Origin: Prorocentrum cordatum
Lineage: Eukaryota; Sar; Dinophyceae; Prorocentrales; Prorocentraceae
Length of the DNA stretch: 64,000 nucleotides
Assembly (NCBI GenBank): GCA_963575745.1
Contig: CAUYUJ010015272.1
Coordinates: 271,789 to 335,788, forward strand
Direction of reading: 5' to 3'
The notes below the pieces were generated by a model. The model was not told the DNA's origin. It did no database searches and saw only the letters and a program-made list of their open reading frames with translations. This document shows, in pieces, positions 1-64,000 of this stretch. Position 1 is the stretch's first letter, and each line of letters opens with the position of its first letter. A program made the translations under genes and the position numbers.

Positions 1-3000
1 CCGTACACGGGCGTCTGCGGTGGCCGTGAGGTTAAGCGCGGCTGGAGCCGGCGCTGCCTCTGCGTTGATGTAACTCCCGACGAGCTTGAAGGAATCGACC
101 ACACGAAGGGGGCGCTCCGCCAGTGTGAGCTGGGTAACGGCGGCGTGAAGCTCGTCGGTGAGCGCCCACCCTGCCACTTTACCAGGGTGAATGCGTTGAC
201 CTGAGAATCGATCAAACTTGGCGGTTTCGTCAAGAGATTTCTGCAGCTCAGACGCGGTGTGGGTAGTGGAGTTGCTGTCGTCAACAAAGGTAGTGCTGAG
301 TGATCGAGGAACGTATCGAAGCTGCCTCTTTGTCCACACGCACATGAGCAGCTTGATGTCGTCCAGGGACCACGAGCTTCCCTGGAGGTGACCGTTAGTC
401 CTGGCCAAGTCCTTAGAGTACGCTCCGTTCGTGCGGATGTAGCGTTTGTGGTGTCTGTAGAAATTTCGGCGGACAGTAACGATGTCTTGAGGGCACCCCG
501 AGTGCAGCGCAAGGTTAAGGCAGATGTCCGTGATGAGGTAGTCGAAGCACTTCTGTCGGTCAAGGGCAGCTCCAGCTAAGGGGAGGAGTAAAGCCCTGGC
601 GTGTTCGATGCGCAGGGCGAGAGAGGTGCTGACATCCCCAATGGTGGCTTTGGGAACAGCGACGAAGCTCGTGGCATGGGTCCATCCTTGCCGCCAGGTC
701 GTGAGGCTACGGTAGGCTGGCGCTTCCCACGCGTACATCCAAACGGAAAGAACCGAGAGAAGTCGTTGGTCCGTCGGGAGTTCCCCTCGGCCTTTTCGGA
801 GGCGCGGGTTTGGCACGTGCAGGAGGGGCTCGGGGATGGTGCCAGTGCGTTGCATAGCACGTAAGACGCTGGCGAAGAGGCGAAGGATGTCGTAGGGTAA
901 CTCCTTAGCCTCCTTAGTTGTCCAGCCGTCGAGTCCCCCCGCGCGGCGCGGTGAACGGGTGCGAATGAAGTGGATGAGTTGGTCGTCGGTGAGGTGGAAA
1001 GGGGCTGCTGGTGATGGCGTAGGCAGCTCTTGTCGGTACTCGTCGTAGAAGTCTGCCCACGTCGGCATAGCTTCGGCGTCATGACCTGCGCGAGCGCGAT
1101 ACCTGCCCAAGATGGGTTCCCAGGTGTCGACCATGAGCTTAAGCATGTCTTTGGTATTGGCAACAATGGCGTTGGCGGGGAGGGCGTCGGGAACCTGGGC
1201 AGGTGGTGGGTCACGAGTGTGGCCTTCGTCGTTGTCAGTGTCGAGCGAACTACCGTCGCTGGGGCTGAAGCCGCCAGCGTCGGTGTCGGCATCACTATCG
1301 TCCGTGCAAGCTTGGTCAGGGTTGAAGGCGGTGGTGTCGCAGTGGAGCTGTGCATCGTCGGGAGTGGTAGGCGTGCGGAGATACGCCGTGGGCGAGCAGT
1401 CGGCAGCCCGTGCGTATATGGCCGCTTTTCGCCCGCTTGGCTCGCGGACACCCTCCGCCCAAATCTTAATACGTTCCGCTTTGACTCGGTTAGCACGTCG
1501 CGCCAGCTCTGAGTCAAGGTTTTGGATCAGACGGTCCAGGTGCTCTCCGCGTGGTGCTGGCACGTCGGGGGTCCAGGCCTCGGGAAAGGCCAGGAGGGCC
1601 GTGGGGCGCAGCTTGTGGCAGAGAAGGCGGGCCGCGGTCCACGTGCAGTCGTTGCGCTGCGCCAGGTACGGCGGGATAGCACGGCAGTCGATATGATGGT
1701 GCTGTCCGATGAAGCGAAGCTCGCAAAGTTGCCGATGGAGCTTGCGAAGGCGGTTCATGTGAATCGTGGAAGCTCCGTAGGTGGGAAAGGCGCGGGGGAC
1801 GGCGGGTCGCTCCTCGAACGTGGGTGTGAGCCCGTGCATGGTAGGGGCCTTCTTTTTTGGATGGTCTGGCGGTGGGGGCGGCAGGTCGCGCAGCCGGGTA
1901 AGATGGTACTCATGGCTGGCCTCGTTTGCCAGGGCGAACATGCGTTCCACATCGTCGCGTGTGTCAGCCTGCTCCATGCGGTCATGGTATCGCCCTGCGA
2001 TGAGGGTCCCTAGTGCCTGAAGTTCGTGGTCCTCATGAGCTCCGTCGTTAGGAGGGTAAGGCGTGGGGGCTAGAAGGCGTGGGGCCGTATGGTCGAGGCG
2101 GCTAAGGTCGAGAGTGACCTGCAGGCCAACATGGGATTTCGCTGGCAAGTCACGCAGATAGCAGAAGTCGGTGACGAGGGATCGCGCCGCTTGGTTGGCG
2201 ATGATATAATCGATGCGCGAAGTGCGGGGGCACTTGGTGACGCGGTCCCAGTCAGGGATGTTGCCATATGTGTGCATGGTGTGGTCCGGTGTGCCTTCAG
2301 CGACGTTAAACCATCCGTGCTGCATCATGTGCAGCAGGTGAGGATTGTCGTCGATGTTCGTGTTGGCGTCCATGCAAATGAAGTACGAGGCTGAGCCGAC
2401 CCTCGCGGCGGCACAGTCAGCAAGCCGAAACAAATCGGTGCTGTCTCCTCCAGCGACCCCGCAGAGGCTCGCAATGTAGATCCCAGCGGGCCCGTGGTTG
2501 TTTCGTCGCCGCCTGCGGCGGTGCTGGGTGCAGAGCGGGAGGAAGGCCTCGTGCCATCGTTTCTTGGCCTTGAGGGTGGCGATACAGGACGCAGTGTCGT
2601 CGACGGTGGAGTCGACGATGGCGTCCTTAGAGAGGATGGCGACCCCTCCCGAGGCTCCAGTGTTGCCCTCGACCGTGTGGTCCGTGCCACCGTGAGCAGC
2701 TTTGCGCTGGGCTCGCGCCAGATCCAGGTCAGGTCCCAGACTGGCCTTATATCCTCCGTGGTGTGGATTGGCGGCGTTGGTAGCGATGGCTTGCCTGGTA
2801 GGCTTGGCATGTCGGGTCTCCTGCAGTGCTATGACTGCGGCGTTGTGGTCGACACCTAGAGCGGTGATGGTTGGCCAGTTCGCTGGGAGACTCGTGATGT
2901 TGAGGCTGACGAGGTGGATGGAGCGACCTGGCCCGTCACCGTCGGTGGAGCTGGGGTTGGCACGCCCCGCACGGTGGAGGGCAGCCTGGCCCTCACCCAG

Positions 3001-3999
3001 GTAGAAAGCTTGGCCACAGTAGGAGCTCATGGCGTCGCAGCACATTGGCTTGGACGGGGCTGAAGCCGCCGTCAGGCCAGAAGTATAGGCAAGGCATGGT
3101 CGACACTGCGCCAGGGGGGGTTCATAAACATCGGCAAAACTGCCTCGAAAAATCCTCCTCACTCCTGTACCGTGGGGGACGGGGGGGGGAGAGGTGAGAC
3201 GGCAGCAGAGGGAGAGGGAGGCGACTCCTCGATCCGTCCTGCCGAAAACAAGAACAAAAGCAAACCAGCGGCGGCGGCTCGGCGCGGCAGCGGCGCAACG
3301 CGCGCGCATATACTGCGCGCGCGACACCGCTGGTCCGTCCTGCGGCGGCGCGCCCGCCCCGTCAGTAGCGTGATGAGCAGCATCGGGTGGAACAGCTCGA
3401 GCGGCGCGGTCGGTGGCCTGGCGCTGAGCCTCGTCCATGCCCGCTGCCGTGAGGCACGCGTTGCGGACAGGGCTGACTCCACGCGGGGCCGCCGCTGCCG
3501 CGGCAGCGGCTGCGGTGGCGGGGGCGCCGCCACGGCTCTGAGGAGAAAGCGGTGAGCCGCCGCCGAAGCCCGCCGCGAGGTCCTTGACGCGGTACTTGTT
3601 CTTGAAGGGGTCGAAGGTCGGCGCCTCGTCGATGGGGACGACAACGCGGGTGGGCGGTGGCAGCTCCTGGTCCGTGGACGGCGTCGGCTCGAGGTCGACC
3701 TGGCCAGGTTCGATGGCGCTGGCACCGAAGCGTGGCACCACCTCGGGGGCTTGGACATCAGCCTGAGTCTCGCGGGGCGGCGAGCTCGTGGAGCTCCCAG
3801 GGGCCTTGCGCGAGCTGTGGCGGCTGCAGGACCGGCTGCGCGGGACGCGCCCGCCCGTGTGGCGGTCGCGTGGCGAGGTCGCCTGGGCGTTAGCGCGCGC
3901 AGAGTCCGCCCTGCTCCTGCGCAGGGTGTTGGGCTGGGCTGGCGGGAGCCGCCTGTGCCGCCCGCCGCCGAGGCTGCAGCCTGGTCAGGGTCGACGGCG
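1..3999 (-). CDS. Endonuclease/reverse transcriptase ORF (partial, runs off window)
   Basis: The frame is open from just after a TGA at 4002-4000 down to base 1 (1333 codons); its first ATG that precedes recognisable domains is at 3438-3436. The endonuclease/exonuclease/phosphatase domain (about 2910-2090) shows SLNITSLP, ALQET, ICMDANTN, SRIDYI and KSHVGL, giving the expected Glu, Asp, Asp and His positions. A long linker follows. The RT (about 960-60) shows GGLDGW, LDRQKCFDYL (motif A), NGHLQGSSWS (motif B), FVDD (motif C) and a thumb-like SGQRIHPGKVAGW. Both catalytic centres look intact, so this frame has probably been under selection recently. It would nick target DNA and prime cDNA synthesis at the nick. 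Its N-terminal part overlaps the ORF at 3159-5171 in another frame; residues just after 3800 read much better here. Confidence 0.88.
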
Positions 4000-5171
4000 T
4001 CAGGGCGGGGGCTGACGTGGTGGGCACTACCCTCGCTGTGCCGCGGGGAGGCGCTGGGGTGCGCCTGGGTGTACGTGAGGACGAGCGGGACGAGCGGCTG
4101 CCGCTCGCGCTCAGGGGGGCCAGGTTTTGCCTGGGCAGGGCGCAGCGCTGCGGCCACGTTTGGCGGGGGCGTGTGTTGGCGCGGTTGCCGGGCACGCACG
4201 TTCGCCTCGCGCCATCCTTCAGGGCGCCCTGTCCTGCCTCGGCTGGGTGCAGCCCCCTGGGCTGAAGCCGCAGGGGTTACCACTGCGGGCTGGTAGCTAG
4301 CGGTGCTGTCATGGCGGCCTGGGTAATTTCCCCAGGCACGCGTGGACCCTGGCACGGGCGAGGTGGCCCGTGGGGGAGCCTGCACGCGTGCACGCGGGTA
4401 GCCGATGACCGCTGGGTGCACCCTGGCGTGGGGGGCGTGGCCATAGCTGGAGGCGGCTGCTTCTGCCGCCGCGGGCCTGGCGCCAATGGGGCCACGGTGG
4501 TGGGTGGCTCCCCCGCCGTACACCGCGTTGTCGCCTGTCGGGACGCGCGCGGGAGAGCGGTTGCGGGGCGTGCTCGGCTGACCTGCGTCGCGTTGGTCGC
4601 GCTGCTGGGTGCGCTGCTGGTGCTGTTGGTAGCGCTGCTGGTCGGCTCTCGAGAGCGGGCGGGTGTCGGGGAGGATGGGCGGCACGTCGGGCCGCCGCCA
4701 GCACTGATAGACGTGCTCGAAGGCATGGTCTGGGTAAGTCTCCCCGACGGGTGAGTAGCGCCGTACATGCTCCACGTAGTCAATGTTCTGCGGCTCGGGG
4801 AGCACCGTGATGTTCACAGCCCGCTGGTGCGCTGGTCCATAGAGACAGAAGCTACCACGGTTGCTGCGGTCGTGTTTCAGCTCGGCTTCGGTCGTGGCAC
4901 GGCTCACCATGGCGTCGCAGAGGCGCATGTCGTAGTCGAGGGCTTGAGGCCCAGGGCCGCCCTCGGCATCCCAGTACAGTACCACGTCTCGCCAGCGGGT
5001 GCGGGTAGTGTGGATGCGCTCGGCGATAGACTCGCAGACGGTCCTGACTGTGACACGATCCCTATGCATGTTGGTGATGGCTAGGGAGTAAGGTCGGCGG
5101 ACCGTTTTGTTGAAGATGAAGTCCTCCTTGGGGCCTGGTGAGGGCCGAAGAGCACGTAGCCTTCCCTCCAC
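3159..5171 (-). CDS. Pro/Arg-rich ORF of element 1 (N-terminal half credible)
   Basis: The frame has 670 codons. The first ~170 residues look like a folded protein (for example FNKTVRRPYSLAITNMHRD and RWRDVVLYWDAEGGPGPQAL); the middle is Gln-, Pro- and Arg-rich and probably disordered. Past about 3960 the frame becomes an Arg/Ser-rich shadow, while the sensible reading moves to the endonuclease/RT frame by a change equal to -1. The start ATG at 5171 lies inside the end of the upstream Cys-rich frame (110-base overlap). I do not recognise the family. It may be a nucleic-acid-binding linker of the element polyprotein. I infer that the true product either continues into the RT frame by frameshifting or was broken by an indel. 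Confidence 0.55.
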   Translation of the reverse strand: MEGRLRALRPSPGPKEDFIFNKTVRRPYSLAITNMHRDRVTVRTVCESIAERIHTTRTRWRDVVLYWDAEGGPGPQALDYDMRLCDAMVSRATTEAELKHDRSNRGSFCLYGPAHQRAVNITVLPEPQNIDYVEHVRRYSPVGETYPDHAFEHVYQCWRRPDVPPILPDTRPLSRADQQRYQQHQQRTQQRDQRDAGQPSTPRNRSPARVPTGDNAVYGGGATHHRGPIGARPAAAEAAASSYGHAPHARVHPAVIGYPRARVQAPPRATSPVPGSTRAWGNYPGRHDSTASYQPAVVTPAASAQGAAPSRGRTGRPEGWREANVRARQPRQHTPPPNVAAALRPAQAKPGPPERERQPLVPLVLTYTQAHPSASPRHSEGSAHHVSPRPDAVDPDQAAASAAGGTGGSRQPSPTPCAGAGRTLRALTPRRPRHATATRAGASRAAGPAAATARARPLGAPRARRPARLRLMSKPPRWCHASVPAPSNLARSTSSRRRPRTRSCHRPPALSSPSTRRRPSTPSRTSTASRTSRRASAAAHRFLLRAVAAPPPPQPLPRQRRPRVESALSATRASRQRAWTRLSARPPTAPLELFHPMLLITLLTGRARRRRTDQRCRARSICARVAPLPRRAAAAGLLLFLFSAGRIEESPPSPSAAVSPLPPPSPTVQE

Positions 5172-6579
5172 AGCGGTTGGTCGGGAGACGGGTCTTCAGG
5201 CATCCCCGTTCCTGTGAACCCTGGTGGCCGCCTCGTGCCGTCGGGCAATCCCTGCTTGAGGACGCGACGCGGCCTCGGTGGTAGATACCATTGACCTTGG
5301 TAACCTGCTTGGCCTGGTTGTGGAGGCTCCCCCCGGGGCCTGAAGGCGCTCGGGGGGGTTCCTTGAGGTCGTGCTGGGCTGGCGCGTTGCCGTATTGGCG
5401 GGCGAGGATGTGCGGAGGCATCCCTGTGGCACGGACGTCGAACAGGCTGTGCGGACGAGGCGGATGAGGGCATCTGCTGGAGAGGCAGCATGTGTCGGAG
5501 TCCCGGTTGTCGGTGCTGTACGCACACGTCCAGCTGTTGCAAGAGTAGTCCGTGGACCAGTCCATAAGTGCACGTAGTCCGCTGAGGGAGCAGTCTGGGC
5601 ACGTTGGGTGGCCCGAGGTGCCGAGCTGCGTGTTGCTGCGGGCCGCACAGTACTGACAGCATTGGAATCGGCACTGTAGGCATGTCCAGCGTCCTGGTAG
5701 GGGCGGGAGCGCTTGCTCGTTGGTGCCTGCGTCGTCTGGGTGGGGTCGGGGTCGATCCCACAAGGGCCAGACGTCGGCGAACCAGGACTGGCCTGTGGTG
5801 CGGACCACCTCAGCGGGGAGGCGAGCGTCGTCAGCATGGCGCTCGATCCACTGGGGCCCCAGGTCCGCTGGGATCATGACCGTGCGCCAAGTGTCGTCCG
5901 CCTTGACGTGGACTTGGGTCGGTGCCCAGAGCCTGGTAGTGGTATCGCCATGGTCGTGGCGGAGGATGACCCAGCCGTCGCGACCCGCAACCGCAGGGTC
6001 GATAACGCGGTGGCCCACGACGGTCGTCCCCCACGGTAAGTAGGCGCCGTCGTGGTGCTCGCCCGGGTCAAGCCAGACCTCGATGCCAGGGGCATTGACA
6101 CGGGCCCGCACATCGCGGACGGGGAAGGCAAGATAACAGTGGTGGCGGTCGGCTCCTACTCCGTCTCGATGGGCTCTCCACGTCTCGAGGTCGCTGTTGT
6201 CTTGTTCTTGTGTGTTTTGTGATTTTTGTTTCTGTGTTGTGTGGTTGCGTTGTGTTTGATGTTGTTTTTGCTTGTGGTTTGTTGTTGTTTTGTTTATGTT
6301 TTTTGTTTTTTTTGTTTGTTTTTGTGTTTGTACTGTTTTTTTGTTCTTTGTTTGTTTTATTGTTTTTTTTGTTTGTTTTGTATTTCTTGTTGTTGGTTTG
6401 TTTTTTTCTTTTGTCTTTTTTTTTCTTCTTTTTCTTTTTTTTGGCTTTTTTTTTTTTTTGGGTTTGGTTGTTGTTTCCGTGGGTTGTCTGTATTGTGTTT
6501 GTTTTTGTTTAGTTGTCCGAGGTGGAGTTTCCGCCGCTCTGCCGTGACGAACGCGAGGCAGATCGCCGTGGGCGAGCAT
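5062..6579 (-). CDS. Cys-rich ORF of element 1
   Basis: The 505-codon frame begins inside the A-rich spacer, whose first ~130 codons are a Lys/Thr/Gln run that I do not regard as protein. Credible protein starts near 6190 (for example LAFPVRDVRARVNAPGIEVW). Around residues 295-330 there is a Cys cluster (TCLQCRFQCCQYCAARS, then HPTCPDCSLSG), and a second around 345-370; the first resembles a zinc ribbon or RING-like site. Past about 5330 another frame reads better (GQWYLPPRPRRVLKQGLPDG), so an indel or frameshift is likely there. The family is unknown to me. The position between the A-rich spacer and the Pro/Arg-rich ORF suggests a zinc-binding, possibly RNA-binding, module of the element. 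Confidence 0.5.
   Translation of the reverse strand: MLAHGDLPRVRHGRAAETPPRTTKQKQTQYRQPTETTTKPKKKKKPKKRKRRKKKTKEKNKPTTRNTKQTKKTIKQTKNKKTVQTQKQTKKTKNINKTTTNHKQKQHQTQRNHTTQKQKSQNTQEQDNSDLETWRAHRDGVGADRHHCYLAFPVRDVRARVNAPGIEVWLDPGEHHDGAYLPWGTTVVGHRVIDPAVAGRDGWVILRHDHGDTTTRLWAPTQVHVKADDTWRTVMIPADLGPQWIERHADDARLPAEVVRTTGQSWFADVWPLWDRPRPHPDDAGTNEQALPPLPGRWTCLQCRFQCCQYCAARSNTQLGTSGHPTCPDCSLSGLRALMDWSTDYSCNSWTCAYSTDNRDSDTCCLSSRCPHPPRPHSLFDVRATGMPPHILARQYGNAPAQHDLKEPPRAPSGPGGSLHNQAKQVTKVNGIYHRGRVASSSRDCPTARGGHQGSQERGCLKTRLPTNRCGGKATCSSALTRPQGGLHLQQNGPPTLLPSHHQHA
6195..6510 (-). other. A/C-rich intercistronic spacer in element 1
   Basis: On the plus strand this ~315-base stretch is almost only T and G; on the sense (minus) strand it is A-rich with scattered C and T and almost no G. 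It starts right at the stop of the 1350-codon ORF and ends where credible protein sequence of the Cys-rich ORF begins. Such RNA would be nearly unstructured. It could be an internal poly(A) remnant from a joining event, or a leader allowing internal initiation or re-initiation. The sequence alone does not decide. Confidence 0.6.
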
Positions 6580-9500
6580 GGCCTCGGGCGAGGGCGGCGG
6601 CCGCGCTGATGAGGGACGGCGTACGGCGGTCGTCGGCTCCTGATGTCGTCGATGAGCGGTCTGGACTGTGTGCCAGGGCGGCGCCTGACTGGTAGGTGCG
6701 CGGTGGGCCAGACGCGGCCCCAGGGCTGGAGCCGCTGGGGCACGGCTCTCGTGCGTCGGACTGCCCCCGCACGGGGGCGGCTTGCAAGCCAGTGTACACC
6801 AGGTCGATCAGTGGCTGCGGGTCCAGCTGGAGCTTGCGAAGCGAGACGCGTGGACGGGGCTGGTTGGGGTCGGCCCTGGTGGCGGCTTCGGTGTCGTAGT
6901 GCTGCTTAGCCCATGCTCGCGCTGCCTCTGGCGAGTATAGTGCCTGCGGCGGTGGCCACGCTGCCGCGATGTCCAGCCTGCGCCAGGTGTTAGCTTCCTG
7001 GTCGCGGGCTTCAGCCGCCTCGCGGAGGTCTGGGTGATCGTAGCCAACGATGTGGAGGGCGTGCGCACAGTCGCCCATGCCATAGGCTTGTGGTAGGGCA
7101 CGGCACCTGGAGGCAGCTTCCGTGGGGGCACACCAGTCCATGCGGATGAGGAGGCCCAGGACCCGAGGGTAGATGAGGCGCGCTCCGTGGGCCTCCCCTT
7201 TCACGAAGTTGTGCCAGTTCTCACCGCGCGGCGGTTGGGTAGCCTCGCACATCCAGAGCGCGATGGGTCCCCACGCGAGGGTGTCGCCCTCGAGGTTGTA
7301 GGGCGGGTGAGGCGGCACTGCGTACCACGCGGCCAGCGACGGGTGCACACTCACGTACGTGCGGCCAACATTTGTGGCGGTTCGACCCTTCGCTTCACGG
7401 CGGGGGCCTGGCAGGAGGTGACCTCCGTTGAAAGCGAGACGAGCCGCAAGGTCGCCGCGGGTCCCGTGCCAGAAGACCGTGGGCGTGTCAGTGGTGGGTT
7501 GACGGAGGTCCCACGTGAGGTAGGGGAAGATCGTCTCGCCTGAGTTCCCGCCCGAGTCTTCCAGCACCCAAGTGAGTCGGTCCGGGGGCCTCTGCATGAT
7601 GTCAGTCCACGGCGCCAACGCTTGGAGCGTTGGATCATGGGTGAATCGAGGATGGTCGTGGAGCCGCAGGGCGTCTTTGATGTCCTCTGTAGTTACGCCA
7701 CTGTTACCAAGCGCAAAGCCGTTTTGGTACAGGGCGGTGAGGATGCTCGTCGGCGGCACGGGGACCGCTGGGTCGCGCTGGATGGTGTTGCGTAAGTTGC
7801 GCGTCGGTGGCCTGAGGGCTGGGTGGGGCGTACCAGGGCCTGGAGGCGCCTGGGGCCTGGCGGGTGATGCATAGCGTGCTCGCCGTCGTGGTGGTTGGGT
7901 GTCCATGTCGGAAGAGGAACCACGAGCATCTGCATGTCGGAAGATGGACCACGGGCTGTCGAGGGTGCGCTCACGTGTTTCCCTTGCCTCGGCGTCGCTG
8001 GCATGGGCTGTGGCGTCTTCGTGAGTCGGTGGGTTACCATAAGCCGCACCGCTTATGGGGCCGTCTCGCGGGGACGGGCTGGTCGATCGTGGTGTGACAG
8101 ACGAGGCTCGCGATACCGCGGCAGTGACTTCGACAATGGCGGCGGTGGTGGCGGTGGTAACGTCGGCGACCGCGGCGGCAACTGCAGCAGCATAGTGTTC
8201 CTGTAGCAGCGGGTGTCGAAGTGAGTGCACGTGCTGGCTCTCGGGTTCGTCGGGATGCGTGCGCGGCATTGTGTATGTGGCCTCGTCACGCGGCCTCCTG
8301 TTCGGTTGGCAACAGCGGAGGCACCACTGGGCCGTGGATGAGTCCAGGGCGCGCGCACAGATGCGGGCTCCTACGTGTCCGACGGCTCCTTGAGCGAGAA
8401 GTTTGGCGCCGACCAGAAGAAGACCGCACACCACTCCGCCAGTGGCAATGGCTCCGAGTTTGCCACTGGCCCATTTCAGGACACCCCCGAGGCCAGACCC
8501 GACTGCGCTGGCTCCGCCCGAGACGATATCTCTGAGTTTGGCGCTGGTCCACTTGAGAATACCCCACAGGGCGGGCGTGACGTTGTATGCCGTTGTGCGT
8601 CGGGGCGTAGTGGACACAGATGTGCCTGGTGCCGCCGCTTCACGTCGTCGTCGCTGCCGGTAGCTGGGGTCTCGGCTCGGTGTCGGCAAGTACCCGTCGA
8701 TCTGGTCCTTGTACGGCATGGCTACCACGATGGCATACGTGGCCACGAAGAGACAAATGAGACAGCCGCAGCGTCGGGAGGCCGCTGCGCTGTGCGGGGC
8801 CTCGTAGGAGCCGCTGGCGTCAGGGCTCGCGTCGTCGATGGGGTCGTTGTCGATGCCAGCCTGCCAGTGGTCGACGGCGCTGGAATTGGAGTCAGTCGCG
8901 TTAGCACGGCAGACAAGGGTGCGGGGCGTGGTTCTGCCACCTGAGGTCTGAAGCCGTCCAGATCCAGCCAATGCTGCAGCGGGGCTGAAGCCGCCACTGC
9001 GCGAGCTGGTTAGAGCTGGCGATGCAGTGGGATGGCTTGTCTCGTCGGCGGCAGTGGCGCCTTCAGCGTCGTTGAGCTGTACGCTGGGGTCGGCCTGGGC
9101 CGAGTTGTTGGGCGGACTGCTGTGCGACAGGGGGCGCCCTATGTAGGGTTCGCTGTCACGGTCACGCTGGGCCGTGTGACCTGGCGGTGCCGTGCCGTCG
9201 CGATCCTGGGTTTCCATGTCGTCCTGGCTATCGTCCGACGCGTGGAAAGAGTCTAGGGATATGTTGCTGATATCGCTGGCCGCGATGTGTTGGAGCAGAA
9301 GCGGTTCGGCGTCGGCCGCGGGCTGGTCACTCGTGGCGTGTTGGGCGAGGGGGCCAGCTGGCGGTGGTAGGTTTAGCGGTTCCATCGGTGCCGCGGCGAG
9401 CTCCGCCTCGACAAGCGGCTGCATGTCTGGCGGGTGGTGCAGGATCGCATCCGCGAGGTACGCCAGGGCGTCTTGGTCGGGTGGAGGGAGGCCTCTTGGC

Positions 9501-10561
9501 AGCAAGGCGTGGGCCCGTGAGAGGTATGGCGGCAATGGTGCCGTGAAAGCCTCAGGGCCGACGAGCTGGGCACGAGCGCCCTGGTATTCCAGAAGGAGGC
9601 CAAAGTAGCGGGTGGGGTACTCGCGGCTGCCCTGGATACGAGTGAGGTTGCGGTTGGTGCGCTGTCTGTCGGGGCCCGCTCTGTGCCAGATGTCCTCGCA
9701 CATGTCGAACGCGGTGCGCTGGCGCAGGGCGTCGTTTTTCTCCTCGGAATCCTCCTGGAAAAAGTGGTCGTACTGTGGCAGATGGAGCGTCGCCAGGATG
9801 TACGGGACGCAGTCCTCGAGCCATGCCCAGAACACGTCCTGATGGTCCTCACCTGGTGCCCACGCCGCGGCGCACGGTATGAGCCGTGCTCGGATCATCA
9901 TCAGGTGCCAGAAAGCGGGGTCCTCCTCGGGTTCGCCCCTGGCGCACAGAGGGGTAGTGAGACCCGTGGGGCTAAAGCGGGGCACGACAGCGGGGCTGAA
10001 GCCGCCACTGCGTGCCTGGGCCTTGTCAGCGGCCCCGTCGAGGATGTGCTGCACGACGGTCGAGGACAAGCTGAGGACGGACTGCGATGCATGTGTCGTA
10101 GTTGACGAGGACGTGCTCGTAGGAGACATGCTGGTACTCGCCGTAGCCGTCGTAGTAGCCGTCGGAGTCCCAGGGGGGCAACGCGTGGGGCAGGGCCCCT
10201 GGTGCTGCTCAAGCCAGGCGCTCGCGATGGCGCCCAGCGGCCCGTTGCCGCACGGACCCGCGGCGGCGGTGCTGTTCACGATCGGGTCCAAAATGGCGCA
10301 GTGATCGTATTTGTAGATGCTGTCATCGCAAAGGTAGAAGAGCGTCCCACGTTCAGCGTGTCGCAGGAAAACCTCTCCTCCATGCTGGGGCGCACCGCCT
10401 GAAGACGGGTGTGCTCCAGCTAGCGAAGGGAGGGCCAGGCTGCAGGCAAGGCGCCACATGATGGCGAGGCCTGGCGGGCGGCGCGAGCGATGAGCCGAAA
10501 GCTGCATGTCAGCACACGTCCTCAAATACCCCTGAATGCTCATGTACATTGCTACAATCAC
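6509..10561 (-). CDS. 1350-aa membrane-type ORF with ADP-ribosyltransferase-like C-terminus
   Basis: This is the longest complete ORF in the window. An internal Met near residue 36 begins MWRLACSLALPSLAGAHP, a plausible signal peptide; an ATG at 10561 also exists. Residues ~30-420 contain Cys- and Trp-bearing, folded-looking sequence. A hydrophobic segment lies near 598-615 (CLICLFVATYAIVVAM), followed by two related 17-residue units (GILKWTSAKLRDIVSGG and GVLKWASGKLGAIATGG) and a second hydrophobic stretch near 705 (VVCGLLLVGAKLLAQ). Near 1031-1081 the pattern FWHGTRGDLAARL ... GRTYVSVHPSLAAWYAV recalls the H-G-T and Y-x-S elements of PARP/RNA 2'-phosphotransferase folds. GGFSP is encoded twice, at hairpin sites. 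I infer a surface or membrane protein of the element with an ART-like domain. It is also possible that this was once a host gene. Confidence 0.65.
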   Translation of the reverse strand: MIVAMYMSIQGYLRTCADMQLSAHRSRRPPGLAIMWRLACSLALPSLAGAHPSSGGAPQHGGEVFLRHAERGTLFYLCDDSIYKYDHCAILDPIVNSTAAAGPCGNGPLGAIASAWLEQHQGPCPTRCPPGTPTATTTATASTSMSPTSTSSSTTTHASQSVLSLSSTVVQHILDGAADKAQARSGGFSPAVVPRFSPTGLTTPLCARGEPEEDPAFWHLMMIRARLIPCAAAWAPGEDHQDVFWAWLEDCVPYILATLHLPQYDHFFQEDSEEKNDALRQRTAFDMCEDIWHRAGPDRQRTNRNLTRIQGSREYPTRYFGLLLEYQGARAQLVGPEAFTAPLPPYLSRAHALLPRGLPPPDQDALAYLADAILHHPPDMQPLVEAELAAAPMEPLNLPPPAGPLAQHATSDQPAADAEPLLLQHIAASDISNISLDSFHASDDSQDDMETQDRDGTAPPGHTAQRDRDSEPYIGRPLSHSSPPNNSAQADPSVQLNDAEGATAADETSHPTASPALTSSRSGGFSPAAALAGSGRLQTSGGRTTPRTLVCRANATDSNSSAVDHWQAGIDNDPIDDASPDASGSYEAPHSAAASRRCGCLICLFVATYAIVVAMPYKDQIDGYLPTPSRDPSYRQRRRREAAAPGTSVSTTPRRTTAYNVTPALWGILKWTSAKLRDIVSGGASAVGSGLGGVLKWASGKLGAIATGGVVCGLLLVGAKLLAQGAVGHVGARICARALDSSTAQWCLRCCQPNRRPRDEATYTMPRTHPDEPESQHVHSLRHPLLQEHYAAAVAAAVADVTTATTAAIVEVTAAVSRASSVTPRSTSPSPRDGPISGAAYGNPPTHEDATAHASDAEARETRERTLDSPWSIFRHADARGSSSDMDTQPPRRRARYASPARPQAPPGPGTPHPALRPPTRNLRNTIQRDPAVPVPPTSILTALYQNGFALGNSGVTTEDIKDALRLHDHPRFTHDPTLQALAPWTDIMQRPPDRLTWVLEDSGGNSGETIFPYLTWDLRQPTTDTPTVFWHGTRGDLAARLAFNGGHLLPGPRREAKGRTATNVGRTYVSVHPSLAAWYAVPPHPPYNLEGDTLAWGPIALWMCEATQPPRGENWHNFVKGEAHGARLIYPRVLGLLIRMDWCAPTEAASRCRALPQAYGMGDCAHALHIVGYDHPDLREAAEARDQEANTWRRLDIAAAWPPPQALYSPEAARAWAKQHYDTEAATRADPNQPRPRVSLRKLQLDPQPLIDLVYTGLQAAPVRGQSDAREPCPSGSSPGAASGPPRTYQSGAALAHSPDRSSTTSGADDRRTPSLISAAAALARGHARPRRSASRSSRQSGGNSTSDN

Positions 10562-10720
10562 GCCCCCTGCAAGACTACGGGTGTCCCTACACCAGATAGC
10601 TTGCGCGTGCTGCTGCCAAAACAGACATGAGGTGACAAGAAAGAGATACGACGCGAAGAGGGGAGAGATGCCTCTGAAGGCGCTTCCTCGGAGGGCTGAG
10701 GCGGGCTCTCTGAGGCACCT

Positions 10721-11443
10721 TCAATAGGGTTCCTGGGTGGCCCGACCCTTGTCCTTGCCTTTGTCGGCCCCTGGGGGCCCCGTCCTTGGGGTGACCTGGC
10801 CTGGCTGGTCGATCCAACCGCAGGCAGCCACGGGTTCGGCGGCCGCTGCAGCTTCCTCCTTCTTAGTTTCCAGAGTGGCCACTTGTGGCAGGTGGATGGT
10901 GCCTCCCGTGGGGTGCCCGAGGAGAGTCTGGATGTCGCCGCGCAGTGCAGCGGCGTCGGCGGTTGCCGTCTGTTGCTGGGTGACGACGGTGGCAAGCCCC
11001 CGTTCCAGCCCTGAAACGTGCTCCGTGAGTGTGGCCTGGGATGAGAGAACGCCCGCAAGCTGCACCTGCATGTTATCCACCGTGTTGGCTAGCAGCTCGT
11101 GCTGCTGTTCCATGTGCTGGATGCGGGTCGTGACAGCATCTGGCGGTTTAGAGGCCGATGCGAAGCGCTCGCCGAAGGTGTTGAGTTCGTGGGAGGCCAC
11201 GCTGTATTCATCACCTGATGAGAGGATCTCGACGTCGTCGACGTCGCCTGGTACTTCGGCGGCTGTGGCAGCGTCGCCTTCGGTGTGGCCCCCACCTTCT
11301 GCCGCCACCGTGCCAAGCCGAGGAGTCATGGCCACCTGATCCTGGGGCGGCCATCGGTTCAGCGGCTCCGTCCGTGCCGTGCGGGGGTGCAGAGGAGCTG
11401 CGGCCTGGGGCGCAGGGTGACCTTGCGTGCGGCGTGGCGTCAC
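10721..11443 (-). CDS. Coiled-coil C-terminal part of element 1 first ORF
   Basis: Within this 240-codon frame the credible region runs from about PAPQAAAPLHPRTARTEP to the stop. An acidic stretch (DVDDVEILSSGDEYSVASH) is followed by a long heptad-rich helix (for example EQQHELLANTVDNMQVQL and LTEHVSGLERGLATVVTQQQ), ending Lys-rich. Coiled coils are typical of LINE ORF1 and retroelement nucleocapsid proteins, where they drive trimer or oligomer formation. I infer that this continues the 13301-11874 frame through the two short segments at 12075-11686 and 11828-11211, so the protein is broken in this copy. It ends 160 bases before the 1350-codon ORF. Confidence 0.6.
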   Translation of the reverse strand: MTPRRTQGHPAPQAAAPLHPRTARTEPLNRWPPQDQVAMTPRLGTVAAEGGGHTEGDAATAAEVPGDVDDVEILSSGDEYSVASHELNTFGERFASASKPPDAVTTRIQHMEQQHELLANTVDNMQVQLAGVLSSQATLTEHVSGLERGLATVVTQQQTATADAAALRGDIQTLLGHPTGGTIHLPQVATLETKKEEAAAAAEPVAACGWIDQPGQVTPRTGPPGADKGKDKGRATQEPY

Positions 11444-11828
11444 GTTTCCCGCTGGAGGAGCGGTGGCGCTTGGCTGAAGGCTCCTCCTTGGGGATCAGGA
11501 GCGGTGCGACGCCCTTGCCTTTGGGCGTGGCAGTCATGAGGTCGTGGAGGTAGGGGCTCTGGGCCGCTTTGGTGAGGAGTGTGCCGGTGGCGGGGCTAAA
11601 GCCGCCACCACGGGCTGGCGGCGTCACAGGCTCTGTGATGGTGGTAGGCGTGACGATGGTAACGTTGTCCCGCTTCGGCACCACCTCAGCCAGCGGGGCC
11701 TCGGTGATGCTCCACGGGATGGGGCACCCCGCGACCTGTACCGTATAGGTGAGTGGGGGCCGATGGGCGCGCACTAAGGCAAACTGGGCCGCAGTGGCTG
11801 GGTCCCAGGCGGCTGTGGTAGACCTCAC
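11211..11828 (-). CDS. Middle segment of element 1 first ORF (frame 3 of 4)
   Basis: The frame reads sensibly from AAQFALVRAHRPPLTYTVQV through IVTPTTITEPVTPPARGGGF and on to GKGVAPLLIPKEEPSAKRHR, then degrades into an Arg-rich shadow of the coiled-coil frame at about 11440. It holds one GGFSP site, encoded by the hairpin at 11594-11604. It joins the preceding segment near 11830 by a single-base frame change. No domain is recognised. Confidence 0.45.
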   Translation of the reverse strand: MRSTTAAWDPATAAQFALVRAHRPPLTYTVQVAGCPIPWSITEAPLAEVVPKRDNVTIVTPTTITEPVTPPARGGGFSPATGTLLTKAAQSPYLHDLMTATPKGKGVAPLLIPKEEPSAKRHRSSSGKRDATPHARSPCAPGRSSSAPPHGTDGAAEPMAAPGSGGHDSSAWHGGGRRWGPHRRRRCHSRRSTRRRRRRRDPLIR

Positions 11829-12075
11829 AGTCCCATTTAACGGACGGGCCCGTGAGAGTCTTGGCGAGCTGGGTCAGCGTGGCGTGACGTGCCGCAATGC
11901 CAGTGATGCGGTAGCGCGTCTTGGCGAGGGTAGCCTCGCAGCCACGGATGCTGACAGCAGCAGCCTTGGCGACGTCGGACCCCCGTGGAACACGGATCCC
12001 CAGTAGGCCTGACTTGCCGTGCCTGACGACTCCCAGGGCCTTGAACTCCACCGACTTCTGGAACGCGTCTGCCAT
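11686..12075 (-). CDS. Short segment of element 1 first ORF (frame 2 of 4)
   Basis: The reading MADAFQKSVEFKALGVVRHG and ATLAKTRYRITGIAARHATL is protein-like down to about 11830; beyond that it is a shadow of the next segment. Upstream in the same frame, SDRWFPEDQPIT links naturally to ADKYQT of the 13301-11874 frame near 12105, which implies a one-base change at that point. I recognise no family. It is listed separately because the break is informative. Confidence 0.45.
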   Translation of the reverse strand: MADAFQKSVEFKALGVVRHGKSGLLGIRVPRGSDVAKAAAVSIRGCEATLAKTRYRITGIAARHATLTQLAKTLTGPSVKWDCEVYHSRLGPSHCGPVCLSARPSAPTHLYGTGRGVPHPVEHHRGPAG

Positions 12076-13301
12076 CGTGATGGGCTGGTCCTCAGGGAAC
12101 CAACGGTCTGATACTTGTCGGCGGTGGGCTCGTCTGCACCTACGTTGCTGAGGTCGTAGGTGGCACCGAGTTGCCCTGATCCCGCCAGGACCTTGTCGAC
12201 CGCTTGAAGACTGACGCCGAAGGTGGCAGCCAGGGACCTCTTTCCGACGCCCGATCCAAACCTGCCTAGGCTTTTGCAGGGTTCGAGGATGGTGACGGCT
12301 TTAAAGTTGCCGTGGAAGAGGGCCTTGAAGGTGTCCTGAAGCTGACTATCGAGCTCCTGGCGGCGAGCGTATTTCTTGGACTCCCTGTGCTTTGGGTTTT
12401 GGCGCGCCTTGTCCTGTGGGGCAGAGTCCCCTCGAAAAGGGCCCTTGGCGCGTGGACCACCGTTCACGGGGGCACCTCCCGAGAACTGGTCCTCGAAGGC
12501 CTGGTGCATGGAGGGGACTGCGGCATTGGCCTCGGTCTCGTGTATGGTCGCCCGAATCCAGCAGACGTGGTCGGCAGGGTCGATGGTGGCGACGGCTACC
12601 TTTTCCGTGCAGGCGACCTCCTTGGTGCCCAGCTGGTACACGGTCACGGGGACGTGCGTGTGGACCACTTTGGGCGCCTTGGGGTGACGCTTCAGGACGG
12701 GGACGGCGAGCTCGGTGCCGACGTAGTTGTCGTTTTTTGGGCCCATGACAGCAATCGCGAGCTGACCCGTGGTTCGCTTGCCCTGCTCGAGGTGGTGTTG
12801 CAGCAGCCGTTCACCGCTCTCGTAGTCGTGGAGGCTGATACTGGGCTTGTACGTCTTGCCGTCGTCAGGAGATGTGGGTTCGGCGAGGACAGGGACCTTC
12901 CAACAGGCCGGGTCCAAGGCGATGAATTGGGTGTCCGCAGCCTGAAGACGTGCGGACCCAGCTGGTGGGTGTGATGTGTCACCGCCAATGCGCTTAGGCT
13001 TGCTGCGCTGGTGATGATCAAGCGTGTAGCTGATCTGGTTGGCGGCGCACATGCGGATCAGGGCGCTGCCAAGCTTCTTCGTGTTGGACTTGTGCATGTC
13101 GTACGTTGCCTGGAGCTCGTCTGCGTTCAGTTCGGCAAGCCCGTTGTATGCGGCCGTGGGGCGGTCAGACCCCGCTTGCTTGAACGCTGCGATGCAGTCC
13201 TGCTTGCGTTGAAGAAGAGACCCTTCAGCAGCAGGGCGCGTGGGACGGGTACTCGGAGGCTGCTTAGAAGAGCGACGGCGCTCCGGCTTCTTGGGGGCCA
13301 T
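11874..13301 (-). CDS. N-terminal part of element 1 first ORF (nucleocapsid-like)
   Basis: The 475-codon frame starts at an ATG just inside the 5' boundary of the element. A Lys/Arg/Pro-rich N-terminus (MAPKKPERRRSSKQ) precedes a soluble, globular-looking region of ~380 residues (for example LDPACWKVPVLAEPTSPDDG and VHTHVPVTVYQLGTKEVACT). The last ~80 codons, after ADKYQT, are a shadow of the next frame. The basic N-terminus and 5' position fit an RNA-binding ORF1 or Gag-like role, which is inference. There is no CCHC knuckle. No spliced leader is visible upstream. Confidence 0.6.
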   Translation of the reverse strand: MAPKKPERRRSSKQPPSTRPTRPAAEGSLLQRKQDCIAAFKQAGSDRPTAAYNGLAELNADELQATYDMHKSNTKKLGSALIRMCAANQISYTLDHHQRSKPKRIGGDTSHPPAGSARLQAADTQFIALDPACWKVPVLAEPTSPDDGKTYKPSISLHDYESGERLLQHHLEQGKRTTGQLAIAVMGPKNDNYVGTELAVPVLKRHPKAPKVVHTHVPVTVYQLGTKEVACTEKVAVATIDPADHVCWIRATIHETEANAAVPSMHQAFEDQFSGGAPVNGGPRAKGPFRGDSAPQDKARQNPKHRESKKYARRQELDSQLQDTFKALFHGNFKAVTILEPCKSLGRFGSGVGKRSLAATFGVSLQAVDKVLAGSGQLGATYDLSNVGADEPTADKYQTVGSLRTSPSRWQTRSRSRWSSRPWESSGTASQAYWGSVFHGGPTSPRLLLSASVAARLPSPRRATASLALRHVTPR

Positions 13302-13469
13302 TGCTGCGGGCGCTCTGGTGAGGGGAGGTGACGCGAATCAGTAGGGTCCTGCTGGGACCCCTCCGGTCTCGCGAGGCCTGGGAGTCTGACTCCGAGGCGG
13401 GGCGCTTCGCGTCGCGGCTGCGGTCTGAGTGCAGAGCACTCTCGAGCCGATCAGGAGGATAGAGAGCTG

Positions 13470-14500
13470 GAGTGGGAGGAGGAGGAGGAGGGGGACGAGG
13501 AGGAGGAAGAGGTCTCCAAGATAGCTCCAAGATAGCCGAAGAGGCTTCCAAGAGGGCCCTGGCGGCCCACGAGGGCCCCAAGGCGGTGCCTGAGGCGCCC
13601 AAGAGGGCCCGAGAGGGCCCCAAGACGGCCCCAAGAGAGGCCCAAGAAGGGAAACACGAATTGAGAATCCGAGCTTTCTACCCCGAGAGGTTCTCGGGAA
13701 GTCCCAAGAGGCCCCCAATCGGATCCAAGAGGCCCCCAAGAAGCTCCCAAGAGGGCCGACGAGGTTCCAAGAGATCTCCCAAGGTGGCCCCAAGAGGCAC
13801 AACTCATTGTTTTACGATTGGGCTTTGACGGGTTTTATTTTTGTTCGACCTTTTGGCATCCCGATGCTCCAAGACTGCCCAAGAGGCTTCCAATACCGCT
13901 CCCATATAGAGGAAGAGGCCTCCAAGAAATCCCCAAGACGGCCCGCGAGGGCCCCAAGACGGTGCTTGAGGCGCCCAAGACGGCCCGAGAGGGCCCCAAG
14001 AGAGGCCCAAGAAGGGGAACGCGACCCAACAGCAGAGCGGTCCCCCCAAAAGGCCCACAGGAGGCCGCAAGAGGCCCCCAAGTGGTCCGACGAGGACCCC
14101 AAAAGCTTCCCGAGAGCCTAAAAGGCCCCTAGGAGACGTCCAAGAGGCTTTAAAATAGCCCAAGAGTGCCCTCGATGCGTCAAAACTGCTTCCAGGAGGC
14201 CCCCGGGAGGCTTCCGGATTGCCTCAATCTGGCCGCAGGTGGCCTCAAGTCGGGCCTCCACGCAGCCAAGACGGCCAATGACGGCTTCAGATTGCAGAAC
14301 CGATGCCCCCAAGGGACCCTCAGACGCCCCCCCAAGAAGCACCCAAGAGGTGCCTCCAACATCCAGTTGACGAAGCATGCGGAACACCCCAGAAGCTCCT
14401 CAGATGCCGTCGCGCGCCTGTGCTTGATAGCGTTGTCCAAGATCGTCCAGCGTCCCCCCGGCCTGGGCTAGAACCTGAGCGCGCGCGAAGCGCGCGCGAT
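13470..14500 (+). repeat. CCAAGAGG-type composite repeat, block 1
   Basis: A degenerate array of ~10-14 base units close to CCCAAGAGGC, with two longer conserved boxes: a pyrimidine-rich linker near 13830-13875 (TTTTTGTTCGACCTTTTGGC) and a box near 13648-13680 (GAATTGAGAATCCGAGC). The units contain no stop codons in several frames, so long open frames run through both strands; I do not call them genes. Confidence 0.8.
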
Positions 14501-14507
14501 GGTTCTG

Positions 14508-14572
14508 TATATATATCTATAATTATATATATATCTATATAATATATCTATATATATATATAATATATTAAT
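14508..14572. repeat. TA-rich microsatellite
   Basis: Alternating ATATAT/CTATA sequence of about 65 bases between two composite-repeat blocks. No gene is visible. Confidence 0.85.
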
Positions 14573-14574
14573 CC

Positions 14575-15650
14575 CCTGCACGAGGCCCGGGGCGCCCGGG
14601 GCGGCGACCTCGACGGCGCATGGGGGGACCGGGGCTTCTGGGGCCCCCCCGAGACAGCCCCTGACAGCCCCGAAACGCCACCCGAGGGTCTCAGAAGGCC
14701 CCGAACATCCAAGAGAGCCGGGACTCCCCGACTCGTCGTTCCAAGACGCCGAAGATGGCTCGATCCAAGACGGCCTCCGGGAGCCCCCACGACGGCCCAA
14801 GAGTCCCTCAAGAGGACTCCCAAGAGCGCCTCCAGAAGCAAAAATGGCCCCATTCCCTTCGGAAAACATGCGTGTTCACGATGTTCACCGTTTCGGCGTC
14901 GACCGCGTCGAAGACGGCCCCAAGACTGCCGAAGAGAGTTCCCAGAGGCCTCCAAGACGGCTTCAGAGGAGCCCGCGATTATCCAGGAGGCCCCAAGAAG
15001 GTCCCAGAGAGCCCCGGGGGGCCTCTGGGCCCCACCCGAGACAGCCCCAGACAACCCCGAAACGCCACCCGAGAGTCCCAGGAGGTCTCCAAACGCCCAA
15101 GAGGGCCCAGACTCCCCGAATTGTCGCCCCAAGACGCCGAAGATGGCTCCAAGACGGCTTCCGGGAGCCCCCACGACGGCCCAAGAGCCCCCCAAGAGGA
15201 CTCCCAAGAGCGCCTCCAGAAGCAAAAATGGCCCCATTCCCGTTGGAAAATGTACATTTTTACGATGTTCACCGTTTCGGCGTCGACCGCGTCGAAGACG
15301 GCCCCAGGAGCCGACAAGATCGCCCCAAGACGGCCAAAGAGAGTTCCCGGAGGCCTCCAAGACGGCTTTAGAGGGGCCCTCGATTGTCCAGGAGGCCCCC
15401 GAGACGGTCCCAGAGGTCACCGGGGGGCTTCTGGGGCTCCCCCGAGACAGCGCCAGACAACCCCGAATCGCCACCAGGGGGTCCCAGGAGGTCTCCAAAC
15501 GTCCAAGAGGGCCCGGACTCCCCGAATCGTGGCTCCAAGGGTCCAAGACGCCGAAGATGGCTCCAAGACGGCCTCTAGGAGCCCCCGCGACGGCCCAAGA
15601 GTCACCCAAGAGGACTCCCAAGAGCGCCTCAAGAAGCAATTTTCCCGGTA
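14575..15650 (+). repeat. CCAAGAGG-type repeat, block 2: ~390-bp tandem modules
   Basis: The motif GAAGATGGCT recurs at 14751, 15139 and 15553, giving modules of 388 and 414 bases. Each module contains AAAATGGCCCCATTCCC, then TTCACCGTTTCGGCGTCGAC, then CCAAGAGG-type units. The same header appears again at 26448, so the module is dispersed as well as tandem. The long frames on both strands (298 and 363 codons) are by-products of stop-free units. Confidence 0.85.
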
Positions 15651-15769
15651 AAGCTACCTAACAGCGATGTGTATAAGCATATTTGGAAGCATTCCCTTAA
15701 GATTCAGGTGAGAATCCAGTTGTCGAATTCTGCTGTTCTCGCAGTCGCAGTCGCATTCGCAATGACAGT

Positions 15770-16030
15770 CGCAGTGGCAACGGCCTTAGGATCCAATGTA
15801 ATCCTAAGGATTCCAAGGGATTTCTAAAGCATCCATAGGCATCCTTCGGAATCCATAGGAATCCTAGGAAACCTTAGGAATCCCTAGGAATTCTGATTCC
15901 TAGGGATTCCCAAGGATTCCTGAGGAATCCTAAGGATTCCTGAGGATTCCTGAGGATGCTTAACTATGCCTACGCATTCCTAAGGATTCCTACGGATTCC
16001 TAAGGATTCCTACGGATTCCTACGGATGCC
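15770..16030. repeat. GGATTCCTAA-type tandem repeat
   Basis: About 260 bases of ~10-base units around GGATTCCTAAGGATTCCTAC, with many self-complementary CCTAGG/CCTTAGG steps. No coding content. Confidence 0.85.
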
Positions 16031-17025
16031 TCAGCCTGCCTCAGTTTCAGCCTCAGCCGCAGCCTGCCTCGGCTTGCCTCAGCCTCAGCCTCAGCCTGCC
16101 TCTGGCTCAGCCTGCCTCAGCCTCAGCCTCAGCCCTGCCTCAGCCTCAGCCTGCCTCAGCCTCAGCCTCAGCCTCAGCCTGGCGTCAGCCTCAGCCTGCC
16201 TAGGCCTCAGCCTGCCTCGGCCTCAGCCTGCCTCAGCCTCCCCTCCTCCCCCCCCTCCCCCGCCCTCTCCCCCCCCATTCAGCCTCACCTTGTCTCAGCT
16301 TCGGCCTGCCTCGGCCTCATCCTCAGCCTCAGCCTCAGCCTCAGCCTGTCTCGGCCTGAGCCTGCCTCGGCCTCAGCCTCAGCCTGCCTCAGCCTCAGCC
16401 TCAGCCTCAGCCTGTCTCAACCTCAGCCTGCCTCAGCATCAGCCTCATCATCAGCCTCAGCCTCAGCCTCAGCCTGCCTCGGCCTCAGCCTGCCTCGGCC
16501 TCAGCCTCAGCCTGCCTCAGCCTCAGCCTCAGCCTGCCTCAGCCTCAGCTGCATCAGTCTCAGCCTCAGCCTGCCTCAGCCGCAGCTTGCCTCAGCCTCA
16601 GCCACAGCCTCAGCCTCAGCCTCAGCCTGCCTCAGCTTCAGCCTCAGCCTCAGCCTGCCTCGGCTTGCCTCAGCCTCGGCCTCAGCCTGCCTCGGCCTCA
16701 GCCTCAGGCTCAGCCTGCCTCAGCCTCAGCGTCAGCCTCTTAGCCTCAGCCTGCATCGGCCGCAGCCTCAGCCTCAGCCTCAGCCTGCCTCAGCCTCAGT
16801 CTCAGCCTGCCTCGGCCTCAGCCTGCCTCGGCCTCAGCCTCAGCCTGCCTCGGCCTCAGCCTGCGTTAGCCTCAGCCTCAGCCTGCCTCAGCCTCAGCCT
16901 GCCTCAGCCTCAGCCTCAGCCTGCCTCGGCGTGCCTCAGCCTTAGCCTGCCTCGGCGTGCCTCAGCGTAAGCCTCAGCCTGCGTCGGCCTCAGCATGCCT
17001 CGGCCTCAGCCTGCTTCAGCTCGGG
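16026..17025. repeat. CAGCCT hexamer minisatellite (~1 kb)
   Basis: About a kilobase of CAGCCT and CTGCCTCAGC variants. Because the unit is six bases it keeps a 314-codon Ala/Ser/Gln/Pro/Leu frame open; the composition and perfect dependence on the unit make this a repeat, not a gene. Confidence 0.95.
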
Positions 17026-17029
17026 CATT

Positions 17030-17115
17030 CAACATATAACACAGGACTGGTGTTTTGGAAAAACGAAGATCACAAAGTGGCCCACAGTTGCCTCCGGGCA
17101 GTCAAAATATGATTC
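17030..17115 (+). repeat. Solitary relative of the 73-bp tandem unit
   Basis: TGTTTTGGAAAAACGAAGAT and CCTCCGGGCAGTCAAAATAT match the 73-bp array at 25806-26325. A single copy 8.7 kb away shows the unit is dispersed. The rest of 17115-17325 holds nothing I can identify. Confidence 0.7.
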
Positions 17116-17324
17116 TACAGGCTTGCGCCGCGTCCGCCGACCCCTTGGCTTATCCGCTTCGGTGGCGTTCGCGGCTATCGGGGCGCCTCTTGGAAGCAAC
17201 GTTGACGCCTCAGATGGTCTGGCATGCGCATTGCTTGGTATCGCAAACCTTTGAAGTCAGACAATTCTGCTCGCGCAATAGGGCGCGACTGATGACTGAG
17301 GCTCAGATAATTGTCGCGGAAGGC

Positions 17325-17335
17325 TTTTTTTTTTT
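17325..17335 (-). other. A11 run, candidate 3' tail of element 2
   Basis: Eleven T on the plus strand, downstream (minus sense) of the Cys-rich tail of element 2, followed outward by a 17-base C run at 17342-17358 on the element side. It is consistent with a short poly(A) tail at the retrotransposon 3' end; no target-site duplication was identified. Confidence 0.4.
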
Positions 17336-17752
17336 GGTCTTCCCCCCCCCCCCCCCCCTGCGATCCCCTGAGGGCCAGAACGATTTATAACGTCAAGTCG
17401 GCACAGATGGCCGACTAAGACCAGCCCTCAGCCGCGGAGAAGAGCTAACTTCACGCATCGGCGGCCGAGGCAAGGGAAGACAAGCGGGAAGAAAGAGGGC
17501 GGTCCCCGAGGGCACCGGATCTGCACCCGCAAGCCGCCCATGAACAAAACGCTGGCCACGTGGCATCCCGCGGGGCCGTGGCAGCAGTCCTTGCCGCCGC
17601 CGACGCCTCGCGGGCTTGAATTCGAGCCTGAGGCGCAGCCATCCCTGGCGCCGATATCAGACCAGAGGAAGAGCCAGGCAAACTCACATCGCGCAGCGGT
17701 GGCCGCTGAGACGCATCGCAGAAGTACGCTACACCGCGCTTCGAGGACTCAC

Positions 17753-18226
17753 TCACCGTGGTGCTGTCACGGTAGTGAGGATACAAACCTGAACACGTCT
17801 AAGTAAAGTAGTGGGAGCACCTGCCAGCTTCCGCAGGAGACACTCCTTGCCAAGCATGTGGCAACGGGCGGAGGAGCATGCTCCGCAAGTTGTACAGAAA
17901 AAAACAGTTAGCCGCTGCTCTCTTTTCTCTACGATACAGTGGGCCAGGGAATGTCCCAAGGAACGGTCGAGGATTCCCCGCCAAAGCCTGTTGGGACCCT
18001 TACATCCTAGCATGGGTCGCGCCTGCATGTCCGCGGAAAGCTGAAGACAGTGCAAGCAACTGGCGCGACCCTGACCGCGCTCCTGCCAGGCGCGCCAACC
18101 TCCCGACTTTAGAAATTTTGCCCTCGGACCCTTCGGTGGGCGATCGAAACGCTCGGGAGTGAAGGTCGCTAGCGCAGTGCCAGCTACTCTCGCCACAAAT
18201 TCGAGCATGCTACACTTCCTGTCCAC
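17753..18226 (-). pseudogene. Element 2: Cys-rich C-terminal tail
   Basis: The segment reads SCLHCLQLSADMQ ... FFCTTCGACSSARCHMLGKE C... with paired CxxC sites, then LLRKLAGAPTTLLRRV. A Cys/His module after RNase H is common in dinoflagellate LINE ORF2 proteins and may bind nucleic acid. The frame ends at a stop at 17753, and an overlapping frame (17451-17786) may carry the original C-terminus, so the end is broken. Confidence 0.65.
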
Positions 18227-18271
18227 TTCCTTTCTCTCATGCGCACTGGGTTGAGGGTGGAGGAGGAAAGC

Positions 18272-18730
18272 CTACTTGGCCAAAGCGTCTGCGTTCAAGT
18301 TACCCACCCCGATTCTTCTCTCACGCGCAGGGGGTGCTTCCAGAAACTCGCGGGAGCGGTGACCAGGAGTGTGGTGCACCGGTGGATTTGGATTGCCTTC
18401 GTGCACAAGCGCCCCTCTCCGAAGGCCAGCGTAGCGATGTTTACGATAAACCTGGTACTCTCTGGAGGGCACGCAGATGCGAACCACATTCATGCAATCG
18501 GAGTGCCGCTCGCCGCCGTTGGTCTGAAACATCGGGACCAAGGCCGTGCGCAAGTGCTCGGCAGCTTGTGAATTCTGCGGCACAGCTTGAAGAACCGCGC
18601 ATTTCGCGAGCGCAACTATGGTGCCCCCTGGCCACAGGAAAACCCAGGAGAAAACCGCCCTGGAAGGCTCTCTAACCTTGTGTCGAAACGCCGAGCCATC
18701 CATGACCGCATCGCGTCCCGAGAGATCCAC
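18272..18730 (-). pseudogene. Element 2: RNase H domain
   Basis: The 152-codon frame contains VMDGSAF, AAEHLRTAL, RHSDCMNVV and GNLNADALAK, which fit the Asp-Glu-Asp-Asp catalytic set of RNase H in order and spacing. The domain would remove RNA from the RNA/DNA hybrid during reverse transcription. It is complete in one frame but cut off from the RT and the C-terminal tail by frame changes. Confidence 0.8.
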
Positions 18731-19055
18731 GGACCCCCTAATCCAGAGTTCCCCCTTCAGGCGAGTAGAGGATGGGCTGGGTGGCCGACGAGAGGGGGGT
18801 GGTGGTAGGACTCAGGGTGTTCCCACTTTATTTCGTCAAAAACACACGGCCCTCAGTTTCAAGAGCCTTGGCCAACCATTCGACGGGGGCATCATCCGTG
18901 ACACCTTTCCTAGCCGCAACAGACTCATGATGGAGGCACTGCCATATTCGATGCCGAACCACTGTCGGGCATTCCACACCTCGGGCAACGCCCGTCGCAG
19001 TCGTAGCCAGCCGCCTGCGCCCGAGCACGAGTCCACGCCCCCTTGCAGAAGACAT

Positions 19056-19654
19056 TCAGAGACATGTATGTTTGCTGAGAGGTGAGCTTACGTCCTTTGG
19101 GACCCAACAACGTTTTGAGGGGTTCAACTCAAAACTGGACCCTGGGGTGTCCTGACACAAAATACGCTCGTGCTTGCACTGAACGGCCACTTGCAGCATA
19201 TGAGCAAGCATCGCTGGTGAGGTCTTTCCCAGGTGCACCTCGCGGTCATGATCAGCTTTAAACGTGAGAGGGGTCACTGAGCGCCATCATATTTTGGCCA
19301 AGGACAGGTGCATGCGCTGCAGAGGACCTCGAGAGGATCGCCACGTGACGGTATCATCAAACTGGACAGCTCGCCACATTTGGGATATCTCCTTACTGTT
19401 GCACTGGGGCATCGAGGGAGAGGCGAGAGCGAGCCGCGCCACTGAGGCCTAATGCATGGCCGGTGCGACAGAGGGTCGCCACGTGGGATCCCCAAGAACA
19501 GCGAGACGAGCTCGGTGCGAGCAGCCGCGGTGCCGCGGGGGCGCGAAGACAGCAATACCTGTCGAGCTTCCTGGGGCCCGTGATTACTCATCCCCACAAC
19601 CGCCGCTCCAAAACTTGCCGCTGGTAAAACTCCAGCCGTGTAGATTTTCCCCAC
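19056..19654 (-). pseudogene. Element 2: region between RT and RNase H
   Basis: Two frames hold protein-like sequence: TAGVLPAASFGAAVVGMSN (19274-19654), the usual segment after the RT thumb, and TFKADHDREVHLGKTSPAML (19056-19277). They are in different frames, so at least one indel separates them. The stretch 18735-19055 carries only fragments. Confidence 0.65.
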
Positions 19655-19664
19655 TCACCCCTTC

Positions 19665-20090
19665 TTACGGGGGAGAGCGGAACGATATCTGATCAACATT
19701 TTGCCGTTTCTTCGTCTGAGAGAACCCTTGTTTTTGTTCCCACTGACCCCTTTTAGCACAACTTGGCTGACCTGGAGCTAAGTCGGTGCCGAGGGAGACC
19801 ACATTGTTGGTAACATTCCCAGCACTATGCCCGAGATGTCGAGCTATCTTCTGGGCGAGGGCAAGGATGCTGGCAAAGGTGCTGACTTTGTCGGGCTGAA
19901 TGCCGACGAGCAGCTCGTCCCTAAACAGAACATACAGGCAGGCTGCAGCCTTGGTGATGTTGGCCAGAACCTTTCGCTCCGAGCCCGAAGTGGTGACGCT
20001 GTCGTCGTCCACATATGACGACAAATCGACGTCGGGTTTATCCTCGACAAACTTATCGAACGCCTCGATATTGTAAACTCGAACCATCAT
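19665..20090 (-). pseudogene. Element 2: RT motifs B and C
   Basis: The frame opens with MMVRVYNIEAFDKFVEDKP, preceded in phase by ARSGLPAGDIFNE (motif B), and holds SSYVDDDSVTTSG, the YVDD catalytic box (motif C). The helix-rich sequence that follows (AAACLYVLFRDELLVGIQPD KV) fits the thumb. It ends in a shadow after GTDLAPGQ. Confidence 0.85.
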
Positions 20091-20431
20091 CTCGTTGAAG
20101 ATATCGCCCGCGGGGAGGCCAGAGCGGGCAAAATAGGGCAGGGCCCCCTGCTGGGCCCAAGTCGAAGCAGCCTGGGACCCCTCCAGTAGTTAACATTCGT
20201 TTTGACAATCACCTCGTTAATCCCGTGCCGCAAGGCCCTGTCTTTCAAGAGAGCTAAATCAAAGGACTCGCAGTACTTCGTGCAATCCCAAACCGCTCCC
20301 CCCGTTTCGCCATCTTCATGATGGGCCACCTCGGCCCGCGCACCCTGGTGCCACGCGGCATCCTCAGCGCTGCGGCCTGGGCCGAAATCCCAGTACTTAT
20401 GAGGGTAGTTGGTGTTGAAATCCAATATCAT
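20087..20431 (-). pseudogene. Element 2: RT motif A
   Basis: AVWDCTKYCESFDLALLKDR carries the first catalytic Asp of the RT palm (D..K..FD pattern). Sense falls away after NVNYWRG, where the reading moves to another frame. A 16-base C run lies just upstream (20441-20456) and probably marks an inserted or expanded homopolymer. Confidence 0.75.
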
Positions 20432-20936
20432 AGGCCCCCTCCCCCCCCCCCCCCCCAGACACGGGCGGGGCCAGCGCGCAACAGGATCGGGCGGAGGCCT
20501 CCTTCTGGTTTCTCGAGCAACGGGAAAGAAGCCAGAACAGCTGTTTCGGGAACAAGCCCAGGGACTCGATCGCTTGGATTATCGCTCCGAAAGCGCCCAG
20601 AGCATCATCCGAGACCAACGCAAGCTGCCTTGGATGCAGTCCGTCCAAAAACTGCGACGTGAGGTGCGAACAACTGCTTGAAGCACTCCGGATCTCGGCC
20701 GCCGTCGGCTTAGGAAGGTGGCACCTATCAGGAACGCAAACTTCAGGAGGCACGTGAGACGCATGCCAGAACTTAGCCAGACATTCCCCCTGAGCCTTCT
20801 GAATTTCTTGAGGAGAGTTCGAAAAACAACCCGGGTGATTTTGGACGACGGTGGGGGCCCACTTCTGCTTAAGCTTAATGAGCCTACGCGTGGTCCTAGC
20901 CCCCCCCCCCCGAGAGCGCCTTCTCCTGCCATTCAT
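20397..20936 (-). pseudogene. Element 2: RT fingers
   Basis: The frame contains KFWHASHVPPEVCVPDRCHL and FLDGLHPRQLALVSDDALG, the linker and finger region that precedes motif A in LINE RTs. The start is in a Gly/Arg shadow and the end is a Gly-rich shadow caused by the C run. Confidence 0.7.
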
Positions 20937-21610
20937 CCCAGCTGTCCTGCTGGACCTTCGCGACGGCCTTGCGCGCCTCGCTCAGGTCGTCGTCCCAAGG
21001 CGACAGAAACTCCTGGCACTGCTCGATCCAGGCGTCGAGGCCCGCGTCGAGCGAAAAGGAACGGGCCAGGCGGCGAGCTCGAGCGAGGGTCGCATCTAGT
21101 CGAACGTTCTGCCCTTCGCCAGGGCACGGCGAAGTGAGAAGCTGCTGGGTCTGGAGACTCGCATCTTCCGAAAGTTGCTGGATCTGAGCATGGTCCAGAA
21201 AAGCAGGGTCCTGGGGCACTCTGCGAAGTCGCACCGAAGTCCCAATGGTTTCGGACAGGTTCTGAGCCAGCCAGATCCACCCACAGTACTGGCCACGGAG
21301 GCTAAACGCTTTGGGTTTGGCGAAAATGGGGGCCCATCGGGGCTTGAGGAAATCGCCCATTGTGCCCCTTGCTTTTAACCGCAATCCCCGTGAAAGACTC
21401 GAGCTCGAGCTCGAGTTGATTGGGAAACTGCTTCCAAGCAGCCGTGAGAAGCTCCCAAGCCTCGCCGATAGGGCGAGCCAGAGCTGCAGCCGCAGCGTCC
21501 TTAGCTATGATACGGCTGAGGGCCCAGTCTTGAGGTCGAGGAGTCGGCCCGAACGGGAGCTCCGTCGGGAGCTTCTGATGCGACCGATGCGTCAGCTGAT
21601 CGCATCGCAC
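20896..21610 (-). pseudogene. Element 2: endonuclease-RT connector
   Basis: Two overlapping frames (20896-21384 and 21302-21610) carry helical, charged sequence, such as DATLARARRLARSFSLDAGL and ALARPIGEAWELLTAAWKQF. It corresponds in position to the linker between endonuclease and RT. No catalytic motif is expected here. Confidence 0.6.
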
Positions 21611-21683
21611 AGCCTCGGGGCGGAGGTTGAGCTGAACGGGCCTACGAGGCCGATGGGTCCAGGACGTGTCCGCTTCGACCTTA

Positions 21684-22400
21684 TCACAGGCACGGGCAAA
21701 TCACGTGCTGGTTTAAAAGAAATCGATCGTCGTGAGGCTTCCTGGAGACAAACACGTCTTCTTGGCTGGCACGAAGAAAAGCAGCTTCCACCTTGCGAGC
21801 CAGCCCCGTCGAATCCAGGTTGGGGTCGAGGTTCCAATCGCCCCCCGCCGCGTACACATGCTTCCCAGCAAGCTTCTCCACCATCTTCCTAAGAAGCGCA
21901 AGATTGAGGGGGGCGCAACCCAGTCCCCGACTTAAGGCAACGCGATATCACATCGAGGGGAGGCCAGCCTGGAATATCAACAATCACGTCAATGATTCGT
22001 CCAGGGGCAACGATCCCTGCGCGGTGGGGCTCGCGCCCGACGGTCTCGCAAGCGTCCGACGGCCAACGCGTGCCAGCATGCGCGCGAACGACGACCGCCA
22101 CCCCCGCTCTTGGCCTACCAGCCTCGCCAGCGGGGGAGGGGGATCACAACATTTTCCACCTCAGACCAGCCGCCGAGGCCGCCCTTTCCCCCTCGCGCTC
22201 CTCGAGAGCCCCCATCCCCTGCGCCAACAGGAGGAGGGCAGTTGTCGAGCATAGCCTTTCTCGCAACGTCGGCCAACTGCTACCGTTGTAGGACTCGAAG
22301 CATTCGCCCAGGCCAAGAGGCTGGGGCGAGAAGGTGAGGGAGTCGGTGGGAGGCGGAGGACGAGCAGGAACTCCGAATTTAGATAAAGACAGGCCACAGC
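21684..22400 (-). pseudogene. Element 2: APE-type endonuclease
   Basis: The domain is spread over several frames: AVVVRAHAG and IIDVIVDIPGWPPLDVIS (21889-22101), then VYAAGGDWNLDPNLDSTGLA (21684-21884), where GGDWN is the GDFN-like metal site. The N-terminal QET region is hard to place. Frame changes make it inactive as it stands. Confidence 0.75.
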
Positions 22401-22417
22401 AAAGAGGCAGCCGCGTG

Positions 22418-23605
22418 CTACGCTGTGCGCGGCTTCTTGCCAAGCCTGCTACCGAACTGCTCGATGAAGGTCCGCTTATCGACTCTGATCGCGGCTGCGA
22501 AGATCTCATCAACCATCTCTTCGTCGAGGTCCGCATCCGCCGTGAAGCCTGGTGTGGGAACCTGATGCGCACTACCTCCTGGAGGAGTGCCACCATGAGA
22601 AGAAGCAGTACCAGGGAAGCCAGCACCACCTGCCGTGAACGGCGACGGTGCCACCGGTGTCGTCTTTGCCGCTTCGCCTGATGGGAGGTCGCCAACAACT
22701 CCGCGAACTTCTTGAAGGTATCAGACTGGAGCATCTCGTTGACCTTCAACTGTTCGTCAAACGCTGCCAACAAGCCCGGGTCCAGCTCCAGGTCCATACA
22801 AGGAATACCAGGAAGGGTGCGAATCGAGTCACGATTGAGGACGTCAGTTGCTCGATCAGTCGCTTCAACTTGGGCCCGCATAGCATCAATCTTCTCTTGA
22901 GCATTTGCGATGAACAGGTTCTGCTCGTCAATCTGCTGCTCCAACTTCTGCTTCTTACTACTCGCATGTGCCAGACGGTGGCCCACGTTAGTACGTTGCG
23001 TGAGCTGAGGCTTGCAATGGGCGAGCTCACGGCGCGCGGCCCCGAGCTTGACGTCCAACTCAGCCTTTGCACTCTTGCCCGACTCACCAAGCTTCTAACA
23101 GTGTGAAATAGTCACCTCAAGCTGCTTGATGCCGTCACGTAGCTCCTGCTCCTTCGGGTCCTTGGGGGATGCGTCCTTTCCGTTGGCATCTTTGGCTGAC
23201 TGACCACTCGTGCCACTGTTAGAACCGCCTCCGACCAACTTGTCAAACTTGCGCTGCAGCTCGTCCAGACGCTTCTGAAGCTTGTCGTCGCGACTGCCAC
23301 CGCCACCCAGAGGAGCACCACGAGGCTGGCGATGCTGCTGGCCACGAGGTTCCTGCTCAGCTGACGACGTACCTCAGGAGGAGCTGCCTTGCCACTCTTG
23401 CACACGACTCTGGACGCCTAGTTCGTGTTGCGCCCGCATGAACAGGCCCATGTGGGCGCCCGCGGTCCAGGGAGGACTTCGGCGCCGCCGTTGGCCATGA
23501 GGAATGCCCCGAGGGGCTCGTTGACTGCACTGCTCCGCCAGGAGCTCAGTGAAAACCAAGCCAAAAAGGCCCGCAACAGCACTCGGCCGTTCTGAAGAGG
23601 CATGC
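22418..23605 (-). pseudogene. Element 2: ORF1, coiled-coil protein
   Basis: In order: a Trp/Gln-containing start (GLFMRAQHELGVQSRVQEWQ), a TGA shortly after, then LQKRLDELQRKFDKLVGGG, a stop near 23100, and a long coiled coil (SSKKQKLEQQIDEQNLFIAN, EKIDAMRAQVEATDRATDVL). After TSHQAK the reading moves to the frame of VAPSPFTAGG ... ADADLDEEMVDEIFAAAIRV and ends GKKPRTA at 22418. Coiled-coil ORF1 proteins package LINE RNA. Confidence 0.7.
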
Positions 23606-23629
23606 TGCTGCAAGCCCAGGCCCCAATTG

Positions 23630-23646
23630 CCTGAGCCAGAACGGCT
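23630..23646 (-). other. Second, diverged spliced-leader relict
   Basis: Seven bases downstream (minus sense) of the exact leader, AGCCGTTCTGGCTCAGG differs from the leader at 3 of 17 positions. Tandem leader relicts are a known mark of repeated mRNA recycling in dinoflagellates. The alternative is chance similarity. Confidence 0.55.
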
Positions 23647-23652
23647 GTGCTT

Positions 23653-23673
23653 CTTGAGCCAAAATGGCTACGG
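23653..23673 (-). other. Dinoflagellate spliced-leader sequence (relict in retrocopy)
   Basis: Read on the minus strand, all 21 bases match the conserved trans-spliced leader of dinoflagellate mRNAs (ending TTTTGGCTCAAG). It sits directly upstream of ORF1 of element 2 in the same orientation. No leader-RNA gene body or Sm site follows, so it is a copy acquired through an mRNA, not a leader gene. Confidence 0.93.
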
Positions 23674-23770
23674 GAAGGGGAAGGGGAGGAGGAGGAGCAG
23701 GAAGAGGAGGAGGAGGAGGAGGAAGAGGAGCAGAAGGAGTGCGCGTGAGTGACGAGAGGAAGGGGTTGCG
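23674..23770. repeat. GA/GGA-rich tract
   Basis: Purine-rich GGAGGAGGAGGAGG sequence abutting the 5' end of element 2. No coding content. Confidence 0.8.
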
Positions 23771-23899
23771 CGCGCAAGTACAAGTGAGAAGCAGGAGGAG
23801 AGGAGGGAGGTGTCAGACGCGGGTGCGACCCGAGGCCCCAAGAAGGAGGCCTCGCCTTCCGATGCCCTGCTCGTCGCCGCGGCTGGACGCGACTCGAAA

Positions 23900-24565
23900 A
23901 ACCGGTGCGTTCGGGGATGTCCGTTGGGATCTTGCGGGGGGGCTTCTCGCGGGCCTCTTGGAGGCAGTTTCGAAGGCTCTTGGGGGCCGTTTTGGGGCCT
24001 CTTTTGGGCATCTTTTTGGCATCTTGGGGGCCTCTTGGAGCGTCTTGGGGGCCTCTTGGGGGGTTCTTGGGGCCTCTTTGGGGCCTCTTGGGGCGGAAGG
24101 CTGGATTTTTCGGTTCGTGGTCTCCCTCTGGAGTTCCTCTTGGGCCCGTCTCGGGAGCCTCTTGGGCCGCCTTGGGCGGCTCCTGGGCCGTCTGGGGGCC
24201 CTCTTGGGCCGTCTTGGGGGCGTCGTGGGGGCCTTTTGGGCCGTTTTGGAGCGGTTTTGGGAGCTTCTTGGGCGGTCTTGGAGCGTCGGAAAGCCGAAAA
24301 GGCGAAAATGCCAAAAACATCGAAAATAACAAATGAACATCAACGAGTTTTGCCTCTTGGGGCCCTCTTTGGGGGCCTCTTGGAGGTCTCTTGGGGCGTC
24401 TTGGAGGTCTCTTGGGGCGTCTTGGAGGTCTCTTGGGGTGTCTTGGAGGCCTCTTGGGGCCTCTTGGAGGCCTCTTGGGGCGTCTCGGCGGCCTCTTGGG
24501 GCGTCTTGGAGGCCTCTTGGACCGTCTTGGGGGTGTCTTGGGAGCCTCATGGGCTGTTTTGGAGC
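23900..24565 (-). repeat. CCAAGAGG-type composite repeat, block 3 (inverted)
   Basis: On the plus strand it reads GCCTCTTGGGG; the family sense is minus. Both boxes are present: a Phe/Arg-coding linker near 24265-24345 (GGCATTTTCGCC on the minus strand) and the ACGAACCGAAAAATCCAGCC box near 24100-24125. From 24355 to 24540 it becomes a very regular ~33-base tandem (GGAGGTCTCTTGGGGCGTCT). Confidence 0.85.
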
Positions 24566-24569
24566 TCCA

Positions 24570-25800
24570 GAACGAGCCCGGGGAGGGCCGAACCCCCTCG
24601 GATGAGTTCGGGGGTGGGTCGAAGCCAGCCAGTCGAACCCGGCCGGGGGGGGTCAAATTGCCAGTTTGGGGTCCCCAGGGGGGAATTATGGGGGGGGAAG
24701 AATCTCACACGCCTAGAGACCCACAAGGGGTCGGCGGATTCATTGACCGTTGTCCAGGGACATATTCCCGCTCCACCACCGTCCTCATCGCTCGCCTCAT
24801 CTCACTGTTTTCTCAGCTTACCTTGCCCTCTCTCTCCTTGGTGCATGTATCTTGGCGACACAGGCTAAGGTTTAATTACATTCGAGGGTCTAGCTTCGCT
24901 CTCAGGGATGCGCGGGCAGACTGTCTGCTGGCTGCCGTTTCCCTGACGACAATGGCTCATACTGGAGGTCCCAGGGCCCTGCATTCAGCCGCTTAGTGTG
25001 GTCTTAACCGTTTTCTCAGCGCAATGTTGGGCAGTCGCATCCGCACTATTAGGTGCCCAGCACCTCATGACCTCTCATGGTCTTTCACCCCTTTCTAGTG
25101 ATTCTCCACCCTTCTCACACAAACAGTCCCATCGTGTTCCCCCCTCGCCCACCCCTCCCTCCATCCTCTCCCCCCTCAGTCCAGGCGGGCTCCGGCACGC
25201 TGTAGTTACTTTCTGGTGCGCGCCACCTCGCAATCGATTGCAGATGCAGCAGCACAATTTGAAGTGATGACCTTCCCGAGCGAAGGCCTTGCGTCACGTT
25301 CGAGAGTCACCCCAGCCTTAAGTAGGCGACCGAGCTTCGGCTCGCCAACCATGCGAGGCGCGTGACTCTCGGTGTGAAGACTTGATTTTGCGTTCGTGGG
25401 GTCATTCTCTGCTCCCCTCTGCGGACGGCAGGGCGGCGGATGCTGAACCAGGCCAGCTTCCCTCCAGCTGCGGGCGGGGACTTCAAGACCAGTATGACAA
25501 CGTTTCATTCGATCAACATCACAGGAACGACGACGACGATGTCATGCCTTGAATTTACTGCTTTGTAGCGTTCTGAGTGTGTGGAATCACATCATCCTGC
25601 GCAGCGCGACGAACTTCACGTCCCGCAGCTGCCATTTCGACCTCAATGCAGGACAATCTCGATCCTTTCCGCCCTTCGGGCTGGCGGGATCTTGCAGGGC
25701 CAGCGCGCGGCGTTTGTGAGGTTCTATTTTTGCGTTGGATGCCGTGCTCCGGGGATGGAGGAGGGAGACGTTGGAAGGAGGAATGCGGGCATACTGCAGC
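24570..25800. other. Spacer without recognisable gene
   Basis: Mixed sequence with a short pyrimidine-rich part (25080-25190) and one structured inverted repeat (25301-25371, listed separately). Open frames here are short and without motifs. Confidence 0.6.
25301..25371. repeat. Inverted repeat enclosing a UUCG-type hairpin
   Basis: Outer arms CGAGAGTCAC (25301-25310) and GTGACTCTCG (25362-25371) are perfectly complementary. Inside, CGAGC-TTCG-GCTCG (25331-25344) forms a stem with the very stable cUUCGg loop. It may be an RNA structure or a small non-autonomous element; no RNA family is recognised. Confidence 0.6.
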
Positions 25801-25805
25801 AGAAA

Positions 25806-26325
25806 GCACAGTTGCCTCCGGGCAATCAAAATATGATACAGGAATGGTTTACTGGGCACACGAAGAACACGAAGTGGCCTACAGTTGGCCCCGGGCATTC
25901 AAAATGTGGCCTGGGAGTGGTGTTCTGGGAACACGAAGAACACGAAGTGGCCTACAGCTGGCTCCGGGCATTCAAAATGTGGCTTGGGAATTCTGCTCTG
26001 GGAACACGAAGATCACGAAGTGGCCTACAATTGGCTCCGGGCATTCAAAATGTGGCCTGGGAATGATGTTCTGGGAAGACGAAGAACACGAAGTGGCCTA
26101 CAGTTGGTTCCGGGCATTCAGAATGTGGCTTGGGAATGGTGTTCTGGGAACACGAAGAACACGAAGTGGCCTACAGTTGGCTCCGGGCATTCAAAATGTG
26201 GCCTGGGAATGGTGTTCTGGGAACACGAAGAACACGAAGTGGCCTACAGTTGGCTCCGGGCATTCAAAATGTGGCCTGGGAATGGCGTTCTGTTGGCTCC
26301 GGGCAGTCAAAACGTGGCTCCTGGC
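25806..26325 (+). repeat. 73-bp tandem repeat, about seven copies
   Basis: GAAGTGGCCT recurs at 25871, 25944, 26017, 26090, 26163 and 26236, exactly 73 bases apart each time. The unit contains CTCCGGGCATTCAAAATGTG and TTCTGGGAACACGAAGAACA. As 73 is not a multiple of three, frames rotate through the array and the open frames here are not genes. Confidence 0.95.
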
Positions 26326-26444
26326 AGTGCAAAAAAGGAGTCCCCGGTTTTCCCCGGCATCCCCCGGATCCTGCCCAGACCCCCTGGGGAATCAGGATGC
26401 CTTCTTTTGACCCCACTAGAAACCTATCAGTCTTCGCTGTTAGG

Positions 26445-27510
26445 TAAAAATGGCCCCATTCCCTTCGGAAGATCTGCATTTTTACCATGTGCACCGCTTC
26501 GGCGTCGACCGTGTCGACGACGGCCCCAGGAGCCGACCACATCGCCCCACGACGGCCACAGAGAGTTCCAAGGAGGCCTCCAAGACAGCTCCAGAGGGGC
26601 TCTCGACTGTCCAGGGGGCCCCCAAGATGGTCCCAGAAAGCCCCTGGACTGTACGACTTTTCAGCTTTCGCGGCTTTCCAGACGGTCCAAGAGGCTCCCA
26701 AGATTTCCCCAAGACAGCCCAACCAAGAGGCCCCCGAGCCAGCCCAAGAGGGCGCCAAGACGGCCCAAGGGCCGCCTAAGACGGCCAAGTTGGCCCCAGC
26801 CCAAGAGGGCCCAAGAAGGCCCTGAGTCGCCCAAGACGGCCCAACATGGCCCAAAGACGGCTCAAGAAGGCTCCGAGGCGTCTCAAGAGGCCTCCAAAAG
26901 CACTCCCAGGAGGGCCCCAAGAAACCACGGTCGTTGAATTCCTACGGGGAAGCGGGCCTTTTTATCATATGCGACTTTTCGGTCTTCACGGCTAAGAGGG
27001 CCTAAGAGAGGCTCCCAAGAATTGCGCAAGAGAGCCTAAGACACCCCCAAGAGGCTCTCAAGACAGCCCAAGAGGGGGCCAAGACGGCCCAAGGGCTGCC
27101 CAAGACGGCCCAAGTTAGCCCCAAAACGGGCCCCAGGAAGGCGCAAGAAGGCCCCGAGTCGCCCAAGACTGCCCAAGATGGCCCCAAGATGGTCCAAGAA
27201 GGCTCCGAGAGGCCTCCAAGAGCACTCCCAAGAGGATCCCAAGAGACCAAATTCGCTACATTCCTGTAGGCGAAGTGTACATCTTAAGGAAATATGATTT
27301 TGGAACCTTCACGGCTTTGAAGACGGTCCAAGAGGCCCTCAAGATTTCCCCAAGCGAACCGAGCGCCAAGACGGCCCAATGGCCGACTATGACGGCTCCA
27401 GGAGGGGTCCAAGAGGGGATTTCCGACTCGAAAGTTGCAGCCGCCCACAGAACCTCCCAGGAGGCCCCAAAAGTCCCCAAGAGGCCCCACCAAGAGGTGT
27501 TCGGTTTCAC
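26445..27510 (+). repeat. CCAAGAGG-type composite repeat, block 4
   Basis: It starts with the same ATGGCCCCATTCCCTTCGGA header seen at 14845 and 15228, then TTTTACCATGTGCACCGCTT. Linker-like boxes containing ACTTTTC or ATTTTGG followed by GGCTTTC or CGGCTTTG recur near 26655, 26970 and 27295, about 320 bases apart, separated by CCAAGAGG-type units. Confidence 0.85.
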
Positions 27511-28405
27511 CCACCCGTTATTAGCTCAAACGGTGGACATGGCAGCGCCATGAAATGCAGTGCATCATCTATTCCATAGTTTCTGCCTTGTAGGTCCGAA
27601 TTTCGGATCCCCTTGCCTACAGACGGCGAGGATTTGCAATCATCGTGGCACGTGCGCGGCACTGCTGATGAAGGAACCTGTTTTGATTTAATCTGGCGCC
27701 CCTCGAGATAAAAAACCTAAGGCCGCACGATGCAACACATACACATACTAGGTGTCAGTAGTGGTTATTGGAAGGGGTTTTGGTCATGCCCAAGAGGCCA
27801 GTAGGACCTACCTAGCCTTTGCCCTCGGCGCTTGCCCTGGCGCGCCTGGCGCCCTGCGCCGGTGCCGCGCTCGGACAGCCCTTCCTCTTCCAGGGGAGCG
27901 CCCCGTTTCCGCGCAGCCGGAGGGCGGGAGGGAACGGGGGAGAGGAGGGTGAGGGGGAGGGGCAGGTGACGGAGGAAGTGGAGGAGCAAGTGCTCTGATT
28001 GCGAAGGCCTTACGGCCGGTGCCGCCGACCCTGTTCGCAATGCGCAGCAAGAGGCACGGGCTGTGGGATGGTTTTGGGGAACGGGGAGAAGGACGAGAAG
28101 GTGGGGGAGGGAGGTGTCGTGACTTCCCCGGGACTTCCCCGGGACTCCCCTGGGACCCCCCCCGGTACACCCCCCCTCCCCTTCCCGTCGGGGAAGGGAA
28201 CGGGAAGGGACTTCCCTTCGACTCAATTACGACGTTGCTCAAGGTCGGTACGGGGGGGGGGGTGACGGAGGAAGTGGAGGAGCAAGTGCTCTGATTTTAG
28301 CAAGTGTCTCGATTTGGCTGCCACGCTGAGCTACACCCTGTTCGTGAGGGGAGTTTAGCAGGACTAGGCCCCCTTGCTGCAGGTTTTCTGCCAGCCGCCT
28401 CATAT
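27510..28405. other. GC-rich spacer with a 36-bp direct repeat
   Basis: No gene is recognised. A 36-base sequence beginning GGTGACGGAGGAAGTGGAGG occurs at 27965-28000 and again at 28261-28296. An 11-base G run precedes the second copy, and 28125-28165 is a short GGGACTTCCCC repeat. Confidence 0.65.
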
Positions 28406-28409
28406 GTAA

Positions 28410-29480
28410 AACAAAAGAGGCCCCACCAAGAGGTCCCCAAGATACCCCCAAAAGGCTCAATCGAGGCCCCAAGATGGCTCAGAACGGATAGGACGGCCTC
28501 CAAGAGGTCTCCTAAAGGGGTCCGGAAAGGTCTTCCTACGGATCGAGGCCCGAGCGAGACCAGGACTGCACCAGGACTTTGTAGGTTTTTGGGGTTATCG
28601 CTGTTTCGTGCCTGCGACGGTCCCAGGCAGCCCACCAGGCCCCAGAAATCAGCTCAAGACGGCCCGAGAGGCCCCCGACGAGGGTGCCACGACGGCGCAA
28701 GCGAGCCCCAAGACGGCCCAAGAGTGGGTGCCCCAAGACAGCCCAAGAGGCGCCCGAGATCGCCCAAGAGGGCCCCAAGACGGCCCCAAGAGGGGCCCAA
28801 GAGGGGGAACACGAACCGACAATTCGAGCCTTCCGCCCCAAGAGGTCCCCAGGAGGCCCCAAGAGGCCCCCAACAGAGCCCAAGAGGCCCCCTAGAGGCC
28901 CCAAAGAGGCCCCAAAAGACGCCCCAAGAGCACCCCAAACGGCCCCCCACGAGGCTCCCAAAACTGCCTTCAAGAGGTCCCCGGGGACCCTCCCACGAAT
29001 TCCAAACGAACTTCCAAGAGGCCTCTAACCCACAACACAGGCACGGTGGCGGGATGGGCCGAAGGCCACTAGATGGACCAAGACGGCCTCCAGACGGCCC
29101 AAGAGGCCCCAAGATACCCAAGAGGCTTCCAAGAGGTCTGGCAACAGAGCTTGAAGTGGCCAAACAATAGTTATTTTTCACATTTTGTTGAACAAGTTTG
29201 GCGTTTCCGCCTGTTCCGCTTCCCCATGCTGCAAAACGCCCCAAGAGGCTCGGAGGATCGCCCCAAGACGGCCCAATAGGCTTCAAAAGCGCGCCAAGAC
29301 GGCCTTCTAGGTTTCAGAAGCGCCGAAGAGACGTCCAAGACAGCCCGAGAGGGCCCCAACCGCGGCCCAGGATCGGAAACGTGAACCGAGAACCCAAGAT
29401 CTTCGCTCCAGGAGACCCCCCAGGAGGCTTCAAGAGGTCCCCAAGGAGCCCCAAAGAGGCCCACAAGAGCCCTGAGAGAG
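28410..29480 (+). repeat. CCAAGAGG-type composite repeat, block 5
   Basis: It contains box 2 near 28808-28845 (ACACGAACCGACAATTCGAG) and box 3 near 29015-29075 (ACTTCCAAGAGGCCTCTAAC, CACGGTGGCGGGATGGGCCG). Box 3 is matched closely on the minus strand at 59590-59660. A second box 2 lies near 29367 (ACGTGAACCGAGAACCCAAG). Confidence 0.85.
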
Positions 29481-30190
29481 GCACCGAAGGCACTTGAGAA
29501 CAACGGGGATTCCAACATTTGTGTTTTTTTAGTTCGCCTGGCAGCTTCGCTACGCTTGAAAAAAACAAAAATATCTCATGTTTCCTCCTCCTCCTCCTCC
29601 TCTGGTTCCTCCTCCTCTGGTTCCTCCTCCTCTGCGGCCACCTCCACCCTCTCCAACTCCTCCTCATCCTCCTTCTCCTTCTCCCCCAGGGAACCCCTCC
29701 ACCTCCCCTTCTCCTCCCTGCTCCTCCGGCTACGTCCAGCCGCGGCGAACACAAGGGCCCCCGAAGTGCCTTTTGGGCCTGTCTTGAGCCGTCGTAGGTG
29801 GACCGTGGGAAGCCTTGGAAGCCACTTGGGCCGTCTTCATGGTTCTTGGAAGCCCCAGAGAAGAATTGTCATGGAATAGAGATCCCCAAGAGTCGGACCA
29901 TCCAGCCTAGCTAGCCGAGTCCCCGTGCCCAGGGGGAGCCCACTTTTCCAAAACTCCCTCCCCATGGGTACCCAATTTCGCCCCAGGGGTTGGGGCCTCT
30001 TTTCGGCGCCCTGGGTTATTGTTTCGGCTTCAACAGTCGTCCAAGACACAATTCCGGCATACGAGCGGCCCCACAATTGCTTGTGGATGGCCCCAGACGG
30101 ATTCCAGATATTCCCAATGATGTTCCCCAGGAGCGCACCGGATGGCAGCAATTGCCGAAATTCTTATCGGCAAACGTGTATTTGTCAGCA
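29480..30190. other. Spacer with CT-rich tract (29578-29725)
   Basis: TCCTCCTCC-type pyrimidine tract followed by unique-looking sequence. The Ser- or Pro-rich frames follow from the tract. No gene is supported. Confidence 0.65.
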
Positions 30191-30870
30191 TGTTTGCTTC
30201 TTCGGTCTTAGCAGCGTGCAAGACGGCCCAAGAGGCCGAGGGCCCCAAGACGGCCCAAGAGAGCCCGAATACGGTCCAAGAGGCGCCCAAGACGGTCCGA
30301 GATGGCCCCAAAAGGGGCCCACCGCGTGGCCCCCGAACGGCCCCCAAGAGGCTCCAAGAGGCTTCAAAACTGGCTCCATGAGGGGCCCGAGATGCACGCC
30401 ACGATCGGGGGAGCGTAAGACCCGGGTTTGCCAGGACTTGGGTTCGCCATCGTTTTTTTGACGACCGCGCCTCGGATTTTGACGAGGAGGAGTTTCGTGT
30501 GATGTCTGCAGCGGGAGGCCTCGTCAAAATGCAGGCTCGGCCTCGTCATTTTTTTGACGACCTCGTCGGGTATTTCCGAGTCCCCTGTACCCAGGTCTTA
30601 CGTCCCCCTGACATGAGACCCCAACAGGTGCCCAGAACCGAGGCCCTAGGCAGTGCGAGCCGAATGTTTCGGGGACTTCCCAAGAGGCCCCCAGAACACT
30701 GTCCGAGGCCACGCGTCTACACCCTGAACGATGTTCCCGGAGCGGTTTCCCAGGAGGCCCCCGAGGGGGCCAGAAGAGGGCCCCAGGGGGGCCCCTAGAA
30801 ACCTCAAGATGCTTGAAAACTCGCTCCACCAAGAGGCGCCCTAGCAGCGCGCCAAGAGACCCAAACAGGT
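30190..30870 (+). repeat. CCAAGAGG-type repeat, block 6, with inverted repeat inside
   Basis: CCAAGAGG-type units surround a distinct stretch at 30450-30580, where TTTTTTTGACGACC occurs twice and ATTTTGACGAGG (30476-30487) pairs perfectly with CCTCGTCAAAAT (30519-30530). Confidence 0.75.
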
Positions 30871-31115
30871 GTCCAACAAGTCTCTGACCCACCATCCCGG
30901 CACGAGCTGAACGCTCCTGAGCCTTCAAGAGGCCCTCGCAACCCTCTCAGAGGCCACGCGTCTACACCTTAAACGATGTTCCCACAGCGGTTTCTGGGGA
31001 CATTGATTCCGAGCTGGAGGCCTCCCTCAATACCCCTTTGAGCGTCACAGGGGCCGCGTGTATGCGTTCTACACGATATTCCCAGAGAGGCTTCCGGGAA
31101 CATCGATTCGGACTC
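30700..31115. repeat. Three dispersed copies of an ACGATGTTCCC-containing repeat
   Basis: CGTCTACACCCTGAACGATG (about 30712), CGTCTACACCTTAAACGATG (30958) and CGTTCTACACGATATTCCC (31066) are each followed by an AG(C)GG-TTTC/CTTCC-GGG element. This is a degenerate minisatellite-like family with spacing of roughly 245 and 110 bases. Confidence 0.55.
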
Positions 31116-32110
31116 GGGCCCATCACATCCTTCCCTGGGATGCGAGCCCAGGCGTCGTACGCCTTTTTCGCCGTCGACCCTCCCAAGTCCCGCGTGCTCT
31201 GCCTGCTGCGATTTGCCGTCGCTGGCGGTTGGTACTTTCGGGTTAGTGCCCTGGGAAGGGGGGGTAAGAAATACGAGTAACGTCATGGCTGGGCCTCGCT
31301 AGAGCCACAGCGCGCCCGAAGCGCGCGTGTGGTCGAGAATGTTGTTGCTGAGAGAAGAGGCCTCCTCATGCCGCCGAGATTGTTTTTGGCTCCAGGACGT
31401 TGCTGCTGGGCGGCACGCTCGCGCACGTCCAAGACGACCCGAGGAATCCCCCCCCGAGGCCGCCGAGAGGTCCCCAAACCGTCCCCGGATGCTCCCAAGA
31501 CGCCCCGAAGGCGCAAGTTCGTCGATTTTCTTCGAGTGCTTGGAAGCGTTCTGGCATGATCACGTCTTCGGGCCCCCGGCAGCCCAGGACGGCCTCAGGG
31601 GCCTTCAGGATAGCCCGAACAGAGAGCCCCAAAGGACGCCTACCACGCCAGCGCCTTTCCGGGACGGGATGTGTGCGCGTCTGATGGGGCTCGCCTTGCT
31701 TCTTCCTTCGCTCGCTGGCATCGGCAAGGGTCGGCCGGGCCCCTGGTTCCCGATCGCTGTTTCTCTGGACGGGATGCTACAGTGGAGACCCATGCCAAGA
31801 AACATTTTGCTTGCCTCCAGGGCACAGTGGGTTACGTGGATTTCGATGGTTTTGCGATGAAAAGCATGTTGCGCCCACGCCAGAAATCAATGGAGGTCCT
31901 GGGGTCTCAGGGTTGGGTGTCTTGTGGAAGGTATCGTGTGGTCGAGTTCCTATTGTACGCCATTTCCGCAGACCCCTTGATTGTAGTTCGTGACCCATTT
32001 TTGTTGTTCAGTGCGTCCGGGAAGTTTGTTGAATATGTTTTGCGGATGCGACTTAGTATTTCTGTAGTGGGGTCGTACGAGACGTGCCTGTCGCTTTTTG
32101 AAAAAAGGCG
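31115..32110. other. Spacer without recognisable gene
   Basis: Unique-looking sequence with one 173-codon plus frame (31671-32192) that has no motif and overlaps the start of the broken zinc-finger fragment. I do not call a gene. Confidence 0.5.
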
Positions 32111-32112
32111 GA

Positions 32113-32652
32113 TATGTTGGAACCACAGGAGAAACACAACACAGCAGGGGAGAAGCTGCGCCAGAAATGCGCGGAGGAGGCGGACAAGTTGACGCGAGAG
32201 GCAAGCAAATTCAAACGGAAAGCAGATGCGGACACGAAGCCGTTGACGTGCTGTGCGCCAGGTTGCGGGGTGATTTTTTGACACGGGTCATTTGAATCAG
32301 AACCAGGTGACTGATCATCGGACGGCGAAAGGGACCTTTGCGTGGGCTGTACCCGCGAAGGTAGCAACCGATGCGGCATAGCGGCTGGAACGAGATTTGA
32401 TGCGCGCGGCGAGCAGCCTAAAGTCTCCGCGGCAGGGCCATATCAGTAGCGCGCGGGAGACGGAACATCTGACGAGGAGAATGACAGTAGTGTGCGCGGA
32501 TTGCAAGGACCCTGGTTTCGCGGCGCGCAGTTGGCAGGCGTACCAGTGCAGCGGCATGTGCAAGAGACCACTTCCGAAGTCGGCGTTCTCCGTGAGATCT
32601 GACAATGTCGCACGCGATGTAACGAATGGTGCCCTGAAGTGCAAGGCGCGCG
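32113..32652 (+). pseudogene. Broken coiled-coil plus zinc-finger fragment
   Basis: An ATG at 32113 opens MLEPQEKHNTAGEKLRQKCA then DKLTREASKFKRKADADTK and LTCCAPGCGVIF, a short charged helix followed by a CC...C pair. A one-base loss in a T run near 32275 shifts the frame; the continuation HLNQNQVTDHRTAKGTFAWA runs into a TAG near 32381. Beyond this VVCADCKDPGFAARSWQAYQ CSGMCKR ... LKCKARD keeps a CxxC-CxxxC-C set. Similar Cys modules are frequent in dinoflagellate proteins. It is probably a piece of a retroelement or of a decayed host gene. Confidence 0.5.
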
Positions 32653-32679
32653 ACTGATGCCGATTCGGGTGCCCGTGCC

Positions 32680-32885
32680 GTGGTCCGTGGAATTAAGACC
32701 AAAAGGGGAGAGAACGCGGGGGAGAGCGAAGTCGACGAGGAGGGGGAAACTGAGAAAGAGGAGGCGCCGAAGGAGGAATGGAGGAGAGGGTGGAGGGGGA
32801 AGGGGCGGCGGAGGGGGAGGAGGAAGGAGAAGAGGAGGAGGGGGGGAGGAACAGGGGGGGGAACAACAAAGAGAAGAAGAGTCAG
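32680..32885. repeat. GA/GGA-rich tract
   Basis: Purine-rich sequence (GGAGGAGG, GAGGGGG). It creates Arg/Gly/Glu-rich frames on the plus strand and Ser/Pro frames on the minus strand, none of them credible. Confidence 0.85.
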
Positions 32886-33234
32886 GAGCTGGTTTTGGGG
32901 CCCAACTAGGGCTTCGGAAGCCATCGGGGCGATCCCAGCACCGCCGCAACGCATGCGTGCACCCGTGCAGGCTCCCACGTTTCGCGTCACAGTTTCAGGG
33001 ATGCGTCGTGGCGTCTCGTCGGAACGCTCCCGGGAAACCAAGGCAATGTGTGAGACCCGCGGGATGTTCGTTGGGATCGTTGTATTTTCCGGGGCTGACA
33101 TTCGCAGTGTTCGCCGTGCTCGCATGATTACCGAATGGCCGGCGGTTTATTCCCCCACCTTGCGTGGCATGTGGGTGTAAGGCTTATTCGGGTGATTGAT
33201 CGGGCTTCGTCGGAGGTCTTTCAGGAGCACTTTG

Positions 33235-33860
33235 GAGGCTGATGTTGGGTTTCGTGGGGGTCCTGGGAGGCTCTTGGGGGCCTTCTGAAGCTTTCTTCTG
33301 GCTCCTCTGGGTGTTTCTTGGTGCCTTTTTGGTGTTTTTTTGGGGCAGCTTGGAGGCGTCTGGAGCCGAAAGCTGGAAATGTCTGTTCGGGTTTCCCCTC
33401 TGGGCCCTTTCTTGGCGCCTTTCCTGGGGCCTTCGTGGGCCGTGTTGTTGTTTTGTTTGGCCGTCTCGGGGCCCTTGTGGGCCGTTGTGGAGCTCTCGTG
33501 GGGAGCTCTTGGGCCAACCCTGTTGGGTGCCTCTTGGGCCGTCTTGGGGCGATCTCGGAGGCCTCCTGGGCAGTCCAGACACAGAAAAGGAATGTGCTGA
33601 AAATAGACGCTTGCTTTTCCATGGGAGCGGACTGATTTTTGCATATTGGGGGCCCTCCGAAGACAAGCCTCTTGCGGCCTCTTGGGAGCCTCTTGGGCCG
33701 TCCTGGGGGTCTCGTGGGCCGTCTTGAAGCCGTCTTGCGCTGTGTTGGGGTTCTCCTGCGCCTCTTCGCTTTGGGTCTGCTGGGCAAAGCCCGGCAAGGC
33801 GCCCTGGGAGGCGCGAGGGTCGTCCAGGTGGCCTCCAAAGCCTCGGATCCTGGGGGTCCC
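33235..33860 (-). repeat. CCAAGAGG-type composite repeat, block 7 (inverted)
   Basis: Minus-sense copy with a box 2 relative near 33365-33395 (CCCGAACAGACATTTCCAGC) and a linker box near 33580-33615. The minus-strand frames of 237-446 codons crossing it are by-products. Confidence 0.8.
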
Positions 33861-34600
33861 CCGGTTTGTAAGAATATGGGAAAACGAATACACTCAACCC
33901 GCATGGCTAGGAAGGGCAACCTTCCCACGGGTACCCTTGCATCTTTCCGCTTTCGTTGGCTGCGTCCCGCCCGAAAAGATTCGGGACGGCCTTCCAAGGC
34001 CCTTGCGTCCTTATCGTGCGTTCCTATGTCTCGGGTTGATGTTGTTGCCATCGGCGGGGGGGTCATAAGGCCCTGCCCCGAGGAGGCGCCGCGCGGCGCG
34101 GCCGACGCCCCGCGCGCCCGGCGGGCGGCAGCCGGCGCGGCAGACAGCCGCAGGACGATGCCCGGCGCCGCCGACGGCTTGGGCGGCGCTCCTGGCGTCA
34201 GCGCGGGCGCCGACGCGCCTCGCGGAGCTCCGGGGCAGAGAAGAAAGGGAAGAAGAAAATAATAAACATAACAAGAAACATGCGAATCATATCGACAAAA
34301 GGAGGAACGATAGTAATACGAATACGCATGGTAATAAGAAGGAGACGAAGGATAATAATAAACAGAGTAACGCCAATAAACATAACCATAAGAGGAAGAC
34401 GCGTAATACGAATAAGAAGATGATAATAAACAACGGCGTGCGCATAAACTGTTGGCGTTCCGCGCGGAGCGCCGATTGTGTTTATGTTGATGCTCTCCTA
34501 TTCTTCGAAAAAGAGGCTGCTTCTCAGAATGCGCGGGCCGTGTCTGTAGTTGTAGGGCCATTGTTTTCTAAGAAGCAGCGTGGTTCTAAGAAACTTTACT
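33860..34600. other. Spacer: GC-rich block, then A-rich, T-poor block
   Basis: 34070-34245 is almost pure G/C. 34250-34440 is A-rich and nearly free of TT (AATAATAAACATAACAAG and similar), with a three-base rhythm of ATA/AGA. No gene or known element is recognised. Confidence 0.55.
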
Positions 34601-34912
34601 CTCCCCTTCTTTCAACGAGGCTTGTAGTGAAAGGTACAGCGAACGCTATATTTTTGCTGCCGTCTTGAATCAAGGCAGCGCTGTCCTAGTTGCCAGTTGC
34701 ACAATTGTGTGAGTCTATCTGCGGATGGTAGCAACGGACAAAGGCCACGTCCTTCTATGATCCACCTCCCGATCCCATGGTTTCTCTCTTACATTTCGCC
34801 TTGCTTGCCATCAAGGGATGGGTTGTGGGATACCTCGATACGTCGCCGACGTTCTCCTAAGAATTGGGTTTTCAGCTCATTGCTTCGTGGTCAAGCCCTG
34901 TGCTTTTTTTCC
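34601..34912 (+). repeat. 5' terminal direct repeat (LTR-like)
   Basis: It matches 45668-45976 along its length, with shared stretches such as GTAGCAACGGACAA, TTCGCCTTGCTTGCCATC, CGTCGCCGACGTT and TCAAGCC. Both copies end near a T/C-rich stretch. Canonical TG...CA ends were not identified. Confidence 0.75.
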
Positions 34913-34957
34913 ACTTAGGAACGGAGTTGGCTACATATTCATGCGGCTGTCTTTACA

Positions 34958-34992
34958 TATGGTGTTATGTACATAACAACGTACCATAACAC
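34958..34992. repeat. Palindrome downstream of 5' repeat
   Basis: TGTTATGTACATAACA (34963-34978) is a perfect 16-base palindrome, and TATGGT/ACCATA arms add a longer hairpin. It is placed where a primer-binding or packaging region would lie in an LTR element; the role is a guess. Confidence 0.6.
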
Positions 34993-36176
34993 AGTGGAGT
35001 CCCCGACCGCGCCGACTCTCAGCCACTACATTGCCAATGTTCTCGAACAGTTGGTAACCGACACCTCCACTTTCCCACCGCGCTTCCGCACGCCAGGCAC
35101 GACCCAAGTGCCGATATCTATCCGCAATCTGACGGCCACGTCAAAGCAGACACCCAGTCGCAACCCCACGTATGCGACAATACCCGATGATACGCAACCT
35201 AACATCATGAGCTACAACATGACCGTGCACGATGTTAAGGCCGCGGTCTTTGGAACAATCTAGGTGTGCCCAGGTCTTCCTTGCCGTGGCATAGATGCGA
35301 AGGGGAGGACTGGATGGACCACGCTTTCTGGGTCCCTTCTGGGACTCCGCAGGCAACGTACCATTCCGCGACTTTGTTCACGAAATACACGCATGGCTTA
35401 ACTTCGCGAGCGGAAGTATGACTCCACCCCAACAGGCAGCTGCTTTACAGCGCGGCCTAGGGGCTTGGCTAGGACAGTAGCCATGGGGGTGCCGTCTACC
35501 GTCATCAAATACGGTGTCACACTGCAGGGGAGAGACGCACCGATGGAGTCACATACATCATGTACCTACTAAGCACCAAATTTGAAAACCATGACGAGCG
35601 ACAGCTCACCTCACCGACTTCAGAGTCGACAGAGGTAAGCGAATCGACTCAGTACTGGCCCGGCTCGAGATGGCCAGACAAGAAGCATACTCAGCGGTTT
35701 TCAGGGAGAAAGGACATGGCTGGAAACCTGAATGCGCAGGGTTAGTTCTAATTACCACCCGTTTACCACAGCAAGGAGCGATGTCTTCTATGTCTGCGTG
35801 GTGGTCCCAAGCTTGCATGCGCGTGCCATTTCGTAACAATACTTGCGATGGGCGATTCGCGGATGCTTGCTGGTCCTGGGGCCCCCGCGATGAATGGGTT
35901 GCCGTCATGGGCGTTCTGGCCGACACCTCGGGCGGTCATCGCAACGACGCAGTCGCCAAGTTGAGGCGCGGTCAACCGCCCGAATACATAGCATGGTTAC
36001 TTTTACATATCGCCAATATGACGGAACATTCGGGCGCTAGGGCGGGCGCTAGGAAGGCGCGCCCACGGCTGAATCGCACGTCCGATAACGAGGATGTCCC
36101 AACACTGTGGATCAGAGCCAGAAGTGGGCACTCCTTCCCGGCATACTCCGCCCAAAATTTTGGTGCGAACCTGTAG
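34967..36176 (+). pseudogene. Element 3: Gag-like region
   Basis: Fragments in three frames: a start at 34967 (YIANVLEQLVTDTSTFPPRF), then NVPFRDFVHEIHAWLNFASG with PPQQAAALQRGLGAWLGQ (to 35480), then RIDSVLARLEMARQEAYSAV and ECAGLVLITTRLPQQGAM (to ~35800). The order (W-rich helix, QAA..L.G.., then ESIDxxLxRF-like) matches what I remember of dinoflagellate Copia Gag. Stops separate all pieces. Confidence 0.55.
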
Positions 36177-38650
36177 AAGCTGTAGGCGGCGGAACTCCTG
36201 ATCTCATCGACAAGGCCCCCCAGTTCTTCATGCGCGGAGCTATGTGGAAGTATCTACCCAGCACCCTCGAAACTGGATTGCCCCGTCGCGCAAAGCACAA
36301 TCCACGAGGAAGGACTGGCGGGCAGTTTGAGCACGGATGCCCACGCATGCTGGATGCCCGAGGATCTGGTCAGGCCTCAGGCCCGACATCGACTTATACA
36401 ACTTCATATATATCCCGCGTTTAATTCAAGATGGAGCAAATATGTTGCGTTCTGCCAGTGATAATCTGACGGGCGGACTCAACGGTATCATTCCGACTAA
36501 GTACTTCATCATTTTGCGGTGGGGCCCGAAAATGAGTCTAGATATGTTTGGCGCTATCCTCAGTTCTTCTATGACGAGTGCCATGAGCTACGGGATTGGC
36601 CAGTAACCGTGGGTGATATCGAACTTCGGAACAATTGTTTTGAGCCCGAAACGCCATTCGGCGTTGGGGTGGCCACGCCCATGGGGTATCTTGGCACAGA
36701 AGAATACGCAATTTCATTCGGCGCTAGGGCGGCCGCGCCCAGCAGGGCTCTCTACTTAGAAGAATATTCGCCAGGGCCCATAGAAGCCGTTCGCCTATAT
36801 ACTGATGGGCGCGGGGGCACCCGCTGATGCACCGGGCCAACCTACGCCGGGCCCTCGGCAGCTCTGCCAGCCGATGCAGGCTCATCCTCATGGATGATGC
36901 CGCCACACAACGACGCCCCTACTCTGTCGGATATTTCCAGTGGCTTCGATCCGCGGGAATGCCCCGCGCAATGTGCCTGCGGGGCCTCCTGCGAGTGTCG
37001 GGCCGGCAAGGCCAGTGTCAGACGCTGGCTCTACTGGGTTCGAGCCCGCGGCATTCGGTCAGCCAGGGTCCGAGCGGGGCCTAGCGCCAGGGGCAGGCGC
37101 GCCCCATGGCCTTTAAGCAGCATCGACGAGCAATGAGGACCTCATGCAGCGCGTGGCCACGTTGCGCCAATGCCCAGACCTGGCGGCCGCCATCAGGGCA
37201 ACGACGCCCTTCGACACTCCACGCCAAGGCCAGGTCACTGGCAGTCCAGCAAGCTCGCCGATAACAGCCCCAACGACAGACCAGCTTGGACACAGGCGGT
37301 CGGCACGTGAACAGCAGAGATTTATGCAGCGACAACACCGGACGGCCATTTCTTGAGTCTGCTTGGAGTGGATGTGACAGATCGGAAGAACTGGGCGCCC
37401 CCCTGGGAATGGCGCCCAGATGCGAGCCCATCGGCAGGCCAGCCAGATAGGCTGCCATTATTCCGGCATTTGCCGCACGCCCAACATGCCTTCCATTCCA
37501 AGGGCCAGCTCCGCCACAGATGGATCAGCCGCTGTTTCCCGAGCACTATGCAGAGATTAATGAAACGATGGTGGGTCGATTGGCCCAGAACCGAGGGGCG
37601 CGGGGCATGGCGGATGACTTCTATCGCTTGCAGGCAGCGAGGTCCCACGTTCAGGGGCGCATCCGTCACGGGTGGTCGCCCATCGCCTACGGGCCCAGAC
37701 GCGACAGTGCAGCCATCGGCACTTGAGGTCAACCCACCTGCAATGACCTTGCCGACGCATTTGCGCGACATCCACGCGTCGATGCAAGCGCGCGCGCAAG
37801 CGGCGGAAGAGGCCCGAAGAGCCGCGCGTGACCGAAACGCACGGCGGATGCAACTCATCGCCCACAGCAGCGCCCAGGGCGGACAGGCCCAGACTACGAG
37901 GTCTACCCCAGCGTCCAGGGAAGGACCGCCGCCGCCTCCATGCGAGGCGGATGAGTCTACGCTGCAGCAGCAAGGGCGGGCGCGCCCAGGCTCAGACGCG
38001 AAAACATGTGGAGGCTGCAATGCGGTCACCAATGCCGCGCCGAATACTGGGGCCGCAATGCTCGGGCGCGCGTTTCAATTGGAGGGGCAGGTGCCGATGT
38101 AGGGGCCGGGCATCATCGTGGCGGAATATCCGCGCGCGGGACAGATCGACACATCGAGCGCAGCAGTCGTGGCCATCCAGCGGGCTCAAGAGATATCTGA
38201 CCTGCGCCAGAGGCTGATGGAAGCATTGGCGTCGATTCCCCGTCGTGCTCGGCCGCGAGCCACGCGGCGCCTGCAACGCCCCCATCACTTGCAACTCGCA
38301 TCCCGCTACTATTCGACGCGGGGGCACCTGCCGTCAACGCCCCGCCGATGCAGGGCGCGGGGGCGCCCGCTGCCCATGCAGCGCCCAATTTTTTCGACAA
38401 TCAATTGCTTGACCGCCTAAAACAGCAACGGCAATGGGCGGTTTCAAGAAGCCGCCGCAGCCCTCGCCTGGCCGCGAGCAGGAGGGTGGGCCCCCCATCG
38501 AAACGCGCGGCCATGGCACAGGCAGCGGCTGCAGAAATGGCGATGTATGAACAATCGCCGGCACTCATGCTGTAGGGCAACGAGGTCCGCGCCACCTGGT
38601 GTAGGAACGAACGCACTGCCCGAACCGATCGACACTAAAAGGGGCGCCCA
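36177..38650 (+). other. Element 3: Gag-protease linker, no domain recognised
   Basis: Pro-, Ala- and Gln-rich fragments in changing frames. Several short GC palindromes (listed separately) interrupt it. Nothing resolves into a known domain. Confidence 0.5.
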
Positions 38651-38678
38651 CTGGGACGTTGAACGTTAGCCTGCCGTA

Positions 38679-39518
38679 GTGGTTGAAGTGAGCGCCTATG
38701 CGGGCAACTGGGGCCCTCTGATTCTTAACCTGTCGAGGAGACAGATTGTCGTCCACCGGAGGAGGCTCAGAGGGCAGATGGGCGCGGAAACGTATGCCAT
38801 TGCGACCCCAGCCGGCACCTTGCATATGTTTTCAGCAGGTAGACTCACAACATGGATTCTTGGCAAACTGAGTATGCTGGTGGACATTGATTCGCGTATC
38901 AATATCATCTGCATCAACGCAGCGCGAGATTTCGATGACCAATCCCGCCGGCATGGACACATGCTGAAGGTCATGAACCTGGAAAGGCTGCCATGCGTCA
39001 ACGGGGTTGGCAGTGGTGCAGCCATGCGCCGGACCGTGGGAACGTTCACAATTGCGCGAATTTTTCAACAGCCCGACAAACCACCCACCGCAAAGGTGGG
39101 CGCTTTTGATGGCAACGTCGCAGAAGGACCCGGCTCGGACTTGCCCGCCATCCTTGGCCTTACTTCCATGCAATCAAAGAGGGCGGTTCTGGTCCTGGAG
39201 AGGGTAGGGAACGCATTATTTTTCCAGGCTCGCACGCATAAAGTGCAGCTTGGCAAGGGCGCCCAGGGTCCGATGTTGAAACAGACGCCCTCGGGGCACC
39301 TGGCCATCCCATGCTCAGATTACAAGGGGGCCACTCCCGGAACAGGAGGCGGTGAACAGCTGAGACTTTCATTCATGTTAGCGCAGGGGGCTCATCCCAG
39401 CACGAGACAGAGGCCCGCCGTGGACAAGCATCTCAAGCATTCCAGGACACTGGCGAGTATAACCGCGAAGCGTTGTGTCGCTTCATGGATCAGGCTGTGC
39501 ATGGCGCTCTCGCTGTGA
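38679..39518 (+). pseudogene. Element 3: retropepsin-like aspartic protease
   Basis: The 279-codon frame contains LSMLVDIDSRINIICIN (position of the DSG/DTG catalytic loop), HGHMLKVMNLERLPCVNGVG, EGPGSDLPAILGLTSMQSKR and TPSGHLAIPCSDYKG, in the order seen in dinoflagellate Copia proteases. The active site reads DIDS in place of D(S/T)G, so activity is doubtful. It would cut the Gag-Pol polyprotein. This is the best preserved frame of the element. Confidence 0.75.
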
Positions 39519-40184
39519 TGGTCAGCTCGACAACTCGCCGCTGACATCGATATGATCGCCCAGTGGATCGCTATGAGATGACCCGGATGCATCTAGCAGG
39601 CGCCCACCGCAAGGTGACAGAGGCAGCTGACAAGTGAGATCTAGACCCAATGACGAACCTCCTCCACCCGCGCCTGGAAGAGGCGGGGGTCTGGCTCACA
39701 GGTAGCCCCAATGCATCAAGGGCGGCCACGGCCGCAGAAGTATGGGGCGCCATCGCGATTGCGGAGGACAGGCCACAGGTCTTCCACATCGGAAACCTTA
39801 GCTCGTCGTCGCACAGCACCGCCGAGCAGGGCCTCATCGAGGGAAGGACGTGCCCGATCGACGAGACGCCGGGCATCCGACCCCGCGTAGATGACCCCCG
39901 CTGACGGAGGCAGGCGGGCCTTCTGGCCAAGTCTGCTTGCCGCCCCAAAGGGGCCAGAGGCGCGGGCGCGTGCCTGATGGCGCAGAAAAGCGTGGACACA
40001 CGCTCTGCAATTAACATTGACATATGATCGTATCGCACATGACGCGGTATTTGCATTGAAGGAGACTGCGCACTGCTTTGGGCGGCCGCGCCCGCTGATT
40101 GGTTTGTGAGGTTACCAGACGAACGGGCTGGGCCACGCCGTGAGAGAATGCGTAATCTCCTGACCAAAAAAACATGCTCTCAGG

Positions 40185-40838
40185 ATGCAAGTCGTCCTGG
40201 TAGGACCGCACGGAGACTTCTGCAAGTTTTCTCTAGTGCACGAGGCTCTCCAAAGCCGTGAACTCACAGAGATCCGGATGCGCCCATGTTTTTTCGACAT
40301 CAAGTTTGATCGTGCCAACGAGAGGCCCAGCGGCTCGCATTTGCAGATGTATACATCGCGCGCGAAAATACCGACTACATTATGGAGACGCACGCGCGCG
40401 AATCTAAAGGATCACTTGCTGGACTGGCACGGGCGCGACCAGCAACATGCCGAACGGCGAAACAAGGCAATCCTATTCTTGGCAGCGCAACTTGTGGACC
40501 AACACTGCAGAGACACAACCAAATACACAACGCAAATTTATCTACAAGTGTTCACTCGCACCGTCACGAATGCGCACAACTACGTACCGTCCAGCGACAG
40601 CGGGCCGTGTTTGGATGACGTAGTGCGATGGTTTACATTTGATCTTGGAAGGAAAAGAAGGTATTTGGAGATGCCAAAGTCAAGGACCAACCGACCGGCT
40701 ATAACTGGAAAGCACCGTTACCCAACGGAGTCGCCATATACGTGCGAGGTTGAATTGGGAATTCGGCCCCCTAGCTGCGCGCGGACGCGGGCGCGCGCCG
40801 CCAGGCCGCAGGAAACGAGTTGCGCCCGTCGAAGATGA
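40185..40838 (+). other. Element 3: 217-codon frame between protease and methyltransferase-like part
   Basis: The frame is moderately protein-like (FDIKFDRANERPSGSHLQMY, CLDDVVRWFTFDLGRKRRYL). I do not recognise a domain. By position it belongs to the pol precursor of element 3. The stretch 39519-40184 upstream holds only short fragments. Confidence 0.45.
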
Positions 40839-41016
40839 TCGATCTCCTCCCTTCTCGATTGGGCTTGGCGACTACCCGCGATTCCCAATTTTCCGACACT
40901 GGTGGACGCGCCAATCGCGCACGCAGCATCACCGACCGAAGCCCAGACACAGCGACAAGAAAAGCCACGGGCTGATCAGTGAACGAGCATCAAGCCTTGA
41001 ATGATGCCAAGACACG

Positions 41017-41698
41017 TTGAAGATGGCCTCGGAGATGCCGCATTGCTCTCCTACGTTTCTAATCAACGAGCTGGAGTCAGACGACGACGACAGCTTCTTT
41101 TTAACACTCCCATGTGATATTGCGGACGCGCAGGCTGGCGTATTTTATATTGCCCCCGCCCCCTGCGACGGGCGATTCCATTGCGCGGGCGCGTTAGAGC
41201 TATGCGGAGGCACTGGCGACATTGCAATTTACTCTCAAAAGAAACATGGCTCCGGGAGGTAATGTGCACAGACGTTCCAACGCTGACCTGGAAAATCCAC
41301 GAGTACAGCAGGCTACGGATCATTATCTGCACGCGCGTTTTGCCACAATAGTCATACTACAACGCTTGCCTTCGCATTCTAATCCCCAGGTCAACCGCGG
41401 CATTTGGTACAAACGCCGCAGCGGCAACCTTCCCCATGTCACCTTCTGAGGGAAGGTAGCCGTCATGCAAGACGACCTCCAACGCGTGTTCCTAAGGGGG
41501 CAGCTGGTTGGCACCTGGGTAGACGATTGCTCCCTGGACGACGCCAGTGAAACGCAGGGCCACTTGCGCGGAGGCAACAGACCAGTGATCGATTGGGCTA
41601 CGTGGTTCAAACAACCGATTGAAATTATGGCCAAGCATCATGCCGTTCTCAAGCCCTTTGAAATCAAAACGTGCTCTGGTAATCAAGAATACGCCTAA
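41017..41698 (+). pseudogene. Element 3: DNA (cytosine) methyltransferase-like segment
   Basis: GALELCGGTGDIAIYSQKKH near 41190-41250 resembles the SAM-binding motif I of C5-type DNA methyltransferases (LELCGGTG for F-x-G-x-G). After a frame change, DLENPRVQQATDHYLHARF, then LVGTWVDDCSL and IEIMAKHHAVLKPFEIKTCS, continue what looks like the rest of the domain. The catalytic Pro-Cys loop is not seen where expected (ILQRL). As remembered, some dinoflagellate Copia elements carry such a domain between protease and integrase. The stretch 41700-42000 has no clear content. Confidence 0.5.
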
Positions 41699-41999
41699 GT
41701 GTGCAACCGAGGACTGGCGCTGGCGGCCCAACGCGCTACAATAGTGCAATCGCTGACCGTAGAGTCAGCGCAGATGGCAGGGCCTCTTCGCGCGCGAGGC
41801 AACAACCCCTTGGCCGACAGGCATTGCGCGATCACCTTTGTGGTCAACAGTGCTGGGTGCGATCCTGATGATCCTGCTGACCCATCAAAAGACCACCGTC
41901 GGTCGGTCTTGGTTGTCCAGCTTGCATCGACAACGTTCAACTGAACTGACCAAGTCACAACCGAAATCCGCGTCAGCGCCGTAGGCATGACCAGGAACC

Positions 42000-43423
42000 C
42001 TTTCATTGGATATGCCCAAATTGCAAAAAGGATTTTGGCAAAAACACGCGGGTCCACCTGTTGACGCCAGGTAAGCACAGGTTTGCCCAACCGTGGCAAC
42101 CGCCAGACAAACACGGACACGCTCCACCAGCTGTGCCAGCACCCTCGGAAGGGGCTCCTGCACCGCTGCTGCAGCGCAAACAGTGGCACCAGACGACCTC
42201 TTTGATGAGGTACCTGCACCAGCAGAGCTACCACCAGCTCGATAGAGACCCCAGGGAGAAGCACGGCCACGTGCACCTACCCTCACGGGGAAATCCCCAA
42301 TGCCCAACCGTGGGCGCCAGCAGCTACGACATGACAAGAGGCACGCACAGTGCATCTGGGGCTGGCAGCTCTTCCGCCTCCCTGCGTGTCGCAGGACGAC
42401 GCGGACGAGAGGGAGGCGGCGTCGCGCCGCCCCCTCCCCCGCCTCCAGCGGAAGCACGGCCGCGTGCGAGGTTATCTGATTGGTCGAGGTTTGACATTCA
42501 GGTGCGCCCTCAAATTGCGGAGTTACGATCCGACCGCCGTGCTGGAAGAGCTACGAAAGCTCCACGCACGCTGGCATCGCGCTTCTCAACCAAAGATGCG
42601 TGCGATTCTGTCGCGCGTAGGAATCGACGTTGCACGATTAAACGCGATGCAGAGTCTGGAAGAAACCAGGAAATGCTGTGATGCATTCAATAAGTCCCGG
42701 GCACATTCAACGGGAAAGTCGAGCGTGGCTTGGTGTTTTACAAACAACATATCGCGCATTACATCATCGGCCAGTGCGTTCGTTGGGCCGCGGGCCACGG
42801 GGTTGCCGACAGGACGATGCTTGCGATATTGGACGGCTATCATAATTGCTGGATGCAACGCGGTCTAGCTTCAGCGCTGTTTCCGACGGTGAAGGTGCTC
42901 TGAACAATGATGCTGCGAAGTCCGTCCTGAAGTCTAAAGGCATGGGGTTTCGATTGCGCGCCCGGGGCCAGCATGCCGCAACCGGTGAAGCACGCAGCGG
43001 CTTTCCAAGGCACGCCTTGCATGTTATGGAAGGAGATTGTAAGCCGCGCAGCATTCCATTGGTTTTTACATGTTTACTGCACGAAGGATTATTTGTCTGC
43101 AGTGCGCTTGCGCTCTACATCGGGGTATCTCCATGCCAAGCGCTGCATGGGCGACAGCGGGCCTGCCTGCCAGACTTGCCGGCGCTGGACTGCCAAGAGG
43201 CAGCGGAACTTCCGATCGCAACCGAGAGCGGATAATCAGAGGAATAATCGCCGAGGCCATTGCGCAAGCCACTGCAGTGGCCAAAACCAATAGAGCCCCA
43301 CGGACAAAGACGACAACAGCGGGACGCCACAATTATCAGCCAGGGGATTTCATGGACTACCACCGCCCGGCCACTACCAAGGACGACTGGGGTGGATGGA
43401 ACGGACAATGCCCCATCGCGTAA
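42000..43423 (+). pseudogene. Element 3: integrase (zinc-binding part, core, post-core)
   Basis: A short Cys pair (WICPNCKKDFGKN) near 42010 is followed by ELRKLHARWHRASQPKMRAI (42550-42620). The core has FSAVSDGEGALNNDAAKS (42870-42920), with the second catalytic Asp in SDGEG, and TGEARSGFPRHALHVME, with the probable catalytic Glu. The post-core YQPGDFMDYHRPATTKDDWG GWNGQCP ends near 43423. Five or more frame changes break it. 43424-44530 holds only short unassigned fragments. Confidence 0.65.
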
Positions 43424-44534
43424 CTACCCTGACCGTGGCCAGGCAGCAGTTCAGGTCGGCGGCTGGGAAGTCTTGGCACAATGCCCAGATTTACGACGCG
43501 CATTCTATATTGAAGTATTAATGGTCCGCGAGATCGGCTCGGATACTACGGCAATGCGAACAGTATTGGCCTTCGTCGCGAGCTCGTCTGCGGGGGTCTT
43601 GCCATGGTCTTTGGCTGCCTGCCGTCCAGGCCAGGAAACTTGCGGATTGCTACAGCGAGTCGGTTTTCGCCCAAAGTATACATTGCTTTGCAGATCTTCA
43701 TCGGAAGCAATTTTAAGGTAGAGACCGTTGTAGTTGTACGTTTGGCCGAAAGCGCCCCCAGATCACTGGCAGCGCCCTGCGCTGATAGCTGTACCCTGGT
43801 ATACTACGACAACGACGTCGCACCGGGTTCTCACTGCCACGAATCATATGGTACCGCTTAAAATTTTTACGACATCGCTGGAACCGCGCGTGCACGATTC
43901 ATTCAGCGCTTAAGGTCATCAGAACCTTTGGCAGGCTTTGATGGGGATCTCTCAAAGTCTGAGGACCTGGCGGAAACGCCGGCGTCGGGCGGCCACGCCC
44001 GTGAGGAGTATGGGCCGCCGGCGCTGGCTGCGCATGGCGGCAGGCCAACGACTATTGCTGAAGAAGAAGAAACGGATCTGGAAGCACACGTTGGACGTGG
44101 CATGTAGAGTTCCAAGAGGAGAAGGATCTGCTCGAGACCCACTTATTGGAGTCCCTGGGCTCTGTGCCCGCCGAAATGGTTACCGACTGCCACGCGCTCG
44201 TGGCCGTGGCCAGTGAAGGGCAAGGACAGTTTCGAGGAATGGGTTGTGATCGGGACCATGACGACGACGTAACTTTTTTGGCATCTGGGGCCACCGAATG
44301 CGACGAGACTTACGATCTCGATTCGGACGACCACGGTCAGCGTGTCGAGTTAGCCCTGACATGGCCAAGGTCGTTCTATCAGAGCAACAATGCGAGTCAC
44401 TGTGCAGCGACCATGCAACCGCAAGGCGCGCGCACGTTTTCAGCCGCAGCCAAAAGAACTGCGGTCGTCGAGGACGACCTCCAGGCGAAGGCAGAACTTC
44501 GAGACTAGCGGACCAATTTATCCGAAGCTTTCTA

Positions 44535-45315
44535 CACTGAACTAAGAATATGGCATGGCAACAAGTGCTTCAATATTCAAGACACCGAGCATGCGACTAC
44601 CATCGCGACCTCTAGATACGCGCGCAAGTGGAAGTCTGTCAAAAACGACATCCGCGAAGTGGAACGAACAGTGCGGCTGCTCCGTTTTCTTCGCGGCTCC
44701 ATGGAAGTCGAAGCATTCGGCGTAGAAGCCTCCTCAGCCGCAGCTCGTCGAGCAAGCCAGGGATTGCTCGCCAGCGCGGCCGCGTGCAGGAAACAGTGGA
44801 TCATCGCGTCCATGGACATCGATAAGGCCTTGCTGACAGGTCTGACCTATCGGGAGTCGGCAGAAACCTTGGAGAGAAAGATAGCGAGGCTTGCTTTACT
44901 CAGTCCACCCGGCGCAGCCTCGTTTCGACGCGCATTGTCCGGTTTCTCGTCCCGTGACGAGCCAAAGCAATGTCTACAGCGCTAAGCCAGGCACAGGCAC
45001 CAAAGACGACCCCGGGGCATTCTCACTGAAGCTCAGAACCATCACGCGATGATTCAGGCTAAAACCTACGTCGCACGATGCAGAGTTCGAGACAAGCCCA
45101 CACTTCCTAGCCGCCGAGCACGCCGATGACATGAACATGGCAGGAGCGGAGGGCGCGATTAACAACTGCGTCAAGTGCGTAGTAGGTACGTTCGGCGCAT
45201 GCAAACTGAACGAACACTATTACACCAATTGCGCCGCACGACGCACTATGACCGAGGACGGCCACGTCCAGCCACATCCGGATGAGTACATCAAACAGCA
45301 TCGCCCGGTTTAACA
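44535..45315 (+). pseudogene. Element 3: Copia-type reverse transcriptase
   Basis: LLRFLRGSMEVEAFGVEASS and QWIIASMDIDKALLTGLTYR (motif A, Asp kept) lead to RRALSGFSSRDEPKQCLQ. In a second frame FLAAEHADDMNMAGAEGAIN carries the DD box (motif C), followed by CKLNEHYYTNCAARR and PDEYIKQHRPV. The chain is interrupted by at least two stops. It would synthesise cDNA inside particles. Confidence 0.8.
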
Positions 45316-45339
45316 TCCAGAACTCACGGGCGCTGCAGC

Positions 45340-45665
45340 GGAAGAAATGGCAACGAAGGCCGTATCCGGCATGCTCACCAGTATACGTGGCGCCTTGTTG
45401 TATGCGTTAATCCTTCGGGTGCGGTGAATGGTATGCGTGGTGTCCTTACATGCACAGGAACCCACGAACCTCCAAGTGCGAAGACTTCAGCAAGGTCCCA
45501 AGAACCTTATATGTCAGCTTATGACTCCGACAGGAGAAGTGGACTTTCACAGTGACTCAGGATATCGTCGCCTCAATGGTGACGAAGATGACGAAGTAAA
45601 GGGGCATGGCATCCGAAGAGCCAACCTTTTACTGCGAGGACTAGGACTAGGATCTAGCGTTCGGC
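45340..45665 (+). pseudogene. Element 3: truncated RNase H
   Basis: After SIRGALLYALILRV and a stop, the frame at 45428 reads VVSLHAQEPTNLQVRRLQ, LMTPTGEVDFHSDSGYRRLN and KGHGIRRANLLLRG. The first catalytic Asp lies in HSDSGYR. Sequence similarity stops at about 45650 and the 3' direct repeat follows at once, so the rest of RNase H is deleted. Confidence 0.7.
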
Positions 45666-45667
45666 CC

Positions 45668-45976
45668 CTCCCCTCCCGACTTTAACGAGGTTTAAGGGGA
45701 GGCTGTAAAGCGAGCGCTATATCCGTCGCCGTCTTGGTTCAAGGCAGCGCAGTCCTATTTGCCACTTACACAACTGTGTGATCCTATTTGCAGATCGTAG
45801 CAACGGACAATCGGCCACCTCCTTCCTATGATCCATCTCCCGATCGCATGGGTTCTCTCTTACCCTTCGCCTTGCTTGCCATCGAGATGAGTTGTGGGGT
45901 ACCTCGATGCGTCGCCGACGTTATCCTAAGAGTCGGTCTGTCAGCTTATTGCTTCATGGTCAAGCCTTGTGCCCTT
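45668..45976 (+). repeat. 3' terminal direct repeat (LTR-like)
   Basis: Partner of 34601-34912. It begins directly against the truncated RNase H, so its 5' part may have been lost with the deletion. Confidence 0.75.
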
Positions 45977-47640
45977 CTCACTTCCCTGCCCTCCTCTGCG
46001 CTGAAGGGCTCCCAGACCCCTCGGGCAATGTAAAAAATCATGGAGCTGTCGCTTCGTTCGGCCTCTGGGGGCCTTCGCCAGGCCTCGGGGCGGTCAGAAA
46101 GGGGGTTCAGGATGAAAGGCTGGTCTTAGCCTTGGGTCGAGACCTCTGGGGGGCGACGCCGTGAAAAAGCATGAAGTCTGGGGCTTGGATTACCGGGGTC
46201 CTCGCCGGGCCCGGGGACCGCCCACGCGCCAATCTGTGTGACATGCTGGCTCGGCGGAAAGGGTCGGGGCTGACGGGGGCTCTGTATTCAGAGACTCAAG
46301 GCGTCGGATGCTTGGGATTGGCAGCTTCCGCTGCAGAGGCTGGAGTCGCCTCCGAGTCCTGGCCAGAATGCGCCATGGGAGGGCGCGCCTCTCAGGGGCA
46401 GCGTTCGAGGGGGATTTTAGGCTCAGGGGGGACGCGTCGACCCCCCATCGCCCAGTCCTCGCCGATGGGGGCCCGATATCCCAAACCCGCCCAGGAGCGT
46501 GCGGATTCGCTACGTGGGCCTCTCGCCGAGCCATCGGAGATGTATCGCCGATTTCAGGTCGATGTTCCCCCCACCCCCTGCTGTGCTGGTCCTCCCCTAT
46601 CGTTCGGGCGACGACATCTATACAAATCCAGTGCCCCTTGGCCCGGCCCGTCCTGGGCTCAGGGGCTGTGTATACGCCCCCCCGGCCAAGGCAGGGGGGC
46701 GTGGCGTATGCGCCGCTGCTGGGTTCATGTTGGGCCTGGCCAGGGAGCAGTACAATGTACAGAGATTTCGTCGCCCTGGTCGCTACCCCTCAGGAGCGGG
46801 GCGCGCCTCGCCGGCGAGCCCCGAGGCGGAGCGGCGGGGCGCTGGCGCGCGCGACGGCACGCCTCCGAAGAAGCAGTGGCGGAGCCGCGCCGGCAAGAAG
46901 GGCCAGTGCGCCGCGGGTGCGCTGGGCGCCGGGAGTGGCGAACGAACAGCGCACGCCAATCCTCGGCGGCGAGCGAGGGGGGAAGTGAGAAGGAGAACAC
47001 CTTCTCGGAAGGCGGCGGGGCCTTTCAGAGGGCCCCTGGCCTTGTGAGAGTTCTTCTGTGCCTGAGGGAGGCTTAGAACACTTCTCACAAGGCCGTGGGG
47101 TCTCGAGCCTTCTAAGGAGGCCCGCCCCCTGTCACTCCCTCTGTTGGCCGCCGACATACCCATAGGCGGGCGGGAGAGAAGAAGACTGGCTTTCGGTTAT
47201 GGGTGCGGCTTGTCGGACCCGGGTGGGGCTCCCGTGCGAGTGGGGAGAATCATTCGGCAGCAGGCGTCCATAGGTCCCTCCGTCCCCCCTATGGGTGTTG
47301 GTGCGAGTTGTTCGCTCAGCAGGGAGCGGCACGGCGGCGGCGGCGGCGCCCGCGGCCAGAGCGGCGTCCGCGGCGGCGCAGGCCCGCATGGCCATGGGGC
47401 GGGCGGGCGGAGGAGTCGCCCTGCCAAGATCAGATTGCGAGAGAGAGAGAGAGATGGAACGAGAGAAACACACAGACATAGAGGGAGTGGCCGTCGGATC
47501 AGAAGAGGCCAAGTCCGTACGGAGTGAGTCCATATTGAGTGCTCGGCTCCGTCTGGGGTCAGCCACACGCAGAGGAGGGGAGGGGGAGGGGGGAAGGGTT
47601 CTTAGAAACACCCCTGGTAGGGCTGGCGCCTTCTAAAACG
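45977..47640. other. GC-rich spacer without recognised gene
   Basis: A 301-codon plus frame (46171-47076) has no motif and an Arg/Gly/Pro-rich composition, so I leave it unassigned. (GA)n occurs at 47437-47455. CTTCTAAGGAGG-type and CTTCTAAAACG-type sequences at 47100 and 47630 hint at a degenerate direct repeat. Confidence 0.5.
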
Positions 47641-47699
47641 CAGCCTCTTTCTAAGAAGCCTTCCCCCCTCTCCCTACCCCCTTGTGTGCGCCGCCAACA

Positions 47700-47714
47700 C
47701 TAGTAGAGTGTGGC

Positions 47715-47745
<31 letters not shown>

Positions 47746-47760
47746 AAAAAAGAGAGGAAG
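47700..47760. repeat. GA microsatellite with A run
   Basis: GAGAGAGAGAGAGAGAG followed by A11. No coding content. Confidence 0.9.
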
Positions 47761-48107
47761 GAGCTACAGAGACAGAGAGGGAACGACTGATGGAGAGGGG
47801 TGGGCAGAGGTTTCCTATCCAACATGCACCCCCGGTGAGCCACCGCTGCCAGAACCGCGCTTGGCTCCTGCCCAGCTCCTGCGCCCTGGGCTGGCAACAT
47901 TGCCGTCGGCCCCTGCGCTCGCGCCGGGCCTGAGCTCTCTCCACGGCGCGATGGGGGGGTCTGGGCTCCTGGGTCGGCGCTCCCGCCGCACCGCACGCGG
48001 TGGGCCGGCAGGGGATGGCCGCAGCCTGCGGGTGGCGTCCGCAGTGGCCCCCCCGATTTGTGCCGATGCCCGAGGACGGCAGAGGACGAAGAAGAAACAG
48101 TGCACAA

Positions 48108-48266
48108 GCATAAACTTTTGGCGCTGCGCGCGGACTTCTTGGATCCGCGCTGGGCCCCGCCGGCGGCGCCTCCAGTGTCGCCACTGCCGCGCGCCGCGCG
48201 CCAGGGAGGGGGGTCCAGCGCGGCTCCAAGAAATCCGCCCGGACCGCCAGAAGTTTATGTTTATGC
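48108..48266. repeat. Long-arm hairpin element A (MITE-like)
   Basis: Left arm 48108-48153 (GCATAAACTTTTGGCG, GCGGACTTCTTGGATCCGCG) pairs with right arm 48212-48266 (CGCGGCTCCAAGAAATCCGC, AAGTTTATGTTTATGC) at about 85% over 41 bases, with a 6-base duplication in the right arm. The arms enclose a GC-rich loop. Related elements occur at 48885 and 55135. A target-site duplication is not obvious. Confidence 0.75.
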
Positions 48267-48269
48267 CGT

Positions 48270-48880
48270 CTTATGTTCATCTAGTAGATTGACAGTCAGT
48301 GCAGGCGGAGATGTCCAGGTGCTCGGCCGCCCATCTGCTGCGCGCGCGTCAGCGCGGGCTCCCCTGAGATCTGGGCTTTGCAATGGTTTTCACACTGTGC
48401 GTTTTCGCCCAGTTTTGGGCCTTGGCGCTATCACAGATCGAGCCTGCTTGAAAAGTGCCGCGCAAAAAACGGGGTCTGGGGTTCTCGATCGTGATTTTCA
48501 CGATGTTGCATTTTTGTTTCGCACCGTCGGAGCTCAGGGTAAGGTTCGTGTTCTGTCAACGCGGCGGCGGCGATCCCAGCGCGGGCGTGCAAGGTTTCAC
48601 GCCGCCAGCGGCCCAGAGTCGGCCGATATGGGACAATCCAGCGCTCGGAGAGCCGCCGATCGGTCAAGTCTGAACGATCCACGTGGTGGCAGAAACCAAT
48701 GCTGGTGTCGTCACGACACGAATTTGCCGTAGGCAGGCTCGCGAACATTTGACGTGGCTGGCCCGGGCGAAATCTGGGTGTGGCCGCATGGCTTTCCAGC
48801 GCTCGGCCCTTGTGCGTACGGGTGCCTGCGTCGGCCCTCCGCGTTTGCATCGAGCGCGTGGTGGTCGCATGCTCCGCACG
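48270..48880. other. Spacer without recognised gene
   Basis: Unique-looking, GC-rich sequence. The 191- and 224-codon frames across it have no motif and partly owe their length to the hairpin elements. Confidence 0.5.
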
Positions 48881-48884
48881 CGAA

Positions 48885-48995
48885 TTCTCGAAGAAGACAA
48901 CCTGCACAAACGTCAACTTGCGCAGATCCGCGCGGATTTTCTGCCGCGCGCCAGGGAGCGGGGGGAGTCCAACGCCGATCGAAGAAATCCGCATT
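48885..48995. repeat. Hairpin element C (MITE-like, diverged)
   Basis: GCACAAACGTCAACTTGCGC followed by AGATCCGCGCGGATTT, then GCCGATCGAAGAAATCCGC. It shares the left-arm pattern CAAACxxxAACTT...GCGCGGA of element A, with weaker pairing of the arms. Confidence 0.5.
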
Positions 48996-49059
48996 GATTT
49001 GAGCATGCAGTTTTCCCCCAGCCAGTGTTTACACTTAGGGCTTCTTACTTTGCTTTAAC

Positions 49060-49510
49060 GAACCGGGTTTGTGTGCCGCTCTGGCTGCCATGTGGCCGCC
49101 GTCGCCGCCTCGTCGCCGCCTCGTCGTCGCCCGCCGTCTGGGTCGGTGTGCCGCTCTGGCGGCTATGTGGCCGCCGCCGCCGCCCCGTCGCCGCACGTCG
49201 CCGCCCGTCGTCTGGGCCTGACCGCCGGTCTGGCGGCCATCTTGCCGCCGTTGCCGCCCCGTCGCCCCATAGATTGCGCACCACACATATTGAAATTGCA
49301 CCACATTTATTGCACAGCATATATTGCCATGTATTGCGCCACGTAGATTGCACAACATAGATGCACAACATCTATTGCACAACAGACATTGCACCACATA
49401 GACTGCACCACATCGATTGCACAATACATCTTGCACCACGTAGCTTGAACCACATCGTTTGCACAACATCGATAGCACCCCTATATAATGCACAAAATTA
49501 ATTGCACAGC
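49060..49510. repeat. GCCGCC-type repeat and ATTGCACCACAT minisatellite
   Basis: 49060-49265 repeats GTGCCGCTCTGGCGGC and GTCGCCGCC. 49285-49510 is a ~16-18 base unit close to CACCACATAGATTGCA, at least ten copies. It ends about 225 bases before the IPK start codon. Confidence 0.8.
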
Positions 49511-49734
49511 ATAGGCTGCTGGAAACACAGTGTTTGGGGTCCACGCTTGTCAACATCATGATTGTTTTGCGTGATTCAGACGTGTGTGCCTCCAGCTTCC
49601 TGGTATGTCGTTCGCGGACGGCCTCGAGCTCTGGGGCGCGCTTCGAGCAGCCTCCTCGCCCCCCCCCTCGGCCCCCTCGCCTCAGCTATTTTTGTTGCTC
49701 GAGCGGCGCCGCGCGCAGCGCGGTCGGACGAGCG

Positions 49735-52700
49735 ATGGACGAGCGAAGAGTGCACCAGCTCGCGTGCGCGGCGGCTGGGGCCGTGGTGGGGGCGGCCGCG
49801 GCGCTGCTGCTGCGCCGGCGCTCCGCCGGCGTGGGGCACGGCGGCGAGGGAGGGCCCCCGGCGGACGTGGTCGTGAAGATCGGCGGGTCGGCGTGCACCA
49901 GGAAGCTCTGGGGGAAGGGGGGGGGGCAGGAGGAAGAGGAGGGGGAGGGGGCGGAGGGGGAGGAGGGGGAGGAGGGGGAGGAGGAGGAGGAGGAGGAGGA
50001 GGAGGAGGAGGAGGAGGAGGAGGTTGCAATATACTTCCCACTCCGCGGACGCACGTGACCGTCTCGTCCTGACAGTCCTGAATTGTACTAGAACGCCATT
50101 CCTGTGACTTCGAATGCACGAACCCTTGAATCTGCTGCAAACTTTCAAGACAACTGTGCGCAGCGCTAAGGCGAGAGCCATTTGTAAAAAAAGGCCGCCC
50201 TCCATATGTGAACCGGCTCTGAAACTTCCAAGGGGAATGCGCGCGGCGCTGTGGCGAGCGACACATTGTGAAGACGGGCCGCCACCCATCTGCGAATCTG
50301 TTGCAACTTTTCAAGACGTATGTGCGCAGCGCTACGGCGGGGACGAGATGCTGAAAGCCAGCCGCCCCCCATCGTTGACATTGCTGCACACTTTTAAGGC
50401 GCACGTGTGCGCGCCAAGGCGAGAATCACATTTTGAAAACGGGGCGCCCTACATGCTCTGAGCTTCAGGGTCACAAGTTGTGAGGAAGGCGCGGGCGATA
50501 CGCCTGGCCCGCCCCACCGGCACGGGGGGGGGGGGGCTACAGGGGAGAGTTAATCATGAAGACAAGGGGAAGAGCAGGAGGAGGAGGAGGAGGATTCTGC
50601 TACGAGGATTCTGCTATCCTGATCAGCCGTGCCATGAGCAAGAGAGCGCGACCGACGACGATGAGACAGCACGATCCCCCAGGCCTCTCTTGGGCGACAT
50701 GGGGCTGCATCAGAAAAGGCGGTTGGTGGTCGGGTGTCGCCCTTCCCCCAACCGATTCAAATTCCCAGAGATCTTCCGAGGATCGCCCCCAGGACATTGA
50801 GACACGCCGTGGCAGCACGCTGCCACTGCCTGCTTCTCGCACGCACGCTTGGGCAGCCCCGCTGCCACTGCCTGCTTGCTTCCCCCTTTTCCCACGAGTG
50901 GATTTCCTCCACTCCTGCTCTCGCGCAACGGGCTGATCTCTGCACTGTAACTGAGGGTAGCTCGTCCGTGCCCTGCCATTTCGCGCCGGAGCCCGTCCGT
51001 TGGCCCCTGCACTTCTCGCACGCGCTGCTTCTAGCGAGTGTAGCTAGATAGAATCGGGCTCCAACTTTGCCTCCCGTTTTTCCCAGCGCACGGTGGTGGC
51101 TAGGAAGGTGACGTTTGGCTCCAGCATTGCTTCCCTCTTCTCGCAGCGGCTTGCCCAGATCCCAACGCTGTAGCAGACGACGTCGGGCTCTGCCCTCGCC
51201 TCCCACTCCGTGCAGGATGGCGCTCTTCTCGCACACACTGTTCCCAGAGGTGTTAGCTCTGCCTTCGCCTCCCACTTCTCGCAGGGTGGCGCTCTTCTCG
51301 CACACACTGTTCCCAGAGGTGTTAGCTCTGCCTTCGCCTCCCACTTCTCGCAGGGTGGCGCTCTTCTCGCACACACTGTTCCCAGAGGTGTTAGCTATTC
51401 GACGTGTGGCTCCAGCTTTGCCTCCCTCTTCTCGCAGCGGCTTGCCCCGATCCCAACGCTGTAGCTGTCGACATCGGGCTCTGCCTTCGCCTCCCGCTTC
51501 TCGCAGGATGGCCGCGGCAGAACATTGCTCGCTTTTGTCGCACGCATTGTTCCCAGAGGCGTTAGCTAGAAGAGACACTCGGGCTCCAGCTTCGCCTCCC
51601 TTTTCTCGCAGCGGCTTGCCCCGATCCCAACGCTGTAGCTGTCGACATCGGGCTCTGCCTTCGCCTCCCACTTCTCGCAGGATTGCCGCGGCAGAACATT
51701 GCTTGCTTTTCTCGCACGCGCTGTTCCCAGAGGCGTTAGCTAGAAGAGACACTCGGGCTCCAGCTTCGCCTCCCTCTTCTCGCAGCGGCTTGCCCCGATC
51801 CCAACGCTGTAGCTGTCGACATCGGGCTCTGCCTTCGCCTCCCACTTCTCGCAGGATGGCCGCGGCAGAACATTGCTCGCTTTTCTCGCACGCACCTGTT
51901 CCCAGAGGCGTTAGCTAGTAGAGACACTCGGGCTCCAGCTTCGCCTCCCTCTTTTCGCAGCGGCTTGCCCCGATCCCAACGCTGTAGCTGTCGACATCGG
52001 GCTCTGCCTTCGCCTCCCACTTCTCGCAAGATGGCCGCGGCAGAACATTGTTCGCTTTCCTCGCCCACGCTGTTCCCAGAGGCGTTAGCTAGAAGAGACA
52101 CTCGGGCTCCAGCTTCGCCTCCCGCTTCTCGCAGGCCCTCCTCGCACGGACGACTCCCAGCGTTGCAGCTGATCGTGGCCCACCCGCGCATTTTGCACAG
52201 CGCCAGCGTCCGCTGCCACTGCGCGTTCCCTTTCTCGCACGGATTGTTCCCAGCGTTGTAGCTGATCGTGGCCCACCCGCGCCTTCGTCCCTGTCGCAGC
52301 GCCAGCTCTGGCTGCCACTGTTTGCTTTCTCGCAGCGTGAGCTCTGCCTGCCACTGCTGGTCTTCTCTCACGGCCTGATCCCTACGCTGTAGCTGATCAC
52401 GACTCTGTTGTCCCCGCACTCTGCCCGCGGCGCCGCATCGGCTGGCGCCCAGGTCTGCCAGGAGGTGGAGGAGGGTGGAGACGGAGAGGAGGAGGAGGGG
52501 GCGGGAGGGGGCGGGCATCCTTGCAGCTGCGCGTTCTCCTGATTTCAGCGTTGTAGCTGATGACGTGGGGCTCCGCGCTGCTTCTTCATGACTCGGGCGC
52601 GCAGCGCCACTTCGAAGTTTGCGCGCCGCATCGTCCAAGGGGCCCGGAGCAGGGGGGGGCCGCTCGGACGCGAAATGGCTGAGGAGGAGGAGGAGGAGGA

Positions 52701-55700
52701 GGAGGAGGAAGAGGAGGAGGAGGAGGAGGAGGAGGAGGAGGAGGAGGAGGAGGAGGAGGAGGAGGAGGAGGGGGGAAGAGAAGCGGGAGGGGGAGGAGGA
52801 GGGGGGAAGAGAAGGGGAACGGGGAGGAGGACGTGGATGAGGAGGGGGAGGAGGGAGAGGCGCACCGAAGTTTGGGATGGGGCGCCAGGATGCTGGGGAG
52901 GAGGGGAGAGGATTGGGTCGGATCGGGCACTTGGGTCAAGGTTGGTGCCCTCCAGCAGAGGACGGAGGTGGAGGCCCTGCATCGCCCAAGAGCGCACGCC
53001 TTTCAGGGTGCCCGTGCCGCCTCCGCCCTCCCTGCCGCCTCCGCCCTCCCTGCCGAGAGAGCCCAACTTTCGTGAGGCGACAGCTGCACACAACCGCCCA
53101 TGGGCCACAGTGATTACATGTATGATTGCCGCTATGGTTCGTCTACCCAGACAGGAGTGGCGGCAGCTCTAGCTCGCCTGCCTGAACAGGAGCGGCTGCA
53201 GTGGCGCGCCCGTGACCGCCACTGGTCGTGTCCAGAACTCGCCAAAGCGTTTGACGAGCCACAGCACAGTGCGGAGCGACCCGTGCAGCAGCGTCTCTCA
53301 CGCAGTCATGATGTTTGTCCATCCTGGGCCGCTGACGCGCAAGAGTGAGAGAGAGAAAGAGGCTGAAGCTCGGGGGAGCCGACGCCGAGGGCCATCGTCA
53401 TCCCACCCTTCATGGAACTGACACTCAGCGCGGAGTCTGTGTTCTCTTCATAACAGCTTCATGTTATCCTGTAGCTGCACCGGCAAGGTCTGCTGCGTCT
53501 GAACTTTCTTTCTGGTATCGTTGATCTCCTGATGGAATCGTCAAAAGGGGGGAGAAATAGGACTGGTACTCCCCTAGTTTGTCATAGATCTCCTGCTTGA
53601 TCTCAGCGTCGCAATCCTTCGACATGTCCAGCTGCACCTTTCACCTCGTCGCTGATCTCGTGAAATCGGTTTCGAGAGCTATTGGGTGTCTAGCTTATGC
53701 TGGCCAGCGGGAGCCTCGTAGGAGTCCTGCATATTCAACTGCTGTTTGCCATGCCTCTTGAGGTCATCGAGGTCCTTCACGATCATGCCAAGGCCGATCT
53801 TGAGCTGGTGGATGTCTGGCGTGTGGCCGCCAGCGCCTGCATATTCAACTGCTGGTGTACCTGTTCCTTGAGGTCCCCTAAGGTAAGCAAAGATCTTGAT
53901 ACTTAAAGCGTCGTCTATTAACCTCTCTTGGTTGTCGAAGCCGATGTCGAAGAGTTGCGGGGCCTGGGAATACACTCTTCTGCATTTTCCCGCCTTGATA
54001 TCCTTGGGATCCGTATTCACCTCAGACTTCCGCCCTGGCATCTTCTGCACACGATCGAATATGTCCTGAACCTTACTGGCGAACGCCTCCTTGCCAGAGT
54101 TCTCGCTGGGCTTGGGCTCTACCGGCGGCGTCTAGCCAGAGACCGAAGCAGCGACTACCTGCAGCTAGCTTGTCCGAGAAGGGGTGGCTATGGATGTCAA
54201 CCCCGACACCGTGCCGCTTCACACCACCACCGCCAGCGGCCGAGGCCTCTCGGCAGCTGGCGACGTGGGGTCAGCAAGCCAAGCCGTTTGAGCTTGGTGT
54301 TGCGTCGCTCCTTGGTCCGCGTTCAGCGCTGCCTGTCGAGTCGCCCTCAAGCCGCAGACGAACGCATCCGTGCATCGAGCCCTGGGACGAGGCGCATGCA
54401 CACTTGGGCTCTGGCTTGAGAGCACTGGGCCCCCCTGGCTTGACAGGGGGCGACGGAGGAGCAGGACCAGGAGCGGGAGAAGGGGGAGGAGGAGGGGGAG
54501 GAGGCAGGGGAGGAGGAGGGGGTGGAGGGGGACGACACGAGGGGGTCAGGAGTGCCTCCAGCTCGCAGACGCCTGGAGGCCCCCGTTGCTCGTCAGAGCT
54601 GAGCAGGCGTTTGAGCCTGACCAGTCCACCTGAAGGGCAGCCTGTCGCCTCCCCACCGACTGGTGGAAGAACGATGGGTGCCCCTAGGAGTTCGTTCTCT
54701 GTGGCGCATGTGGGGATCGAATGGGCGTCAGCTGTGTGCGCAGGAGGAGGCGGAGTAGGAGGAGGAGGAGGAGGAGGAGGAGGAGGAGGAGGAGGAGGAG
54801 GGGGGAGCAGGGGGGTCATCAGCGGGTCGGCGTGCACCAGGAAGCCCGGCAGAGGGGAGGTGTCCACCACGAAGTACCTCCAGGCCTCCGCACGGCTGTG
54901 CCCAGGCCCAGGTCCTGGCGGGTTCGGGCACCCCGCCTGTCCAGGAGAGCCACAGACAAACAACAGTACGAACATAATTTGTTCGAGGCCCGCGCGGATA
55001 TGTAGTAGATCGGCGCCCAAACCCTAAACCCACTGATAATGCCGGGGGAGCCATGGGCAGCGCTGCTCGAGACACGCCCTGGAGCTCGAGACCGAGGAAG
55101 CTGGAGATACACGTGGCCGAATTTAGAAGGAACAGAACGGGGCATACACGTCAACTTTTGGAGGTACTCGCGCAGCTCCAACATTTTATGAGTATGCCGC
55201 TTCCTGTTCATCTACAGAGTCCGGGCCGCCCCGGGTGGTTGGCCTGCGCGGGTCTGTGCGGTGGTGGGCCGCTTTCCCCCCTCCGACAGGAAGGCGGAGT
55301 TCGAGACGCTGCACGCCGAGAACCTCGCGGCAGCGGCGAAGCAGATCGGGGAGGTGCACAGGTCTGGCAAGCGCGTGGCCATCATCCACGGCGCGGGCTC
55401 GTTCGGCCACCAACAGGCTTCTCCTTTGCCCCTTTCCTTCTCCTCTTCATCTTCCCGCCTTTCTTTTCCTTCTTCCTCATCCTCCCCATCTTTCTCATCC
55501 ACCCACCAGCAGGCCAGGGAGTACGGCGTGTCCAAGGGCGTCGGGGAAGGGCCGCTGGCGTACCCGCTGGCCGGAAGGCTGCGCGAGGGCTTTGCGAAGA
55601 CACGCCTCTCCGTCACGACACTCAACAAGCACGTCATTACCGCCCTGATCGAGCAGGGGCTGCCCGCAGTGACCATGTCGCCGTGCCCCTTCGTCGGCAC

Positions 55701-56371
55701 GGCGAAGAAGAAGCTACCAAGCTCGCGACTGCCCGCCGACGCTGTCGCGGGCGCCAGGGGACTGGTCCGCGCAGGCTTCGTGCCGGTCGTGCACGGGGAC
55801 GCCATCCTCGACTGCGAGCAGGGTTGCGCCATCCTCAGCGGCGACGTCTGGATGGTTGAGTTCTGCAAGGAGCTGCAGGCGAAGAGTGCGGTGTTCATCA
55901 CGGACGTGGACGGGGTGTTCACCAAGCCGCCCTGGGAGGAGGGCTCGCAGCTGGTGCGCGAGATCCTGGTGGACGGAAAGACAGGCTGGAGGGCCGGAGG
56001 ACGTACAAAACATCATCAACGCAAGATTTCGGAGCTCCGCGCCGCCCCCTGACGGCGCCTCTGGCGCCGCCCCTGGCGCGCGGAGTCCAGGGCCGATCCC
56101 AGAGGTCCGCGCGGAGCTCCGAACGGTCAGGTTTCATACAGTTTGTTGCTCCTCTGCAGGCGAGCTGGAGCTCACTGGCGTCGCCACCACGACGGCCGAC
56201 CACGACGTGACCGGCGGCCTCAGGGCCAAGCTGGAGAGCGCCGCCGAGGTGCTCCTGCGGTCGCCGACCGTGCAGGCGGTCTACATCGTCCGCGCGGGGA
56301 GCGAGTCCGCGGCCCAGGCGCTCCGGGGCGAGACGCCGGCGAGAGGCACTGCGCTGCGGAGGCGCAGGTGA
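49735..56371 (+). CDS. IPK: Isopentenyl phosphate kinase, four exons, 325 aa
   Basis: Exons 49735-49901, 55290-55416, 55513-55984 and 56160-56371 join in phase. The enzyme (amino acid kinase fold) uses ATP to turn isopentenyl phosphate into isopentenyl diphosphate, feeding isoprenoid synthesis. Motifs: VVKIGGSACTRK near residues 45-57; IIHGAGSFGH with the substrate His at about 89; YGVSKGVG; VVHGDAILD at 192; ILSGD ending at 209; ITDVDGVF from 229; DVTGGLRAKL near 271-280, all in the family order. The start ATG (49735) gives MDERRVHQ, then a hydrophobic stretch (residues 9-25) and RRR, a likely membrane anchor or targeting signal not found in archaeal IPK. An in-frame alternative start at 49534 is less likely. 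A pyrimidine stretch before an AG near 49702 could accept a spliced leader. The length fits the family (about 260) plus the N-terminal extension. Confidence 0.9.
49912..50025. repeat. GGA tract in IPK intron 1
   Basis: GGAGGAGGAGGAGG sequence starting ten bases after the donor. It extends an open frame past exon 1 (poly-Glu or poly-Gly), which should not be read as protein. Confidence 0.9.
50120..50450. repeat. ~83-bp degenerate tandem repeat, four copies
   Basis: Units start near 50126, 50211, 50291 and 50376 and share CTGCAAACTTTCAAGAC, TGTGCGCAGCGCTA(A/C)GGCG and a GGCCGCC(C/A)(T/C)CC element. Confidence 0.75.
50730..52560 (-). pseudogene. Antisense PPR-repeat fossil inside IPK intron 1
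   Basis: On the minus strand, pieces in all frames match the pentatricopeptide repeat style common in dinoflagellates: ATISYNAGNNPCEKGNAQWQ then RTLALCKM, ATISCNAGSRPCEEG, AEPDVVCYSVGIWASRCEKR, EKREAKLEPEC, and ATLSYSAEISPL. PPR proteins bind organellar RNA. Here part of the region (51460-52130) has been amplified as a 174-bp tandem array and every frame is broken, so it is not functional. The sense is opposite to IPK. Confidence 0.75.
51440..52130. repeat. 174-bp tandem repeat, four copies
   Basis: GTAGCTGTCGACATCGGGCT recurs at 51461, 51635, 51809 and 51984 (spacing 174, 174, 175). Shorter related units of ~63 bases (51240-51390) repeat GTTCCCAGAGGTGTTAGCTC. The array is derived from the antisense PPR sequence. 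Confidence 0.9.
52680..52860. repeat. GGA/GAG microsatellite
   Basis: About 90 bases of near-perfect GAGGAGGAG, then GGGGGA-rich sequence. Poly-Glu, poly-Arg or poly-Ser frames are by-products. Confidence 0.95.
52870..53455. other. Intron 1 sequence without recognised content
   Basis: Unique-looking sequence with a short tandem CTCCCTGCCGCCTCCGCC (53025-53060). No domain in any frame. Confidence 0.5.
53460..54115 (-). pseudogene. Antisense coiled-coil protein remnant in IPK intron 1
   Basis: Minus frame: ENSGKEAFASKVQDIFDRVQ, then KMPGRKSEVNTDPKDIKAGK, RRVYSQAPQLFDIGFDNQER and IHQLKIGLGMIVKDLDDLKR, ending at a TAG at 53679. Past the stop, other frames continue VQLDMSKDCDAEIKQEIYDK and EINDTRKKVQTQQTLPVQLQ. 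Protein-like, helical and charged, but with stops and shifts. It may be ORF1 of a retroelement or an exon of a lost gene. No family is recognised. Confidence 0.5.
54455..54540. repeat. GGA-rich tract
   Basis: GGAGGAGGAGGGGGAGGAGG-type sequence in intron 1. No coding value. Confidence 0.85.
54745..54805. repeat. GGA microsatellite
   Basis: About 55 bases of GGAGGAGGA just upstream of the second copy of the exon 1 end. Confidence 0.9.
54822..54845 (+). repeat. 24-base duplicate of the IPK exon 1/intron 1 border
   Basis: GCGGGTCGGCGTGCACCAGG plus AAGC is identical to 49883-49906, which spans the exon 1 donor site (codes GSACTRK). In the second copy the flanking bases also match (ATC before, C after). 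It could be a target-site duplication around a 4.9-kb insertion, or a decoy/alternative donor. Confidence 0.85.
55135..55212. repeat. Hairpin element B (MITE-like) in IPK intron 1
   Basis: GCATACACGTCAACTTTTGG AG pairs imperfectly with CTCCAACATTTTATGAGTATGC. Its right end (TATGCCG, then TGTTCATCTA) matches that of element A at 48262-48286, so the two are one family. Confidence 0.65.
55417..55512 (+). other. IPK intron 2 (96 bp, GC-AG)
   Basis: Exon 2 ends GGCCACCAACAG; the intron is GCTTCTCC...CCACCAGCAG; exon 3 starts GCCAGGGAG. It is pyrimidine-rich throughout. CAGGC is shared by both borders. Its length is a multiple of three and it has no stop, so an unspliced message would insert 32 Ser/Pro-rich residues between GSFGHQQ and AREYGV. 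Confidence 0.85.
55985..56159 (+). other. IPK intron 3 (175 bp, GC-AG) with perfect inverted repeat
   Basis: Exon 3 ends GGAAAGACAG, the intron starts GCTGGAGG and ends CTCTGCAG, and exon 4 starts GCGAGCTGGAG. TTCGGAGCTCCGCGC (56028-56042) pairs perfectly with GCGCGGAGCTCCGAA (56109-56123), and the interior is GC-rich and also self-complementary (GGCGCC). CAGGC and GCTGGAG occur at both borders. Confidence 0.88.
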
Positions 56372-56930
56372 GCCTGCTCGGCTCCCCGGCGCAGCCCCGG
56401 CCCCCCGACGGGCGGCCCCCTCTGAGGCCCTGGCCACTCAGCCCTCCTCGTTCGCTGCTCTGCATCGCTTCGCCCAGAAGCGGCAAGTGAGAGGCCAACA
56501 GTTTTCGCCGAGACACCAGCGGCATGTCGGTATGGCGCGGGGAAGGAGCGGCCGAATTCGTTGCGCGTATGTTTTGAACTGTACTGGTGGGACAGCGGTT
56601 GATGTGATCGTCGCCCAGATCAGAAACAAATTCTTCACATGCGCCGATCGTTGCTGAATGGCTCTGAGGAGGACTGCCCTGCCTCGGCTTGCCAGCTAAC
56701 CAGCCGCTGCCTTCTCTGGAATGAATCATCATATTCGAGACCTGCAGACAGATTTGCAAGTCTCCCGATCGCGCGTGATGTCCATCCTGCACTAGCGCAC
56801 GTGCCTCGGCGTAGTCGTCGTCTTCCTCCTCTGGCACTTCTCCCAGCTCTTCTGAGCGTGGTTCTCTGTGATGACGCGGCTCTTTATCACCTCGAAGAGC
56901 ATGCGCTGGCTGCAGTCTCAGCGCCCCTCG
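56372..56930. other. Spacer downstream of IPK
   Basis: No gene recognised. The sequence GTGAGCC directly at the IPK stop would also be a good GT donor, but no further IPK-like exon is visible. Confidence 0.5.
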
Positions 56931-57760
56931 GACGAATCGTGCCCCACAGGGTGCTTCACCCGCGGCCCCAGCGGGTGCGTCCGCATGCCCCCCCCCCACA
57001 CTCTTTCGGCACACCCCTCACCCAGACCGTGGCTCCGCGGGGAGCTTCAACTGCGGACCTGCGGGGGCAAGTTCGCATGCCGCTCCCGCCAGTTCGGCAC
57101 ACGCGCACGCACACGCCTCGGATGGCTCATGGCTCCCAGGGAGCTCCATTCACGGCCTCACCGTGGTGCTTTCGCACGCCGCCCCAAGGGAGCTCCACCT
57201 ACGGCCCCAACAGGTCTGCCGCATGCCGCTCCCCTACCATTTCTGCACGGATCGTGCCCAGCACGGTGCTCCTCGTACGGCCCACGTGGGCAACTCCGCA
57301 TGCCGCCCCCGCCCATTTCGGCACACCCCTTGCGCAGCTCGTGCCCCCCACACATGGTGATAAGCTTCTCTTCCACCACCACTTGGAGGGGGCAAGAAGG
57401 TGGAGGGTGAGGAGGAGGAGGAGGAGGAGGAGGAGGAGGAGGAAGAGGAGGAGGAGGAGGACCCCCTCCCCCTCCTACTTACGGTGGTGGCGGTGGAACA
57501 CAAGCCCACCACATAGCTCGACGTGCGGTACCAGTGGGGGTGTTCGCGTGCAGCGCCACTGCTTTTTCGGCACCGTGCCCCAAACGGGAGCACCACCCAC
57601 GGCCTCACTGGGTGCGTTCGCATGCGGGCCTCCGCCCCTTTCGGCACACCTCTCACGCGATACCGTGCTACACCTGTGGCCGCAGTGGGCGCGTTCGCGT
57701 GGGGGCATTCGCCCCATCGGCACGCTCCTCACGCGGATCGTGCCCCATGAGTCCAGCGCG
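56930..57760. repeat. ~75-90 bp degenerate minisatellite
   Basis: CGCATGCC recurs at 56982, 57074, 57220 and 57297, with TTTCGGCACACC, ATCGTGCCCC and GGAGCTCCA in each unit. A GGA tract (57405-57460) interrupts it. The 404-codon plus frame through it is Arg/Pro/His-rich and not credible. Confidence 0.75.
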
Positions 57761-57779
57761 CATTTGCATGTTTGCCCCG

Positions 57780-59050
57780 CAGTCCACTATCGGCACCGCC
57801 GCGTGGCAAGCAATTATATATGTATATCTATTTGTGAACATACATATGTGTAGATATGCATATACACGTATGTATACACAAGATTTGAAGCTCGCTGCGC
57901 TTCGCTTTAAAGTCTTGGTACAGTGCACAGTGTGCGATGCGAGGGGAGTGGAGGACAAACGGGCGTATTGGGCCGAAACGCAGCTACATGTGGAGACAAC
58001 GGGGGCTGCGAGAATCAGCAAAGCACGTGGGGCGGTGGAAGAGGTGTGAACGGCTCGACGACGGCGACGACGACGTTGTCGTTGTCGTCGTCGCCGTCGT
58101 CGGTCATCTTGAGGTGGTCTCAGGCCTTCTGTAACCGCTCTTGGGGGCGTTTCGGCTGTTGTGGGCCTGCGGCAACGGATGATGAGAGCGCCGATCGTGA
58201 CATTGGAAGGAGACGTAGGACTACAGTAATGATGAAGTAGTGGTGGTGCCGACGGGTACGGGGGAGATGGAGGGTTCGGGAGCCAGTTGGGGGTGTGGGC
58301 TGGAGGGAGGTGGGGGGCGGCAAGTGACAGCACCTCCGGTTTGGAAGACCGGGGTCACCAGGGCCAGATGATGATAATGATGACGACGTCGTCGAAGAGT
58401 TTGTGAAAGGAAGGATGTTTTTTTTGGGGGAGGTGGTATGAGGGCGTGCGGTGAGCGTCTGGGGTGGTTGGGAGCTTTGCTGGGTTGTTTGTGGAACCGT
58501 AAGACTTTGGGGGGCTGCTGGGCGGTTTGTCTGGCGGTGTGACGTGCTCGGGAACGCAGAGGCTCTCGGGTGTCCTCTTGGGGAAGATGGAGACCTCGGA
58601 AGACTGCAGTAAGTGGCGTTTGGGGGCTTCGTGAAGGTTTGGGTGAGTTTTTGTTGCGTTGGGGGCGTGTGTTGGGGCTGTGTGTGTTTCTCGGGTGGTC
58701 TTTAGGGAGCGATGGAGCGCTCGGAGGCCTGTTGTCAGCGTGGGGCTCGGGGGTTCGGAAAATGACAGGGGGGGGCTTCGAGAAGGGGAGTTTCCAGGGG
58801 CGAACGACGACAATGAGGAAGGCACCGTCCAGAATGTGTTTGGGGTGGCGCGGGAGGGGTCCGGCTGGCTCGGAGGGTCGAATAATGGCCCCTGGACCAA
58901 TCCACGGGTATTTTCCATGTAGTTTTGCGAAGGGGTGCAGCCATGGCCTTGGAAGTCCCGTATAGGCCCACGAAAGCGTGACGACGTCGTAAAAGATCCG
59001 TGAGCTTCGGTTCCTCATTTGTCATCGACGCGGGGCGAGAGTGAGGTGCA
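57780..59050. other. Spacer without supported gene
   Basis: It contains TATATGTATAT-type sequence (57810-57890), a short GACGACGACG stretch (58060-58095) and a TG-rich part (58440-58760). A 265-codon minus frame (58221-59018) is Pro/His/Arg-rich without motifs and is left unassigned. Confidence 0.5.
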
Positions 59051-59059
59051 CCTGGGCGT

Positions 59060-59295
59060 CGAAGGCCTCTTTGATCCCCCTCCTCCCTCCCTCCCTCCCC
59101 AAAGTGACTGCAACATCGGAATGTCCGCGAATGGCCGATGCCAGCAAGCTACACGGAAACTCCAGCGATGAGTCGGGGCGTCGAAGGTCTTTTTGAGTCC
59201 TTTCCTCCTCCCTCCCCAAAGTGGACGCCGCATCGGAATGTCCGCGAAGGGCCGATGCCAGCAAGCTGCACAGAAACATTCAAGCGACGAGTCGG
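59060..59295 (+). repeat. 117-bp tandem duplication
   Basis: TCGGAATGTCCGCGAA(T/G)GGCC occurs at 59116 and 59233, with matching flanks (GGCGTCGAAGG upstream, CGATGCCAGCAAGCT downstream). Confidence 0.85.
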
Positions 59296-59589
59296 GAGAG
59301 GATCAAGGAGGCAGGAAGCGGAAGGAGGACCAGGACATTGGATCAGGGAAGTCGTCGGCCCCAGGGGGCACAGGTGGAAAGATCTGGCCAGCCCTGGAAC
59401 AGAAGCGCCTTCCCCTTAAGCGCTCGTGGTCGCCAGGGCCTGTCCAGGCCATCGTTGTGGTCTGGGGCCCTGCACGCGAGTTCCAAGTGGCCGAAGTGGC
59501 GGGCCAGAGAAGCCTTAGGGCCCTTGGGGCCCCCGTGGATGGGCCAGAGAGAGCCTCGGGGACCTCCAAGGCCTTCCAGATTCTATCGA

Positions 59590-60330
59590 CTGGCCGTCGG
59601 CCCATCCCGCCACCCTGCCGAGGTTGTGGGTACGAGGCCTCTTGGATGTTCGTTGGGATCTCTTGGGAGGCTTTTCGAGGGTCTCTTTGAAGCAGTTTGG
59701 AAACCTCTTGGGGGTGTTTTGGGCCCTCTTGGGGCGTCTTGTGGGCCTCTTGTTGACGTCTTGGGGCGACTTGGGGGCCTCTTGGGGGCCCTCTGGGGGG
59801 GAATCTTGGGGCCTCTTGGGAGCCTCTTGGGGCCTCCTGGGGGCCGCTTGGGGTGGAAGGCTATAATTTTCGGTTCGGGCTCGCCTTCTCAGGCCCTCTT
59901 GGCGCCGTCTTGGGGTTCTCTTGGGCCGTCTTGGGCGCCTCTTGGGCCGTCTTGTGAAACTCCTGGGTCGTCTTGGGGTCCTCTTGCGAACCTCTGGGGC
60001 CGATTTGGGGCGGGCTTGGAGGCCTCTTGGACTGTTTTCCACGCCGTGGTAGCTGAAAACTCGTAGATGCTAGAAATCTACGTTTCTCTTTGCGAATTTG
60101 ACGATTTTGGCCTCTTGTGGCCCTGTCGGGAGTGCTTTTGGAGGCCTCGTGGGACGTCTTGGAGGCCTCGTCGGCCGTCTTGGAGCCATCTTGGGCGTCT
60201 TGAAGCGATCTTTGGGCGTCTCGGGGCCCTCGTGGACAGTCTTCGGCGCCTCTTGGATCATTCCTGGCCTGTTTTGGGGCCCCGGGGGACGGCCCGGAGA
60301 GCCTTGGGGACCCCTGGGGGCTTTCCAGAT
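59590..60330 (-). repeat. CCAAGAGG-type composite repeat, block 8 (inverted)
   Basis: Minus-sense copy with box 3 at 59590-59660 (GGTGGCGGGATGGGCCGACG on the minus strand), box 2 near 59855-59885 (CCCGAACCGAAAATTATAGC) and a linker near 60040-60110. Order and spacing agree with block 5 on the plus strand. Confidence 0.85.
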
Positions 60331-60389
60331 TCTGTTTTGGGGGGGGGGGGCATCTCTGTCGGTTTCCGGGTGTGAGATAATGAAGGTAC

Positions 60390-60750
60390 GAATATAGATG
60401 TGTGTATATATATACACATAAATGTATGTACATGTTCGTGCATATATATATATATATATATAGATGTGTATATATATATTGTATATATAGATATGTGTAT
60501 ATGTGTGTATGCGTATACATACACACGTATACATAGATGCATCGACATATACCTATACATATACATATACATATACACGTACATGCACATGTACGTATAC
60601 ATATACACATACACATACGCATACATGTGCATTTACTCATACTTATACATGTGCATATACAAGTACACACACGTATATGTTTATGCGCATAGATATTGTT
60701 TAAGAGAGAGAGAGAGAGAGAGAGACAGAAAGAGAAACAGAGAGACAGAA
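60390..60750. repeat. TA/CA microsatellite followed by (GA)n
   Basis: TATATATATATA and ACATATACATATACATACAC variants to ~60690, then GAGAGAGAGAGAGAGA. Tyr/Ile/His-rich frames are by-products. Confidence 0.95.
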
Positions 60751-61190
60751 GGGCTTGCCCTGCGCTGCTCGCAGCTGTATGTGTTTGGGCCCGTCCCCCA
60801 ATGAGGCCGGAGGTGGTGGTGGATCAATTGAACAGACGAGCTGCGTTTCCCATAAGGGACGCCCATTCGAAATTTCAAGGTACGATGCGATGCTGCACAG
60901 TGGATTTGGTTTTGTGCACGGTGCGGCTATGATGTCTGCTCGCAAACAGCTCGGGGATCTTTTCGAGCCCTGCTACGGGGGTTTGAAGCACTGTGCATCA
61001 TGGTGCGACCATGAATTTACTCCAGTAGTTCCCCCTTGTCTTCCCCTTCCTCGCTTCCCCCTCCTCTCCCCGCAATCTCCTTGCACCCCTTTCTTTTCCC
61101 CCCCGCAACACCCCCACCTTTCCCTCTCTTTTTGGTCCTTCCGTCGCGCCCTCGCTCGCTATCAGGAATAATAAAGTAGGGGGAATAAGA
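60750..61190. other. Spacer without recognised gene
   Basis: Unique-looking sequence with a pyrimidine-rich second half (61030-61140). A 138-codon plus frame has no motif. Confidence 0.5.
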
Positions 61191-61765
61191 GGAGGAAACT
61201 AAGGAGGAGGAGGAGAAGGAGGAGGAGGAGGCGCAGGAAGAGGAGGAGGGTGAGGAGGAAGACGAGGAAGAAGGGAGTACAGGGGCAGGATGAGGAGGCG
61301 TCTCCCCGCCACTCTCTCTCCACCTCTCCCTTCGAAGGCGATCCCGCTGAAGGCCAGCATCCCGGCTGAGGCGAGATCCCCAACCATGCAGTGGCGCCTG
61401 TACATATTTTCCCGGGAGCCAGGCCCGAGCCCTGCGAGGAGGGGGACCAGGAGCAGCAGGAGGAGACAGGCTCGAACCGTGTGCGGAGTGACAGGATGCA
61501 GGGGAGGTAGAGAGAGAGAGAGAGAGAGAGAGAAAGAGGCAGAGAGAGAGAGAGACTTATACACAAATGTATACATATAGATGCGGATGGAGAGAGAGAG
61601 AGAGAGAGAACAATAAAAAAGAGAAAGAGAGAGAGAGAGAGAGAAACAGAAAGAGAGAGAGAGAGAGAGAACGACAGAAATAGAGAGAGTGAGAGAGAGA
61701 AACAAAGAGAGAGAGCGAGAGAGAGAGTGAGAGGGAGTGAGAGAGAGAGAGAGGACAGACGTGGA
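61190..61765. repeat. GGA tract and long (GA)n tracts
   Basis: 61195-61280 is GGAGGAGG-type; 61505-61765 is (GA)n with CAGA and AAA interruptions. The enclosed 61290-61500 is unique-looking without a gene. Confidence 0.9.
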
Positions 61766-61869
61766 AGAGGTGATGATGCGGAGGAGGACTGCGAGCGGGA
61801 GGAAATGCAGAAGTATGAGGGGGAGCAGGGAGGACGAAGGAGGAGGGAGGAGGAGGAGGAGAAGCAGGA

Positions 61870-62053
61870 GGTTGGATGATGATGATGACGATGATGTTGA
61901 TGATGGTGATGGTGATGGTGAATATGATGATGGTGATGCTGGTGATGATGGTGCTGCTGCTGATGATGCTGATGATGATGATGCTGATGATGATGACGAT
62001 GATGATGATGACGATGATGATGATGGGGATTATGATGACGCTGATGATTGTTG

Positions 62054-62151
<98 letters not shown>

Positions 62152-62162
62152 GTGATGTGATG
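61870..62162. repeat. GAT/ATG trinucleotide microsatellite (~290 bp)
   Basis: GATGATGAT with GAC, GCT and GGT variants, becoming a perfect run of about 30 units at 62056-62147. It codes poly-Asp, poly-Met, poly-His or poly-Ile depending on frame and strand. Confidence 0.97.
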
Positions 62163-63285
62163 GTGTGAGGATGAGCACGAGCAGGAGGAAGGAGCAGGAG
62201 GAGGAACGAGGGAGGAAGGAGGAGGAGGAGGAGAAGGAGGTTGAGGAGGAGGACGACGAGGCGACGGCGAAGGGGCAGGATACGAAGTTGGAGCAGGCGC
62301 AGGATGATCATGATTCTTCCAAACAGGCTTGCACCAGCGTGTTCTCGTTTTGATTTGAAGCAATCGGCCTGCGGGTCAGGGTTTCGCCCGGGGCCCGCCC
62401 GTCGCCGCCTCGCCGCCGCCACGTCCACTAGCCTGGAGTTCCAGGCTTTCGCCCGGTGCCCGCCTGTCGCCGCACCGCCGGTTCCAGGCTTTCGCCCGGT
62501 GCCCGGCCGCCGCCGCCTCGTTGCCGGGGGGTGTCGGCCGGTGGGCGCCCGATGCCGTTTCTTCGCTCGCGTTTCAGGAGGCACACGTTGGTTCTCTTGT
62601 CTAAGCGGAACTAGAATCGCCCCCCCAAACGAGGCCGGGGTCAGCGACCCTTCTCGGGCTATTTTCCCACATAGAAAATTACATGTTCACACATATATAT
62701 ATTATATAGATATAGAGTCAAACATTGGGACGATCGTGCATCCGAAATACGAAGACATACAATCCCAGCCAGGCCAGCCAGGCTGGTATCGACCATCCCC
62801 GCCATCTCTTACAACAGAAGTCACATGTCGCCGCGCAGTTTATTCCGACGCGCGGCCTTCCGTCTTGGGGAGGGCACCTCGGGCACCAGGGCAAACGCCG
62901 CCTTGGACGCGGTTGGTTTGCCGTTGGTTTGCCGCGGTGTCGGCTTCGTCTGCTTTGGCGCGGGACATGGCTAGGCAGCAACTATCGGAAGCCGTCGGAT
63001 TTCTAACAAATCTGTTGCCAGAACTATGCGCGCGTACTCGTTGAAATCTTACGAAAATCGTTGGCGTCCAGCCGTTCTGTCAAATCAGACCATGCGGGCC
63101 ACTGGCGTGCGCTGGTTGAAAATGTTCAACCACCATCGTGCGCCCACTCTGCCTAATGATACACCTCGACATTCGTCAAACATCGTTTGTTTCTAACAAT
63201 TTCAGCAGAGAGGTGCTCAACAACATACGGAAAACTGGCGGTTGCCATTCAGCACATGCCACGGTGTCTGAATTTCTGCGGGCGA
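62163..63285. other. Spacer without supported gene
   Basis: 62165-62280 is GGA-rich. 62430-62515 has a tandem TTCCAGGCTTTCGCCCGGTG, two copies. The rest is unique-looking; a 267-codon plus frame (62241-63044) has no motif. Confidence 0.5.
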
Positions 63286-63660
63286 GCGCTTTGTCATCAT
63301 CCTTATCAGCACAGTTGTTATCATCATCGTCAGCGTCAGCATTGCCATCGTCGTCGTCATCATTATCACCATCGTCGGGATCATCGTCATCATCGTCAAA
63401 ATTCTGCGCGCGTGCACTCCCTCATCCTCATCATCATCATTATCATCATCATCATCTTCACCTTCACCAACACCATCACCATCACCGTCACCATCACCAT
63501 CTTTACCACCGCCACCATCATCATCATCATCACTAGCACCATCTTCATCTTCACTATCACCATCCATCACCAGCGTCATCGGTGTCACCGTCATTATCAT
63601 CACAAGCATCTTCATCTCCATCACCATCGTCGACGTCGACATCGTATCGCCCCCATGTCC
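63285..63660. repeat. ATC/CAT trinucleotide microsatellite
   Basis: CATCATCATCATTATCATC with CAC, GTC and TTC variants; it is roughly the reverse complement type of the tract at 61870-62162, which lies 1.1 kb away. Confidence 0.95.
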
Positions 63661-64000
63661 ACTGTCATCGGCATCGGCATTATCGTCATCACCACGTCGC
63701 GCTCGTCACTATTTCGTGACCTGGAGAAAGGCCTCGTCTGCGCGGTTGAGTTCCACGCGCCCGTGCGTTCGTGGAGATCATGGCCATATGAGTTTTGCCA
63801 ACAGCTGCGGGTGGGAGGGTGCGATGTTTGCGCGAGCAGCGGAGTCGTCGACTTCAAACTGCACAACACAAACTGCACGAGCGTTCATGTTCCCGAAGCA
63901 TTGCTTGCACTTCTGGTTTGTTTCTTCCCTTCGTTAACTACGTAGTTGGTTGACTATTCCGAGTTTTCGCCACGTTGCGGCCCGTGCCGCCTTGTGGGCG
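63661..64000. other. Right end of window, no recognised gene
   Basis: Unique-looking sequence. Short frames only. Confidence 0.5.

Follow-up and report, generated by a model that had tools for sequence, protein, structure and literature searches.

In the dinoflagellate Prorocentrum cordatum, a LINE-like retroelement carries about 15 evenly spaced hairpins built on one motif, and these are on balance likely to be dispersed cis-acting RNA signals of the element, serving in ribonucleoprotein (RNP) assembly or in selective mobilisation. Comparison of element copies provides good support for nucleotide-level selection on the hairpins within a coding frame. The stretch of DNA analysed here, 64,000 nucleotides and hereafter called the window, holds twelve of the hairpins, all of them inside the element, whose frames are read on the minus strand. 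The original prediction had placed them in a dinoflagellate retroelement, which agrees with the LINE-like make-up of the element and with a spliced-leader sequence, whose presence points to a dinoflagellate host.

The twelve window hairpins, delimited by core plus arms and by a covariance model, all lie on the minus strand and are designated d (35-55, core 40-50 in plus-strand coordinates), e (1257-1279, core 1263-1273), f (3053-3073, core 3058-3068), which is the least conserved, g (4254-4276, core 4260-4270), h (5331-5355, core 5338-5348), i (6717-6741, core 6724-6734), j (7833-7853, core 7838-7848), k (8976-9000, core 8983-8993), l (9987-10011, core 9994-10004), m (10390-10414, core 10397-10407), n (11587-11611, core 11594-11604) and o (12933-12957, core 12940-12950). 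A relaxed core pattern, GSCTRRAG[GCA]CG, matches at these twelve places in positions 1-13300, always on the plus strand and never reversed, and has no match in the other 50.7 kb of the window (13301-64000), where none had been predicted. Shuffled-sequence controls, named beforehand as what could undo the claim of real hairpins, do not reproduce the core-plus-arm matches: 300 dinucleotide shuffles yield a mean of 0.35 cores (maximum 2), and cores with at least four of five arm pairs average 0.003 (maximum 1), as against 12 of 12 observed. The covariance model, which was trained on 19 hairpins including these twelve, finds all of them at E <= 1.6e-4 by construction, and its informative part is the rest of the window, which has no match below E 0.2; no Rfam family reaches its gathering threshold anywhere in the window. 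The spacing of the twelve is far more even than random placement (CV 0.27; P = 2.5e-5 against a uniform model).

Each hairpin has a UYYA loop on three pairs, which a bulged C separates from a variable stem of 5-7 bp, and 19 of 19 hairpins fold with this core. The core is real, as had been claimed, but it had been given on the plus strand, whereas the sense strand of the element is the minus; since the frames run on that strand, the RNA form is arm-C-GSC-UYYA-GSC-arm', in which the middle pair may also be U-G. Core positions 2 and 9 do change together, being G-C at 13, C-G at 3 (h and j among them) and U-G at 3 (including m and o) of the 19 sites on the sense strand. Covariation of the arms is likewise borne out, with 93.2% of 190 cells paired over 19 sites against 61.8% when shuffled and 35-51% when slid, counts which are not independent events, given the relatedness of the sister copies and of several hairpins, and with a covariation score of 0.733 against 0.161 that is matched in 0 of 500 shuffles. 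Two details need correction: the arms, described as 5-9 complementary bp, form 5-7 contiguous Watson-Crick pairs at seven of the twelve window sites, a wobble or mismatch breaking the run at the other five, and they are not unrelated throughout, as those at 8983, 9994 and 11594 have GTGGCGGCTTYAGCCCCGC in common and site i (6724) resembles, and is homologous to, a site (a) left of the window.

The full element, as read from sister copies, is 16.5 kb long, often stands in tandem and is very abundant in the genome. It continues about 3.0 kb beyond the left window edge, where three further hairpin sites lie, so that the claim of twelve copies in one element holds for the window while the element has 15 sites in all. 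An APE-like endonuclease/exonuclease/phosphatase domain (PF03372, E 2.4e-5) lies at 2188-2853 on the minus strand, its score of 24.6 bits only just above the cut-off of 24.5. A putative reverse transcriptase region (1-1002, minus strand, FVDD at about 277-288) runs off the left edge and is assigned through nine metagenomic relatives at 54-88% identity; RVT_1 in a sister copy scores below cut-off (E 0.038), and no PDB match was obtained by sequence or by profile. This order of endonuclease and reverse transcriptase (EN-RT) is LINE-like. The 5' leader (13288-13451, minus strand; first ATG at 13301) was delimited by comparison with a second element, X. One truncated copy, the second on contig C514, starts at window position 942 and stops at the common 3' end, and 5' truncation with a constant 3' end, seen here in the few copies looked at, is as in APE-type LINEs. 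The copies sit in (TC)n tracts, which mask target-site duplications. Pfam gave no match to an RNA-binding domain or a coat/nucleocapsid protein in the frames scanned, and the single-sequence fold prediction for the N-terminal 388 residues is uninformative (pLDDT 35).

The 15 hairpins keep their places and their single orientation from one sister copy to the next, at intervals of about 1.1 kb (CV 0.36, P 8.5e-5). Among alignments reaching at least 35 nt into both flanks, differences number 25/1243 in cores and 41/1380 in arms, against 461/3390 in the next 15 nt and 1773/15317 in the flanks; hairpins thus differ by 2-3% and flanks by 12-14%, a roughly fivefold conservation, and at 14 of 15 sites the hairpin is the less divergent. 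Inside the hairpins, third codon positions hardly vary (17/599, or 2.8%, differ, versus 784/4339, or 18.1%, outside), which argues for selection on nucleotides and, together with the covarying arms, agrees with the original view that the folded strand and not the protein is selected. A conserved GGFSP protein motif, or chance, has a negligible probability as an explanation: GGFSP is coded at four of the twelve window sites (1263, 8983, 9994 and 11594), and to that extent the hairpins do lie in GGFSP-like frames, but other sites are in another codon phase. Site d codes PAPA in the reverse transcriptase frame, and m codes AHPSSGGAP. The shuffles, the arm covariation and the third codon positions refute both protein motif and chance. 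The differing phases (the five sites in window frame 10561-6509 occupy two) also speak against a frameshift signal or a splice mark, as does an uninterrupted 2,940-codon frame in sister copy C21 (27575-36395) that spans at least six sites, six of them with strict hairpins.

Palindromic elements of Rickettsia are mobile, occur in many genes and lie inside coding frames. A mini-mobile hairpin of this kind, inserted into the element, would account for palindromes within coding frames, for many sites being in low-constraint linkers, and for signs that a few hairpins were duplicated inside an element or passed from one element to another: sites k, l and n have 19-25 nt in common with a site in X, the same wobble included, b and another X site share about 40 nt, and a and i are homologous. 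Such an origin is nevertheless improbable and is disfavoured because a check for clean insertion, proposed at the outset, found no empty site in 127 site-copies, a total that includes the 15 of the copy in the window. In addition, the hairpins are frozen relative to their flanks, hold fixed, evenly spaced places in two element families, and are found in one orientation only; strict hairpins number 123 within the LINE or X, all sense, and 0 in 116,417 bases outside, which include two other LINE families. Of 18 additional copies retrieved for site l, 17 have the hairpin, the piece L161 being the one that shows none.

The same hairpins might act in DNA, as a cruciform or as sites for a DNA-binding protein in replication, tandem-copy recombination or chromatin, for which the perfect palindromic arms and the tandem arrangement of copies could be cited. 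This is very improbable, since the fixed orientation and the asymmetry of the bulge are more easily reconciled with a single strand, and since the single-sided pair variants among sister copies, in a small sample, keep pairing on the sense strand (five of G-U type) and never on the other (none of A-C type); these come from 119 aligned site-copies, with 19 that had gaps near the hairpin, nine of them at site h, left out. Fold energy has no preference, with the sense strand favoured in 10 of 19 hairpins.

Metagenomic relatives (P0001-P0011), obtained with shorter protein queries while a long EN-RT query gave no matches, retain part of the set. GGFSP is retained at site e in P0001 and P0009 and missing in P0002 and P0008, at site k it is retained in P0010, k being missing in P0011, and at site l it is retained in both P0010 and P0011; the peptide of site m is retained in P0010, and m is missing in P0011. 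No core stands at the place corresponding to site d in P0003, P0006 or P0007, and in P0006 the length is equal yet there is no hairpin, which again speaks against insertion. As d, e, k and m are missing in some relatives, single sites appear to be dispensable over time. Peptides compatible with core and arms occur at six orthologous sites (product of chances 1.3e-5), these being the sites tested among 23 core-compatible positions; core-compatible peptides alone are weak evidence, because four of the other 17 positions also permit arms of at least five pairs. Scans of viral contigs with proteins and of genome contigs gave no DNA of these relatives. In viral contigs, 115 stretches, 80 of them listed, match a 15-mer core pattern; of 136 core occurrences in the loci examined, four (three distinct) have six-pair arms and the other 132 arms of at most four pairs. 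No hairpins turned up in two diverged LINE families (34-51% identity over stretches of at least 77 residues), of which 8.5 and 6.0 kb were covered.

Element X is a second high-copy element that has its 3' tail (371 bp at 88.8%) and 5' leader (92% over 158 nt) in common with the LINE, around an unrelated body. It bears hairpins of its own, and a comparison of two copies shows 0, 0, 0 and 2 differences in the 25 positions of each. Of six 5'-end pieces fetched, two have the leader, three start within X just downstream of it, and one (L173) matches nothing. Pfam recognises no endonuclease or reverse transcriptase in X, which suggests that it depends on the LINE, and the common ends suggest mobility in trans. 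The RNA of X was trans-spliced and so appears to be handled as mRNA, a point in favour of a host factor that would use the hairpins for expression of a very long trans-spliced mRNA (export, stability, translation or escape from silencing), and of X likewise. Even spacing over a long frame, conservation at the RNA level and the hairpins in X fit such a role, which we regard as rather unlikely given that strict hairpins are absent from all the other DNA counted above, the two other LINE families included.

Being regular, protected from mutation and present in X with the same ends, the hairpins are probably tags for recognition or packing of RNA by the retroelement machinery. Of the functions originally offered, a packaging-type signal fits best, and frameshift, splice mark and mini-mobile element are unsupported. 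A putative protein, whether LINE-encoded or supplied by the host, would bind loop and bulge at every site and so string the complete sense transcript into a regular RNP, which in turn would single out the RNAs of the LINE and its partner X for reverse transcription starting at the common 3' tail.

Parts of this arrangement are known from other systems. In stringent LINE/SINE pairs such as those of zebrafish ZfL2-1 and ZfL2-2, recognition is by a stem-loop in the 3' tail, with a general stem and a specific loop (PMC4176376). Partners with a common tail (SINEs) can be mobilised. X is likewise a tail-sharing and apparently dependent element, although it is multi-kilobase with an unrelated body, and in place of the one 3'-tail hairpin of that account the P. 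cordatum LINE has some 15 internal, evenly spaced and mostly coding ones over 16.5 kb. None of these lies in the 3' tail, and even the nearest, site a, stands some 0.8 kb away from the 3' end, which counts against the proposed signal role, although the tail may contain a different hairpin. Dispersed RNA packaging signals have been described in MS2 and other RNA viruses, where the MS2 hairpin has a loop of the form (x)xYA and, 5' of it, an A that bulges out (PMC6281560). Here too, many hairpins with one recognition motif (UYYA with a 5' bulged C) and otherwise variable sequence lie along one RNA, with a much stricter motif and more regular spacing than that source describes, and in a LINE-type retroelement. 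Signals of the MS2 type are read by a coat protein, whereas here neither a coat protein match (Pfam, frames scanned) nor a particle was found. Introner elements of dinoflagellates also disperse inverted repeats, looked for at lengths of 8-20 nt near intron ends (PMC10666404), unlike these hairpins of 21-25 nt in open frames.

The choice of a LINE for its own RNA is usually explained by one 3' hairpin or by cis-preference. A more specific and tentative possibility is a non-viral packaging code, in which an element-encoded protein would read bulge and UYYA at about 15 sites while X travels along; if true, this would build a regular RNP from a 16-kb LINE RNA, make the LINE and X act like a two-segment genome, and provide a non-viral example of packaging-type signals. 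As the supposed signal occurs about 15 times per high-copy element and again in its partner, binding, spacing and template choice are directly testable, and the finding bears on how LINEs select their own RNA and how their parasites imitate it.

The relaxed form of the hairpin core, the conserved centre of the structure, matches 12 times within positions 1-13300 of the window, in a single orientation and with the variable paired arms at 12/12, and 0 times in the other 50.7 kb. Shuffled sequence yields 0.35 cores on average, and 0.003 when arms are required. Eight contigs supplied twenty 10-kb stretches, 18 of them picked for their position at one hairpin type and two adjoining the window, and across these the same sites recur in a constant order, a-c lying to the left of the window and d-o inside it, and 124 of the 136 core matches are flanked by at least 4/5 arm pairs. 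When 278,501 bases were examined for strict hairpins, 123 were found within this LINE-like element or within X, a second high-copy element, and none in the 116,417 of those bases that lie outside both. On the sense strand the hairpin consists of a variable arm, a bulged C, a G-C pair, a covarying pair, a C-G pair, the loop UYYA and a variable arm. This core fold is common to 19/19 hairpins (15 from the LINE and 4 from X), and standard pairs fill 93.2% of their 190 pair cells, as opposed to 61.8% after shuffling of the 3' letters and 35-51% after sliding, in a set that is partly non-independent, with sequence common to a and i, and to k, l, n and one X site. At site j of contig C1225 (piece L142) the core reads GCCTGAAGGC and the others have GCCTTCAGGC, the loop being inverted in place, as it would be after hairpin-tip inversion.

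Most of the LINE-like element occupies the minus strand from position 1 to ~13451 of the window (C14423:271789-335788, in a genome of 4.13 Gb in 21,875 contigs). The APE-type endonuclease only just passes the Pfam cut-off; the RT region contains FVDD and has nine metagenomic relatives at 54-88% identity, with no confirmation in Pfam or in sequence-based PDB searches, and another large frame has the metagenomic relatives P0010 (71%) and P0011 (53%). Sister copies, some of which retain open frames thousands of codons long, give a full length of ~16.5 kb and an end ~3.0 kb to the left of the window, and tandem copies in C21 and C1225 repeat with a period of ~16.3-16.4 kb. After the 3' end, ...CTACTTGTCCG, comes a TC-rich tract, and TCTCGGCTCGAGAG opens the next copy. 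Of eight leader starts in fetched DNA, two of whose rows represent a single place, six come after (TC)n tracts with a terminal AG, one after an N stretch and one after a spliced-leader relic; the window copy has its own ends within less regular TC-rich sequence. Copy number is high, with 1,409 first-look candidates for a 1.8-kb piece, of which 40 scored copies, the window's included, are 96-100% identical. Tandem copies in C21, C1225, C404, C514 and C2 (L126-L143) are in some cases separated by little beyond TC-rich tracts, as if new copies had landed in the terminal tract of an older one. Sister-copy alignments skip ~310 bp of the window copy (6203-6511, A-rich on the sense strand), which looks like a private insertion. 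Beyond the element, both strands of the window from 13.5 to 64 kb carry many CCAAGAGG/GGCCTCTTGG-like short-repeat arrays, and tandem arrays built of 73-bp and 174-bp units occur there too.

With the window copy as reference, each site was compared in 1 to 12 fetched copies, which differ at 25/1243 core cells and 41/1380 arm cells, and at 461/3390 cells in the adjoining 15 nt and 1773/15317 in the flanks, these cells not being independent events since the sister copies are related. The hairpin is more conserved than its surroundings at 14/15 sites, the exception being f. Around the 12 window sites, changes affect 17/599 third-codon-position cells inside hairpins and 784/4339 outside, and for first and second positions 2.5% and 2.0% inside and 7.8% and 7.3% outside; therefore, the frame is real and constrained, but some other constraint keeps the hairpins. 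Empty sites number 0/127 among site-copies, the window copy's own 15 counted, and 17/18 pieces of another set carry site l. Spacing is more even than uniform placement would give, with a CV of 0.27 for the 12 window sites (P 2.5e-5) and 0.36 for all 15 with the window's private insert taken out (P 8.5e-5); with two close doublets merged, a choice made after the gaps were seen, the CV of 0.16 was matched in 0/200,000 trials.

In the metagenomic relatives, compared at the protein level only, the peptide that a hairpin requires stands at the same place for site e in P0001 and P0009 and for k, l and m in P0010, and at site l in P0011 it forms an island amid otherwise diverged sequence. Flanking residues permit arms of at least 5 pairs in 6/6 of these kept-peptide cases (product of chances 1.3e-5). 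The peptide is not at site e in P0002 and P0008, P0011 is without sites k and m, and the core is missing at site d in P0003, P0006 and P0007 despite nearly equal length. This patchy presence indicates that sites were gained and lost between lineages, and the change at d apparently took place without insertion.

Element X extends in C2 from 406700 up to ~413.6 kb, with another copy at C578, and it terminates 3' in the tail of the LINE (88.8% identity over 371 bp). Its leader is that of the LINE in C578 and in two of six further 5' pieces, reaching 92% identity over 158 nt in those two pieces, and in the C2 copy the common leader is limited to the first 17 nt. BLAST of the C2 copy against the LINE found nothing further alike besides ~40 nt at one hairpin, and Pfam gave no match for X frames of 986 (C2) and 1,333 codons (C578). 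A body probe returned 535 candidates, with 40 scored copies at 96-100% identity. Hairpins of its own lie in the same sense as the LINE's at C2 positions 407708, 409352, 409466 and 411544, five clear ones in the same sense lie in C578, and both copies hold weaker matches to the hairpin model. Between the C2 and C578 copies, 0, 0, 0 and 2 of 25 hairpin positions are changed, compared with 26/144, 9/186, 10/186 and 2/23 in the flanks. One X hairpin is doubled, 114 bp apart (C2:409352 and 409466), a pair kept in C578. Two further LINE families of the genome (34-51% identity across aligned stretches of at least 77 residues) have no such hairpins with arms, and neither of the end sequences, over the 8.5 and 6.0 kb that were read.

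In piece L171, a spliced-leader relic, CCGTGGCCATTTTGGCTCAAG, is joined exactly to the X leader just upstream of it, and therefore X RNA was trans-spliced before its reverse transcription. By inference, the (TC)n tract may serve as the acceptor's pyrimidine tract. The spliced leader of dinoflagellates (sequence printed in PMC2606063) is also present with an exact match to its 21-nt core at 23653-23673 of the window on the minus strand, outside the LINE, which marks the host as a dinoflagellate; this copy is either a retrocopied-mRNA relic or a spliced-leader gene.

The loop and bulge are constant while the paired stem that bears them is arbitrary; the unit recurs along one RNA, its synonymous positions are frozen, and it is found in X, a partner with common ends and an otherwise unrelated sequence. 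This is the pattern expected of protein-binding sites read along the RNA. Fold energy does not discriminate between the sense and antisense strands; the single-sided pair variants in sister copies include 5 that give a sense G-U pair, 0 that give A-C, and several more that disrupt pairing, a small sample that points to the sense RNA. Stringent LINEs (PMC4176376) offer a precedent for a hairpin recognised by a general stem and a specific loop, although there it is one 3' hairpin, as opposed to many along one RNA here. For many dispersed hairpins of one motif the precedent is RNA viruses (PMC6281560), the MS2 motif having (x)xYA in the loop with a 5'-side bulged A, similar to the UYYA loop and 5'-side bulged C here. 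With the terms used, no report of hairpins of this kind in a dinoflagellate LINE was met in open-access titles and abstract openings. A putative protein would read the hairpins along the RNA, and the outcome would be RNP assembly, template choice or expression.
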